48,591 bases of DNA, from NCBI GenBank assembly GCA_002841865.1, contig PHBD01000023.1:1-48591 (forward strand). Reading direction: 5' to 3'. Below, in pieces: positions 1 through 48,591 of the stretch. The stretch is from Deltaproteobacteria bacterium HGW-Deltaproteobacteria-19. Lineage in GTDB: Bacteria; Desulfobacterota; Syntrophia; Syntrophales; PHBD01. Position numbers and translations under genes: made by a program. Position 1 is the first letter of the stretch; every line of letters starts with the position of its first letter. The notes beneath the pieces are model-generated. The model was not told where the DNA came from. It was given only the letters and a program-made list of their open reading frames with translations, and did not search any database.

Positions 1-1087
1 CCGGGACGATGTCCACGCGGATTCCCCGCCCCTCGACGGCCGCCGCCGAGGCGGGGCCGATGGTGGCAATCCGGATTCCCCGGAGGTCCCGCACGTCGCC
101 GCCCCGTTCGAGGAGGCGGTCGAAGAAGTGCCGGACGCCGTTGGCGCTGGTGAAGACGATCCAGGCGTAGGCGGACAGGTTGTCCAATGCGCGGTCCAGG
201 CCCGATCCGTCCTCCGGCTCCGCGATGCGGATGACGGGGAAATGAACGACCCGGGCGCCCCGCTCCTCCAGGAGGGCGGCGAAGGATTCCGCCTGGGCCT
301 CCGGCCGGGTGATGACGACGCCCCGGCCGAAGAGGGGCCGGTTCTCGAACCACGAGAGCTTCTCCCGCAGGGAGACCACCTCGCCGACGACGAAGATCGC
401 CGGGGGCGAGAACTTCCGCTCCCGGGCCAGTTCGACGATGGTTCCCAGGGTCCCCGCCAGGGTCCACTGGTCCGGCGTCGTCCCCCAGCGAATCAGGGCC
501 GCCGGGGTCTCCGGTTTTTTCCCGTTCTCGACGAGGCTCGCGACAATGAGCGGCAGGTTCCGGACACCCATGAGAAAAACCAATGTCCCGATGCCCGCCA
601 GGGCCTTCCAGTCGATGTCGCTCTGTCCCTTCGTGGGGTCCTCGTGGCCCGTCACGAAGGCCAGCGTTGACGTGTATCCCCGCTGGGTCAGCGAGATCCC
701 TGCGTAGGCCGGAACGGCCACCGCCGAGGACACCCCCGGGACAACCTCAAACGGCAGCCCCGCCGCGGCCACGACCATCGCCTCTTCCCCGCCGCGGCCG
801 AAGATATAGGGATCGCCTCCCTTGACCCGGGCCACCACGCGGCCCTGCAGGGCCTCCTCCACGAGGATCCGGTTGATCTCGTCCTGGACAAGGGTGTGGT
901 CGCCCCCTTCCTTTCCGGCGTAGATCAGCCTCGCGCCGGGCTTCGCATGGACGAGGATCTCCTCGTTGACCAGGTGGTCATAGACGATGACGTCGGCCCG
1001 GGCGATGCACCGGACGCCCTTGAGCGTGATCAGCCCCGCGTCCCCCGGCCCCGCGCCGACGATGTAGACGATTCCCTTCTCCGCCAT
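1..1087 (-). CDS. cobA: Uroporphyrinogen-III C-methyltransferase / uroporphyrinogen-III synthase fusion (partial)
   Basis: The reading frame opens at an ATG at 1087 (MAEKGIVYIVGAGPGDAG) and runs off the left edge, so about 362 residues are visible and the C-terminus is missing. Residues 1 to about 240 are the SAM-dependent tetrapyrrole methylase that makes precorrin-2; the GAGPGDAG loop and VKGGDPYIFGRGGEE are visible. From about residue 255 (GRGVVITRPEAQAE) a HemD domain follows, which closes the linear tetrapyrrole to uroporphyrinogen III. The fusion is common in anaerobic deltaproteobacteria and clostridia. It is last in the heme/siroheme operon, 32 bp after hemC, and supplies both the HemD step and the branch to siroheme and B12. 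Confidence 0.93.
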   Translation of the reverse strand, partial: MAEKGIVYIVGAGPGDAGLITLKGVRCIARADVIVYDHLVNEEILVHAKPGARLIYAGKEGGDHTLVQDEINRILVEEALQGRVVARVKGGDPYIFGRGGEEAMVVAAAGLPFEVVPGVSSAVAVPAYAGISLTQRGYTSTLAFVTGHEDPTKGQSDIDWKALAGIGTLVFLMGVRNLPLIVASLVENGKKPETPAALIRWGTTPDQWTLAGTLGTIVELARERKFSPPAIFVVGEVVSLREKLSWFENRPLFGRGVVITRPEAQAESFAALLEERGARVVHFPVIRIAEPEDGSGLDRALDNLSAYAWIVFTSANGVRHFFDRLLERGGDVRDLRGIRIATIGPASAAAVEGRGIRVDIVP

Positions 1088-1119
1088 CCGATACCTTCCT
1101 TTTCTTTTTTATGCGGCTC

Positions 1120-2064
1120 TCAGCACTGGCGGTAGACCATCTCCAGGATCGCCCGGCCGCCCCGGGAGAGGAGGTTATCGGCAAGCTGCGTGCCCGCCGC
1201 TTCGTACTCCCCGAAAGGCCTGTGCACCTCGTCCCGCACGACCAGCCGGCCATCCAGGTTGCTGATGAGCCCCTGGATGACGACGTCGCCGCCCTTCTTC
1301 TTCGCATGGGCCGCCACGGGGACCTGGCACCCGCCGCCGAGGCGCTGGAGAAAGGCCCGCTCGGCCCCCGCCTCGCCCCACGTGACCGGATCGTTCAGGA
1401 AGGCCAGGGCTTCCCCCGTCCTCGCGTCGCCCGACCGGGTCTCGAGGGCGAGAACCCCCTGGCCCGCCGCCGGCAGGATGAGCTCCTCCGGCAGGAACTG
1501 GGTCACCCGGTCCATCCAGCCCATCCGGCGGATTCCCGCCGCCGCGACGATGATCCCGTCCAGGTCCTCCGTCTCGACCTTCCGGATCCGCGTGTCCAGG
1601 TTCCCCCGGAGGGGAACGATCTCCAGGTCCGGATAGATGCTGACAAGCTGGCACTGCCGGCGGAGGGATCCCGTACCAATGCGGCTCCCCCGGCGGAGGC
1701 GCTCGAACTTGATGTTCCCTTTGGAAATCAGGACGTCCCGCGGGTCCTCCCGTGTCGGCGTGACGGAGATCGTGAGGCCCTCCGGCAGCTCCGCCGGCAT
1801 GTCCTTCATGCTGTGGACGGCCAGGTCCACCTCCCCCCGGAGCAGGGACTCCTCGATCTCCTTGACGAAGACCCCCTTCCCGCCGATCTTGACCAGGGCC
1901 ACGTCCTGCATGATGTCGCCCTTCGTCTTGATGACGACCAACTCCACGGTCAGGCCCGGATGGCGCTCCCGGATACGGTCGGCCACCCAGCCGCTCTGTT
2001 TCAGGGCCAGTGCGCTGCCCCGGGTCCCGATTTTCAGCACGTTCGTTTCCAGAATACCCTCCAT
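1120..2064 (-). CDS. hemC: Hydroxymethylbilane synthase (porphobilinogen deaminase)
   Basis: A 314-residue protein of normal family length that polymerises four porphobilinogens into hydroxymethylbilane in the cytosol. It begins with the family signature KIGTRGSALALKQ, contains the conserved VHSMKDMP stretch, and has the cofactor site GGGCQVPVAAHA near residue 245, where Cys carries the dipyrromethane cofactor. It lies 18 bp downstream of hemA on the same strand and is clearly in one operon with it. The ATG at 2064 is used; the next candidate starts would remove the first beta strand. Confidence 0.96.
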   Translation of the reverse strand: MEGILETNVLKIGTRGSALALKQSGWVADRIRERHPGLTVELVVIKTKGDIMQDVALVKIGGKGVFVKEIEESLLRGEVDLAVHSMKDMPAELPEGLTISVTPTREDPRDVLISKGNIKFERLRRGSRIGTGSLRRQCQLVSIYPDLEIVPLRGNLDTRIRKVETEDLDGIIVAAAGIRRMGWMDRVTQFLPEELILPAAGQGVLALETRSGDARTGEALAFLNDPVTWGEAGAERAFLQRLGGGCQVPVAAHAKKKGGDVVIQGLISNLDGRLVVRDEVHRPFGEYEAAGTQLADNLLSRGGRAILEMVYRQC

Positions 2065-2082
2065 TCTACAGGCCGCCCGCCC

Positions 2083-3351
2083 CTACTTCTCGCCGTCCAG
2101 GCGGAACAGGCGGCGCAGGGCCTCCGCGTACGCCGCAGCGCCGTTTTCCTGGCTCTCCTCCTTGAGGCCCGTGATGGGGTCGTGGAGAATCTTGTTCACT
2201 ATCGAGGACGCCAGGATCTGCACCCGCTCCCGGTCCGCGTCGCTCAGTCCTTCAAGCCATGAAGAGACCCGCTCCATCTCGCCCTGAACGATGCCGTCCA
2301 TCTTCTCCCGGAGGGAAACGATCGTGGGCACGACCTCCAGGGTGTGGAACCACCCTTCGTAGCGATCCAGTTCCTCGGCGACGATGTCCTCCGCCTTCCG
2401 GGCCTCCGCCAGTCGGCCCCGGACGTTTTCGTCGACCACTTCCTGGAGGTGGTCGATGTTGTACAGGTAGACATTGTCGATGTCGCCCGCGGCGGGATCG
2501 ATGTCCCGGGGGACGGCGATGTCGATGAGGAACAGGAGCCGGTTCTTCCGGCGCCGCAGGGCCGACGCCACCATCGGGGCCGTGACGACCCAGCCGGCCG
2601 CGCCGGTGGAGCTGATGACGATGTCCGCCTCCTGGAGCGCCCGGGCCAGCTCGTCGAAGGGAACCGCCTCGCCCCGGAACTCCTCCGCCATGCTGACGGC
2701 CCGCGCGTGGGTCCGGTTGACGACGAGGATCCGCGGGGCTCCCTGGCCGATCAGGTGCCGCGCCGCCAGCTCCGACATCTCGCCGGCTCCGATGAGGAGG
2801 ATTGTCTTTCCCCGGAGGCTCCCGAAGATCTTCTTCGCCAGCTCCACCGCCGCGAAGCTCACCGACACGGCGTTGGCGGCAATGCCCGTCTCGGTGCGGA
2901 TCCGCTTGGCCGTCCGGAAGGCATGGTGAAGCAGCTTGTTCAGGACGGCCCCCGTGGCCTTCCGCTCCACCGACAGGCGGTAGGCGTCCTTCACCTGCCC
3001 CAGGATCTGCGGCTCCCCCATGACGAGGGAATCGAGGCTCGAGGTCACCCGGAAGAGATGGCGAACCGCCTCCCGGTCATAATGCGTATAGAGGCAGCGG
3101 TCCATCTCCTGGCGTTCCAGGTTCCCGTAGCGGAAGACGAAACCGTACAGCCCTTCGGCGGCCTCCCGGCTCCCGGCGCGGGCCAGGATCTCCACCCGGT
3201 TGCAGGTGGAGAGGAACAGGGCCTCCTCGACGCCGGGCGTCCGCAGGACCTCCGCCAGGGGATCGCTCCCGTCCTCGCAGGTGATGCTCAGGCGCTCCCG
3301 GATCTCCAGGGGGGCCGTTTTGTGGTTCATGCCGACGAGAATGAGGCTCAT
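2083..3351 (-). CDS. hemA: Glutamyl-tRNA reductase
   Basis: A 422-residue protein, first enzyme of the C5 pathway, which reduces glutamyl-tRNA to glutamate-1-semialdehyde with NADPH. MNHKTAPLEIRERL at the N-terminus and the catalytic Cys50 in LSTCNRVEI are visible. A Rossmann domain follows (LLIGAGEMSELAARHL, about residue 187), then the C-terminal dimerisation helices. Its ATG is 4 bp after the stop of the CcsA/HemX-like gene, a frequent pairing in which the membrane protein modulates or accompanies HemA. Confidence 0.96.
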   Translation of the reverse strand: MSLILVGMNHKTAPLEIRERLSITCEDGSDPLAEVLRTPGVEEALFLSTCNRVEILARAGSREAAEGLYGFVFRYGNLERQEMDRCLYTHYDREAVRHLFRVTSSLDSLVMGEPQILGQVKDAYRLSVERKATGAVLNKLLHHAFRTAKRIRTETGIAANAVSVSFAAVELAKKIFGSLRGKTILLIGAGEMSELAARHLIGQGAPRILVVNRTHARAVSMAEEFRGEAVPFDELARALQEADIVISSTGAAGWVVTAPMVASALRRRKNRLLFLIDIAVPRDIDPAAGDIDNVYLYNIDHLQEVVDENVRGRLAEARKAEDIVAEELDRYEGWFHTLEVVPTIVSLREKMDGIVQGEMERVSSWLEGLSDADRERVQILASSIVNKILHDPITGLKEESQENGAAAYAEALRRLFRLDGEK

Positions 3352-3355
3352 GGCG

Positions 3356-4171
3356 TCACAGGAAACGATGGACCGTGGTGAAGAAGCTCTTCTCCATCAC
3401 AAAAGTCAGGAGCAGGACCAGGAGGGCCGCCACGGAGTAGAGAGCCGCCTTGCGGCCCCGCCAGCCGATGGCCAGGCGCTGGTGGAGAAGGAGCGCAAAA
3501 ATGACCCACGCCAGGAGCGTCCAGATCATCTTCGCGTCCCACTGCCAGGCGCTGCCCCAGACGACGCGGGCCCAGATGGACCCCGTCAGGACGCCGAGGG
3601 TGAGCAGGGGAAATCCCCACAGGAGGCAGAGCTCGTTGATCCGGTCGAGGTCCGTCAGCGGCGGGAGAAAGCGGCTGAAGCGGCTGATCTTCTTCTCTTT
3701 GATCCGCTTGTCCTGGATCAGGTACATCAGGCCCGCCAGGGCGGCCAGGACGAAGAGGGCCTCCCCCGCCAGCGACAGGATCACATGGATCGTGACCAGG
3801 GAGTGCTCCAGCTTGGGCGACGCCGTGACCGTCCCGCCGAGGCCGGCAGAGGCGGTGACCATCACGAGAAAGGCCACCGGGGCCACGAAGACCCCCAGGA
3901 CCCTGGTTTTCGTCTTGAATTGGAAGGCCAGGTACACGCCCGTCATGATCCAGGCGATCAGGGAGTGCATGTCGTGCAGGCCCACCACCGGCGCGCGCCC
4001 GATGGCCATGAACCGCAGGACCAGAGCGCCCGCATGGATGACGAAGGCCGCAGCGAGCAGCCAGGTCGCGATCCGGGCCACATGGACGCGCTTCACCAGG
4101 AGCGAGGCGATGTAGCCAAGGGCGCTGAAAAGATAGGCGGCCAGCGCCGCCTTGAAGACCAGGATATCCAT
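3356..4171 (-). CDS. CcsA/HemX-type cytochrome c biogenesis membrane protein
   Basis: A 271-residue integral membrane protein with about eight hydrophobic helices. The tryptophan-rich stretch WGSAWQWDAKMIWTLLAW belongs to the CcsA/CcmC/HemX superfamily, which handles heme at the outer face of the inner membrane. Being directly upstream of hemA fits the HemX class, known in some bacteria to affect HemA levels; a CcsA role in cytochrome c maturation is equally possible. It starts only 4 bp after the precorrin-2 dehydrogenase stop, so translation is probably coupled. Confidence 0.85.
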   Translation of the reverse strand: MDILVFKAALAAYLFSALGYIASLLVKRVHVARIATWLLAAAFVIHAGALVLRFMAIGRAPVVGLHDMHSLIAWIMTGVYLAFQFKTKTRVLGVFVAPVAFLVMVTASAGLGGTVTASPKLEHSLVTIHVILSLAGEALFVLAALAGLMYLIQDKRIKEKKISRFSRFLPPLTDLDRINELCLLWGFPLLTLGVLTGSIWARVVWGSAWQWDAKMIWTLLAWVIFALLLHQRLAIGWRGRKAALYSVAALLVLLLTFVMEKSFFTTVHRFL

Positions 4172-4175
4172 GAAC

Positions 4176-4823
4176 TCAGGGCCTCGCGTCGATCTCTTCC
4201 CCCGTCAGTTCCCGGACCAGGGCCCGGACACCTTCCCAGTCGCCGGCCCGGATCAGGTCCAGGACGGGCGAGCGGACGACGGCCTCGAAGAGGACCTTGT
4301 TTTCCCCGGAGGTCCGTCCCCGGGCGGTTACTTTTTGACGGATATCCGCCATGATATCGACAAGAACGGCATACTCGGGACCGAACCGGCCCTCCAGGTC
4401 CTCCCGAATCCGCCGGGCCAGGGCGGGACTCCGTCCGCCCGTGGAAACGGCCACCGTCAGGCCTCCCCGCTGGAAGATCGCCGGCAGGATGAAGTCGCAC
4501 CGCTCCGGGTCGTCGACGATATTTACAAGGATACCCCGGCGGCGGCACTCCCGGCTGACGGCGTCGTTGACGTCTTCCCGGTCCGTCGCCCCGATGACCA
4601 GCATGGCCTCCCCCAGCTTTTCCGCTTCGTACTCGGAATCGACGTGCTCCACGGTCCCGGCGCGGGCCATCTCCGCCAGCCGGTCCGTCAGCCGACTCGA
4701 CAGGACGGCGACCCGGGCGCCGCATTCCACCAGGCGCTCGACCTTGCGCTCCGCCACCTGGCCGCCTCCGACGACGACGCACCTTCTTCCGACGATGTCC
4801 AGATTGACGGGATAGTAAGCCAT
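4176..4823 (-). CDS. Precorrin-2 dehydrogenase / sirohydrochlorin ferrochelatase
   Basis: A 215-residue protein like the N-terminal half of CysG (Met8p/CysG-N family). It oxidises precorrin-2 with NAD and inserts Fe to make siroheme. The NAD loop VVGGGQVAERKVERL lies at the N-terminus and STGGRSPALARRIREDLE in the middle. I chose the ATG at 4823 over an in-frame start 26 codons upstream because an AGAGGGG ribosome site sits just before it and the family starts with this MAYYPVNLDI-type strand. First gene of the tetrapyrrole operon; it is divergent from prmA across about 160 bp that must hold both promoters. Confidence 0.92.
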   Translation of the reverse strand: MAYYPVNLDIVGRRCVVVGGGQVAERKVERLVECGARVAVLSSRLTDRLAEMARAGTVEHVDSEYEAEKLGEAMLVIGATDREDVNDAVSRECRRRGILVNIVDDPERCDFILPAIFQRGGLTVAVSTGGRSPALARRIREDLEGRFGPEYAVLVDIMADIRQKVTARGRTSGENKVLFEAVVRSPVLDLIRAGDWEGVRALVRELTGEEIDARP

Positions 4824-4982
4824 GAAACACCCCTCTGAGGGCCGGACCGCCCGGAAGGGCTCCGGCATGGACGGTGAAAAACCGCGTCGAGACGCTACCA
4901 TGCCGGGTTTGAAAATTCAAGCTGCTTGAAATGTCATGGGAAACAGGTTATGAGGAGACACACTTCACGAAAGGGAGAGGCC

Positions 4983-5945
4983 ATGCCGGAACAATCGTCC
5001 AAGGGGGAAAAAAAGCATGAACGATGGCTGAAGGTGTCGCTCCAGAGCCCGCCGGAGCTGTCGGACGCCCTGTCGAACTTCATGACCGAGCTCGGCGCCC
5101 AGGGAGTCTACCAGGAAGCCCCCGTGACGCAGGATGAAAACGAGGATTTCCCCGGCCTCTCTCCCGAAGAGACCATCTATGCCTTTCTCCCGGTGGACGT
5201 GCGGTCCGAAAACCGCATCGCCTCGCTGACGGCCTACCTGGAAAACCTAACGGAGCTGTTTCCCGAACTCCCTGCCGTCCGCATGAACCGGGAGATCATC
5301 GAGAACCCCGACTGGGGGGAGGCGTGGAAGAAGTATTTCAAGCCCCTCCGAGTGAGCCGCAGCATCGTCGTCAAGCCCACCTGGGAGCGCTATGCCTCCT
5401 CGGGAAGCGATATCGTTATCGACATCGATCCGGGCATGGCCTTCGGCACGGGCCAGCACCCGTCCACCCGCATGTGCCTGGAGGCCATCGAGGACCTGAT
5501 GCTGCACGGCCGCCACGAAATGGCCTGGCACGTCCTGGACGTGGGAACGGGAACGGGCATCCTGGGGATCACCGCGGCCAAGATCGGCGCCGAGCGGGTT
5601 CTCTGCGTCGACGTCGACAGGAAGGCTGTCGAGATCGCCCGGGAGAACGTGGCCATCAACCAGGTGTCCGAGCGGGTGGCCGTCGTCAACCGGGACATAT
5701 CGACCATCCGGGATTCCTTCACACTGATCGTGGCCAATCTGACGGCCAAACTCCTCCTCAAGCTGCGCTCCCACCTGACGTCCCTCCTGGAAGACGGGGG
5801 CTGGCTCATCCTGTCGGGAATCCTGGAACAGCAGCGAGGCACCATCGAAGAGCACTTCGTCACCGACCGGCTGACCGTCCAGCGGCTCGTGACGGAAAAG
5901 GAATGGATCTGTTTCACCCTGAGAAAGGGAGGGGGCGGCGCGTGA
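4983..5945 (+). CDS. prmA: Ribosomal protein L11 methyltransferase
   Basis: A 320-residue PrmA-family protein that methylates L11 (on lysines and the N-terminus in known members). An N-terminal substrate-binding part is followed by the class I SAM domain with LDVGTGTGILGITAAK near residue 185 and the VANLTAKLLLKL motif (NPPF-like position). The ATG at 4983 follows GGGAGAGG and gives the usual family length; an upstream in-frame ATG would add 19 poorly conserved residues. Its stop overlaps the GTG start of rsmE. Confidence 0.94.
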   Translation: MPEQSSKGEKKHERWLKVSLQSPPELSDALSNFMTELGAQGVYQEAPVTQDENEDFPGLSPEETIYAFLPVDVRSENRIASLTAYLENLTELFPELPAVRMNREIIENPDWGEAWKKYFKPLRVSRSIVVKPTWERYASSGSDIVIDIDPGMAFGTGQHPSTRMCLEAIEDLMLHGRHEMAWHVLDVGTGTGILGITAAKIGAERVLCVDVDRKAVEIARENVAINQVSERVAVVNRDISTIRDSFTLIVANLTAKLLLKLRSHLTSLLEDGGWLILSGILEQQRGTIEEHFVTDRLTVQRLVTEKEWICFTLRKGGGGA

Positions 5946-6727
5946 CCCATCCGCGCATCTTCCTGGATTCCCTGCCGGAGCCGGGGGAAGCCCGGACCAT
6001 CGACGAATCCCAGAGCCACTACCTGAAGAACGTCCTCCGCCTCAAGGAGGGGGAGGGAATCGTCCTCAGCGACGGCCAGGGCGCCGAGTGCGAGGCCGTC
6101 GTTTCTTTCCCCGCCGGCAGCCCGGCCACACTGAAAATCCTGAACCGCACCATTCGAAAAGCCCCGGCGGTCCCGATCATCCTCGCCCAGTCCATCCCGA
6201 AAGGCGACAAGATGGACGCCATCATCCGGCAGGCCGTGGAGTTGGGCGTCGGTCGGATCATCCCCTACCGCTCGGCCCGCAGCGTTCCCCGGCTGTCCGC
6301 CGACAAGGGGGCGGCGCGGGTTGCCCGGTGGCAGCGGATCGCGGAGGAATCAGCCCGCCAGACCGGTCGGGCCCACATCCCGGAGGTCGATTCCATTCTC
6401 TCCTTTGAGGAGATGGTCCGGATCTCGCTGCCGTACGACACCTGCCGCCTGATCTTCTGGGAGGAGGAGCGGGAGGCGGGGTTCCGGGAGACCATCAGCA
6501 GCCTCCGGAAAACCGCCGCGGCATACTGCCTGATCGTCGGACCCGAGGGCGGGCTCACCGCCGATGAGGTCCGCCTGGCCCGGGAGGCGGGGTTCCGTTC
6601 CGTCAGCCTGGGGAGGAACGTCCTCAAGGTGGAGACGGCAGCACCGGCCGTCGCGGCCATGCTGCAGTACGAGATCGGCGGGCTCGGCAGGGCCGCGGGA
6701 GAAGAAACTCCGGAGGAAAACCCTTGA
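5942..6727 (+). CDS. rsmE: 16S rRNA (uracil1498-N3)-methyltransferase
   Basis: A 261-residue SPOUT-class methyltransferase acting on U1498 of 16S rRNA. Translation starts at GTG 5942, overlapping the prmA TGA by the GTGA arrangement. The N-terminal PUA-like part has SHYLKNVLRLKEGE; the knotted SAM-binding C-terminus shows LIVGPEGGLTADEV (about residue 197) and LGRNVLKVETA. PrmA-RsmE pairs are common and both modify the translation machinery. Confidence 0.94.
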   Translation: MTHPRIFLDSLPEPGEARTIDESQSHYLKNVLRLKEGEGIVLSDGQGAECEAVVSFPAGSPATLKILNRTIRKAPAVPIILAQSIPKGDKMDAIIRQAVELGVGRIIPYRSARSVPRLSADKGAARVARWQRIAEESARQTGRAHIPEVDSILSFEEMVRISLPYDTCRLIFWEEEREAGFRETISSLRKTAAAYCLIVGPEGGLTADEVRLAREAGFRSVSLGRNVLKVETAAPAVAAMLQYEIGGLGRAAGEETPEENP

Positions 6728-7227
6728 ATTCCCGCATTCCCTACGTCGGATTCTGGAGACGGGTTTTCGCCATGTCCATCGACTGGTTCATCCTTTCGAC
6801 CATCGCCGTGTTCCTCTTCATCACGGGGGTGGCGGCCCTCAATCTTTCCTGGATCCAGGGGGGGCTCCCCTGGCCGGAGGACATCTTCGAATCCGTATCC
6901 ACGTTCATGGTCCTTTACTGGCTGGCCCTCGTGTGCATGAACTGCTTCTATTTCACGTATTTCCACGGCGTTGCCGGGCAGACCCCCGGGAAGATGCTCT
7001 TCCGGATCCGGGTTGTCCGGCTGGACGGCGTACCTATGACGCCGGGCCTCGCCTTTCTCCGCTGGGTGGGCTATCACCTGTCATCCATATTCCTGCTGGG
7101 ATTCCTCTGGGTGGCTGTGGATCCCCAGAAGCAGGGCTGGCACGACAAGATCGCCGGAACGATTGTGATCGGCGAGCGCCGGGAGAGCCCCCAGATGGTT
7201 CTGCCTCTCGGCCCGGCAGCGGGATAA
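6724..7227 (+). CDS. RDD family membrane protein
   Basis: A 167-residue protein starting at TTG 6724, which overlaps the rsmE stop (TTGA), so it is the third gene of the prmA-rsmE operon. It has the RDD layout: YVGFWRRVFAMSIDW at the N-terminus (Arg and Asp of the motif), three to four hydrophobic helices, QTPGKMLFRIRVVR between helices, and QGWHDKIAGTIVI near the end. Members are inner-membrane proteins, some linked to ion transport; the substrate is not evident here. Confidence 0.88.
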   Translation: MNSRIPYVGFWRRVFAMSIDWFILSTIAVFLFITGVAALNLSWIQGGLPWPEDIFESVSTFMVLYWLALVCMNCFYFTYFHGVAGQTPGKMLFRIRVVRLDGVPMTPGLAFLRWVGYHLSSIFLLGFLWVAVDPQKQGWHDKIAGTIVIGERRESPQMVLPLGPAAG

Positions 7228-7234
7228 AAAGGGC

Positions 7235-7263
7235 TTGACAAGGAAAAGGAGATTTACTACAGA
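7235..7263 (+). promoter_or_regulatory. Putative sigma70 promoter of tRNA-Phe
   Basis: A perfect -35 element TTGACA lies at 7235-7240. After a 17-bp spacer the sequence TACAGA (7258-7263) is a weak -10. The tRNA begins about 38 bp further on, leaving room for a short leader. The -10 is only a partial match, so the exact start is uncertain. Confidence 0.5.
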
Positions 7264-7300
7264 ACGCATCCCCAATCGGGGGAGCAACCGATGCAAAAAC

Positions 7301-7376
7301 GGGCCGGTAGCTCAGTCGGTAGAGCACCGGACTGAAAATCCGGGTGTCGGCAGTTCAATTCTGCCCTGGCCCACCA
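7301..7376 (+). tRNA. tRNA-Phe(GAA)
   Basis: A complete 76-nt cloverleaf with encoded CCA. The acceptor GGGCCGG pairs with CTGGCCC, D-arm GCTC/GAGC, anticodon stem CCGGA/TCCGG with loop CTGAAAA (anticodon GAA), T-arm GGCAG/CTGCC with TTCAATT. The 3' half, from the anticodon loop to the discriminator and CCA, is repeated exactly at 10680-10724. The gene is therefore the attachment site of the adjacent island, which restores the intact 3' end. Confidence 0.97.
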
Positions 7377-7380
7377 TGAC
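7332..7380 (+). repeat. attL: 49-bp direct repeat in the tRNA-Phe 3' half
   Basis: The 49 bases from the anticodon loop of tRNA-Phe to 4 bp past CCA (7332-7380) are identical to 10680-10728 in the same orientation. Repeating a tRNA 3' half at both edges of AT-rich DNA is the footprint of site-specific (tyrosine-recombinase type) integration. Identity stops sharply at both ends. Confidence 0.9.
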
Positions 7381-7416
7381 AAGAGGGGTCACAGATTTCG
7401 GTCTGTGACCCCTCTT
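7381..7416 (+). terminator. Hairpin behind tRNA-Phe, island copy
   Basis: A perfect 15-bp inverted repeat (7381-7395 with 7402-7416, loop TTTCGG) follows the tRNA. It lacks a T tract on its 3' side. A close relative with a T-rich tail stands behind the right-hand tRNA fragment at 10731, so this copy probably came with the island and took over the role of tRNA terminator. Confidence 0.65.
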
Positions 7417-7526
7417 AGCTTCCCGGCATGAAGCTCTCAGTGAAATGATTGGCATACCTGCCAACCATGGCAGTATGTTTCCATCTTCTCAACTTCTGCA
7501 TGGTATAAGGACTACCAGATTCTGTG

Positions 7527-7569
7527 AAAAGCCGTACGGAGACCGGCCAAGTCACCCTGTGCGGCTTTT
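7527..7569 (-). terminator. Putative terminator of the ribbon-helix-helix gene
   Basis: AAAAGCCGTAC (7527-7537) pairs with GTGCGGCTTTT (7559-7569) with one wobble pair and a loop of 21 nt. On the minus strand the stem ends in a run of T, just past the stop of the RHH gene at 7577. The loop is long, so confidence is moderate. Confidence 0.45.
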
Positions 7570-7576
7570 TCCGTTT

Positions 7577-7840
7577 TCAGCTTTTATCGCTTACTTCTTT
7601 TGCCTGTCCTTTCTCGTGACGCTTCCTGAAATACTGCCGGATGTCCTCGAACACTCTTGCAGTAGCCCACAACCCCAAATTGTTCATGACTTCCAACTCC
7701 TCTGCACCGACTTCCACGAGGTTGGTAATCAGCTTGCTCCTGGTAATGTCACCCTTCGCCGCCAACGCTTCCAGCCGATCCACGAGCCCCTTATCGATCC
7801 AGATCGTGACGGCCTGTTTATCTCCCTTTTCTGTTGGCAT
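7577..7840 (-). CDS. Ribbon-helix-helix (CopG-like) DNA-binding protein
   Basis: An 87-residue protein with the RHH pattern: a beta strand QAVTIWIDKGLVDRLEALA followed by ITRSKLITNLVEVGAEEL. A strong AGGAGGTG site stands before the ATG. Such proteins act as dimeric repressors or as antitoxins; no toxin-like gene is adjacent, so a regulatory or maintenance role in the island is inferred only. The C-terminal 35 residues are charged and not recognised. Its base composition is closer to the host than that of the next two genes. Confidence 0.72.
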   Translation of the reverse strand: MPTEKGDKQAVTIWIDKGLVDRLEALAAKGDITRSKLITNLVEVGAEELEVMNNLGLWATARVFEDIRQYFRKRHEKGQAKEVSDKS

Positions 7841-8041
7841 GGTCTCACACCTCCTGGTTGTAACTAATGTCTATATTATGGCCTGTAGACTTATCAAGTT
7901 AAAAATGTTGACCCCAGTAAATGCCCTTTCTGTACATATTTGCCAAGTCTGACCGGTCTGGTTAAGGCAATTTCTGGTTTGCGAGAGGTATCGTCAGTTA
8001 TTTCTTGACTTTTATGTTTTTTGAATTCATGTTTCAACATT

Positions 8042-8902
8042 ATGACTATTCCCTCATATCTTTGTCATTATACCTCTCAAGAGGGTTTAATTGGTATTAT
8101 AAACTATAAGAAATTATGGATGACAAATATCCTATATTTAAATGATTCAACTGAATTCACATACACTCTTAAACTAATTAAATCAGAAGCTGTTTCTCGA
8201 AAAATTAGAATAGCCGATTCTCATCCAAAGAGGGCAATTCCCATACCTCCCCTTATTGGCGATGAAAGAAAGAACGCATCATATTCAATGATCATAAGAA
8301 CAATAGAAGAGGTTGAGACAGAAAGATTCCTGAACCTCTATGTCTTTTCACTCTCAGAGAAAGCTAATGATTTGAATCAGTGGAGAGGATATTGTCCTAG
8401 ATCTGGAGGTTATTGCATAGTATTCAATACATCAAAATTGAAATCTTCTTTAGCTCATTCTGGAAAGGAATATGACTTCAAGTTGTGCATATATAATGAA
8501 GAAGAACAAATAAGTATTATTAAGAGTCTGTTCGATAATTTAGACCAAGAAATAGATAAAAATCCTGATAGTGATTATTTAAAAATATTATCACAACATT
8601 TGGCAATAATGTCATCTCAAGCCCCCTTTATCAAACATGATTCTTTTCAGAATGAGCATGAATGGAGAATTGTCACCCATCAAGATGAAACGATTATGTT
8701 TCGTGCCGGAATATCAACGATTACACCATATTGCGAATTAAACATTTTAGATGATAACAACTCAGTACCTATTACAAAAATTATTATAGGTCCTACTCCT
8801 CACAAAGAATTAGCAAGGAACTCGGTGAAAATTCTCCTAGAAAAAAACCATTTGGACTATGTTGACGTTGAGTTCTCTAATCATCCTTACCGTACTTGGT
8901 AA
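8042..8902 (+). CDS. DUF2971 family protein
   Basis: A 286-residue protein whose landmarks match DUF2971: LCHYTSQEGLIGIINYKKLW at the N-terminus, then the N-D-x-x-E motif LYLNDSTEFTYTL, FSLSEKANDLNQWRGY with a G-Y-C-I-V-F strand in the middle, and FQNEHEWRIV near the C-terminus. The biochemical function of the family is not established. I prefer the ATG at 8042; an in-frame TTG at 8021 is possible and no clear Shine-Dalgarno decides between them. Strongly AT-rich, unlike the flanking chromosome. Only 29 bp separate it from the repeat/SH3 gene, so the two probably form an operon and act together. Confidence 0.8.
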   Translation: MTIPSYLCHYTSQEGLIGIINYKKLWMTNILYLNDSTEFTYTLKLIKSEAVSRKIRIADSHPKRAIPIPPLIGDERKNASYSMIIRTIEEVETERFLNLYVFSLSEKANDLNQWRGYCPRSGGYCIVFNTSKLKSSLAHSGKEYDFKLCIYNEEEQISIIKSLFDNLDQEIDKNPDSDYLKILSQHLAIMSSQAPFIKHDSFQNEHEWRIVTHQDETIMFRAGISTITPYCELNILDDNNSVPITKIIIGPTPHKELARNSVKILLEKNHLDYVDVEFSNHPYRTW

Positions 8903-8931
8903 CTATTTAAATATGTTGCGAGAGAATACCA

Positions 8932-10323
8932 ATGTTCAAATGTAATTATCACGACAGATTATTTATCTCTATCCAAAGTCTAAGTAATCAATGTAAGAGT
9001 TGGGAGCAACAATTCGAAGATGGCCACATGCTCAATAGCATTACTGCAGCGCAAAGAGCTTTTTCCGAACTCCCCACATCCTATGCCCTAAACAACTCAA
9101 TATTGGAGGCAAGGAAGGCCATTGAGAAACAGATTCAAGCCTCTGACGCTATCAGCGCTATCAATGCGGCAAAGAAGGCCTTCGCTGATTTTAACGTATC
9201 CTCTACTAATCTAGCCAGTTCCATATTGGAGGCAAGGAAAGTCATTGAGAAACAGATTCAAGCCTCTAGTACTGTCAGCGCCGTCTATGCGGCGAAGAAG
9301 GCCTTGGACGATTTTAACGCATCTTCTAATCTAGCCAGCTCCATATTGGAAGCAAGGAAGGCCATTGAGAAACAGATTCAGGCCTCTAGTGCTGTCAGCG
9401 CCATCAATGCGGCAAAGAAGGCCTTGGACGATTTTAACGCATCCTCTAATCTAGCCAACTCCATATTGGAAGCAAGGAGGGCCATTGAGAAGCAGATTCA
9501 GGCCGCTGGCGCTGTCAGCACTATTAATGCGGCGAAGAAGGCCTTAGACGATTTTAACGCATCCTCTAATCTAGCCAGCTCCATATTGGAGGCAAGGAAG
9601 GCCATTGAGAAGCAAATTCGGGCCGCTGGCATCTTGACTGCTGCAGAAGAAGTACAGAGGGAATTATATTGGAAGTCCAAACATTCAAGAATACCTAGCA
9701 CATTGACAGTGGGAGAATGGGATCGGATTAATTTCGTCACTTCAACAATAATGCGACTCAATGATATATCTATTGGATTAGAAGATGTCGATTATGCCTT
9801 CAGTTTGGATGGCACAATAACCAGCCAAGGTACAACTTTCAAACAGAGCGACGTCCAAGGAATAATCGAATCTTGTCTTGAAGATACAATTCAATCAGAT
9901 AAGATTAATTTTGAAACAGCATTTAATAAGATGCTGAATAATATAGAGAATCTTCACCCATTAGCTTCAAAGTTAATTATACATATAATATTACCCTTAT
10001 TTATTCATCTTGCCATCATACTTTTTACGTCGCAAACGACATATGATTACACTAAACTTGTCAAGAACATAAAAAAAGAAGTTCAACAAGTCACTGTTTG
10101 CAAGGATGTCTATGATGGTTATCGTTTTGTCTCATCATCATCACTCACCGTCTGGAGTTATAGGAATAGACGGAGTAAGCACATTGGGAGACTATATTTC
10201 GGCTCTTTAGTTAGGGTGCTTGAAAAGAAGAAGAACTGGTCATTAATTGAATATCGAGACCGAGGGGGAGAGGTTTTAATCAGAGGATGGGTTTTCACTC
10301 GTTACATTAAGAGATTCGATTAG
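8932..10323 (+). CDS. Tandem-repeat protein with membrane segment and C-terminal SH3-like domain
   Basis: A 463-residue protein not recognised as a known family. Residues 1-52 are a short lead with a divergent half repeat. From residue 53 come four full near-identical units of 40-41 residues and one partial unit, each of the form SILEARKAIEKQIQAS then INAAKKALDDFNASSN, predicted alpha-helical or coiled coil. Residues about 236-340 are a non-repeated region, 347-365 (IIHIILPLFIHLAIILF) is one membrane helix, and 389-463 looks like a bacterial SH3b domain (IGRLYFGSLVRVLE, W, RGWVFTRYI). It follows the DUF2971 gene by 29 bp within the island. A membrane-anchored sensor or scaffold partner is an inference. 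Confidence 0.7.
   Translation: MFKCNYHDRLFISIQSLSNQCKSWEQQFEDGHMLNSITAAQRAFSELPTSYALNNSILEARKAIEKQIQASDAISAINAAKKAFADFNVSSTNLASSILEARKVIEKQIQASSTVSAVYAAKKALDDFNASSNLASSILEARKAIEKQIQASSAVSAINAAKKALDDFNASSNLANSILEARRAIEKQIQAAGAVSTINAAKKALDDFNASSNLASSILEARKAIEKQIRAAGILTAAEEVQRELYWKSKHSRIPSTLTVGEWDRINFVTSTIMRLNDISIGLEDVDYAFSLDGTITSQGTTFKQSDVQGIIESCLEDTIQSDKINFETAFNKMLNNIENLHPLASKLIIHIILPLFIHLAIILFTSQTTYDYTKLVKNIKKEVQQVTVCKDVYDGYRFVSSSSLTVWSYRNRRSKHIGRLYFGSLVRVLEKKKNWSLIEYRDRGGEVLIRGWVFTRYIKRFD
9088..9636 (+). repeat. Tandem 120-bp in-frame repeats
   Basis: Unit starts are at 9088, 9211, 9331, 9451 and 9571. The first unit is 123 bp, the next three are 120 bp, the fifth is cut after about 66 bp. 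Units differ by only a few bases, so the array expanded recently and copy number may vary between strains. Unit length is a multiple of three, so changes keep the frame. Confidence 0.9.
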
Positions 10324-10345
10324 TCCTATTACAGCGGTGGAACTC

Positions 10346-10375
10346 TTACTGTAAAAATACAGTAATTCCGTTTTT
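10346..10375 (+). terminator. Rho-independent terminator of the island operon
   Basis: TTACTGTA, loop AAAA, TACAGTAA (10346-10365) forms a perfect 8-bp stem, followed by TTCCGTTTTT. It stands 23 bp past the stop of the repeat/SH3 gene. The remaining 300 bp up to the right tRNA repeat show no gene. Confidence 0.7.
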
Positions 10376-10679
10376 ATCGACTTTCTTTGAGAGAGGTCGT
10401 TCGGGAACATATGACTATAAATGAATAATTTTGTGCTGCATTAATGTTTTTATGCATCTACGAGTCCTCGAATCATAGGACAGAATTATTTTTCTTGAAC
10501 AACATCTGACTATCAATCACTCATGACACTGTGACAATAACGTGACTATCGAAACGGGACTATTCATTTAGGTCTACACTTAAAAGGGGGAACAGAAAAC
10601 TTAAAAGTAAGAGCTATTCTGGGAAACCAGACCAATATACGAGCAGTTACGTATCATTGCTGTTGTCTGTATCTTCTAC

Positions 10680-10728
10680 CTGAAAATCCGGGTGTCGGCA
10701 GTTCAATTCTGCCCTGGCCCACCATGAC
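10680..10728 (+). repeat. attR: copy of the tRNA-Phe 3' half
   Basis: Identical over 49 bases to 7332-7380, beginning in the anticodon loop, so it cannot make a tRNA. It marks the right end of the island. Confidence 0.9.
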
Positions 10729-10730
10729 GC

Positions 10731-10775
10731 AAGAAGGGGTCACAGATTGCGGTCTGTGACCCCTTTCTTTTTGAT
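10731..10775 (+). terminator. Displaced native terminator of tRNA-Phe
   Basis: AAGGGGTCACAGA (10734-10746) pairs with TCTGTGACCCCTT with loop TTGCGG and is followed by TCTTTTTG, a normal rho-independent layout. It resembles the hairpin after the intact tRNA (7381-7416) but has the T tract that one lacks. It was probably the original tRNA-Phe terminator before the island entered. Confidence 0.7.
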
Positions 10776-10842
10776 ACCGGATTTCTACTTGTACGAATGG
10801 ACAATAAGCAATGGAGTTACCCGGCTTTCGCTAAGGCCCATC

Positions 10843-11445
10843 TTAATCAAATTTTATTTTAGGTCTGCGAGGTATGCTCGGCTTGTTTCTCTTTATATCA
10901 ATTGATTTATCGGTCATGATCGTTAACTCATATCCAAGTGGACTCGAGTATTGCCATCCGCGAAAGATCCATGGAAGATTCGGCAATCCAAAATTTTTCT
11001 TGAATTCTTCGACAAAATAATCTGCGTGAACATCATTTGTAAGAAAGATGTAATCGGTTAATTCTCCGCTAAAAAAAATCTCCGTAACCTTACCGTTTCC
11101 GTCATCGCCTACGATGAACCCATACCCGGTAAGATTGCCTTCTTTATTTTTCATAAGAAAGCCTTGCTTACCAAACATGCGAATCTTGTTTTTCTTGAAA
11201 AACTCCCTGTCATGCGACATCAAAGTATTGGAGTCTTCAACTGGACTGACAGTCCAGTTTTTGCCTGTTAAGTTTACACATATCTTCCGTGCTTCATTAA
11301 TATCCATTCCAATACTTAAACCTTTTAATATTATTTGCTTTTCTTTTGCCTTAACGGCGCGTTGCGCTTCTGCTGCGGCAGCGTTCGCAGACAGATAAGC
11401 AACCAATAATACAATTCCAAATATAATAAATAATCGCTTTTTCAT
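10843..11445 (-). CDS. Exported protein of unknown function
   Basis: A 200-residue protein with a clear signal peptide (MKKRLFIIFGIVLLVAYLSA, cleavage likely near ANAAAA) after an AGGAGGTGG ribosome site. The mature part contains MDINEARKICVNLTGKNW and GYGFIVGDDGNGKVTEIFFS, a pattern seen in small periplasmic proteins that I cannot assign. It is more AT-rich than the liv genes next door and lies just outside the right island repeat, so it may belong to an older island. A separate transcription unit from liv is likely. Confidence 0.65.
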   Translation of the reverse strand: MKKRLFIIFGIVLLVAYLSANAAAAEAQRAVKAKEKQIILKGLSIGMDINEARKICVNLTGKNWTVSPVEDSNTLMSHDREFFKKNKIRMFGKQGFLMKNKEGNLTGYGFIVGDDGNGKVTEIFFSGELTDYIFLTNDVHADYFVEEFKKNFGLPNLPWIFRGWQYSSPLGYELTIMTDKSIDIKRNKPSIPRRPKIKFD

Positions 11446-11493
11446 CTTAAGCCACCTCCTGCTTAAACATTCATTAATAAAGGAGTTGAGGGC

Positions 11494-12219
11494 TTACATT
11501 CCAAGGTATGCCTTGCGGACATCGGGAGAATCAAGCAGTTCGCGTCCCGTGCCCGACTGGACGATATTCCCGCTCTGGATCACGTAGCCGCGGTGGGCGA
11601 TTTCGAGCGTCTCCTGGACCATCTGTTCGACAAGCAGGATCGTGGTCCCGGCTTTGTTGATGCCAATGACGGTCTCCATCATTTTCTCCACCATGGTGGG
11701 CATGAGGCCCAGCGACATCTCGTCAAGCATGAGCAGCTTGGGGCGCGACATGAGGCCGCGTGCGATGGCCAGCGTCTGCTGCTCCCCGCCGCTCAGTGTT
11801 TCGCCGATTTGCCTGGCGCGTTCCCTGAGCACGGGGAATATCTGCAATATCTCCTCCACACGGCGCTTGACCTCCGTCTTGGAGTCTTCGGCATACGCCC
11901 CCAGGGCGAGGTTTTGCTCAACCGAGAGCTTGGCGAAAATCCGGCGGCCTTCCGGGACATAGCTGATGCCGAGCTTGACGGTGCGGTTCGCCGGGAGAGT
12001 GGAAATATCGGCGCCCTCGAAGAGTACACTTCCTTTGAGAGGGTGCATGAGACCGCAGATTGTCCGCATGATCGTGGACTTCCCCGCCCCGTTCGCGCCC
12101 ACAATCGCGACCAGTTCCCCCGGCATGACCTCCAGGGAGGCGTCAAAGACGACGGGGATGCCGTCATACCCCGCATACAGGCCGGAAACTTTCAGGATGG
12201 GCTCAGCCACCGGCTCCAC
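11494..12219 (-). CDS. livF: Branched-chain amino acid ABC transporter, ATPase LivF
   Basis: A 241-residue ABC ATPase of normal LivF length. Walker A GANGAGKST, signature LSGGEQQTLAIARGL, Walker B LLMLDEMSLGL and a switch His region TILLVEQ are all present. Last gene of the order livK-livH-livM-livG-livF; it overlaps the end of livG by 17 bp. Together with LivG it powers uptake of leucine-type amino acids or related acids and amides; the substrate cannot be read from the ATPase. Confidence 0.95.
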   Translation of the reverse strand: MEPVAEPILKVSGLYAGYDGIPVVFDASLEVMPGELVAIVGANGAGKSTIMRTICGLMHPLKGSVLFEGADISTLPANRTVKLGISYVPEGRRIFAKLSVEQNLALGAYAEDSKTEVKRRVEEILQIFPVLRERARQIGETLSGGEQQTLAIARGLMSRPKLLMLDEMSLGLMPTMVEKMMETVIGINKAGTTILLVEQMVQETLEIAHRGYVIQSGNIVQSGTGRELLDSPDVRKAYLGM

Positions 12220-12958
12220 TCCTCTGTTCCTTCATGCGCTGGGAGTATTTCGCCCCGAGATAGGCCTCGATGACCTTGTCATCGTTGACGATGCGTTCGG
12301 GCGCGTCTTCGGCGATCTTGAGGCCACTGTCGAGCACCACGACCTTGTCGGCGATCGGCATAATGGCCTCCATGACGTGTTCCACGATCATCATGGTGAT
12401 GCCGCTGTCTTTCAGGCGCAAGATGACTTCCACGGCCGCCTTCACTTCCGTAGACGTGAGGCCCGCCATCACCTCGTCGAGCATGAGCAGCTTGGGACCC
12501 GCAGCCAGCGCCCTCGCCATTTCCAGGCGCTTCTTCCCGGCGATGGGCAACCCCCCGGCCAGCTTGTCCTGAAAAGGGGTGAGTTCGCACAGCCTGATGC
12601 ATTCCGCGGCCTTTTCGAATGCCGTTTTGTTGTCATGGCATTTCAGGAAAGCGCCGACCAGCACATTGTCGAAAACCGTCATTTCCTTGAGGGGCCGCAC
12701 AACCTGGAAGGTGCGCACCGCCCCTTTGCGGGCGATTTGATACGGTGTGAGCCCGGTTATATCCTTGCCGTCGAAGGAAATGCGTCCGCTGAACGGCTTG
12801 TAGAGCCCGGAAATGCAATTGAACAGGGTCGTTTTCCCCGCGCCGTTGGGGCCGATGAGCCCGACAATCGAACCGGCTTCCACCGTAAAGCTGACCCGGT
12901 CGTTGGCGACGAGCTCGCCGAATTTCATGGTCACTTCATTCAGTTCAAGGAGTGCCAA
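12203..12958 (-). CDS. livG: Branched-chain amino acid ABC transporter, ATPase LivG
   Basis: A 251-residue ABC ATPase with Walker A GPNGAGKTT and Walker B LLMLDEVMAGL. The signature region is unusual: the usual LSGGQ-like motif reads GGLPIAGKKRLEMARALA, as in a subset of LivG proteins. I take TTG 12958 as the start because GGAGGTG stands 7 nt before it; a longer reading from 12991 runs inside livM. The start overlaps the livM stop by 14 bp, indicating coupled translation. Confidence 0.93.
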   Translation of the reverse strand: MALLELNEVTMKFGELVANDRVSFTVEAGSIVGLIGPNGAGKTTLFNCISGLYKPFSGRISFDGKDITGLTPYQIARKGAVRTFQVVRPLKEMTVFDNVLVGAFLKCHDNKTAFEKAAECIRLCELTPFQDKLAGGLPIAGKKRLEMARALAAGPKLLMLDEVMAGLTSTEVKAAVEVILRLKDSGITMMIVEHVMEAIMPIADKVVVLDSGLKIAEDAPERIVNDDKVIEAYLGAKYSQRMKEQRSGAGG

Positions 12959-13967
12959 TTTCCGCACCTCCCTTGCCGCGGGCTTTCGCAATCCGCTGCC
13001 GGATCCCCTGGAAAATCCCGACGATCCCGGCGGGCTGCTTGATGACCATGAGGATGATGATCAGTCCGAAGATGATCAGGTCGATGCCGCCGCCCAGTCC
13101 GCCCCAGAACGCCCGGGTGTACTCCTGCAGCGGGATGAGGACCGCCGCACCGGCCAGGGGTCCCAGGAGCGTGCCGGCCCCGCCCAGGATGGTGATGAGG
13201 ACAAACTTCATCGCCATGTCAAGGGATATGACCATGGACGGGTCCACCCGCAGGTTGTACTGCACGAAGAAAACACCGCAAAGGGCTGTCAGGACCGCCG
13301 AGATGGCCATTGCCGTGAGTTTCACCATGGCGCTGTTGACGCCCAGCGATTCGGCCGTCTCCTGCCCTTCCCGCACGGCCTTCATGTAATATCCGAACCG
13401 GTGCCCTTCCAGCCAGCGCACGACTCCGAAGACAATCACAAACAGGATCAGGGCGAAGTAATAATACCCGGTCTTCGAATACCAGACCAGGTTCCAGAGC
13501 CCCTCTTCGATCACGGGATAGTCCAGCCCGATGGCCCCGCCGATCCAGTCCCATACCTGGAACATACGGAAGAAAATTTCCACGATGGCGAAGGTGGCAA
13601 TGGCGAAATAATGGCCGCTCAGCTTGAAGCACGGATAACTGATGACCACCGCCACCAGGCCGGCCGCCGCCATGCCGATCAGGATGCCGGGCCAAGGCGC
13701 CGTCCCGTACGTCACCAGGGCCATTGCTGCCCCATAGGCGCCGATTCCGAAAAACACCGAATGGCCGAACGACACCTGGCCGCAGTAACCGCCGAGGATG
13801 TTCCAGGCCTGAGCCATGCTGGCGTACAACAGGATCAGAATGAAGACGTGCATGCGGAAGGAATTGTCCGCAAAACCCGGCACAAGGGGCAGGACGGCCA
13901 CGACCGCAATGAACAGCAGCCACACGGCATCCTTGCCGAAGATTCTGTTTTTCGTCGGATTTACCAA
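12945..13967 (-). CDS. livM: Branched-chain amino acid ABC transporter, permease LivM
   Basis: A 340-residue membrane permease with about ten hydrophobic helices. LivM landmarks are WNILGGYCGQVSFGHSVFFG near the N-terminus and the EAA-like loop around AVREGQETAESLGVN. The start is TTG 13967, overlapping the livH stop region by 7 bp and preceded by AGAAGGAAGGGG; the open frame continues much further upstream but there it is the shadow of livH. Forms the membrane channel with LivH. Confidence 0.92.
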   Translation of the reverse strand: MVNPTKNRIFGKDAVWLLFIAVVAVLPLVPGFADNSFRMHVFILILLYASMAQAWNILGGYCGQVSFGHSVFFGIGAYGAAMALVTYGTAPWPGILIGMAAAGLVAVVISYPCFKLSGHYFAIATFAIVEIFFRMFQVWDWIGGAIGLDYPVIEEGLWNLVWYSKTGYYYFALILFVIVFGVVRWLEGHRFGYYMKAVREGQETAESLGVNSAMVKLTAMAISAVLTALCGVFFVQYNLRVDPSMVISLDMAMKFVLITILGGAGTLLGPLAGAAVLIPLQEYTRAFWGGLGGGIDLIIFGLIIILMVIKQPAGIVGIFQGIRQRIAKARGKGGAEIGTP

Positions 13968-14821
13968 CCGAAAAGCCCCTTCCTTCTGAAGGCTACAACC
14001 GCAAGGTAAAGGCCGAACACGGCTACGTATTTGAAAACGGGTGCGATGTAAAACCCCGCGAACGACTCCACAACCCCCACGAGCAGGCCTGCGAACAGCG
14101 CCCCCGGGATGCTCCCGAACCCCCCCATCGCCACACAGATGAAGGCAATGAGCCCGAAAAGCGAGCCCACCTCGGGATGCACGGCAAGATACGTCGGCAT
14201 GATACCACCGGCAATGCCCACACACGCCCCGCCGATACCGAAGATCAGGAGGTAGATGCGCTCTGTGTTGATGCCCATCAGCTCGGCCGCTTCCTTGTCC
14301 ATGGCGGTCGCCTGGACGGCCCAGCCGAACCGGGTGGAGTTGATCAGCGCATAGACAAGCCCGATGACGAGCAGCGCGATGATGCCTGTCACCAGTTGGG
14401 GGATGGGGATGATCAGCTCTCCCAGGTGATAGGTCTTGTCGCCCAGCCATGTATCGGAGAGGATGCGGAAGTTCGGCGAGAAGCGGTTCAGGCAGAAATT
14501 CTTGATGAGCATGGCCAGCCCGAAGGTGGCCAGGAGTGCCGCGAGCGGTGGTTTACCGACGGTGTATTTGACGATCAGCTGATAAGTCAGCACCCCGAGG
14601 AGAAACACAAACGCGCCGGCGGCAAGAACAGACACCAGGGGATCAACACCGGCCAGGAACCCCAGCCAGTAGCTGACATACATGGCCACCATCAGGAACT
14701 CGCCGTGGGCGAAATTGATGACGTCCATGACGCCCCAGATGAGGCACAGGCCGGCGGCCACCAGTGCGTACAGGAGCCCGCTTAATATTCCGTCGATAAG
14801 TACCTGGAGAACCGTTTCCAT
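13961..14821 (-). CDS. livH: Branched-chain amino acid ABC transporter, permease LivH
   Basis: A 286-residue permease starting METVLQVLIDGILSGLLYAL at ATG 14821; an upstream ATG at 14878 would add 19 residues not typical of the family. The conserved GVMDVINFAHGEFLMVAMY and the cytoplasmic loop TAMDKEAAELMGIN are present, with about eight membrane helices. It follows livK by about 150 bp, a gap larger than others in the operon and free of genes. Confidence 0.93.
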   Translation of the reverse strand: METVLQVLIDGILSGLLYALVAAGLCLIWGVMDVINFAHGEFLMVAMYVSYWLGFLAGVDPLVSVLAAGAFVFLLGVLTYQLIVKYTVGKPPLAALLATFGLAMLIKNFCLNRFSPNFRILSDTWLGDKTYHLGELIIPIPQLVTGIIALLVIGLVYALINSTRFGWAVQATAMDKEAAELMGINTERIYLLIFGIGGACVGIAGGIMPTYLAVHPEVGSLFGLIAFICVAMGGFGSIPGALFAGLLVGVVESFAGFYIAPVFKYVAVFGLYLAVVAFRRKGLFGW

Positions 14822-14974
14822 TGAATGCACAAACAGGAGCCTTTGGGAACAGTGTATCGGGCTCCCAAAGGCTCCCATACGAAGTCCGCTCGATCCGTTG
14901 TCGAAGTGAGCAAACCGGATATCGGATATGACCCGGGGGGGAAACCGGCCGGCCGCCCCTCCCGGGTCACCTGC

Positions 14975-16249
14975 TTACCTCTTGTTCCAGGGTTTCATGG
15001 GGAACACGACCTTTGCTTTCGAATCCGCCAATTCGGCAGGATAAAGCCTTTTGTATTCTCCATTTTGAAGCTGCGTCACGATGCTGAAGGCCTTTATGTT
15101 CTGGCCCCCCTTCGCGAATTGCACTTTCCCGCCCAGGGACAGCGGGGAGTCGAACGTGCTCTCGTGGAGCACCTTGACCACCTTTTCCGGGTCGAGGCTT
15201 CCGGCCTTCTCGATCGCCTGGGCCAGCACGATCACGGCCACGGCTTCCTGAATACTGTCGCCGTCAAACGGCACGCCCTTCGTCTTGGTCTTGAATATCT
15301 TCTCAACCGCGGCAACGGCCGGCAACAAAGTCGCGAACTGCGGGGTGTAGGCGTTGGAGCCCATGAACAGGTCGGCGTCCTTGCCCAGCTGTTTGGCGAT
15401 GATCGGATCCTGGTAGCCCGAGCAGTAGTTGATCGACATTCTGGGGACCCAGTTTGCCTGCTTCATGGTCTTCACCATGAGGGCGTAATCGGCACCCAGC
15501 ACCGCTCCGAAGAGGGCGTCGGGGTTCTTGGTCTTGAGCGTCTGTACCTCGCTGTTGAGGTTGGTCGCCCCGGGGGTGTAGGGAACGTCCACCACGACGC
15601 TGAATCCCGCGGCGGTGGCGGCTTTCTTCGCCTCACCGGCGGCGCCCTTTCCGAAGAGGGTATTCTCGTAAATGATCCCGATCGTCCTGATATTGGCATT
15701 CTGCTTCTGGTTGAGCCATTTGAGGACTTCGACGAATTCCGCCGACTCGGTCGCGTCGGTCGGCGCCAGGCGGAAGAAGTAGTTCAGGTTGCGCTTTGTC
15801 AGAGCCGAACTGCTGGAGGCGCCGCACATGAAGATCTTTTTGGCGCGCTCGGCGACCAGGCTCGCCGGACCGCTCACTGAGCTGTTATAAGACCCGATGA
15901 GTGCCCACACGCCTTCCTGGTTGAGGAGCCGCTCGGCCTCGGCCTTGCCGATGTCCGGCTTGCCCTGGCTGTCCGCGTGGACCAGCTGGATCTTGTATCC
16001 GCCGAGCAGTCCACCCTTCTTCGCTAGGGGAACTTTCACTCCGGGATGCTGGCCGTTGACGATTTCAACCGCCGTCTGGACCGCGGCCTGGCAGCGCTGC
16101 CCTGCGTTCGCGACCGGGCCGGTCAGGGGGAAAATAGTCCCGATCTTGATCACTTTTTGCTGGGCTGCCGCCGGACCTGCCGCGAGCAACAGGCACAAGA
16201 CCGCCGCTACCGCCACGCAACCAAGCAACCGTAACGATTTGCGATTCAT
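14975..16249 (-). CDS. livK: ABC transporter periplasmic substrate-binding protein (LivK type)
   Basis: A 424-residue periplasmic binding protein (Peripla_BP_6 type). Signal peptide LLGCVAVAAVLCLLLAAGPA AAQ precedes KVIKIGTIFPLTGPVANAGQ, the usual mature start. A strong AAAGGAGG site precedes the ATG. First gene of the liv operon. Family members in anaerobes bind leucine-type amino acids but also aromatic acids or urea, so the ligand is left open. Confidence 0.93.
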   Translation of the reverse strand: MNRKSLRLLGCVAVAAVLCLLLAAGPAAAQQKVIKIGTIFPLTGPVANAGQRCQAAVQTAVEIVNGQHPGVKVPLAKKGGLLGGYKIQLVHADSQGKPDIGKAEAERLLNQEGVWALIGSYNSSVSGPASLVAERAKKIFMCGASSSSALTKRNLNYFFRLAPTDATESAEFVEVLKWLNQKQNANIRTIGIIYENTLFGKGAAGEAKKAATAAGFSVVVDVPYTPGATNLNSEVQTLKTKNPDALFGAVLGADYALMVKTMKQANWVPRMSINYCSGYQDPIIAKQLGKDADLFMGSNAYTPQFATLLPAVAAVEKIFKTKTKGVPFDGDSIQEAVAVIVLAQAIEKAGSLDPEKVVKVLHESTFDSPLSLGGKVQFAKGGQNIKAFSIVTQLQNGEYKRLYPAELADSKAKVVFPMKPWNKR

Positions 16250-16605
16250 GAGTTACCTCCTTTGGATGAATGCAGGCGAAGTATCTGAAAGCAGACGAAT
16301 TGTCAATGAAAACATATTGTCCCGCAGAGAATGCGTAATAAGTACGGGGGTTGTAGCGCATAAATTGTCCGGCAGGCATAGAGCCCCGGGGAGGACGTTC
16401 ATGAGAGGGACAAGGCTGCTGCAAGAGACCCGGAGGATGCGGGAAGGATGGGATCCGCGTGTCGGCCGTTCCATTCTGCCTTGGCCCGCCAACTGAGGGA
16501 ATGATACATTTAAATCGTCCCAGGAAAGCTACGGCTCCCGCTTTTTTCATAAGGCTGATTGCATTTATGATTCTCTCAAGATCGGGTTACCCCGGCGGGC
16601 TTCAT
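16250..16605. other. Intergenic region between livK and nrdJ
   Basis: No gene is convincing in this 356-bp stretch. It holds the promoter side of livK and, at 16451-16491, a decayed copy of the tRNA-Phe 3' end. Short frames on both strands lack ribosome sites and family features. Confidence 0.6.
16451..16491 (+). repeat. Decayed tRNA-Phe 3'-end relic (old att site)
   Basis: Aligned without gaps to the tRNA-Phe 3' half, 34 of 41 positions agree, including GTGTCGG, ATTCTGCC, TGGCCC and the terminal CCA. Orientation is the same as the tRNA. The T stem now has a mismatch (GGCCG/CTGCC), consistent with a non-functional leftover of an earlier integration. Confidence 0.75.
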
Positions 16606-18846
16606 TTATGCGCACTCGCTATAGCCGCATATACGGCAAACCATACAGCCGCCCTCATGCTCCACAATTCCCCCACACTCGGGGCAGGCTCCCTTGAAGA
16701 GAACGCTTTTTTCCTGATAGGGAACCTTGCCGCTGCCGCCATTGGCCGACAGATGGTACTGAATCGCCTTGGCCACGGCATCCGCACAAGACAGGACCCT
16801 GTTCTCACCAAAACCCGACGGCGAGTGGCAGGAAATGCCATGAAGCTGTTTGATAACCTGTCTTGCCTGGAGTCCGCTGCGCCAGGCCAGAGACACCATC
16901 CTGCCGATTGCTTCACTCTGTGAGGCCGCACAGCCGCCCGCCTTCCCCATCGTGGTGAAGAGTTCAAAGAGACCGGAGCTGTCCTCGTTGACGGTAACAT
17001 AGAGTGGCCCACAGCCGGTCTGCATCTGGTAGGTCCAGCCCTTGAGCACTTTGGGACGTTCGCGTTTGTTCGTTGATTTTTCGGGAGCCGGGATTTCCGG
17101 AATCGCCTGTCCTTCCTTGCTGCCTCTGCTCAATACCTGCTGATCCCGCGAGCCGTCACGATAGATCGTGACCCCTTTGCAATCGAGCTGATAGGCCAGC
17201 TCGTAGACACGGGCGACATCCTGAATGGTTGCACCATTGGGGAAATTCACGGTCTTGCTCACCGCGTTGTCCGTATGTTTCTGAAAGACTGCCTGCATAC
17301 GAATATGCACGTCCGGTTTTATGTCATGGGCCGTAACAAACAAATTGCGGATATCTTCCGGGATGTCTTCCATATCGTGAATGGATCCTTCTTCGGCAAT
17401 GCGCTTCATCAATTCCGGCGAGTAAAAGCCCCGGCGCTTTGCGACGGCTTCAAAATGCGGGTGGACTTCCAGGAGGACGTCGTTATCCATGACCTGCCGG
17501 ACATAGGAGACAGCGAAGAGCGGTTCCACGCCGGAAGAGGCATTGGCGATGAGCGAGATCGTGCCGGTGGGCGCGATGGTCGTGACCGTTGCATTGCGCA
17601 CGGGCGGCATCCCCTTCTGATCATAGGTCGATCCCTTGAAGTTCGGGAATGGTCCGCGGATACCGGCCAACGCCTGCGAGGCCTTGTGCCCCTCCTCGTT
17701 GATAAAATTCATGACCCTTCCGGCAAGCTCCAGCGCCTCTTCCGCATTGTATGGAATACCCAGCAGAATCAGCATGTCCGCCCATCCCATGACTCCAAGC
17801 CCGATCTTGCGATTGGCAAGGGTCATCTCGGCGATCTGCGGCAAGGGGTAATTGTTGATTTCCACCACGTTGTCCAGAAAATGAACGGCCAGGTGAACAA
17901 CTTTCTTCAGCCGCTCCCAATCCACCGTTTCTCCCTTCACCATCCTGGATAGATTGATCGAGCCAAGGTTGCATGACTCATACGGCAGAAGGGGCTGCTC
18001 GCCGCAGGGATTGGTGGATTCAATCTCCCCGATGTGAGGCGTGGGGTTGTCGCGATTGAGGCGATCCAGAAATACGATCCCCGGTTCGCCGTTTTCCCAG
18101 GCCTGGGAAATGATCCGATTGAATACTTTCCGGGCATTGAGCGTTCCGGTGACATGCCCGTCACGGGGATTGATCAGCTCGTAATTTTCGTCCTTTTCCA
18201 CGGCCGTCATGAAGGCTTCCGTAAGCCCCACGGAAATGTTGAAGTTGTTGAGCTGCTTCTTGTCGGCTTTACACATGATGAAATTCATGATGTCCGGATG
18301 ATCCACACGCAGGATGCCCATGTTCGCGCCGCGCCGCGTGCCGCCCTGCTTGATGGTTTCCGTGACGATGTCAAAGACGCGCATAAACGATATTGGACCG
18401 CTGGAAATGCCGGTTGTCGTCAGGACAATGTCATTGGCGGGGCGCAGCCGGGAAAAGGCAAAACCGGTGCCTCCCCCGGATTTATGAATCAGGGCGGTGT
18501 ATTTCACGGCATCGAAAATCTCCTCCATGGAATCACCCACCGGCAGCACAAAGCAGGCCGACAATTGCCCCAGTTCACGCCCGGCATTCATCAGAGTCGG
18601 CGAGTTGGGCAGAAATTCCATGGAAGTCATCATGTGGTAGAATTCCTTTGCAAGTTGGGATACGCCGTTTTTCCTGCTGAATTTCCGATCTGCCTCGGCG
18701 ATGGTTTGCGCCACCCTTCGAAACATATCTGCAGGCGTTTCCAGAACATGACCATCCAGATCCCGTTTCAGATACCGTCTTTCAAGCACTGTGACGGCAT
18801 TCTTCACCAACTCCGGCTCATCGAAAGAATCAGACATTGTTCTCAT
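16606..18846 (-). CDS. nrdJ: Adenosylcobalamin-dependent ribonucleoside-diphosphate reductase (class II)
   Basis: A 746-residue class II reductase that makes deoxyribonucleotides through a B12-generated thiyl radical, independent of oxygen. The active-site block NPCGEQPLLPYESCNLGS (Asn, Cys, Glu) is intact, as is ATVTTIAPTGTISLIANASS. The C-terminus has a zinc-ribbon-like tail with CPECGG and CMVCRICGYSEC, which supplies the redox thiols. The ATG at 18846 stands 10 nt after AAGGAG. Two NrdR boxes precede it. No class I or III genes are visible, so it may be the main enzyme under anaerobiosis. Confidence 0.96.
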   Translation of the reverse strand: MRTMSDSFDEPELVKNAVTVLERRYLKRDLDGHVLETPADMFRRVAQTIAEADRKFSRKNGVSQLAKEFYHMMTSMEFLPNSPTLMNAGRELGQLSACFVLPVGDSMEEIFDAVKYTALIHKSGGGTGFAFSRLRPANDIVLTTTGISSGPISFMRVFDIVTETIKQGGTRRGANMGILRVDHPDIMNFIMCKADKKQLNNFNISVGLTEAFMTAVEKDENYELINPRDGHVTGTLNARKVFNRIISQAWENGEPGIVFLDRLNRDNPTPHIGEIESTNPCGEQPLLPYESCNLGSINLSRMVKGETVDWERLKKVVHLAVHFLDNVVEINNYPLPQIAEMTLANRKIGLGVMGWADMLILLGIPYNAEEALELAGRVMNFINEEGHKASQALAGIRGPFPNFKGSTYDQKGMPPVRNATVTTIAPTGTISLIANASSGVEPLFAVSYVRQVMDNDVLLEVHPHFEAVAKRRGFYSPELMKRIAEEGSIHDMEDIPEDIRNLFVTAHDIKPDVHIRMQAVFQKHTDNAVSKTVNFPNGATIQDVARVYELAYQLDCKGVTIYRDGSRDQQVLSRGSKEGQAIPEIPAPEKSTNKRERPKVLKGWTYQMQTGCGPLYVTVNEDSSGLFELFTTMGKAGGCAASQSEAIGRMVSLAWRSGLQARQVIKQLHGISCHSPSGFGENRVLSCADAVAKAIQYHLSANGGSGKVPYQEKSVLFKGACPECGGIVEHEGGCMVCRICGYSECA

Positions 18847-18891
18847 GGCAGATTAACTCCTTATAAATAGAAGAGAAAGCTCGGCAGATCA

Positions 18892-18939
18892 ACACCACAT
18901 ATTGTATAAGGCCCTGCAAATAACCACAACATGTAGTGA
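18892..18939 (-). promoter_or_regulatory. Tandem NrdR boxes upstream of nrdJ
   Basis: Two 16-bp sites, 18892-18907 (ACACCACATATTGTAT) and 18924-18939 (CCACAACATGTAGTGA), match the NrdR consensus acaCwAtATaTwGtgt at about 13 and 12 positions. Their starts are 32 bp apart, the three-helical-turn spacing expected for NrdR. They lie 46-93 bp upstream of the nrdJ ATG, where repressor binding would block transcription when dATP is plentiful. Confidence 0.8.
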
Positions 18940-19343
18940 TTGTCAATGGCGACCTGCCTCCCAATAGCCGATTCATCTTTCAATCCGGGATTTTGGGATC
19001 ATGAGGGATCGAAATAAGGGAGGTCAGCCGGAGAGGTAGAACACCCGGCGGAAGAAGGCGGTGGCGGATCTGACCATGGAAAACCGATCTTGAAGGAGGA
19101 GCTGGAGGGAAACGATGATGTCCCGAAAGATGCGGGCGCTGTGTGGAATCTATCCGGGTGAACCTGGAGGGATCCGGGCGGCGTATCGGTCGGGTGATCG
19201 GTCACCCGCGGACGACCCGGAGGCGGCCCGATCCGGTTCCGGATCAGGAGGATTGCCTGCGGGCGGAGACAGTCCGGCCGGCCGGTAAATGTGGTCGTTA
19301 CGGCTACCGGATGATTATGTGTAAAAAATCAGGCGTCCGGCGG
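18940..19343. other. Region upstream of nrdJ without a recognised gene
   Basis: Past the NrdR boxes this 400-bp stretch is GC-rich and has short frames on both strands, none with a family signature or good ribosome site. I see no B12-box pattern that would support a cobalamin riboswitch. Confidence 0.5.
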
Positions 19344-20297
19344 CTAAACAAGAAACGAAAAAACAACCGGTACCAAAACCGGGCTGACGACGATGTGCGT
19401 AAAGGTGAGCATGGTGGCCGTTTTCGCCGCGCAGTTGTACCGGGAGGCAAAAACGGGTCCCAGGATCGCGGCGGGCATGGTGCTGATCAGGACCAGGATC
19501 TGCCTGTTTTCCGCTCCCACCTGCAGGAAGCTCGAAACCGTATTGCACATCCAGGGCTGAAACAACATCTGCACGAGAATGGACACCACGATCAGCGCCC
19601 AGAAACCGCGCGGCGGCTGGACGGAAAGCTGAAGGCCGAGAATGATCGCGGAAACGACCACCGTCGCGCCCTGGGCCATCTTCAGGGCTTCCCTGAGCGT
19701 ATCGACCAACGGCATTCCGTCCGGAATGCGAAGTTGGGCTCCGGCAAGCCCAAGGACGACTGCTATCAATATGGGCGACGTGAAATACTCTTTCGCCAGT
19801 TTTTTCAGGTCTTCCGTCCCCCGGAAGGTCCCCCCGAAATACATGGCCACGGCCGGGCAAAAGATAAAGATCGGCAGGCCCACACCCAGCTCGCTGATGA
19901 CGATGCCTTCGGCAAGCGCCCAGGTGTTGTTCTCGAAGGCGTACTGGATGATGGGATAACCGATCAGTGCCGAAGAGCCGAAAGACGAGACGATCATCAG
20001 CGCCCCCGTGCTCTCGCGGTCGAATTTCAGAAGGACTCCCGCAAGCCAGCTGATCGCGAGAGCGGCGGTTCCCGATAGGAACATGACCAGAACGGGCGTG
20101 AAGCTTTCGCTCGACATGGGATGGGTCCACAGCTGGTAGAGGATGGTGGCGGGCAGCACGGCCTGGGTGAGCAGCCGCGCGAATAAAGCACTGTCTTCCT
20201 GTTTCAGCACGCCCCTCTTCTTCATCCAATAAGCTGCCAGGACCAGAAGGGTAAACGCGATTACCGTTTCAGCCACATATAGACCGACCTTGGACAT
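19344..20297 (-). CDS. AEC family permease
   Basis: A 317-residue membrane protein of the auxin efflux carrier family (bile acid/auxin-carrier fold), with about ten hydrophobic helices in two halves. Recognisable parts are LLTQAVLPATILYQL, GSSALIGYPIIQYAFENNTW and the closing PAAILGPVFASRYNC stretch. Members carry malonate, malate or other organic acids; the substrate is open. The second ATG (20297) is better spaced from AAGGGAG than the first (20303). It is a single gene between unrelated neighbours. Confidence 0.88.
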   Translation of the reverse strand: MSKVGLYVAETVIAFTLLVLAAYWMKKRGVLKQEDSALFARLLTQAVLPATILYQLWTHPMSSESFTPVLVMFLSGTAALAISWLAGVLLKFDRESTGALMIVSSFGSSALIGYPIIQYAFENNTWALAEGIVISELGVGLPIFIFCPAVAMYFGGTFRGTEDLKKLAKEYFTSPILIAVVLGLAGAQLRIPDGMPLVDTLREALKMAQGATVVVSAIILGLQLSVQPPRGFWALIVVSILVQMLFQPWMCNTVSSFLQVGAENRQILVLISTMPAAILGPVFASRYNCAAKTATMLTFTHIVVSPVLVPVVFSFLV

Positions 20298-20504
20298 GAG
20301 CATTGTCTCCCTTCGCGCGTGAGTGATGGTCTATCCGCATCTCCGAAGACGTGACCTTCGGATGGGGCACTATAGAAAAGCAGCCTGAATTTTCCAAGGC
20401 AGGAATGTTGACCTTCTCCCCCAAAAAACAGGCCCGCTCAAGGGGGGGATTCATGATGGCAATAACAAGGCATTTTTTTACGAATAACGAAAGGGAATGA
20501 CTGT

Positions 20505-21056
20505 CTATCCCTTCCCCGCCTTCCTCTTTTCCTTCAGTATTTCAATCAACGGGCCCTCCTCCCGCCAGGTCCAGCAGGTGTTCATGAGAAGATCGAAATT
20601 GTTCAGGAGAAAATCGCGGGTTTTGTAGTCGTGATAGGCGCCGAATCCCTGCATGACGGAAGGTCCCATCGCGGTCAGGAGGGCCAGCAGGTGGTTGCAG
20701 CCCTTCGTGCCGCCGGCGATGTCCTTCACCTTGGCGGTGAATCCGCCGACAACCTTCAGTCCCTTGACGGGATCCAGGCAGTGGATGGTCTCCAGGCAGT
20801 CGTTTCCCGGAATGACGGGCATTTCGACCTGCAGGTCCTCGATCTCGAGGGTCGTTTTGTTCACGAGCAGACAGACAATCATCTGGTGCAGGATGCCCGG
20901 CGTCCTGTCTTCTCCCGTGGCCATCCTGAATTCCTTGAGCCGGCGGTCCGTCAGGCATCCCTCGACCACAAATCTCCGGTCGTCGTAATCGTACGCGTCC
21001 ATCTCGATGGTTCTGGTGTGGTATTTTTCTCCCCTTTGTTTACCGAATACGAGCAT
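20505..21056 (-). CDS. DUF2889 domain-containing protein
   Basis: A 183-residue protein matching DUF2889: an early HTRTIEMDAYDYDDRRFVVE strand, CLTDRRL, the MIVCLLVNKTTLEIED strand, and GCNHLLALLTAMGPSVMQG with a conserved Cys near the C-terminus. The function of the family is unknown. I take ATG 21056, which has GGAGGCAAAAGGG before it; an in-frame ATG at 21104 would add 16 residues. It is followed downstream by the AEC gene, 207 bp away. Confidence 0.82.
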   Translation of the reverse strand: MLVFGKQRGEKYHTRTIEMDAYDYDDRRFVVEGCLTDRRLKEFRMATGEDRTPGILHQMIVCLLVNKTTLEIEDLQVEMPVIPGNDCLETIHCLDPVKGLKVVGGFTAKVKDIAGGTKGCNHLLALLTAMGPSVMQGFGAYHDYKTRDFLLNNFDLLMNTCWTWREEGPLIEILKEKRKAGKG

Positions 21057-21087
21057 CCCTTTTGCCTCCACGTGAGTGTGATGATGT

Positions 21088-21390
21088 TCAGTCCAACGAT
21101 CCATCGAAATACGCCAGGTGCGTCTCGCAGCGGCATTTTTTATTCCAGGGCTCCGAGCAGCGTTTGATCAATGCAACCTTCCCGTCCCCGTCCGGTTTCG
21201 GTATCGGTCCGCACATGGAGGCGGATTCCTCTCCCGAAAAACAGTCCCAGAATACTTCCTTTGTATAGACCCCGCAGCGGTCGCAGTAAAAGAACGATTC
21301 CGTGCATTCATCGCCCATGATGCTTCCGGAGATGGAGGCAACGCAATCTTCCTTGAACGAGAACTCCCTGTTGCACTGGATGCAGTTCAT
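21088..21390 (-). CDS. Small cysteine-rich, zinc-ribbon-like protein
   Basis: A 100-residue protein starting MNCIQCNREFSFKEDC. Cys pairs CIQC and FYCDRCG form a likely zinc ribbon, with more Cys at MCGP and KCRCETH. No signal peptide or membrane helix. It lies 31 bp upstream of the DUF2889 gene on the same strand, so they may be co-transcribed. Function unknown. Confidence 0.65.
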   Translation of the reverse strand: MNCIQCNREFSFKEDCVASISGSIMGDECTESFFYCDRCGVYTKEVFWDCFSGEESASMCGPIPKPDGDGKVALIKRCSEPWNKKCRCETHLAYFDGSLD

Positions 21391-21428
21391 GTTCCAACGC
21401 AGAAAAAAGCAGCAACACAATCAACTAT

Positions 21429-22262
21429 CTAGAATCCTTGAACTCCAATTACATTTGGAATCGGCCATTGATGCATATTCGTGTCATCCGGACGAAAATT
21501 GGTTTCGTAACTGCCCGCGAGGTTGATGGCAATATCTTTGGTTCTGATCGACAGGCTGGCCAAGGGCCCTCCCTCCATATGCATCAACCGGACAACACCC
21601 AACCCAAGCGATCTCACCGCTTCGTTAAAATCCCTCATGGTCAACGGCGATCGGCAGAACACGAAAATAACACGTCCTTCCCTATCCATGCCCACAGCAG
21701 ATTCACTCCAGCTCTTATCCACTCTACTCCAGACATTCACCCCATTCCCCTTTATCAAACGAAGATTCTGAACTACGGCATCATAGTCTTCCAGGCGCTT
21801 CATCGAATCAGGCGTGTCGAGATCGACCATGATTGCCTTGGGAATTCCGGCTTTCCTGGGTCCGAAGGCAAGTGCGGATTTGTACTTATTGTTCCAACGT
21901 TTATTCTGTATATGAGATCTGTTTCTCAGGTACCCTACATTTGTGAGATAGTCTTTATAGAACATCCCTGCATTAATCGCCGCAACCAGATTAAAATCTT
22001 TGCACCACTGAGCAGTCGAGCGGCTTTGCTTATTATGTTCGGATGCAAGGGCAAGCTTCAATTTTGCCTGTGCGGGATCGATACGAACAATATGGATTAT
22101 CCCATTTCCTACATCGGGCAATTGGCGTACATTGAATACGCCATATTCAATTCCTCTTGCCAATATTTTCCATTGTTCGCGGGGTTGGCTGGTTGCCGCC
22201 GGAGGAAAAGAGACAAACAATCCCACAACAATCAAAGTGAAATGTATTAAACGTTTCGTCAT
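21429..22262 (-). CDS. Phosphodiester glycosidase family (NAGPA/DUF2233) exported protein
   Basis: A 277-residue protein with a signal peptide (FTLIVVGLFVSFPPAATS). The NAGPA/DUF2233 marks are AAINAGMFYKDYLTNVGYL, SAVGMDREGRVIFVFCRSP and MHMEGGPLASL. Family members cleave sugar phosphodiester bonds (the human N-acetylglucosamine-1-phosphodiester enzyme is the model); bacterial roles concern exopolysaccharide or envelope glycans. It ends 38 bp before the small zinc-ribbon gene. Confidence 0.85.
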   Translation of the reverse strand: MTKRLIHFTLIVVGLFVSFPPAATSQPREQWKILARGIEYGVFNVRQLPDVGNGIIHIVRIDPAQAKLKLALASEHNKQSRSTAQWCKDFNLVAAINAGMFYKDYLTNVGYLRNRSHIQNKRWNNKYKSALAFGPRKAGIPKAIMVDLDTPDSMKRLEDYDAVVQNLRLIKGNGVNVWSRVDKSWSESAVGMDREGRVIFVFCRSPLTMRDFNEAVRSLGLGVVRLMHMEGGPLASLSIRTKDIAINLAGSYETNFRPDDTNMHQWPIPNVIGVQGF

Positions 22263-22777
22263 TGTTTGTTTAAATAAACCGTGCAGAACGGATTTTCTAT
22301 TTTACCGGACCAGCTACAATCGTTCCCAGTGCAGATAGGAACCTTCATTCGGATTGGCGCTCGGGCTTTCCGTAACAACGTATTCACCGAGGTTGTTCCC
22401 CCAGGCATGGCCGCCCACCGGCACTATGTTTCTCGGAATGGATTTCATCCATCGACATTCCTTTGATGGACCGACGCGATTTCCATACATCACCAGTGGG
22501 CAAATCACAAGAAGATGCCCGTGAGAGTAAGACTAACGAAAGAGAACTTTACAATTGGACTTTGGCAGAAGGCGCCGGTGAATACTTTTATCCGACCGGA
22601 AATCGATACGGGGTACTTATTATACGTTAATCCGATTTCCAAAATCATCTGGACATCTTGAAAGGCCTACGGTAATTCCATCAAAAGGCAGTTGTCGGTC
22701 TGGAGTGGACAACAGATCTTATAATGCATCATAAAGTCTAAACAATTGGCCCCTGAAGACAAAATGGTTAAACGACG
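22263..22777. other. Region with a possible gene remnant
   Basis: A minus-strand frame at 22314-22508 reads IVPVGGHAWGNNLGEYVVTE and looks more protein-like than chance, but its start is unclear: a hydrophobic stretch (SFVSLTLTGIFL) sits just upstream in another frame. It may be a frameshifted secreted protein. The rest of the 515 bp shows nothing I can name. Confidence 0.35.
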
Positions 22778-23014
22778 ATGAAGACCGTGTCCCTGGTACT
22801 TGGAAGCGGCGGCGCCCGAGGGTTGGCGCACATCGGCGTGATTCACCGGCTTGAAGAAAACGATTTCAGGATTCAATCGATTGCCGGCTCCTCCATCGGT
22901 GTACTGATCAGGGGCATTTTACCGGCGTTTGACCGGGCATCCGAGATGATTGAGTTAGGGTATCGAAAGGCGGGAGAGTTCCTGGCTCAAGCGAGACAGA
23001 TCAAGAAGGCATGA
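22778..23014 (+). pseudogene. Patatin-like phospholipase, internally deleted
   Basis: A 78-residue frame begins exactly like a patatin-family hydrolase: SLVLGSGGARGLAHIGVI carries the oxyanion-hole glycine loop and IAGSSIG holds the nucleophilic Ser. After about 45 residues it jumps to a tail typical of the end of such proteins (FDRASEMIELGYRKAGEFL). About 200 residues with the Asp-Gly of the catalytic dyad are missing, so the product cannot be active. An in-frame internal deletion is the simplest reading. Confidence 0.7.
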
Positions 23015-23098
23015 AGATCCTCCGGCGTCATCTCTTTTCCACTGGTCACGCTTGATGATCGCGGATATCGGCCATTATTTATCTGCAGGGGACAGCGG

Positions 23099-23596
23099 TT
23101 ACTCGGTTTTATACATCTCCCGATAAATCTGGGACTCAATGGCTTTAAAAACCTTTTTGTATTGATCCACTCCGAGGAGCCGCCTCATCTCCCATCCCTT
23201 TCCCTTTGACGTCTTCTTCTCGGTGATGATCGTGAGCGTCACTTCTGTCTCCTTCCAGTTGACCTGACGGACACGGGCTAAACTTCGGGTTCTCCATTCA
23301 TCCTTGAAGACGTAGTCCGATGTCACTTCATGCGCGTCCGCATTGATCGTGGCTTTCCCAAGATCTTTTTCATTGAAGACCTTGGCGATGGCCTGCAGAA
23401 CGAACTTCTCCTTGGCCTCGTAGACACGGCTGAGTTGATCCGGCTTGTCGATAGGCTCGCCTTCCTCCATGCAGGACCATAGGAACAAGCTGCTGACCGC
23501 GACAAGAATCAGGATGAGGAGAGGAAAAGGGCGAGGGCGTTTCTTTGCTTCTGAGCGACCGGGGCGATGCAGGCCGTGAATGAATTGCATTTTCAT
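23099..23596 (-). CDS. Probable lipoprotein of unknown function
   Basis: A 165-residue protein with a basic N-terminus, a hydrophobic stretch PLLILILVAVSSLFLWSC ending in a lipobox-like Cys, then a soluble domain of about 120 residues. The first 20 residues are unusually long for a signal peptide, so a start at the Met at residue 3 is also possible. No family recognised. Confidence 0.6.
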   Translation of the reverse strand: MKMQFIHGLHRPGRSEAKKRPRPFPLLILILVAVSSLFLWSCMEEGEPIDKPDQLSRVYEAKEKFVLQAIAKVFNEKDLGKATINADAHEVTSDYVFKDEWRTRSLARVRQVNWKETEVTLTIITEKKTSKGKGWEMRRLLGVDQYKKVFKAIESQIYREMYKTE

Positions 23597-23665
23597 GAGC
23601 GCACCATAATTTCATCAGGACAACACGTCAAGTGAAGAGCGAGCATGGAAATCAAATTTCAAGTT

Positions 23666-23700
23666 GGGAGTCGGCAGTTCCGTTTTGCCCCGGCTCACCA
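23666..23700 (+). repeat. Second decayed tRNA-Phe 3'-end relic
   Basis: Against the tRNA-Phe 3' half, 29 of 35 positions agree without gaps, including GTCGGCAGTTC, TGCCC and CACCAT. Same orientation as the tRNA. More diverged than the island's right repeat and similar in decay to the relic at 16451. Confidence 0.7.
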
Positions 23701-23814
23701 TACGCGAGATGTAAGGTGATGGGGTACATACTCGCTGTCGTAGGGAGGCTTTCCAAAATACATTTCCAGATCCTTCAACACCGCTTTCTTTGTTTTTGCC
23801 TACATGCTTTTCAT
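23695..23814 (-). pseudogene. Short frame with an in-frame amber codon, ending in the tRNA relic
   Basis: After a GGAGGGG ribosome site, ATG 23814 reads MKSM, TAG, then AKTKKAVLKDLEMYFGKPPY and about 14 more residues to a TGA inside the tRNA relic. The reading beyond TAG looks protein-like. It may be a small gene cut by an old integration with a nonsense change, or a gene with readthrough. No family recognised. Confidence 0.35.
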
Positions 23815-23991
23815 GACTAACCCCTCCTGATTCGTTTAGTAATGCAAGATGTCTCAAATACTACAGATGTCCGCCCATTCAAGTTAATCCCAGTTTCCTG
23901 AGTGCTATTGTATCAGGTACTCGACCTTAATCCGGAACGGCAATAATCCGGTTGAAGATAGTTATTATTTTCTCCTGATTTTGCTGAAAAC

Positions 23992-26277
23992 TTACGATAT
24001 GTGGTCCTTAATAAATTCGTAGATCTCCGGCTGAGCGCAGACTTCATAGTATTTTCTCGATGTAATTTCGATCACATCAATGGTTTTGGGATTGACTCGA
24101 AGAACTTCGGCCTCCCGGATGACGAGGCGCTGAGACCCTCCGGACATTGTCGGCACCGTCCCTGTATAAAGTGTGACCTTTTCCTTGCCGTTCATCGGAT
24201 ACGCAACACTTTTCAGGCTGATTTCCCGGGACAGTTTGGCAAATCCCTCCTGGCTCAGTTCAATCCCGTTGACGTTGTATCGAAGGGACAGGTCGTCCGC
24301 CGTGGCCCTGAACTCTTCATCCGGGATGTCCTGAAACACAAACAGATTGAACAATCGATTTTCATCCTTGAGCTGTTTGCGCAACATCTTGCTGCAGCTT
24401 GACAATCGGTCTGCCAGATTGATGGCCGGGGAAATAATGATCCTGGAGTCGCCATCAAATAGAAATGAAGGAGGACTCTGGTGAAAACAGATGCCGATCC
24501 CCAACTCGAGGATCGGCAGTTTGTGCTTTTGACTCGTCACGTTATATTGCTGAACAATCTGGAGCATCCGGACCGCAAGTCCGCAGGCGCGAGCCACGCT
24601 GTACCAGCCCTGCGGCGTATCCTCGTACTCGAAGATCGACATGATGATCGCATCCCCTTCGATAAATTCCTTGGCCCCGCCGTAGTCGAAGAGGATTTCC
24701 GAAATCGGGTCGAAAAAATTGAGGCTGAAATAGGATGCCGGATTCAGTCCCCTTTCTATCATGGTGTATGTAATGTCCACCGAGCCCCTGATATCCGCTT
24801 TCATAATTACATGATTGACGATCGGTTTTTCTCCCATGACCCGTTCACTGGGAAGCAGGAACTCATAAAGGGACCGGTTTTCCTTTGACAGCATCAATTT
24901 TCTATCTTCTTTTATGAGGCTGATCGCATCCATTATGCCTCTCAGAAGCTGGTAATTGCGCAGATCCCTGTGATAACGGGAAAAATCTTTCAAAAACTGA
25001 AGGAGATGCTGTTTCCTTTTTTTGGTGGAACAGCCTCGTATCTCGCTGATCGCTTTATAAAGGAGATCAAGAGAATCTTCCTTCCTGCTCTTCAATTGTC
25101 GAGCAATGGGTTCTCTCGTTGAGGGGTCGAGCAGGAATTCCCGTAACTGGTGCAGCCGCAGAGGAGGACAGTACTTGCCGTATATGCCCTTGATTTCGTA
25201 GGCTGCCACGATTCTCTTCATCACGGGTGATTCATCGAATCTTCGATAAAAGTGGTCCAGCATGCTCTCCTGAATATTCATCTGCGACTTGATTCCATCG
25301 AGGACAGCCCGGGGCTCCTTGTTTCTTTTCAATCTCTCGTACTTGTCCTCGCTGTCAAAAAAGTTGAACATCAGGTCGATATTTTCGACTTCCGTCAGCA
25401 ATCCATCGAACGTGTTTCTTCCCTCAAGCAATCGCCTTTCTGAACTTTTCACTCCGGGTTCGTCATCATCGACCGGATCCACAACATCTGCATTCCCATC
25501 ATGTAAATCCGTCTGCTCCAGCAGATGGTAAATCATTGTCTTCACATTCGGGTAATTGTCCGGATCTTCTGATCGCTGACCGATCAGGACATACGCCTCG
25601 ATCAGGAAGAGATCGTCCACCATGTTATCCGTGTAAAGGATTGGATTGAGGAAGATATCGTCCGGTAAAACATGATCGGAATGAAAATTCGACTCACGGA
25701 GAGTCCTCAGGTTTTTGCTGCTGATATCGGCCAGGATTCGAAACAGCTCGTCTCCTGCATGAAGAATGGTTCGTTTTTGATTGTACTTTAAATCATTCAG
25801 TTTCTCCTTGATTTTAAAAGATTCATAGGAGTCATGGTCCAGAGATAATTCATAGCTTCTGATGAGGCCTTTAAAATTCGTCAAAAATATTTCATATTGG
25901 TTCATGATTTCCTGAAGAAACAGTTTTACGAGGGAAGCCTGTCCCAGATAGTCGATTTGAACTTCAGACGCCGATTTGGCCCTGTTGAGTCCGTCCAAAA
26001 GAACATCATTACAGAGATTCCTTAAAGCATTGATCTCATTTTTCAGGTTTTCCCTTTTATAGTCCTTGAAATAGTTTTCCGTTTCGCTGTGCTTGATCAT
26101 CAAAAGAGAGACGACTCGTTTGACGGCGTTTTGAACCTGGGGACTTATGTGGACATCGATGTGGATATTGTCCACCCCGCGAACGAGCCGATCCAATGAA
26201 AAATCGATCAGATTCCGCTTGAGAGAAAGTGGTTTGAGGCTTGGAAGCTTTGAGAAACGCTGTACAAAACTCAACAT
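23992..26277 (-). CDS. Large protein with C-terminal class III nucleotide cyclase-like domain
   Basis: A 761-residue cytosolic protein. Residues 1 to about 480 are mostly helical and not recognised. From about 490 the pattern of class III adenylate/guanylate cyclases appears: MKADIRGSVDIT (first metal Asp), FIEGDAIIMSIFE near 537 (second metal Asp), LELGIGICFHQ and SPAINLADRLSS near 615. There is no signal peptide or membrane helix. The start at ATG 26277 is preceded by AAAGGA; a TTG 18 bp upstream is possible. Whether it makes cAMP/cGMP or only binds nucleotides is not decided by these motifs. Confidence 0.6.
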   Translation of the reverse strand: MLSFVQRFSKLPSLKPLSLKRNLIDFSLDRLVRGVDNIHIDVHISPQVQNAVKRVVSLLMIKHSETENYFKDYKRENLKNEINALRNLCNDVLLDGLNRAKSASEVQIDYLGQASLVKLFLQEIMNQYEIFLTNFKGLIRSYELSLDHDSYESFKIKEKLNDLKYNQKRTILHAGDELFRILADISSKNLRTLRESNFHSDHVLPDDIFLNPILYTDNMVDDLFLIEAYVLIGQRSEDPDNYPNVKTMIYHLLEQTDLHDGNADVVDPVDDDEPGVKSSERRLLEGRNTFDGLLTEVENIDLMFNFFDSEDKYERLKRNKEPRAVLDGIKSQMNIQESMLDHFYRRFDESPVMKRIVAAYEIKGIYGKYCPPLRLHQLREFLLDPSTREPIARQLKSRKEDSLDLLYKAISEIRGCSTKKRKQHLLQFLKDFSRYHRDLRNYQLLRGIMDAISLIKEDRKLMLSKENRSLYEFLLPSERVMGEKPIVNHVIMKADIRGSVDITYTMIERGLNPASYFSLNFFDPISEILFDYGGAKEFIEGDAIIMSIFEYEDTPQGWYSVARACGLAVRMLQIVQQYNVTSQKHKLPILELGIGICFHQSPPSFLFDGDSRIIISPAINLADRLSSCSKMLRKQLKDENRLFNLFVFQDIPDEEFRATADDLSLRYNVNGIELSQEGFAKLSREISLKSVAYPMNGKEKVTLYTGTVPTMSGGSQRLVIREAEVLRVNPKTIDVIEITSRKYYEVCAQPEIYEFIKDHIS

Positions 26278-26588
26278 GGCGGCATCCTTTTGCAAGTGTC
26301 GCTGATTTCAACGGTGGGAATGATTCGAGTATGAACTTTCAACAATCCGGCAGACACATATGAACCTGCTTCCATGGCCCTCTCGGGACTAATGGTAATT
26401 ACAGGCATTTAAGATTGCTGCATCCATGCTTACGGAAAAATGGGAGTACTGTCAAGCACACACAGATTACAAGGGGGGAAAATACTCAGGCTTTAACGAT
26501 CATGGTTGCCGCAGGGTCCCGGGTTTGGATTTCATCCTGAAAGAAATCATGGACATGCAAGCACATATCACGTAGATTCCATGATACG
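26278..26588. other. Intergenic region between divergent genes
   Basis: This 311-bp stretch separates the cyclase-like gene and the zinc-ribbon gene, transcribed away from each other. I see no gene, RNA or strong promoter in it. Confidence 0.5.
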
Positions 26589-27170
26589 ATGAACACCGGA
26601 ACGGAAGAAAGCCATAAGCGGAGTGCCGCCGAGCTCCAGGCCTTGCTGGATGATGTGCCATCCGACAGGCTGGTCGCATGTGTGCCGACCCATGAATCCC
26701 TCATCCTGCACGACGGCGAAAAGGAACTCGGCCGCATTCCCCTCGACGGCATTGTCGAGGTCTCACTCCGCGACGATACATCCGTTCAGAGGAGCTACCC
26801 CATGGGCAGGTTACTGTTTCTGGGTCCGCTTGCGCTCCTCTTTCCGAAAAAAACCGTTCGCGAGGCGTACCGCCTCAGCATTCAATGGAAAGATCCGGAC
26901 GGCGGTTTCAATATCACCTTTCTCCGTATCCCCACGCGGACGATGGCCGACCACATGCTCTGCATGGTCGAGCGATCGCTGTACCCGGAGGTCCGGAGGG
27001 AACTGGCTCAGAAGGCGGCAAAGACAAGAGAGCGGGCCGCCGAATCGACAAAGGCACCAAGCCCCGCTGAGACCTCGCCGTTCATCACCTGCCCGCACTG
27101 CACCATGGAGTTCAGGAAATCCGACCTCCCGCCCGGCGGCAAGTGCCCGGTGTGCGGCCAGCCGCTCTGA
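26589..27170 (+). CDS. Hypothetical protein with C-terminal zinc ribbon
   Basis: A 193-residue cytosolic protein. Residues 1-125 form a beta-rich part (SLILHDGEKELGRIPLDGIV) with a hydrophobic segment GRLLFLGPLALLF, resembling small PH-like domains. A charged Ala-rich linker follows. The last 30 residues are a CxxC zinc ribbon, ITCPHCTMEF and KCPVCGQPL. No specific family assigned. Confidence 0.65.
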   Translation: MNTGTEESHKRSAAELQALLDDVPSDRLVACVPTHESLILHDGEKELGRIPLDGIVEVSLRDDTSVQRSYPMGRLLFLGPLALLFPKKTVREAYRLSIQWKDPDGGFNITFLRIPTRTMADHMLCMVERSLYPEVRRELAQKAAKTRERAAESTKAPSPAETSPFITCPHCTMEFRKSDLPPGGKCPVCGQPL

Positions 27171-27200
27171 GACCGCCCGCCGGAGCCCCTGCCCCGCATC

Positions 27201-27770
27201 CTACCACGCCCGGTCCTCGCCGATATGGGTGAAGTACTCCCTCCGGAACGTCTCGTAGTCTTTCTTCAGGGCCCTGTAGAGTTTGCAATTCTCGAGGGCG
27301 ATCGCTCCCAGATTGGCGACTGCCCCGATAAAATACATGTCGTCGATCGTGAACTGCCGCGGCTCCGCCGTGTAAACCCGTATGACACCGACGATCTCAT
27401 TCCGCAGCATCATCGGCACGGACAGGATCGACGCGATTCCTTCTTTCCGGGCTTCCTCTGGGTACTGGATCCGGTCGTCTTCGGGTGCATGGAGGACATT
27501 CACCACTTTGCCCGCCAGGGCCTCCGCAAGGCTTTTATCCGCCAGCACAGGGCCCTTCGTCCGGTAGCCTTCGCTCAGTCCATATGACGCGACATGGCTG
27601 AGCACTCGTTTGTTCCGTGAAAGGAGCATCAGCGAGCACCCCTTGGCCATGACCGTTTTGGCGACATTCTCCACGATAGAATGAAGAATGTCCCGGATCT
27701 CGCGGGATGAGTTCAGGACGGCCGCCGCTTCGTACAGGCCCTGGTAATAGATCTCGATACGCTTTTCCAT
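27201..27770 (-). CDS. GAF domain protein
   Basis: A 189-residue protein consisting of a single GAF sensor domain: ILHSIVENVAKTVMAKGCSL, then ASILSVPMMLRNEIVGVIRV and FTIDDMYFIGAVANLGAIAL. No kinase, cyclase or HTH is attached, so it would act through a partner. ATG 27770 has GGAGGTGC before it; the longer frame from 27812 has no such site. It converges with the zinc-ribbon gene, which ends 30 bp away. Confidence 0.85.
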   Translation of the reverse strand: MEKRIEIYYQGLYEAAAVLNSSREIRDILHSIVENVAKTVMAKGCSLMLLSRNKRVLSHVASYGLSEGYRTKGPVLADKSLAEALAGKVVNVLHAPEDDRIQYPEEARKEGIASILSVPMMLRNEIVGVIRVYTAEPRQFTIDDMYFIGAVANLGAIALENCKLYRALKKDYETFRREYFTHIGEDRAW

Positions 27771-28097
27771 TTCAGCACCTCCTTGTCCTGAAGAGGTTTT
27801 GTTCACGGACACCCTGATGCACCAATGCTTGAAAGGAACCCTTCACTGGTTGCCGTTTGCGAGTCTCGTTGAGGTGATGAACCGGGTATGCGTTGCCGGG
27901 ATATCGAGCGTTGTCCGGGAGGTTATGGAAATGAACGCCGGGGCATAAGCAGCCTTTTCATAATCTTAATGCTATCCACAGCATTCGTCAATGCAACAGG
28001 CGGAGGCAAGCAACACAAGCTCCCATGATCGGCTTTCAATTCTTCCCGATCCTGCGTAAGATGCCGTCCGGGCAATTCACTTCCGGGAGGTGCGTTC
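27771..28097. other. Intergenic region between divergent genes
   Basis: About 327 bp between the GAF gene and the exported protein gene, which point away from each other. Only the ribosome sites at the two ends are recognised; no further gene is seen. Confidence 0.5.
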
Positions 28098-29231
28098 ATG
28101 AGAAAATGGTTTCTGATGGCTGCTGTCGCGGTTGCTGTTTCGATGTCTTTGCTGGCGGCGTCCGAATCGGCTGCCGCGTCCGGCAGCAAGAAGAGCAGAT
28201 CGGGAATCGCAAAGTACGCAACCTCGGGGAAGAATGTCCCTCAAACCGTCGCCTTCACCCGCGTCGCTGAACCCCGGGAGCACGCCTTTACAATGCTGGT
28301 CCCGAGGGGTTGGATTGTGGAGGGCGGGATCTTCCGGGTGGACCCGAACAGGACCGGCGGAACCGGCAATTCCATCGAGGCGAAGTGCGACATCGCGGTC
28401 AAGAGCGATGCGGCGGGCACAATCATGCTGCGGAGGCTGCCCAAGATCAATTATGCCGATGGGCCCATGCTGCCGCCAACGCACGGTCCCGGGATGAATT
28501 ACAATGGAATGACCGTCGTGCGCATGCCCGGCTGGGAAGATTACCTTCTGCATGTGTTTTCACAGACCAGAGCGGGCGCAACCAACGCCCGGGTCGTTCA
28601 GAAGGAGCCCCTGCCGAAACTCGCAGAGCTCTTCAGCCGCTTATCGGAGCCGGTCGCCCGGGCGTTGATGCAGGTGGGCATTCAGCCTCCGACCTACCAG
28701 GCGGGATTCATCATTGTCGAATACACGGAGAACGGCAGGGCCTACAAGGAGCTGCTCTACACGGTCCTGGTCGATGCCCGCCGTTCCATGGCCCTGTGGG
28801 CGAACGACTTCACGACGACGATGCGCTCGCCGGCGGGAGAAGTGGATCAATGGAAACCCGTACTGGACATCATCGGGAACTCGGTCCGGCTGAATCCGCA
28901 GTGGGTGGCGGGAGAGATGCGGGGGCAGGGAGAACGGGCCGAGATTTCCCGGAAGGTCCTCCAGGATCTGAGCAGGATCGACCGTGAGATCACTGCTCAC
29001 CGTTCCAAGACCCAGCAGTCCATTCAAAAGGACCAGTATCTGACCCTCACCAGCCAGGAGGATTACGTCAATCCCATCACCGGGAAGGTGGAACGGGACA
29101 CGAGCGACTGGAGCCGCCGCTGGGTCAACGCGAACGGCGACTACATCTATTCGAACGACACCGGCTACAATCCAAACCGCGATCCGAGCCTGCCCCGGCA
29201 GGATTTCAGGCTCACCAGGCCGAGACGCTAG
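28098..29231 (+). CDS. Exported protein of unknown function
   Basis: A 377-residue protein with a signal peptide (MRKWFLMAAVAVAVSMSLLA, cleavage near ASESAAA) behind GGGAGGTG. The mature part has AFTMLVPRGWIVEGGIFRVD and a repeated strand pattern around VEYTENGRAYKELLYTVLVD, like secreted proteins with a beta-sandwich domain, and ends in a tail rich in polar residues. I do not recognise the family. It converges on the VWA gene, with stops 20 bp apart. Confidence 0.7.
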   Translation: MRKWFLMAAVAVAVSMSLLAASESAAASGSKKSRSGIAKYATSGKNVPQTVAFTRVAEPREHAFTMLVPRGWIVEGGIFRVDPNRTGGTGNSIEAKCDIAVKSDAAGTIMLRRLPKINYADGPMLPPTHGPGMNYNGMTVVRMPGWEDYLLHVFSQTRAGATNARVVQKEPLPKLAELFSRLSEPVARALMQVGIQPPTYQAGFIIVEYTENGRAYKELLYTVLVDARRSMALWANDFTTTMRSPAGEVDQWKPVLDIIGNSVRLNPQWVAGEMRGQGERAEISRKVLQDLSRIDREITAHRSKTQQSIQKDQYLTLTSQEDYVNPITGKVERDTSDWSRRWVNANGDYIYSNDTGYNPNRDPSLPRQDFRLTRPRR

Positions 29232-29250
29232 CGGCAATCGCGAAATCCGC

Positions 29251-30075
29251 TCACCGACACAGGCACTTGGCGATGGCCCGCGGGACGTCATGGATGCCCT
29301 TCAGGGAGATCAAGCTTCCCCGACCCTTGGCAGCGATCTTGCCGGCCAGTTCGGGGTTTCCTCCGGGCAGGGCAATGACGTGGAGTTGCGGGAACCGGCG
29401 GGCGATGCCCAGGGGATCCTGGCCCGTGTTCTGCTGGCCGTCCGTGAGCAGGATGCCGATCCGGCTGTCGATGGTGGATCGCTGGATTTCCGTGAGGCCC
29501 GCCAGGAGCCCGATGCCGATGTTCGTCCGGCCCTCGGGGCGGATGTTCAGGACGGTGTTGATGATCTCGTCCAGGGGTTTCGCCTGGTCCACCCGCTTGC
29601 AGACGTTCACCTTCTCGGAGAACAGGACGACGCCGTACTCGTCGCGGGCATCCAGGTTCGTTGCGAGGGACGTCACGGCGATCGCCGCCATGGACAGTTT
29701 CTCTCCCTGCATGGAGCCGGACGCGTCCATGATGATGACCACCGCGTTTTTCCGCTTTTTTCTGTCCAGGACAAAGATGTTTTCATAACGCGGCAATGGA
29801 TGTTCCAGCGTCGCCTCGATCGTCCGGTCGAGATCGATCTCGTCACCCGAAAAGGCGAACGGCGCCGTGGTGACGTCGCCCGTGGGCGAACCCCGCCGGG
29901 CCAGCTCGCTTCTCGACACCCGGTAGATCATGCCGATCATGAGGTGCAGGAATCGCTTCCGGATCCCCGCATCCAGGCGGTTCCAGGTCCGGGTCAGGAG
30001 TTTCCGGAGCAGCTCGGGATCGGTCTCTTCCCACTGCGCCAGGAGGATCCCGTACTTCCCCAGCATCCTTCCCAC
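29251..30075 (-). CDS. VWA domain protein, partner of MoxR ATPase (start uncertain)
   Basis: From GTG 30075 a 274-residue protein carries a von Willebrand A domain with a full MIDAS: IIMDASGSMQGEKLSMAA (DxSxS), a Thr in EGRTNIGIG and LLTDGQQNTGQDP. It is the usual partner of a MoxR-type AAA ATPase in metal-centre or complex maturation. The same frame stays open for 55 more codons up to 30240 and reads like real protein (NLRDLRLLLDSGTASIGADQ), but contains no ATG, GTG or TTG. The true N-terminus may therefore lie upstream, through a CTG start or through frameshifting at the A10 run at the end of moxR. Confidence 0.85.
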   Translation of the reverse strand: MGRMLGKYGILLAQWEETDPELLRKLLTRTWNRLDAGIRKRFLHLMIGMIYRVSRSELARRGSPTGDVTTAPFAFSGDEIDLDRTIEATLEHPLPRYENIFVLDRKKRKNAVVIIMDASGSMQGEKLSMAAIAVTSLATNLDARDEYGVVLFSEKVNVCKRVDQAKPLDEIINTVLNIRPEGRTNIGIGLLAGLTEIQRSTIDSRIGILLTDGQQNTGQDPLGIARRFPQLHVIALPGGNPELAGKIAAKGRGSLISLKGIHDVPRAIAKCLCR

Positions 30076-30236
30076 GGTCCGGGAGTATTCTTCGGAAATG
30101 TCGAGGACAGTCTTCAGATCGCCCTGCCGAAGGAGGTCGTCAATCCGGCGTTCGATGGGGAGAAAATCGGCAGGGTTCTGATCCGCCCCGATCGATGCGG
30201 TGCCCGAGTCAAGGAGCAGCCGCAGGTCCCGGAGGT

Positions 30237-31109
30237 TTACTTTTTTTTTTGCCTCTCCAGTTTCTCCATGATCTCTTCGATGATCTCTTCCGGCCTTCTC
30301 TCGCTCGTCTCGTAGAGCCAGATCTTGTTCCGGAAGGCCATGAAGGCCGCCTGGACCTGGAGTTCCCCGTCGTCCATTCCCCGGGAGGGGTTCCGGGGCA
30401 GCAGGTCCCTGCTGTGCTCGAACACATCCACCATGTCGATGCTCCCGCGGACGGATGCCCCCAGCTTGAGGTCCGGATGTTTTCGGGTCTCCCGTGCGAT
30501 GTCCACGGCCAAGTCGACAATCCCGTCATCGGTGCAACCCGTCCGCCGCCGGACGATCTCGATCTCCTCTTCCCGCGACTGGTAGTCGATCCGGATGGAG
30601 CTGAAACGGTCCTTCAGTGCCCGGGAGATCCGGCTGATGCCGATGTCGTCCAGGGGGTTGAGCGCCGCGATGATGCGGAACCCCGGATCCGCCGCCACGG
30701 TCCCCAGCCTCGGGACGGTCAGCTGTTTCTCGGACATGGCCGTGATGAACACGTTCGTCGTCTCGTCGGGCAGCCGGTTGAACTCCTCGACGTAGAGGAA
30801 CATCCCCTCCTTCATGGCCTGCAGGAGTGGGCCGTACTGAAAGAACTCGGGCCGGTACCCTTTCGCCAGGGTCTCCGCCGGGTCGAAATAGCCGATGAGC
30901 TTCGACGTCGTCAGGTCGCTGTTCCCCGTCACCAGACAGTACGGGCGGTCCTTGCATACCGAGATGGCCTGCAGGATGGTCGATTTGGACGTCCCAGGGG
31001 GACCCTCCAGAAAGATGTGCTTCCCCGCCTCGAGCGCCGAGACGATCATGAGGATCTCCAGTCTGCGCCCGATGACCCGTTCGTAAACATTCTTCAGCAG
31101 TTCATTCAT
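30237..31109 (-). CDS. MoxR family AAA+ ATPase
   Basis: A 290-residue AAA+ ATPase. Walker A EGPPGTSKST, a Walker B variant FLYVEEFNRLPDE and the sensor-1 stretch RIIAALNPLDD are present. ATG 31109 (MNELLKNVYERVIGRRLEIL) fits the family start better than the ATG at 31139. The last codons are CAA AAA AAA AAG TAA, a run of ten A just before the stop. Directly upstream of the VWA gene; MoxR-VWA pairs act as chaperones that insert cofactors or remodel complexes. Confidence 0.92.
   Translation of the reverse strand: MNELLKNVYERVIGRRLEILMIVSALEAGKHIFLEGPPGTSKSTILQAISVCKDRPYCLVTGNSDLTTSKLIGYFDPAETLAKGYRPEFFQYGPLLQAMKEGMFLYVEEFNRLPDETTNVFITAMSEKQLTVPRLGTVAADPGFRIIAALNPLDDIGISRISRALKDRFSSIRIDYQSREEEIEIVRRRTGCTDDGIVDLAVDIARETRKHPDLKLGASVRGSIDMVDVFEHSRDLLPRNPSRGMDDGELQVQAAFMAFRNKIWLYETSERRPEEIIEEIMEKLERQKKK
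30241..30250 (-). other. A10 homopolymer at the moxR-VWA junction
   Basis: Ten consecutive A (minus strand) lie immediately before the moxR stop codon. Insertion of one A by transcriptional slippage, or -1 ribosomal slippage on A AAA AAA, would put moxR in frame with the open reading frame that leads into the VWA gene. Sequencing error in the homopolymer is an alternative. Confidence 0.6.
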
Positions 31110-31239
31110 GATGTTCGACCGCTCGCTTTCACATGCCACAGAACATATGGCCGTCCTATCCGATATGATGCTTTATTTTCAGAATAATCCCCAGAGGGAG
31201 AGCGAATCACTCCCCCCCTGGAAATTAGAGAAGGCGGAT

Positions 31240-32025
31240 TTATCGAGCCGTATATCCGCCATCGATGGGAATCAGTGCTCCAGTAATGTAATCCGCATCT
31301 CCTGATGCCAGATAGACCGCGAGCTTGGCAATCTCTTCCGCAGTTACCCAACGCCCCAGAGGCGTAACATCCTCCACATACTTCTTGACGCCCTCGTCTT
31401 CATAGTAGGGCCTGCACATGGCCGTGGGGGCATAATTGGGGCAGATCCCATTCACCGTAATTTTATCCGGACCATAATCGATCGCCAATTGTCTCGTCAG
31501 ATTTGCGGCAGCCCCCTTGGATGCGCAATAAGCCGGCTCATTTGCAAGTCCGACCAATCCGCCGATGGAAACAAGGTTGATCACTTTCCCGCCGTTACCC
31601 TGATTGAGCATCTGGGCAATGGCATACTTGCAGCCGTTCCAGACGCCTTTGATATTGACTCCCATGGTAAATTCATATTCATCTTCGGTACATTCATGAA
31701 TTTTGGCCATCCGGGTAAATACCCCGGCGTTGTTCATGATGATATCGAGCTTCCCGTATTTCTTTACTGCGGCATCGACAAGGGCTTTCACTTCCGCTTC
31801 TTTCGTCACATCGCATTTTACAAAAATTGCGTCTCCGCCCGCCTTGCGGATGGCCTCGTCCGTCGAGAGATTGATATCCGTTTCATATCCCTCGGGCCTG
31901 GCCTCTTTCCGGACATCGCTGCAGACGACCTTGGCGCCACTCGCGGCAAACGCCTTGGCGATCGCCCGTCCAAAACCGGAACTGGATCCCGTCACAACAG
32001 CAACTTTGCCTGCCAATTTTTCCAT
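31240..32025 (-). CDS. Short-chain dehydrogenase/reductase
   Basis: A 261-residue classical SDR. The cofactor loop is VVTGSSSGFGRAIAKAF, the NNAG motif is intact, and the catalytic Ser (VSIGG), Tyr and Lys (YCASKGA) are all in place. An Asp after strand two (VVCSDVRK) favours NAD. ATG 32025 has GGGGGATGAA before it. It follows the BKACE gene by 95 bp on the same strand, so it may supply or remove the beta-keto acid used by that enzyme. Confidence 0.93.
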   Translation of the reverse strand: MEKLAGKVAVVTGSSSGFGRAIAKAFAASGAKVVCSDVRKEARPEGYETDINLSTDEAIRKAGGDAIFVKCDVTKEAEVKALVDAAVKKYGKLDIIMNNAGVFTRMAKIHECTEDEYEFTMGVNIKGVWNGCKYAIAQMLNQGNGGKVINLVSIGGLVGLANEPAYCASKGAAANLTRQLAIDYGPDKITVNGICPNYAPTAMCRPYYEDEGVKKYVEDVTPLGRWVTAEEIAKLAVYLASGDADYITGALIPIDGGYTAR

Positions 32026-32120
32026 TTCATCCCCCTTGGATATTTTCAGGGGAAGAGGCATCTTTTCCCTTGCAGGAAAAGACGTCCTCTCCCTTGTTTG
32101 GATGGCTTATTGCTTCACGC

Positions 32121-33173
32121 CTAGGCTTTCAGTTTGCCGCCCGGTTTTCTCATCTTCAGAAGCTGCCGCCACTCGTCGGGCTTGATGATCTCCCGCCCGA
32201 GGAGTTCCACGATCTGTTTGGTCGCGAGATACGTTTCGAGATTGTTTTTGATCTTCTCGTCGCGATGGGGCCACTTCCAGACGGAATCCTCCATGCCGAC
32301 GCGGATGTGCAGGCCCAGGAGAAGCGCGAAGGTCGTGAGGTACGTTGAAGCGCGGCCTGAGGCGCAGACAACGATCTGCGAATCCTCGTCGATCTCCCGG
32401 ATCCTGTTGGTGTAGTGCATCAGCACCTCCACCATGGCCTTGGGATTCTGCATGGGCGATCCGCCGGGCAGCGTGGGGAGAATGATCCAGTAATAGGGTT
32501 TCTCCAGCAGGCCTGTCTTGATGAGGTAGCGGTCCGCGTTGTCGATGTCCCCGTCACTGTACACGGCGATCTGCGGCTTGCAGCCCAACTCCTGGCAGAT
32601 TCTCGTCTTTTCGATCATGACGTGGGGCGGCTTGCAGAAGAGCGTGTCACCGCAGAAAGCCGCCACAGAGTTGATCGGCGTCTGATCGAAGAGCCCGTCC
32701 TCCATGCACTCGATGAATTTCTCCCATTCGCCCGTCTGGAACGGAACCATGCAGCCGCAGACGAGCCGTTCCGGATACTGCTTCCGGATGGGGTCGATCA
32801 CGTAATGGAACAGTTCCGGGTCCAGAACGTTGTAGCCGTTTTCGTCGCGCACGTGGATGTGCACGTTGGGCGCCCCGGCCTCCAGGCAGGCCAGGGCCTG
32901 ATCCCGGATCTCATCGGGCTTGATGGGATGATTGGGATTTCCCTGCTTGCTGTAGAAGGCGCCGACAATGGTCTGCGACACGAAGACCTTCTGCGGGATT
33001 TTCCACTTCGGCTGGACCTCGATGCCGATGCCGAATTTGGTCCCCACGGGATCCACAACCTCGGGAAGTCCGTAAGGGATCCAGAGGCATTTGAATTCCT
33101 CTTTCATGCCGAGCGGATTCACGTCTTTCTTCCACTCGTTTACCCATTCCCAGTTTACTTTGTCTTTTGCCAT
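32121..33173 (-). CDS. Beta-keto acid cleavage enzyme family protein (DUF849/BKACE)
   Basis: A 350-residue member of the BKACE family, zinc enzymes that convert a beta-keto acid plus acetyl-CoA to acetoacetate and a new acyl-CoA. GAPNVHIHVRDENG holds the zinc-binding His-x-His and Arg; HIRVGMEDSVW is the second conserved block. BKACE proteins known include the 3-keto-5-aminohexanoate enzyme of lysine fermentation and the dehydrocarnitine enzyme; the substrate here is open, and the adjacent SDR suggests a hydroxy acid precursor. AAAGGAG precedes the ATG. Confidence 0.9.
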   Translation of the reverse strand: MAKDKVNWEWVNEWKKDVNPLGMKEEFKCLWIPYGLPEVVDPVGTKFGIGIEVQPKWKIPQKVFVSQTIVGAFYSKQGNPNHPIKPDEIRDQALACLEAGAPNVHIHVRDENGYNVLDPELFHYVIDPIRKQYPERLVCGCMVPFQTGEWEKFIECMEDGLFDQTPINSVAAFCGDTLFCKPPHVMIEKTRICQELGCKPQIAVYSDGDIDNADRYLIKTGLLEKPYYWIILPTLPGGSPMQNPKAMVEVLMHYTNRIREIDEDSQIVVCASGRASTYLTTFALLLGLHIRVGMEDSVWKWPHRDEKIKNNLETYLATKQIVELLGREIIKPDEWRQLLKMRKPGGKLKA

Positions 33174-34124
33174 CGCCAGTAAGCTCCTTTCGTTTGTATT
33201 GGCTACATCATGCTTCCGTTAAGTTCCTGAAGCTTGTTCGCTCGTCTGGGCGGCCCCCATCCTTCTTCCTTCACCCCCTTCCATGGACGTTGAGACACAC
33301 TGTACTTTTTTTAATATTTTGCGTCATGCCCGAGCAAACCCGTTTCATCAATATTTTCATACATCATATTAACCACATAGAAACACTCAAAACGCACACG
33401 ACGGCCCAAGGACCACAGGATTTTTTACGATTCCGTTCAGTGCCGGCCTCGATCGCAACAGATTTGATATCGTGAACCTCCCGGCCCCGGACGATGCTTT
33501 CGCAGGATGGAAGAATCTGCGCCAGGAGTGTGCTGTCGTTAATACCTGGATATCGTTCTCTATTATCAAATTGATTCATGCCTGTCCTGTCCCGTCATGA
33601 GCATCGGCCTCTCAATTGCGTCGCCTTGGACCTTGATCGGGAAGTGCTGGTCCGCCAGCCAGACGCCTTTTCTTTTTTTCAGTTTATAAAAAACGATTCG
33701 CGTGTTGTCAAGGAGATTTTTCTATGATACTCAAAATCACCGAACCCGGTAAGCGCTGGCGCAAGGCGGAGGGAGGAGCGACGTCTTCACAGCTCAAACG
33801 AAGGAGGGACTTGAATTTGGAGGCGGCAAGGCTTCAGGCTGATGACGGTGGAAGCGAGCGGCCCCTCGACACCGGAAGCAATTCTTTATCGGAGAGACTC
33901 AAAACGGCGGGATCGCTATTCTATGTTTCATACGGGTACAGACGATGGACCACCCCTTACAACAATATGACTCAACAAATAATAACGATAAAAAGAAGCA
34001 GTTCAGCCTTTTTTATGCCGAACAATGCCTCTACATACAGTTGTTACCGTCCTTCAGTTTCGTCTTTCGAAATACCGCAGGCACCTCACATAATGGCGAG
34101 AAGACAGTTAACATGAAATAATCA

Positions 34125-34155
34125 TTGACAATATATACCAATTTTGTTATATACT
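34125..34155 (+). promoter_or_regulatory. Sigma70 promoter of the XRE-cupin regulator
   Basis: A perfect -35 TTGACA at 34125-34130 is followed by TATATA at 34148-34153 (17-bp spacer) overlapping TATACT at 34150-34155. It is strongly AT-rich and 67 bp ahead of the ATG. Confidence 0.7.
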
Positions 34156-34165
34156 GAAATTTCAG
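34154..34165 (+). promoter_or_regulatory. Palindrome CTGAAATTTCAG, candidate operator
   Basis: A perfect 12-bp palindrome overlapping the end of the -10 and the likely start of transcription. Its position suits an autoregulatory site for the XRE protein made from this transcript. No second copy was noticed upstream of the BKACE gene. Confidence 0.5.
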
Positions 34166-34221
34166 AATTGAACGCACAACGGAAAACAAGGCAGCAATCT
34201 GCCATAAAGAAAGGAACATGC

Positions 34222-34806
34222 ATGAACAGTGTCATTGATGATAAAAAAGATCTTCAAAATGTCGGACAACGACTGAAGAAGCTGAGGACAGCCCAGGGCG
34301 TCACATTGCAGGAAGTGTCTGATAAAACGGGACTGTCTGTTTCATTCTTAAGTTTGTTTGAGAATGGAAAATCAGGAATCAGTTTAGCCAATTTGCAGAA
34401 GATCCTGAAACTTTTTGACAGTTCGATACACGACCTGATCGACACAACGGAAGATGAAAGAGTCGTTAAATACGAAGACGCAAAAGCAATTATCTCTGAT
34501 AACGACGATGTTAAGATCTACTCCCTGGTAAAAAAAGCAAGGAATAAAAAAATCTGGGCAGGACTTTTCATTATGGAGCCAGGGGCTTCAATTGGTGATT
34601 TCCAGCACGACGGGGAGGAATTTTCACACGTTATTCAAGGGAAAATTGAGGTAATCTTAACGGACCCTGCATCAGGCAGAGTTGAAAAGTACATCATTAC
34701 GGAAGGGGATACTATTTATCACCCAAGTACTTTCCTTCACAAGTATACAAATTTGAGTAAACAAAAAACGATTTTTCTTGCCGCCGTCACGCCGCCGACG
34801 TTTTAA
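34222..34806 (+). CDS. XRE family transcriptional regulator with cupin domain
   Basis: A 194-residue regulator. Residues about 10-70 form an XRE helix-turn-helix (LRTAQGVTLQEVSDKTGLSV, FLSLFENGKSGISLANLQKI). A cupin follows: MEPGASIGDFQHDGEEFSHV, then EGDTIYHPSTFLHKYTN with His residues that bind metal or ligand. ATG 34222 has AAAGGAAC before it; the longer frame from 34144 starts in the promoter. Such proteins sense small metabolites. It is divergent from the SDR/BKACE operon about 1 kb away and may control it. Confidence 0.9.
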   Translation: MNSVIDDKKDLQNVGQRLKKLRTAQGVTLQEVSDKTGLSVSFLSLFENGKSGISLANLQKILKLFDSSIHDLIDTTEDERVVKYEDAKAIISDNDDVKIYSLVKKARNKKIWAGLFIMEPGASIGDFQHDGEEFSHVIQGKIEVILTDPASGRVEKYIITEGDTIYHPSTFLHKYTNLSKQKTIFLAAVTPPTF

Positions 34807-34940
34807 TCAAGGTGCAGGACCGGCGCTCTGCCCATGTTCGGGAAAAGCAGTCCGGAACATATGGAAACCGGCGGCATTGGCATAAAACGAAAGGCGGTTT
34901 TCCTGATCGTCCGATCGGCAGGCTTCCGTTCAGGAAAATT

Positions 34941-36056
34941 TCAAAAGACGCTCCTTCCCGGAAGCGTGCTCCCCGTCCTCCCCTTCTCCAGGTTGCTCAC
35001 CCGGACCCCGATCAGCCGCACCTTCCGCCGCAACTCCACCCGCTGGAGGCATGAGAATGCCGCCCGCCGGATCAGGCCCTCGTTCCGGACGGGATCGACA
35101 AGGGAACAGCTCCGGGTGACGGTCCGGAAATCGTCGAACCGGACCTTCAGGGTCACCGTCCGGGCCAGGTAGCCCCTCCGTTCCAGGTCCGACGCCACGT
35201 CCCGGGCCTGCTCCGCGATGGTCCGGGCAATGGCCTGCCAGTCCTTCACGTCCGCCTGAAAGGTCATCTCCCGGCTGAAGGACTTCGGCTCCCAGTGGGT
35301 GACGAGCGGGTTTTCGTCCATTCCCCGGGAGGCCTCGCGGAGGTAATGGCCGTAGGAATCGCCGAAACGGCCGACGAGTGTCTCCACAGAAAGCGCGGCC
35401 AGCTGGGCGATGGTCAGGACGCCCATCTCCCGGAGGGACGCCTCTGTCTTGGGGCCGATTCCGTAGAGCTTGCGGATGGGGAGGGGCCAGATCCGGGTCT
35501 CGACGTCGCTGTCGCCTATGATCGTGAGTCCGTCGGGCTTCTCCAGATCCGAGGCGATCTTGGCCAGGAGCTTGTTGGGCGCGATGCCGATGGAACAGCT
35601 CAGGCCGGTCGCTTCAAGGATGCCCATCTTGATCCTGCCGGCGACGGCCTCGTTCGAATCCTCCAGGAGGGAGAGATCCAGGTAGGCTTCATCGATCCCG
35701 ACGTCCTCCATGGGGACGTCGAGGCCCAGGAGCACACCCTTGAACATGCGCGACGCGGCCTCGTAGGCCTCGAAATCCACGGGAAGAAAGACGCCCCGGG
35801 GACAGAGGCGAAGGGCCGTCTTCAGGGGCAGGGCGGAATGAACACCGAATTTTCTCGCTTCGTAGTTTGCCGTGGAGACGACGCCCCGCCGGGTCGGATC
35901 CCCCATTCCCCCGATGATCACCGGCTTTCCCTTGAGGTCGGGGTTTCGTTTCTCCTCGACTGCGGCGAAGAAGGCATCCATATCGATATGGAGGATTCTC
36001 CTGGCCGGGGAGCGAGCCGGGGGCCTGCTTTCCTCCTGGGGGATCGATGGGTTCAT
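34941..36056 (-). CDS. dinB: DNA polymerase IV
   Basis: A 371-residue Y-family translesion polymerase. HIDMDAFFAAVEEKRNPDLK carries the first catalytic Asp, YEARKFGVHSALPL the finger, GIDEAYLDLS the Asp-Glu pair, and IGPKTEASLREMGVLTIAQL the HhH region. The C-terminal little-finger domain is complete; no beta-clamp motif is obvious at the end. I take ATG 36056; the frame upstream runs through the LexA-type box and is not coding. Confidence 0.95.
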   Translation of the reverse strand: MNPSIPQEESRPPARSPARRILHIDMDAFFAAVEEKRNPDLKGKPVIIGGMGDPTRRGVVSTANYEARKFGVHSALPLKTALRLCPRGVFLPVDFEAYEAASRMFKGVLLGLDVPMEDVGIDEAYLDLSLLEDSNEAVAGRIKMGILEATGLSCSIGIAPNKLLAKIASDLEKPDGLTIIGDSDVETRIWPLPIRKLYGIGPKTEASLREMGVLTIAQLAALSVETLVGRFGDSYGHYLREASRGMDENPLVTHWEPKSFSREMTFQADVKDWQAIARTIAEQARDVASDLERRGYLARTVTLKVRFDDFRTVTRSCSLVDPVRNEGLIRRAAFSCLQRVELRRKVRLIGVRVSNLEKGRTGSTLPGRSVF

Positions 36057-36092
36057 TCCATGACGTTTCCACGTTTTCTTTAGGCATGCATA

Positions 36093-36108
36093 TAGAACGT
36101 CCGTTCTA
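36093..36108 (-). promoter_or_regulatory. LexA/SOS box upstream of dinB
   Basis: TAGAACGTCCGTTCTA is a perfect 7+7 inverted repeat with a 2-bp centre and matches the GAAC-N4-GTTC form of LexA boxes. It stands 37 bp before the dinB ATG, so SOS control of the polymerase is likely. Confidence 0.75.
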
Positions 36109-36247
36109 ATGTCAAAGAAAAAGACGGGCCCGTCAGAAGCACCGACCCGTCTCATTACAGCGCCGCGGCAAAGTGAATGCGGGTTACGAACCGTGCCCGC
36201 CGCTCCGCATGCGGCCGGCCCGACGGCCCCGGGGCCGCGTCACGAAC

Positions 36248-36583
36248 CTACTGCAGATTCCGATCGACGATCGCCGCGAGTTGTTCCCGGGGCAGCATGC
36301 CGATCCGCGTCTCCCGAACCTCGCCCTCCCGGATCACCAGGAGCATCGGGATGCTTCGCACGCCATACAGGAGCGACGTCTTGGGGTTCTCATCCACGTT
36401 GACCTTCACGACGTTCAGATGCCCTTCATAATCCCGGGCGATCTCTTCCAGAACGGGCCCCATCGCCCGACAGGGACCGCACCAGGGCGCCCAGAAATCG
36501 ACCAGCGTCGGCCGCTCCGCATTCAACACCTCAACGTCGAAGGATGCATCGTTCACGGACTTCAAATGTTCCTGAGTATTCAT
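36248..36583 (-). CDS. trxA: Thioredoxin
   Basis: A 111-residue thioredoxin with VDFWAPWCGPCRAMGPV active site (CGPC) and the cis-Pro in VRSIPMLLVIREG. Cytosolic, no signal peptide. ATG 36583 has AAGGAGGAAGGG before it. Its upstream region contains the perfect FNR-type box at 36689-36702, about 105 bp from the ATG, which could give oxygen-dependent control. Confidence 0.95.
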   Translation of the reverse strand: MNTQEHLKSVNDASFDVEVLNAERPTLVDFWAPWCGPCRAMGPVLEEIARDYEGHLNVVKVNVDENPKTSLLYGVRSIPMLLVIREGEVRETRIGMLPREQLAAIVDRNLQ

Positions 36584-36688
36584 TTTCCCTTCCTCCTTAT
36601 GCATAAACTTTCGTGGTTTCAGTAGGACGGCTGTGTTAGAATTTCTATCCCGTTGGTTCCTCTCTACAGGAGGACGCAGAATGGGTCA

Positions 36689-36702
36689 TTGATCTGGATC
36701 AA
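36689..36702. promoter_or_regulatory. Perfect FNR/CRP-family box
   Basis: TTGATCTGGATCAA matches the FNR consensus TTGAT-N4-ATCAA exactly. It lies between trxA (leftward) and the remains of a Crp/Fnr regulator (rightward, ATG at 36721), so it could serve either. Confidence 0.75.
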
Positions 36703-36720
36703 CGCCGGCAGAGATAATTC

Positions 36721-36926
36721 ATGGATACAGCAAAACAGATCCGGGAAGTCGCCCTGTTCGACGGGATCGGCCGAGAACGCCTGAACGCCCTGGCGGCAAA
36801 AGTCTCCCGGAGGCCCTTTCGCGGCCTATCAGGAAAATGAGCAATGAAGGTCTTCTCCGCACGGAGGGCCGGGGCATCCACCTGCTGGACCGAGCGGCTC
36901 TCGTGCAACTGGCGGAGGGAAGCTGA
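36721..36926 (+). pseudogene. Crp/Fnr family regulator, internally deleted
   Basis: ATG 36721 opens MDTAKQIREVALFDGIGRER, a typical start of a cyclic-nucleotide-binding regulator, and stops at TGA 36838 after 39 codons. In another frame (36837-36926) the tail NEGLLRTEGRGIHLLDRAAL plus a few residues is the usual end of the C-terminal winged helix. Around 150 residues in between, with most of the sensor and the recognition helix, are gone. A deletion with frame change explains it. Confidence 0.75.
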
Positions 36927-37002
36927 TCCGACGACGGGTCGGTTCTCCGGCCTGGGATCGTGAAGTATCGACATGCTGCCCTTTTGATGGAGGTGCAAAC
37001 CC

Positions 37003-37689
37003 GTGATCGACGTGGAACGAATGAAGAAGGAAATCGAGGAGCGGCTGAAGGAGATGCAGCCGTTGTTCTCCAGGAAAAAGTCGGAGCTCAGTCCGGAGAG
37101 AAGCCTCCAGCGGGCCTTCGCCCTGGCCAGGGCCATCGCCGTCTCCCATGAGGTCCGGGATACATACAAGGAAGGGCACCAGTTCAGGGTGGCCGACCTC
37201 GCCCGCGCCATCGGCGAGCAGATGAACCTGGACAAGGACCGGATCACCGGCCTCCGGCTGGCGGGCCTGATTCATGATATCGGCAAGATCGACATTCCGG
37301 GAGAGCTTCTCAGCAAACCGACGAAGCTTGACGAAAGCGAAGCCCGGATAATGCAGACCCACGTCGAGATCGGGCACGCGATGCTGAAAGGGATCCGCTT
37401 CCCCTGGCCGGTGGCGAGGATGGTCTGGGAACACCACGAGAGGATGGACGGTTCCGGATACCCGAGAGGCCTCAAGGGAAAGCGAATTCTCCTGGAATCG
37501 CGCATCCTCGCGGTTGCCGACGTAGTGGACGCGATCACGTCCAGGCGGGCCTACCGGCCGGCCCGGGAGGTTCACGTTGCCATCTATTCCATGAAGGGGG
37601 ACCGGGGCGGCCTCTACGATCAGGACGTCGTGGATGCCTGCCTGCGGCTGTTCGACGTTCAGGGCTACAAGATGCTCGACCTGGACTGA
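37003..37689 (+). CDS. HD-GYP domain phosphodiesterase-like protein
   Basis: A 228-residue cytosolic protein starting at GTG 37003 behind GGAGGTG. The HD-GYP signature is complete: LAGLIHDIGKIDIP, the second His region QTHVEIGHAML, HHERMDGSGYPRGL and RILAVADVVDAITSRRAYRP. Such proteins hydrolyse cyclic di-GMP or related dinucleotides. A short helical lead (first 40 residues) is the only addition. Followed by the YihY gene 22 bp later, probably in one operon. Confidence 0.92.
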   Translation: MIDVERMKKEIEERLKEMQPLFSRKKSELSPERSLQRAFALARAIAVSHEVRDTYKEGHQFRVADLARAIGEQMNLDKDRITGLRLAGLIHDIGKIDIPGELLSKPTKLDESEARIMQTHVEIGHAMLKGIRFPWPVARMVWEHHERMDGSGYPRGLKGKRILLESRILAVADVVDAITSRRAYRPAREVHVAIYSMKGDRGGLYDQDVVDACLRLFDVQGYKMLDLD

Positions 37690-37711
37690 CCATTCATCAT
37701 CCAAGGGGAAA

Positions 37712-39079
37712 ATGCCGTTCGGGCAACCGGGCTCCCTCATCGAAAAGGATGCGAACTCATTGATCGACCGGATAATTCAATATTTCAGGACCGACATCTG
37801 GCGCATCCGCCTCCGGGACCTGCCCCGGGGGAAGGCCCTTCTCGTCGGCAACCTGAGGATCCTGCTGGCTGCCGGAAGGGGCTTCAGCAAAAATCGCGGC
37901 CCCCTCCAGGCCAGCGCCCTGACCTTTTATACCCTGCTTTCGATCGTTCCCGTCGTAGCCCTGGCCTTCGGCATCGCCAAGGGCTTCGACTTCCAGTCCG
38001 TTCTCCAGCAACGCCTCCTGGAGAAGTTTCCCGGCCAGGAGGAGATCCTGACCAATGTCTTCTCCTTCGCCAATTCCCTCCTGGCCAGGACAAAGGGGGG
38101 ACTTGTGGCCGGCATCGGCGTGGGTCTCCTGTTCTGGACGATCATCAAGCTCGTCGGCAACATCGAGAACGCCCTCAACGTCATCTGGGGCGTCCGGAAA
38201 GACCGCTCCTTTTCCCGGAAGATCACGGACTACCTGTCGGTCATGTTCGTGGCCCCCGTACTCCTGGTGGTGTCCGGGAGCGCAACGGTCTTCCTCGCCT
38301 CGCAGGCGAAAATGCTGACACAGAAACTCGAGGTTCTCGGAGCCCTCCAGCCTCTTATCCTTTTAACCCTGAAATACGCACCCTACTGCGTCATGTGGGG
38401 CCTGTTCACGTTCCTGTACATGTTCCTTCCGAACACGAAGGTCCGCTGGCAGTCGGGGCTCTTTGCGGGGATCCTCGCCGGAACGGTCTATCAGATCGTC
38501 CAGTGGGCGTACATCACGTTTCAGGTGGGAGTTGCCGAATACAACGCCATCTACGGCAGCTTCGCCGCCCTGCCCCTCCTGCTGGCTTGGCTGCAGATCA
38601 GTTGGCTCATCGTCCTGGCCGGGGCCGAAGTTTCCCAGGCCCACCAGAATGCGGATTTTCTGGAATTCGGTCCCGATGCGGAGCGGGTAAGTCCCGTGTT
38701 CCGCAGGACCCTCGCCCTCTGGGTAACGAACCGCGTCTGCAGGAATTTCGCAGAACCGGGGGAGCCGCTCACGGCCGCGGGGCTCAACATCCTGACGGGA
38801 ATCCCGCACAAGCTCCTGATGGCAATCCTGGTGGAGTTGACGGAATGCGGAATCCTGGTGGAAGTATCCACGGAACGGCCCGGTGAACCGGGGTTTCAGC
38901 CGGCCGTGGACCCGGACTACCTGACAATATCGTATATTCTGGACACCCTGGACAGGCGGGGGGCGGACGATATCCCGGTCCTCCGGACGGAGGCGCTGGA
39001 GGAGCTGTCCGCCAGTCTGCGGGACTTCGAAGCGACCCTCCGGAAATCCCCGTCCAATCGCCTCCTGAAAACCGTCTGA
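37712..39079 (+). CDS. YihY/BrkB family inner-membrane protein
   Basis: A 455-residue protein. Residues about 60-320 are the YihY/BrkB (formerly misnamed ribonuclease BN) membrane domain with about six helices: LTFYTLLSIVPVVALAFGIA, NIENALNVIWGVRKDRSF, GSFAALPLLLAWLQISWLIV. A soluble C-terminal part of about 120 residues follows and looks like a winged-helix domain. ATG 37712 has AAGGGGAA before it. Transported substrate, if any, is unknown. Confidence 0.9.
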   Translation: MPFGQPGSLIEKDANSLIDRIIQYFRTDIWRIRLRDLPRGKALLVGNLRILLAAGRGFSKNRGPLQASALTFYTLLSIVPVVALAFGIAKGFDFQSVLQQRLLEKFPGQEEILTNVFSFANSLLARTKGGLVAGIGVGLLFWTIIKLVGNIENALNVIWGVRKDRSFSRKITDYLSVMFVAPVLLVVSGSATVFLASQAKMLTQKLEVLGALQPLILLTLKYAPYCVMWGLFTFLYMFLPNTKVRWQSGLFAGILAGTVYQIVQWAYITFQVGVAEYNAIYGSFAALPLLLAWLQISWLIVLAGAEVSQAHQNADFLEFGPDAERVSPVFRRTLALWVTNRVCRNFAEPGEPLTAAGLNILTGIPHKLLMAILVELTECGILVEVSTERPGEPGFQPAVDPDYLTISYILDTLDRRGADDIPVLRTEALEELSASLRDFEATLRKSPSNRLLKTV

Positions 39080-39187
39080 GCTGTTGTCCAGGAACCTTCC
39101 CGCCTCCAGACTGGAATCCCTTTTCCCATTTTGGAGCGGATGTGATAAGGTTCCGGCCAGTGAATCCCATCCAAGGAGGCGGACATC

Positions 39188-39778
39188 ATGGATCGAATCG
39201 GCAAGCGGAGATACACGGCCCGCGGAGTCATGTTTTTCTCCCTTCTGCTCGCAGCGGCCTGGATGCTGGCGAGTTGCGTAGTGGCTGAAAATAAGATCTT
39301 GCTGCAGCGGCACCTGTACAAGCCGGAAATCCCCAAGGACGTCACTTCGTTTTACAGCGGAAAGACAATCGATCTGAACGATTTCGTCAACAACGACCAA
39401 AAAACCAAGAGATACGCCTATTTCAGCACCGACGCCAAGACTGCGTACGAGGTGTCCGTCCCTCTGGACTACTTCGTCATGGACTGTTTTCGCGATGCCA
39501 TGTGGATGGCGGGCATGCAGGTTGCCCATGACAGCCCGATTTCTACCATTCCGGACCTGAAGCTCATCATCGACCGCTGGACGGATGAAGAGTTTGACTT
39601 CAGCATCCGCATCGAGCGGAACGGCGTCCTGAAGTACAAGAACCAGTACAAAATCAAGACGGCCCTGGTGAGCGATCCGAAAGACTTTGCGAACAGGGAG
39701 AAGAACGCTTATACCACGATCAACCAGGCCGTCGTCGCCGTCCTGAAAGACCCTGGCGTCAAGGCCGCCTTCAAATAA
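39188..39778 (+). CDS. Lipoprotein of unknown function
   Basis: A 196-residue protein with a lipoprotein signal: MFFSLLLAAAWMLASC, lipobox LASC, Cys at about residue 30. The mature domain has a strand pattern like LptE/YajG-type outer-membrane lipoproteins (TIPDLKLIIDRWTDEEFDFS), a resemblance rather than an assignment. It has its own terminator at 39817. Confidence 0.75.
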   Translation: MDRIGKRRYTARGVMFFSLLLAAAWMLASCVVAENKILLQRHLYKPEIPKDVTSFYSGKTIDLNDFVNNDQKTKRYAYFSTDAKTAYEVSVPLDYFVMDCFRDAMWMAGMQVAHDSPISTIPDLKLIIDRWTDEEFDFSIRIERNGVLKYKNQYKIKTALVSDPKDFANREKNAYTTINQAVVAVLKDPGVKAAFK

Positions 39779-39816
39779 GACAAAACGGTCCGGACGGCGA
39801 TCGCAGCGTCAAATTC

Positions 39817-39854
39817 ATGCCGGTTTCCCTTCCAAGGGGAGCCGGCATTTCTTT
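39817..39854 (+). terminator. Rho-independent terminator after the lipoprotein gene
   Basis: ATGCCGGTTTCCC (39817-39829) pairs with GGGGAGCCGGCAT (39836-39848) with two G-U pairs, loop of six, followed by TTCTTTAT. Confidence 0.75.
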
Positions 39855-39983
39855 ATGATCCGTGTTCAGGAATTCCCCGGTGAATGAGAACCGGAGATCG
39901 GGGGGAATCTTGATGGAGTCGGGAGATGGAGTGGACTGCGTTGCCGGGAGAAGAGCCGGGCGGCCCCTCCCCGCGGCCTGCCT

Positions 39984-40253
39984 TCAGCCGATGGTGTGCA
40001 ATTTCAGGAGAAAATCCTTGAACCGTTCCCGGGTTGTTTCCTTGATGTCGCTGATCTGAACATCGATTGCCCGGTTATAGAAAGAAAAGCCGCTGTCGAT
40101 CTGTTCGGGGTTGTCGTCGTCGTCAAAAAACCGTTCCACGAACCGAAGGGCCAGCCTCCTGGCCTCGACGTCGCTTTTCGCCGTCACCAGATAGTGATGG
40201 TGCTGAATCTCATCCTCTTCCCGTTCGGTGAGCTTGACCCAGTAATCCGGCAT
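39984..40253 (-). CDS. Small hypothetical cytosolic protein
   Basis: An 89-residue acidic protein (MPDYWVKLTEREEDEIQHHH), with an acidic DDDDN loop and no membrane segment. It resembles small conserved deltaproteobacterial proteins in style only. The ATG is preceded by GGAGGACG. Function unknown. Confidence 0.6.
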   Translation of the reverse strand: MPDYWVKLTEREEDEIQHHHYLVTAKSDVEARRLALRFVERFFDDDDNPEQIDSGFSFYNRAIDVQISDIKETTRERFKDFLLKLHTIG

Positions 40254-40371
40254 CCCCGTCCTCCTCCGTGTGCGGCGACCTTTCTACTCTGTTTTTGCCG
40301 GGGAAGTCAAACAATTCCTTAGGATCTGCGCAAAAAGACGAACTTGGGAACAATCGCTCCGGCATTCCCTC

Positions 40372-41193
40372 TCAAACTGACGAGTTCCGGTATTCTCTCA
40401 TGATTCCGGAGACGTATTGCCTTGTTTCCTCCGGGAGACGGTCGGGACGTCGGTCCACGTTTCCCATCCCCCAGTTGTAGGCCGCCAATGCCCGGGGAAC
40501 GTCTCCACTGTAACGATCCAGGAGGGATTTCAGGTACCGCGTACCGGCAAGGACGTTTTGCTCCGGATCGTAAGCGTTCTTTACGCCCAGGTCGCGGGCC
40601 GTGCCGGGCATCAGTTGCATGAGCCCCATGGCGCCCTTGGGAGATGTGCTCTGGGGACGGAAACCGCTCTCCGCCCGAATCACACATCGAACCAGAAGAG
40701 GATCGACTCCATAGCGATCCGCAGCCTTTTCGATGATCGAGGTCAGTTCAGGCGAGGCCGCCATGCCGCCTTTCCGCTCCCCCCCGGTCCGGCGGGGACT
40801 CGATGCCGGTTCGGAAACGGCCTGGACGGCCTTATCGGGAACGGACCGTTTTTCCGTTTCCTGAATGGTCCGGGCTGCCGCTTCCAGAAGCTGCTCCAGA
40901 ACCTTGCCGTCCTGTTCCTGCACCTCTCCCGCTTCGCTTCCGGACATCAGCCGAAGAAGCCGATCCGTCGCCCGGACCTGCATCCGTTCCATGAGCATCC
41001 GCGCAAGCGCCCCGGGATCCTGCATCTGTCCGGTGCCAGTATTTGTTCCCGCGTTCAGTGCCTGCTTCAGCAGGGAATCGAAGGCTGCCTCGCCCCGGAA
41101 TGCAGATCCGCTGGAACCTGCCGTCGAGTCGCTGCTCGTCGGGAGGAGTTTCCCGATCAGACCCGGATCCGAATTTTTGACGAATGCGACCAT
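40372..41193 (-). CDS. Lytic transglycosylase domain protein, probably flagellar
   Basis: A 273-residue protein. The N-terminal 140 residues are low in conserved features and resemble the lead part of FlgJ-like proteins (AFDSLLKQALNA, MQDPGALARMLMERMQ). The C-terminal domain is a soluble lytic transglycosylase: VIRAESGFRPQSTSPKGAMG with the catalytic Glu near residue 174, LMQLMPGTARDLGV and AYNWGMGNVDRR. No signal peptide. Close to flagellar regulators, so a role in opening peptidoglycan for the rod is inferred. Confidence 0.85.
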   Translation of the reverse strand: MVAFVKNSDPGLIGKLLPTSSDSTAGSSGSAFRGEAAFDSLLKQALNAGTNTGTGQMQDPGALARMLMERMQVRATDRLLRLMSGSEAGEVQEQDGKVLEQLLEAAARTIQETEKRSVPDKAVQAVSEPASSPRRTGGERKGGMAASPELTSIIEKAADRYGVDPLLVRCVIRAESGFRPQSTSPKGAMGLMQLMPGTARDLGVKNAYDPEQNVLAGTRYLKSLLDRYSGDVPRALAAYNWGMGNVDRRPDRLPEETRQYVSGIMREYRNSSV

Positions 41194-41370
41194 GGAAACG
41201 AACTCCTTAGGATATCAACGGCAAACATACAAATTCCATGCCGCTTCCTTCCCATCACAACGTAAAGACGACTTCGCCGTCAACGTCCTTATCCTCGGTC
41301 GGTCGGACGCAGGATCGCATCGGCCAAAAGATCGTTCTGAAATCGGGGAATGAATAAAGAAAGGAGCGCG

Positions 41371-42852
41371 TCAGTAAAGGCTGAGGAACGCGTCAGCCAC
41401 TTCCGGGTCGAACTGGGTGCCGCGGTTGCGCCGGATTTCATCCAGTGCCGTGTCGATGTCCAGCGCTTTCCGGTACGGCCGGTTGTTGGTCATGGCATCG
41501 AAGGTGTCCACGACGGAGATGATCCGGGACAAGAGCGGGATGTCCGTCCCGACCAGGCCGAATGGATACCCCCGTCCGTCCCAGCGCTCGTGGTGATGCA
41601 GGATGATCTCCCGTTCCCGGTCGAACAGGGCGATGGGCTTCAGAACGTTTTCCCCCAGGGAGGAGTGCTGCTTGATGACCTCGTATTCATCGTCAGTAAG
41701 TTTCCCCGGTTTGAGCAGGACGTTGTCCGGAATGGCGATCTTCCCTACATCGTGAAGGATGCCGGCTACTTTCAGGCACTCACGGTCCTGAAGTTCCAAC
41801 CCGAGGACCTCGGCTATCCGGATAGACACCTTCGTCACGCGGCGGCAGTGCTCCTGCGTGTAATTGTCCCGCATCTGGACACAGGCGACCAATGACTGGA
41901 ACGTATCCAGGACATTGGCAAAAAGGCTCTCGTAGAGAAGCTTGTTCTCCAGGTTCAGGGAGGCCCGTTTGGTCAGGCTGACGATGTAATGGACGTCCTT
42001 GCTGGTGAAGATGCCCGCATACTTCTTCCTCCGCACCGCCAGCACACCGAAGACGGCTCCCCGAATAACCAGGGGGGCGCAGAGCAGGGAAGCGGCTCCG
42101 CCGTTCCCGTTGGGCGACTGGACGACCAGGGCCTCTCGCTTGTCCACCACCTGGTAGAGAAAAGGGATGACATTGATGGCATTTCCTGTCTGATCGGGGG
42201 AACTACCCTCGGCATACCGGACCACCTGGGGATGAAACTGGTCGGACTCGGCGTCGAAGATCCAGATGGTCGCCTCCCCCCCGTCGACAACTCGAAGAGC
42301 CAGTTCCGCCATCTTTTCAAAGACCTGCTGATTGTCACCCTCGATATTCTCGAAGGATTCGTAAATGTGGCCGTGTACGGACAGTTCCTTCTTCTTCTCC
42401 GTCAGTTGGGTATTCGAGAGAGCGGACTGTCCGTCCTCCTCGGGAAGCAGATGGCGCTCCCGCAGGCAGACTTCGACCTTGTAGAGAAGATCCTGGATGT
42501 TGAAAGGTTTTCGGATGTAGTCGACAGCTCCCCGCTTCATGGCCGCCACGCCGGCATCGACCTCCGGCTGGCCCGTGACCAGGATGATCGACGAGTCGGC
42601 GCGGATTTCATGCAGCCGGTCGAGAAGCTCCATCCCGTCCATGTTGGGCATCATGACGTCCGTGATAATCAGGTCATGCGACCCCATTCGGAACTTGTCG
42701 AGGGCTTCCCGTCCATCCATCGCCTCCTGGACACTGGTGTAACCGGTCTGGAGAAGGGCGTCGACGATCATCCTGCGGGTGAGTTCGTAGTCGTCAACCA
42801 CCAGGATTCGTCGGTCGAAGAGACTGCATTCGAGAGCAGCAGGAGTATTCAT
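41371..42852 (-). CDS. Response regulator with REC, GAF and HD-GYP domains
   Basis: A 493-residue regulator. REC domain at residues 14-130: acidic Asp20-Asp21, phosphoacceptor Asp65 (IITDVMMPNMDG), Lys114 (YIRKPF). A GAF domain follows at about 165-300. The C-terminus is HD-GYP: LKVAGILHDVGKIAIPDNV and ILHHHERWDGRGYPFGL, both complete. A c-di-GMP phosphodiesterase controlled by phosphorylation and a second signal. It lies 13 bp after the small FlgM-like gene and next to other motility genes. Confidence 0.94.
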   Translation of the reverse strand: MNTPAALECSLFDRRILVVDDYELTRRMIVDALLQTGYTSVQEAMDGREALDKFRMGSHDLIITDVMMPNMDGMELLDRLHEIRADSSIILVTGQPEVDAGVAAMKRGAVDYIRKPFNIQDLLYKVEVCLRERHLLPEEDGQSALSNTQLTEKKKELSVHGHIYESFENIEGDNQQVFEKMAELALRVVDGGEATIWIFDAESDQFHPQVVRYAEGSSPDQTGNAINVIPFLYQVVDKREALVVQSPNGNGGAASLLCAPLVIRGAVFGVLAVRRKKYAGIFTSKDVHYIVSLTKRASLNLENKLLYESLFANVLDTFQSLVACVQMRDNYTQEHCRRVTKVSIRIAEVLGLELQDRECLKVAGILHDVGKIAIPDNVLLKPGKLTDDEYEVIKQHSSLGENVLKPIALFDREREIILHHHERWDGRGYPFGLVGTDIPLLSRIISVVDTFDAMTNNRPYRKALDIDTALDEIRRNRGTQFDPEVADAFLSLY

Positions 42853-42865
42853 GGTCGTCCGATCC

Positions 42866-43081
42866 TTACGGCTGGTTCCGTTTGCCGACCAGGACGTCCA
42901 TCAGCGAGTAGGAGATTTTCTCGAAGGCCCCTTCTTTAAGCTCATTTCCCCGGGACAGGTCGACGACGTCGGCAGACTGGTCGCGGGCGGGCTCCTCCGA
43001 CTGTCCCATCCGGATCCGCTCCCGGTACTGCTTCGTGTACGCCTTGATGACGCTGTCTATCTGATAGGTTGAAATGGTCAT
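42866..43081 (-). CDS. Small FlgM-like flagellar-cluster protein
   Basis: A 71-residue protein starting MTISTYQIDSVIKAYTKQYR and carrying ADVVDLSRGNEL near the middle, followed by an amphipathic helix. The layout (basic helical start, V-D-L-S motif, C-terminal helix) resembles FlgM anti-sigma28 factors and related flagellar proteins, but the match is weak. GGAGGCACC precedes the ATG. Same operon as the REC-GAF-HD-GYP gene. Confidence 0.45.
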   Translation of the reverse strand: MTISTYQIDSVIKAYTKQYRERIRMGQSEEPARDQSADVVDLSRGNELKEGAFEKISYSLMDVLVGKRNQP

Positions 43082-43241
43082 TGGTGCCTCCTGCACCGCC
43101 TTGGTTAAGATTTCTTCTGCTCATACTATCGGCTTCCTGCCGCCTCGACTTGAGCCCCGGACCAACATTTCTAAAAAATTTTCTGGCATGAAATGTGAAG
43201 AGATACCGTTGGTCCACAACATCGGTCCGGAAAGGAATACC

Positions 43242-44000
43242 ATGGCGGACGCAGTACGGCGGGACGACGCGGTACAGATACTCAGAAAACTGGATGAAAG
43301 CCGGATGCATATGAAAAAAGGGCATCTTCACGGATGCCTGCATCTCTTCAGGGACACCCTGGAGCGGATCCTGCGGACGCCGATGATCCCGGCAGACGAA
43401 AAGATGGTCCGGGAGGCGGTAAACGGGCTTCAGCAGGACATATCGGCATCCCGGGCATTCCTGGACGAGTTCGGCCCCGTCTCCTTCCGGGACAACGATA
43501 TCAAGACCTCCCTCGACTTCCTCCGGCAGATGCTTCAGATCCAGGTGGATGAGTTGTCCACGTCCGTGACGACCCGTCAAGATTCTGACGAAAGCGACAA
43601 CACGGAGAGTCCGTCGCCTGGGGCAGCAGAGCAAAAGGTGAAAGAGGCCCTGGACATGATCGAAAAGGAGGGCGCAGACCGGGCCAGGGAAGCCGTCGGG
43701 AACGACGAGGAGGCCTTGGCCATGATCCTCCAGATATGTAACACCACGGGCATCGAATACCGGAAGGCCGGCCTCTTCGACCGCGCCATCACGGAGTTCA
43801 GGAAAGCCCTGTTCTTCCACCCCCAGGACGAAGGGCTCTACTACAACCTTGCCCGGGCCTTCATGGAAAAGAAAGACTGGGGCCAGGCGGAACAAACCAT
43901 CCTGGAGGGGCTGAAGACGAACCCGGACTTTCAGGAAGGGAAAGCCCTCCTCAAGTATATCCGTTTTCAGGCCTCCGCACCGGAGGCACGAGCCGAATGA
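43242..44000 (+). CDS. TPR repeat protein
   Basis: A 252-residue protein starting at ATG 43242 after GGAAAGGAA. The first 120 residues are helical (HMKKGHLHGCLHLFRDTLER), and near residues 165-245 two TPR units are clear: GIEYRKAGLFDRAITEFRKA and GLYYNLARAFMEKKDWGQAE. It overlaps the Maf gene by ATGA (43997-44000), so the two are translated together and the TPR protein may assist glycosylation or bind flagellin. Confidence 0.85.
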   Translation: MADAVRRDDAVQILRKLDESRMHMKKGHLHGCLHLFRDTLERILRTPMIPADEKMVREAVNGLQQDISASRAFLDEFGPVSFRDNDIKTSLDFLRQMLQIQVDELSTSVTTRQDSDESDNTESPSPGAAEQKVKEALDMIEKEGADRAREAVGNDEEALAMILQICNTTGIEYRKAGLFDRAITEFRKALFFHPQDEGLYYNLARAFMEKKDWGQAEQTILEGLKTNPDFQEGKALLKYIRFQASAPEARAE

Positions 44001-46948
44001 ACGGCCACCTGGATGCCAATCTGGCGGCTCTCCGGAAGCACTGCCCCGCTTTTTTCGCCTGGTGGAAGGACTGCCCTTCCCAACCGGGGGCGTATAACCT
44101 GCTCTCCAGCCTATCGGGCCTGCCGGATCTCGAAATCGAACAACCCGGGGGACGACGGATCATCCTGTACAATCGGGAAAACCCTTTCGAGACCGTGCGC
44201 GAAGAATTGGCCGATCAGTCCTTCCCGAATGGGGGCCTGAGCTTCCTGTTCGGCCTTGGACTGGGATACAAGGCACTTCATATCCTGGACGCCATGGACC
44301 CGAGTCACGCGGTATATGTCGTGGAGAGAAACCCGGACATCCTCCGCTGGGCACTGTCCCTTCACGACTACTCTGCGGAGATCCGCAGCGGGAAACTATC
44401 CTTTGTGGTTCCCGAGGAAGAGGAACTCCGCCGTCTGATTGAGGAGCAAAACAGTGCCATCCTGAACGGACGAATCCGCCTGTTCCTGGAGAAATACGTC
44501 CGCTTGCTGGATGCCCGGACTGCAAGGCTCCACGACATCTGCCACAGCCAATTCAATGTCCTCCTGATGAATTTCAACACAGTGGTGAAGATCGGCAGTA
44601 CGGTGATCCAGAACGAGGTGGAAAATCTGCCCAAGGCCCTCCTGGGATGGAGCCCGGAGGGGCTCATGGGGGGTGACTTCCGGAACCGGCCCGCCATCAT
44701 AGTAGCAACGGGTCCCTCCCTGCAGAAGAACATCTCCCTTCTCCGGGAGGCGCAGGGCAAGGCGCTAATCATTTCGGTCGGCCAGACCCTGCGCGTTCTC
44801 CTGGCATACGACGTTCGTCCCGACATCGTCTGCTCCATCGATTTCGGTGAGCCAAACTATCTGAGCATGTCGGACGCCATCGACAAGGCGAACATGCCCC
44901 TCCTGATGCATCCGCAGGTATATCCGAGAATTCCATTTGAATATCAGGCGGATTTGTTTGTAACTTTGGATCAGAGCAACCTGCTCACGCCCACCGGAGG
45001 AAATGTCTCCTCCCCCCTCGGCAACGCCATGACAGTGGCCCAGACCGCGCTGAACCTGGCCCTGGCAGTGGGGGCGGACCCGATCGTTTTCACCGGCCAG
45101 GACCTGGCTTACGGAGAATCCAGCCATATCGAGGGAGCCACATACGGGAAACAGGTAACGGTCCAGGGATCCCGGATCATCATGAAGAACGAGCAGGTGA
45201 CGAAGAATCAGGAAGTCTACTGGGTTCCCGGTTATTTCGGCGGTCGGGTACCCACCAATTCGGGACTGCTGGCCTTCCTGGAGGATATCGAAGAGACGAT
45301 CCGGCGCAACTCCGGCCGCCGGTTCATCAATGCCACCGAGGGGGGCGCCCATATCGCCGGTACGGAGCGAATGGCCCTGCGTGACGTTCTTAAAACTCAC
45401 TGCGATCAGGAATTCCCCGTCGCGGACTACCTGGCTGCGGCACGAAGGCCCCTCGGGACGGATCCGCGCCGTCTCTGCCGGATGCTCGAAACATCGAGGA
45501 AACATGTGGATCGCCTGCTTCAACGGGTCGAGAAGCTGGAACGGACGACTGGTAAAATGAAAAGCCTGCTTCCCGAAGACGGTGAAAAATGCTCGCCTCA
45601 GCAACGGCATCAACTGGGTTCCCTGAACGGGCAGGCCTTGAAATCCTTTTCCTCTCTCCTCGAGTCCCTCGAGGAGGACCGGTTGAGCCGCCTGGCGACA
45701 GTACGGATCAAACACTTTCTGATCCGGATGGAAGAGCCATCGTCGGAGTCGGGCGAAATCAGCGCTTCCGCAGAACGAACGATCCGTTATTGCGAAGAGT
45801 TGTGTGCGGGGTTGAAGGATGTCTGTCCGTCCCTCCTGGAGAAGATCGATCGCGTCCACCCCCTTCTGGATGAATATGCGACCGTTTCCGCGGATCTCAA
45901 GTCCTCTCCGCCCGGAAGGGGGGCGGAAGCAGAGCTTCGCCTGCGCTTGGGAAATTGCCTTCAGAAGATGGGCCACCTGGGAATGGCCGCCGAAGAACTT
46001 GAACGGGCTGCCCGCTCGGAGACCTCCCGCGCCGCGGCCTTGGAGGCCTTGTTCTCCCTGCACCTGAACCGGAACCGATTCGAGTTGGCCGGTGAATGCC
46101 TGGAGCGCCTCCCCGACGGACATCCGAAACGGGATGCGTTCCGGGATCTTCTTATGAAAAAACAGGACCGGGAACGGGGCCGTCTTCTCGAACGCGCCCG
46201 CCTATGCCTGGACCGGGGAGATTTTGTCGGGTGTCTGCTCGCGTGCCGAACCCTGACCGCTCTTCACGGCGATTCCCCGGACATTCAGCGGATGCTGGAC
46301 CAATCCCTGGCAATGCGGGAGGAGAGAATTCTGGAGGCCCAGCGGCAGACCCAGACAGAAAGGAAAAGAGGGGCGCTTCGGGATGAACGTGATCGCCACC
46401 TCCAGATTGCCCGATTAAGGATAAAGGAGAAGGACTACGCGGCAGCGCTCGCTCTATTCCGTGAGTTGTCCGAGTCGGACCCTCGGGATGAAGAGGCCGG
46501 GCTGGGGTGCGTCCAGGCTTATGAGAAATTGCAGAATTGGGAAGGGGCGGAAGCGGAAATCCGTCGCCTGATGCAATACCAGCCGGAAAGGGGAATGCTT
46601 TTCAGGGAATTGGGGAACATCCTGCTTCACCTGGGGAAATCGGAGGAAGCCCTGAAAAACTTCAGAAAAGCGGTGGAACTCGATACAGGCGGGAACGATC
46701 TCTGCCTGCAGATCGCAGCGATTCTTTCCAGGGCAGGGAAAACTGCCGATGCGCTTCCGTTCTATGAGCGGCACTTGAAGGAAAATCCGAACGACTATCG
46801 GGCTCTTGTCCTGTGGGGAGACGGTTTTCTCCGCCTGGGGATCGGCGCCGCGGCCAAGTTGAGCTACGAAACGGCCCTCCGCATCCGCCCCGGATACGGT
46901 CCGGCCGTAGAAAGACTGAAACGCCTCCAGCCGACAGCCTCCTCCTGA
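43997..46948 (+). CDS. Maf-type flagellin glycosyltransferase with C-terminal TPR region
   Basis: A 983-residue protein. Residues 1-500 match the motility-associated factor (Maf/DUF115, MptE-like) family: LSFLFGLGLGYKALHILDAM, then PAIIVATGPSLQKNISLLRE (about 233) and VGADPIVFTGQDLAYGESSH. Such proteins add pseudaminic or legionaminic-type sugars to flagellin in the cytosol. Residues from about 640 to the end carry several TPR units (ARLRIKEKDYAAALALFREL, LGNILLHLGKSEEALKNFRK), an extension longer than in the usual Maf. Flagellin lies 1 kb away. Confidence 0.85.
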   Translation: MNGHLDANLAALRKHCPAFFAWWKDCPSQPGAYNLLSSLSGLPDLEIEQPGGRRIILYNRENPFETVREELADQSFPNGGLSFLFGLGLGYKALHILDAMDPSHAVYVVERNPDILRWALSLHDYSAEIRSGKLSFVVPEEEELRRLIEEQNSAILNGRIRLFLEKYVRLLDARTARLHDICHSQFNVLLMNFNTVVKIGSTVIQNEVENLPKALLGWSPEGLMGGDFRNRPAIIVATGPSLQKNISLLREAQGKALIISVGQTLRVLLAYDVRPDIVCSIDFGEPNYLSMSDAIDKANMPLLMHPQVYPRIPFEYQADLFVTLDQSNLLTPTGGNVSSPLGNAMTVAQTALNLALAVGADPIVFTGQDLAYGESSHIEGATYGKQVTVQGSRIIMKNEQVTKNQEVYWVPGYFGGRVPTNSGLLAFLEDIEETIRRNSGRRFINATEGGAHIAGTERMALRDVLKTHCDQEFPVADYLAAARRPLGTDPRRLCRMLETSRKHVDRLLQRVEKLERTTGKMKSLLPEDGEKCSPQQRHQLGSLNGQALKSFSSLLESLEEDRLSRLATVRIKHFLIRMEEPSSESGEISASAERTIRYCEELCAGLKDVCPSLLEKIDRVHPLLDEYATVSADLKSSPPGRGAEAELRLRLGNCLQKMGHLGMAAEELERAARSETSRAAALEALFSLHLNRNRFELAGECLERLPDGHPKRDAFRDLLMKKQDRERGRLLERARLCLDRGDFVGCLLACRTLTALHGDSPDIQRMLDQSLAMREERILEAQRQTQTERKRGALRDERDRHLQIARLRIKEKDYAAALALFRELSESDPRDEEAGLGCVQAYEKLQNWEGAEAEIRRLMQYQPERGMLFRELGNILLHLGKSEEALKNFRKAVELDTGGNDLCLQIAAILSRAGKTADALPFYERHLKENPNDYRALVLWGDGFLRLGIGAAAKLSYETALRIRPGYGPAVERLKRLQPTASS

Positions 46949-47011
46949 CCCCGGCTCCCGTCATCTTCCTGCCCGGCCATCCTTGCCGTCCGGCGCGGGT
47001 GGAATTTTCGC

Positions 47012-47425
47012 CTACTTGTTACCTTCTTCTCCGGCCTCTCCGGCTTCCTCGCCGGTGGAGCCTCTCAGTCCCGCCGCCAGGTTCAGGTTGATCCGGATGA
47101 GAATATCGAGTTTCTCGGCCTTTGGAAAGGCCAGGACGTCAAAGCACCGCTTGTCGATGAAACGGCTCAGGGTCAGGATGTCCTCCCGCAATTTCACGGG
47201 CAGGGGATTGTTCGGATCGACCATTTCCCCTTGGAAGATGCTCCAGATCTTCTGGTTGTACCGGACCGCCTCGCCCAACATGCCGTTGCTGCCGCCATTG
47301 TCCCAGTTGTCCTGGCACTCCCGGAATTTCAGGGCCGCCTTCGTCAGCACGTCCGCTTCGATCTCGCGGCCCGTCATGCCCATCTTCTGGGTCTGCTGGT
47401 AGGCCTTAACTTGATTCCCGTACAT
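47012..47425 (-). CDS. flaF: Flagellar biosynthesis regulator FlaF
   Basis: A 137-residue FlaF-family protein: VKAYQQTQKMGMTGREIEAD and LKFRECQDNWD at the N-terminus, FIDKRCFDVLAF near the C-terminus, then an acidic Glu/Gly tail. In alphaproteobacteria FlaF promotes flagellin synthesis and secretion and counters FlbT. Its start overlaps the end of flbT by 20 bp. Confidence 0.88.
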   Translation of the reverse strand: MYGNQVKAYQQTQKMGMTGREIEADVLTKAALKFRECQDNWDNGGSNGMLGEAVRYNQKIWSIFQGEMVDPNNPLPVKLREDILTLSRFIDKRCFDVLAFPKAEKLDILIRINLNLAAGLRGSTGEEAGEAGEEGNK

Positions 47426-47804
47426 GGTTCACCAACCTCTCCTCATAGTCTATCAGTTCCCGGGCCGCTTTCAGGGCCTGGTAATACTGCCCCTCCAGGA
47501 TATGCTCGCTGATTGTGTCGATCAGCCCCACTGTGCTGGGAGCCGCCTTCAGCACTTCATTGACGATCTCCCAATAGGTCCGGTGGTAGGACTTCATGTC
47601 TCCGCCCCCCACGTACATCAGCTGAACGGAGAAAAAGATCCGCTTGCACGGGGTGTCCGCCTCCTCCACGGAGAGGATGTTTTTTCCCCTCAGCAGGGGC
47701 ACGTTGTTCTCGATGATGAGCTCTGTCCGGGAACTGCCATTCCGGACAACGGCGCCTCCGAGGATAAACCGCTCGTGGGGTTTCAGCTCGATTTTCAGGC
47801 CCAT
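47406..47804 (-). CDS. flbT: Flagellin post-transcriptional regulator FlbT
   Basis: A 132-residue FlbT protein: LKIELKPHERFILGGAVVRN and IENNVPLLRGKNILSVEEAD. FlbT binds the 5' leader of flagellin mRNA and lowers its translation or stability until the hook is finished (shown in Caulobacter). It lies directly behind flagellin on the same strand, separated by a strong hairpin. Confidence 0.9.
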   Translation of the reverse strand: MGLKIELKPHERFILGGAVVRNGSSRTELIIENNVPLLRGKNILSVEEADTPCKRIFFSVQLMYVGGGDMKSYHRTYWEIVNEVLKAAPSTVGLIDTISEHILEGQYYQALKAARELIDYEERLVNHVRESS

Positions 47805-47823
47805 AATGCCTCCCTGGATGACT

Positions 47824-47855
47824 GGGGACGGCGGAGGGATTCCCCCGCCGTCCCC
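47824..47855 (-). terminator. Strong hairpin between flagellin and flbT
   Basis: GGGGACGGCGG (47824-47834) and CCGCCGTCCCC (47845-47855) form a perfect 11-bp GC stem with a 10-nt loop. There is no T tract, so it may protect the flagellin mRNA 3' end and reduce, not abolish, readthrough into flbT-flaF. Confidence 0.6.
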
Positions 47856-47863
47856 GGTACCGG

Positions 47864-48591
47864 TTAGAACAGCTGCAACACCGACTGGGCTGCCTGGGAG
47901 GCGAGGCTCAGGGACGTGGTGCCGAGGGACTGACGGGTCTGGAGCATCAGCATGTTGGCACCTTCCTCGTTCGTGTCCGCCGCCGTCAGGTTGTCCGCAC
48001 CGATGGTCAGGGCGTTGATCATGTTGGAGGTGAAGTCCTGCCGCGCCGTGATGACGCTCAGGTTCGCCGACATGGTCTGGGACTTGCTCCTGAGGGTAGC
48101 CAGGGCCGCGTCGAGCAACGCGATGGCGCTGCCGATGGACCCCGAGCTGGCGAAGTCGGCCGCGACGATGCCCAGGCCGGCCGCCTTCCCGTTGAACCCT
48201 GCCACGTCCATCGTGTTGGTGCCGTCCTCGTTGAAGGCCACCGTCAGCGTGTCGCTGTCCAGGAGGTTCATCCCGCCGTAGCTCGCATCTGCGGCCAGGT
48301 TGGTGATCTGGGTTGCCATGGCATCATACTGGGTCTCCAGGGCTGCTGCTTCCGTCGCATCGGCGGAGTAGGCATCCTTGGCGAGGCCCTTCATGGTTCC
48401 GATGAGATCGATGATCCCCTCGATGCCCGCATCGGCAGCCTTGATCGTCTGGATGGCCTCCCCCATGGCGTCCTTCAGCTGGGACAGGTCACTGGCCCGG
48501 TTCGTGTGGGACGAAGCCGTGAAGTAGCTGAGGGCGTTGTCCAGGGCGCTGTTCACCTTCTTGCCCGTGGCGAGGCGCTCCGATGTGGTGT
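47864..48591 (-). CDS. Flagellin (partial)
   Basis: About 242 residues are visible; the N-terminus lies beyond the right edge. The visible start TSERLATGKKVNSALDNA is the flagellin N-domain (the S-x-R-x-x-x-G-x-x-V-N-x-A pattern). The C-domain reads SANLSVITARQDFTSNMINA and ends SLASQAAQSVLQLF. The centre is short, with no large variable D2/D3 insert. Sits with flbT, flaF, and the Maf glycosyltransferase, so the filament is probably glycosylated. Confidence 0.95.
   Translation of the reverse strand, partial: TTSERLATGKKVNSALDNALSYFTASSHTNRASDLSQLKDAMGEAIQTIKAADAGIEGIIDLIGTMKGLAKDAYSADATEAAALETQYDAMATQITNLAADASYGGMNLLDSDTLTVAFNEDGTNTMDVAGFNGKAAGLGIVAADFASSGSIGSAIALLDAALATLRSKSQTMSANLSVITARQDFTSNMINALTIGADNLTAADTNEEGANMLMLQTRQSLGTTSLSLASQAAQSVLQLF

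Follow-up and report, generated by a model that had tools for sequence, protein, structure and literature searches.

An FNR-type box beside trxA and the deletion of its probable Crp/Fnr regulator in a Syntrophales bacterium

The oxygen-labile cluster of FNR is held by four cysteines. In Escherichia coli, FNR governs a global regulon through the consensus TTGATnnnnATCAA, and at 19 of the 23 FNR-activated promoters with a known start described in PMC3688515 the site lies within 4 nt of -41.5. DNR of Pseudomonas (PDB 3dkw) is described as using an FNR-like box without the FNR cysteine motif to control denitrification (PMC1274295). The same account presents HcpR1 of the delta-proteobacteria as a member of this superfamily without the FNR cysteine set, acting on local, divergent targets; its site TTGACnnnnGTCAA lies before hcp and frdX, and its motif is given as wyTTGACnnnnGTCAArw (PMC1274295). 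A search of the open PMC literature found no description of a Crp/Fnr-thioredoxin regulon in Smithella or Syntrophus.

The locus considered here lies in the window, the whole stretch of 48,591 nucleotides analysed (contig PHBD01000023.1), which belongs to the genome of Deltaproteobacteria bacterium HGW-Deltaproteobacteria-19 (G000; 4.0 Mb, 87 contigs, 4.7% contamination). Its Crp/Fnr regulator is broken, and the protein is seen whole as an orthologue (P0002) in G001, the single comparison genome from the same genus. P0002 belongs to the Crp/Fnr superfamily, with PF00027 at 75 bits and PF13545 at 63 bits, each above its cut-off. It reaches 63 bits against the cut-off of 228 for NCBIfam Fnr and is not FNR sensu stricto; having one cysteine, it cannot hold the four-cysteine cluster, so the box should not be taken for an oxygen-sensing FNR site. 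What the locus has in common with E. coli FNR is the consensus and a site centre predicted here at -41.5, whereas sites are few per genome rather than those of a global regulon. The FtrB activator model (NCBIfam NF006901) likewise gives 110 bits against a cut-off of 211. The regulator matches the DNR structure at E 6e-20, a likeness by sequence match, and DNR differs in controlling denitrification (PMC1274295). HcpR1 shares with the lost regulator the superfamily, the proline and glutamate specificity residues (by eye), the TTGA...TCAA core, the local divergent targets and the lack of an FNR cysteine set (PMC1274295). The two part ways in their sites: the conserved site of the lost regulator, mostly TTGAT-YYRR-ATCAA, precedes the regulator itself and trxA, while the hcp/frdX-like sites sit with a paralogue, the HcpR-like protein of the window genome, to which the G001 orthologue is 39% identical.

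The box and the broken regulator

The exact FNR-type box TTGATCTGGATCAA (TTGAT-N4-ATCAA) occupies 36689-36702 and, as the first-pass annotation had stated, stands 18 bp (36703-36720) before the ATG at 36721 of the Crp/Fnr remains. It is the sole exact match in the window, where sites with at most one mismatch number 3 against 1.88 expected, that is, at chance level. A genome-wide search for further copies, which the annotation had proposed, gave six exact matches in G000 and none to the reversed control; four of the other five lie within open reading frames and one ends 15 bp 5' of one. The window box also fits the stricter form TTGATYYRRATCAA and is the only match to it in G000 (reversed pattern, 0); it is proposed as an operator common to the divergent trxA and Crp/Fnr genes. 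On the plus strand at 36668-36692, an AGGAGG is followed by a three-codon reading frame (ATG GGT CAT TGA) whose stop overlaps the box; the G001 version reads ATG CGT CAT TGA.

The regulator gene lacks 466 bp relative to G001. Its alignment falls into two blocks that overlap at window 36806-36822 and lie 449 bp apart in G001, which together give the length missing; since three does not divide 466, the two remaining parts are out of frame. The left remnant (36721-36822, plus strand) retains 28-34 homologous codons within a reading frame of 39 codons that continues past the junction to the TGA at 36838-36840. The right remnant (36807-36926, plus strand) holds the end of the helix-turn-helix and the wing. 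A 29-codon tail recognised earlier begins at an internal ATG, and since homology in that frame extends back to 36807-36822, 33-39 C-terminal codons survive. The annotation had called the regulator dead, with its first 39 and last 29 codons left. Death is borne out by the missing 466 bp and the broken frame, and both ends do remain, but the homologous codons are the 28-34 and 33-39 just given. Directly 3' follows an HD-domain gene (37003-37689, plus strand), intact in the window and in G001.

The position of the junction (plus strand) is ambiguous across 36806-36822, which can be aligned with either flank of the missing G001 segment and resembles both of its ends there (CCGGAAACCCTTTCGC on the left, CCGGAGGCCCTCTCC on the right), a pattern that a deletion between short imperfect repeats would produce. 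One might instead suppose that the assembly is wrong here, or has caught a minority variant, and that the regulator is intact in most cells. The 87 contigs and 4.7% contamination of the genome speak for this, as does the lack of a clear excess of window-lineage amino-acid changes in the remnant. However, the stretch shared by the flanks is 17 bp with mismatches, in our judgement short for repeat-driven collapse in the usual assemblers, the event has the appearance of a natural deletion that joined imperfect repeats, and a search of the genome at E 1e-20 found no second copy of the regulator. An artefact of this kind is unlikely.

The loss shows no sign of age. Against G001, at 88% local identity, the remnant has 14 amino-acid differences; polarised by the commonest state of 33 orthologues, the window agrees with that state at 6, G001 at 4 and neither at 4. 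There is thus no clear extra decay in the window lineage, and the deletion is apparently recent. A high share of amino-acid changes in the remnant had been considered as decay, and was dropped once 6 of the differences were assigned to G001 and 4 to the window, with 4 left unclear. From the exactness of the box the first-pass annotation had drawn that another Fnr-type protein may still use it. Because the loss shows no age, exactness is no evidence of present use and is explained without a current user: by our own arithmetic, 14 unchanged bases at 88% identity would be met by chance about one time in six. As proof of selection, too, an exact box was set aside for lack of power.

A short product of the remnants, either the 39-residue peptide or the 29-codon tail, might be imagined to act on the box still, since for some placements of the junction the recognition helix PEALSR would be retained in the right remnant. 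Such a product would lack any sensor or dimer part and a complete helix-turn-helix, a proline adjoins the helix at a position where all 33 orthologues have another residue, and a ribosome site before the tail ATG is not evident by eye; continued activity of this sort is very improbable.

A second, independent wreck of the regulator-trxA module is found in another genome (L121; G067:C197:26000-32000, 2700-3340). There the regulator lacks its start and an inner part, trxA lacks both ends, and no box lies between them; one breakpoint in the regulator, at about codon 191, nearly coincides with that of the window.

The box in relatives and the predicted trxA promoter

The intact regulator that the annotation had advised seeking in relatives is present in G001, as a gene of 223 codons for amino acids, with trxA divergent and a box identical to that of the window. 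Relatives lacking both gene and box would have spoken against its proposal; G001 keeps the two. The 30 best-matching orthologous loci in the order (L038-L067) include G001. In 27 of them a box lies 14-25 bp 5' of the aligned regulator start, 21 times exact and 6 times with a single mismatch; L054 and L067 have no box near the start and L066 has one with two mismatches. A further 20 loci with record titles (L068-L087) come in many cases from the same genomes, and 18 of them have the box, L083 and L085 being the exceptions; these come from Smithella (which belongs to the order Syntrophales), Syntrophus, Syntrophaceae and two Desulfovibrio-type records. Two weak matches from other phyla (L088, L089) have no box. 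The recognition helix TPE[AS]LSR is found in all 34 aligned orthologues (TPEALSR in 33, TPESLSR in 1), and in some of their boxes one half or both halves read TTGAC. In L074 the regulator has a TauE-family gene nearby.

On the other side of the box lies trxA (36248-36583, minus strand), which encodes an intact thioredoxin with a WCGPC site; its reading frame is open from 36604, with a likely start at 36583 behind AAGGAGG. The comparison took in the regions upstream of 69 TrxA genes, 20 of which had been chosen as controls from regulator-bearing genomes. A box with at most one mismatch was present 105-160 bp from TrxA residue 16 in 33 of the 69, against a mean of 0.26 and a maximum of 3 in 200 runs of single-base shuffles of these regions. 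When 68 TrxA sequences are placed in a midpoint-rooted tree (L051, boxed, was left out for its short translation), they divide 34/34, with the box in 33 of one clade and none of the other (Fisher P 2.5e-18). In this count L152 is taken as boxed, although its box departs from the TTGAT form at two positions; many of these loci were found through a neighbouring regulator and all are related, so that the 34 are not independent draws. Within the boxed clade, 32 have TTGAY-YYRR-RTCAA, L162 has another N4, and the wrecked L121 has no box; L162 had been picked as a control, so that 1 of the 20 controls fell in the box clade. Stronger evidence for the association of box and trxA than the regulator-adjacent loci comes from loci where the two genes are separate. 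Four boxed trxA genes (L123, L124, L179, L186) have no regulator in the fetched stretch, and in L125, L127 and L128 a distance of kilobases separates trxA from the regulator, with a separate box at each gene.

That the window box is a functionless chance match might be suspected from the six exact boxes in 4 Mb and the four of the other five that sit inside reading frames. But position and form are conserved across dozens of divergent loci, at trxA and, independently of it, at the regulator, and coincidence is left with next to no probability.

The distance from box to trxA is mostly near-constant. From box centre to TrxA residue 16 it measures 130-138 bp in 27 of 33 cases, the others being 114, 120, 121, 127, 128 and 152. 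When the 33 trxA sequences are anchored on the box, a TA step stands at an offset of 36 nt from the box start in 32, while at every other offset from 20 to 59 TA is found in fewer than 12. Read as the start of a -10 element, this step puts transcription initiation at offset 48, an A at window 36654 (minus strand), and the box centre at -41.5, which is the class II position of FNR-activated promoters. The predicted -10 of the window, TAGAGA (36661-36666, minus strand), is poor apart from the TA step. An activator site near -61.5 had been considered by eye and was dropped once the TA step was found. With the clade association (33/34 against 0/34) and this fixed geometry, the earlier suggestion that the box serves trxA on its other side is very probably right.

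The subfamily boxes have a YYRR centre nearly throughout. Searched for in 33 genomes, namely G000 and 32 that have the regulator, the stricter form TTGATYYRRATCAA is present in 27, with 1-4 sites each and a total of 53, against a single genome for the reversed pattern. G000 and G001 have exactly one each, at trxA. The six genomes without an exact match (G064, G065, G066, G069, G096, G100) mostly have boxes in which position 5 is C in one half or in both. Twenty of the 53 sites, outside the trxA-regulator module, were examined, of which 13 are intergenic and 7 lie within reading frames. Six extra sites adjoin a gene for a pyridine-nucleotide disulfide oxidoreductase (L239, L240, L216, L246, L249, L229; assigned by Pfam on L246 and by similar sequence for the other five), and two adjoin a TlpA/AhpC-type thioredoxin (Pfam on L247). 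These neighbours are suggestive of a wider regulon beyond the module, and hint that it serves to control the redox state of thiols or sulfur. The pattern TTGAYNNNNRTCAA barely exceeds its reversed control (11 against 8 in G000, 11 against 5 in G001), so single matches to it mean little.

The two genomes also differ behind trxA. In G001 an SBF-family (ACR3-like) transporter gene follows it (L037:4877-5869), where the window has a gap between trxA and dinB (36138-36215). The transporter is found in 5 of 155 genomes of the order, G001 included (E <= 1e-40). Its four other loci have no regulator and no exact box nearby, and one has a site with one mismatch. No convincing transporter remnant was found in the window, the best internal match being 29 bp at E 0.026. 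A joint loss of the regulator and this transporter, as its target, was considered; as the gene is rare in the order and has left no convincing remnant, its gain in G001 is as likely as its loss in the window. In a Desulfovibrio record (L086), a transporter gene 63% identical to it lies divergent to a Crp/Fnr gene.

Present use of the box and the proposed switch

A PF13545 search of the genome returned two intact Crp/Fnr proteins besides the remnant, together with three further matches judged by eye to be proteins of other kinds. The two intact genes encode one and two cysteines, and the idea of the box as a global anaerobic FNR site was rejected for this reason. One of them, on C46, has the helix RETVSR with an arginine at position 180 (by eye). 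Arginine at this position is reported to correlate with G at site position 3 (PMC1274295), which makes the C46 protein a poor candidate user of the box.

The other, on C48 (C48:14484-15134), has the helix IPETLSR, with proline and glutamate at both specificity positions, as in the TPEALSR of the lost regulator (by eye). Its gene adjoins a TTGACTTAAGTCAA site and a 4Fe-4S protein gene (G000:C48:14484-15195; the 4Fe-4S assignment is a Pfam match from the G001 copy), and TTGACTTAAATCAA stands 27 bp 5' of a Prismane/Hcp gene (C29:14563), sharing the ATCAA half with the box. Both sites are also present in G001. The paralogue agrees with HcpR1 in having sites of the TTGACnnnnGTCAA kind before itself/frdX and before hcp, and in its residue at position 180 (Pro or Ser in HcpR1), a likeness drawn from these features. 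Among the proteins of the genome it is the best candidate for present use of the box, a possible one.

If the paralogue had taken over the orphan box, it would now activate trxA under nitrosative or redox stress. The two shared specificity residues (by eye) would allow this, as would overlapping site sets, in which the Hcp site has an ATCAA half and some orthologue boxes read TTGAC. At position 5, nevertheless, both halves of the window box carry T in place of the C of the HcpR1 consensus, and there is no second case of handover. Of 32 genomes with a box-clade TrxA, 28 have the full regulator, 2 have one truncated where the contig ends (L119, L122), 1 has it wrecked with the box gone (G067), and the window's alone keeps trxA and box without a regulator. 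The takeover therefore remains a minority reading, conceivable but doubtful. A related form, in which the regulator was recently deleted, HcpR is in the course of taking the operator, and trxA is joining a nitrosative-stress regulon, appears rather improbable.

We favour, with considerable though incomplete confidence, the reading of the box as the operator of a local Crp/Fnr-thioredoxin switch whose regulator was lost here through the 466-bp deletion. On this evidence from sequence comparison, a small switch of a Crp/Fnr regulator and trxA, often divergent, would have been kept across several families of the order. TTGAT-YYRR-ATCAA is the most likely binding site of the regulator, which, with the predicted site centre at -41.5, most likely acts as a class II activator of trxA. 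The placement of the site 14-25 bp 5' of its own start codon makes self-control most likely too, probably as a repressor, as judged from position alone. In the window lineage, the deletion between two short similar stretches would have taken most of the regulator and broken its frame, leaving the operator without its protein beside trxA, the predicted -10 and the ribosome site. Expression of trxA would then probably continue at a basal, uninduced level.

The comparison would define a local regulon of syntrophic bacteria, with a Crp/Fnr subfamily, a site (TTGAT-YYRR-ATCAA), a thioredoxin as its target and a directly testable class II geometry. The window would represent a natural knock-out of the regulator in which the operator has been kept, and so a clean case for following the fate of a binding site after the loss of its protein.
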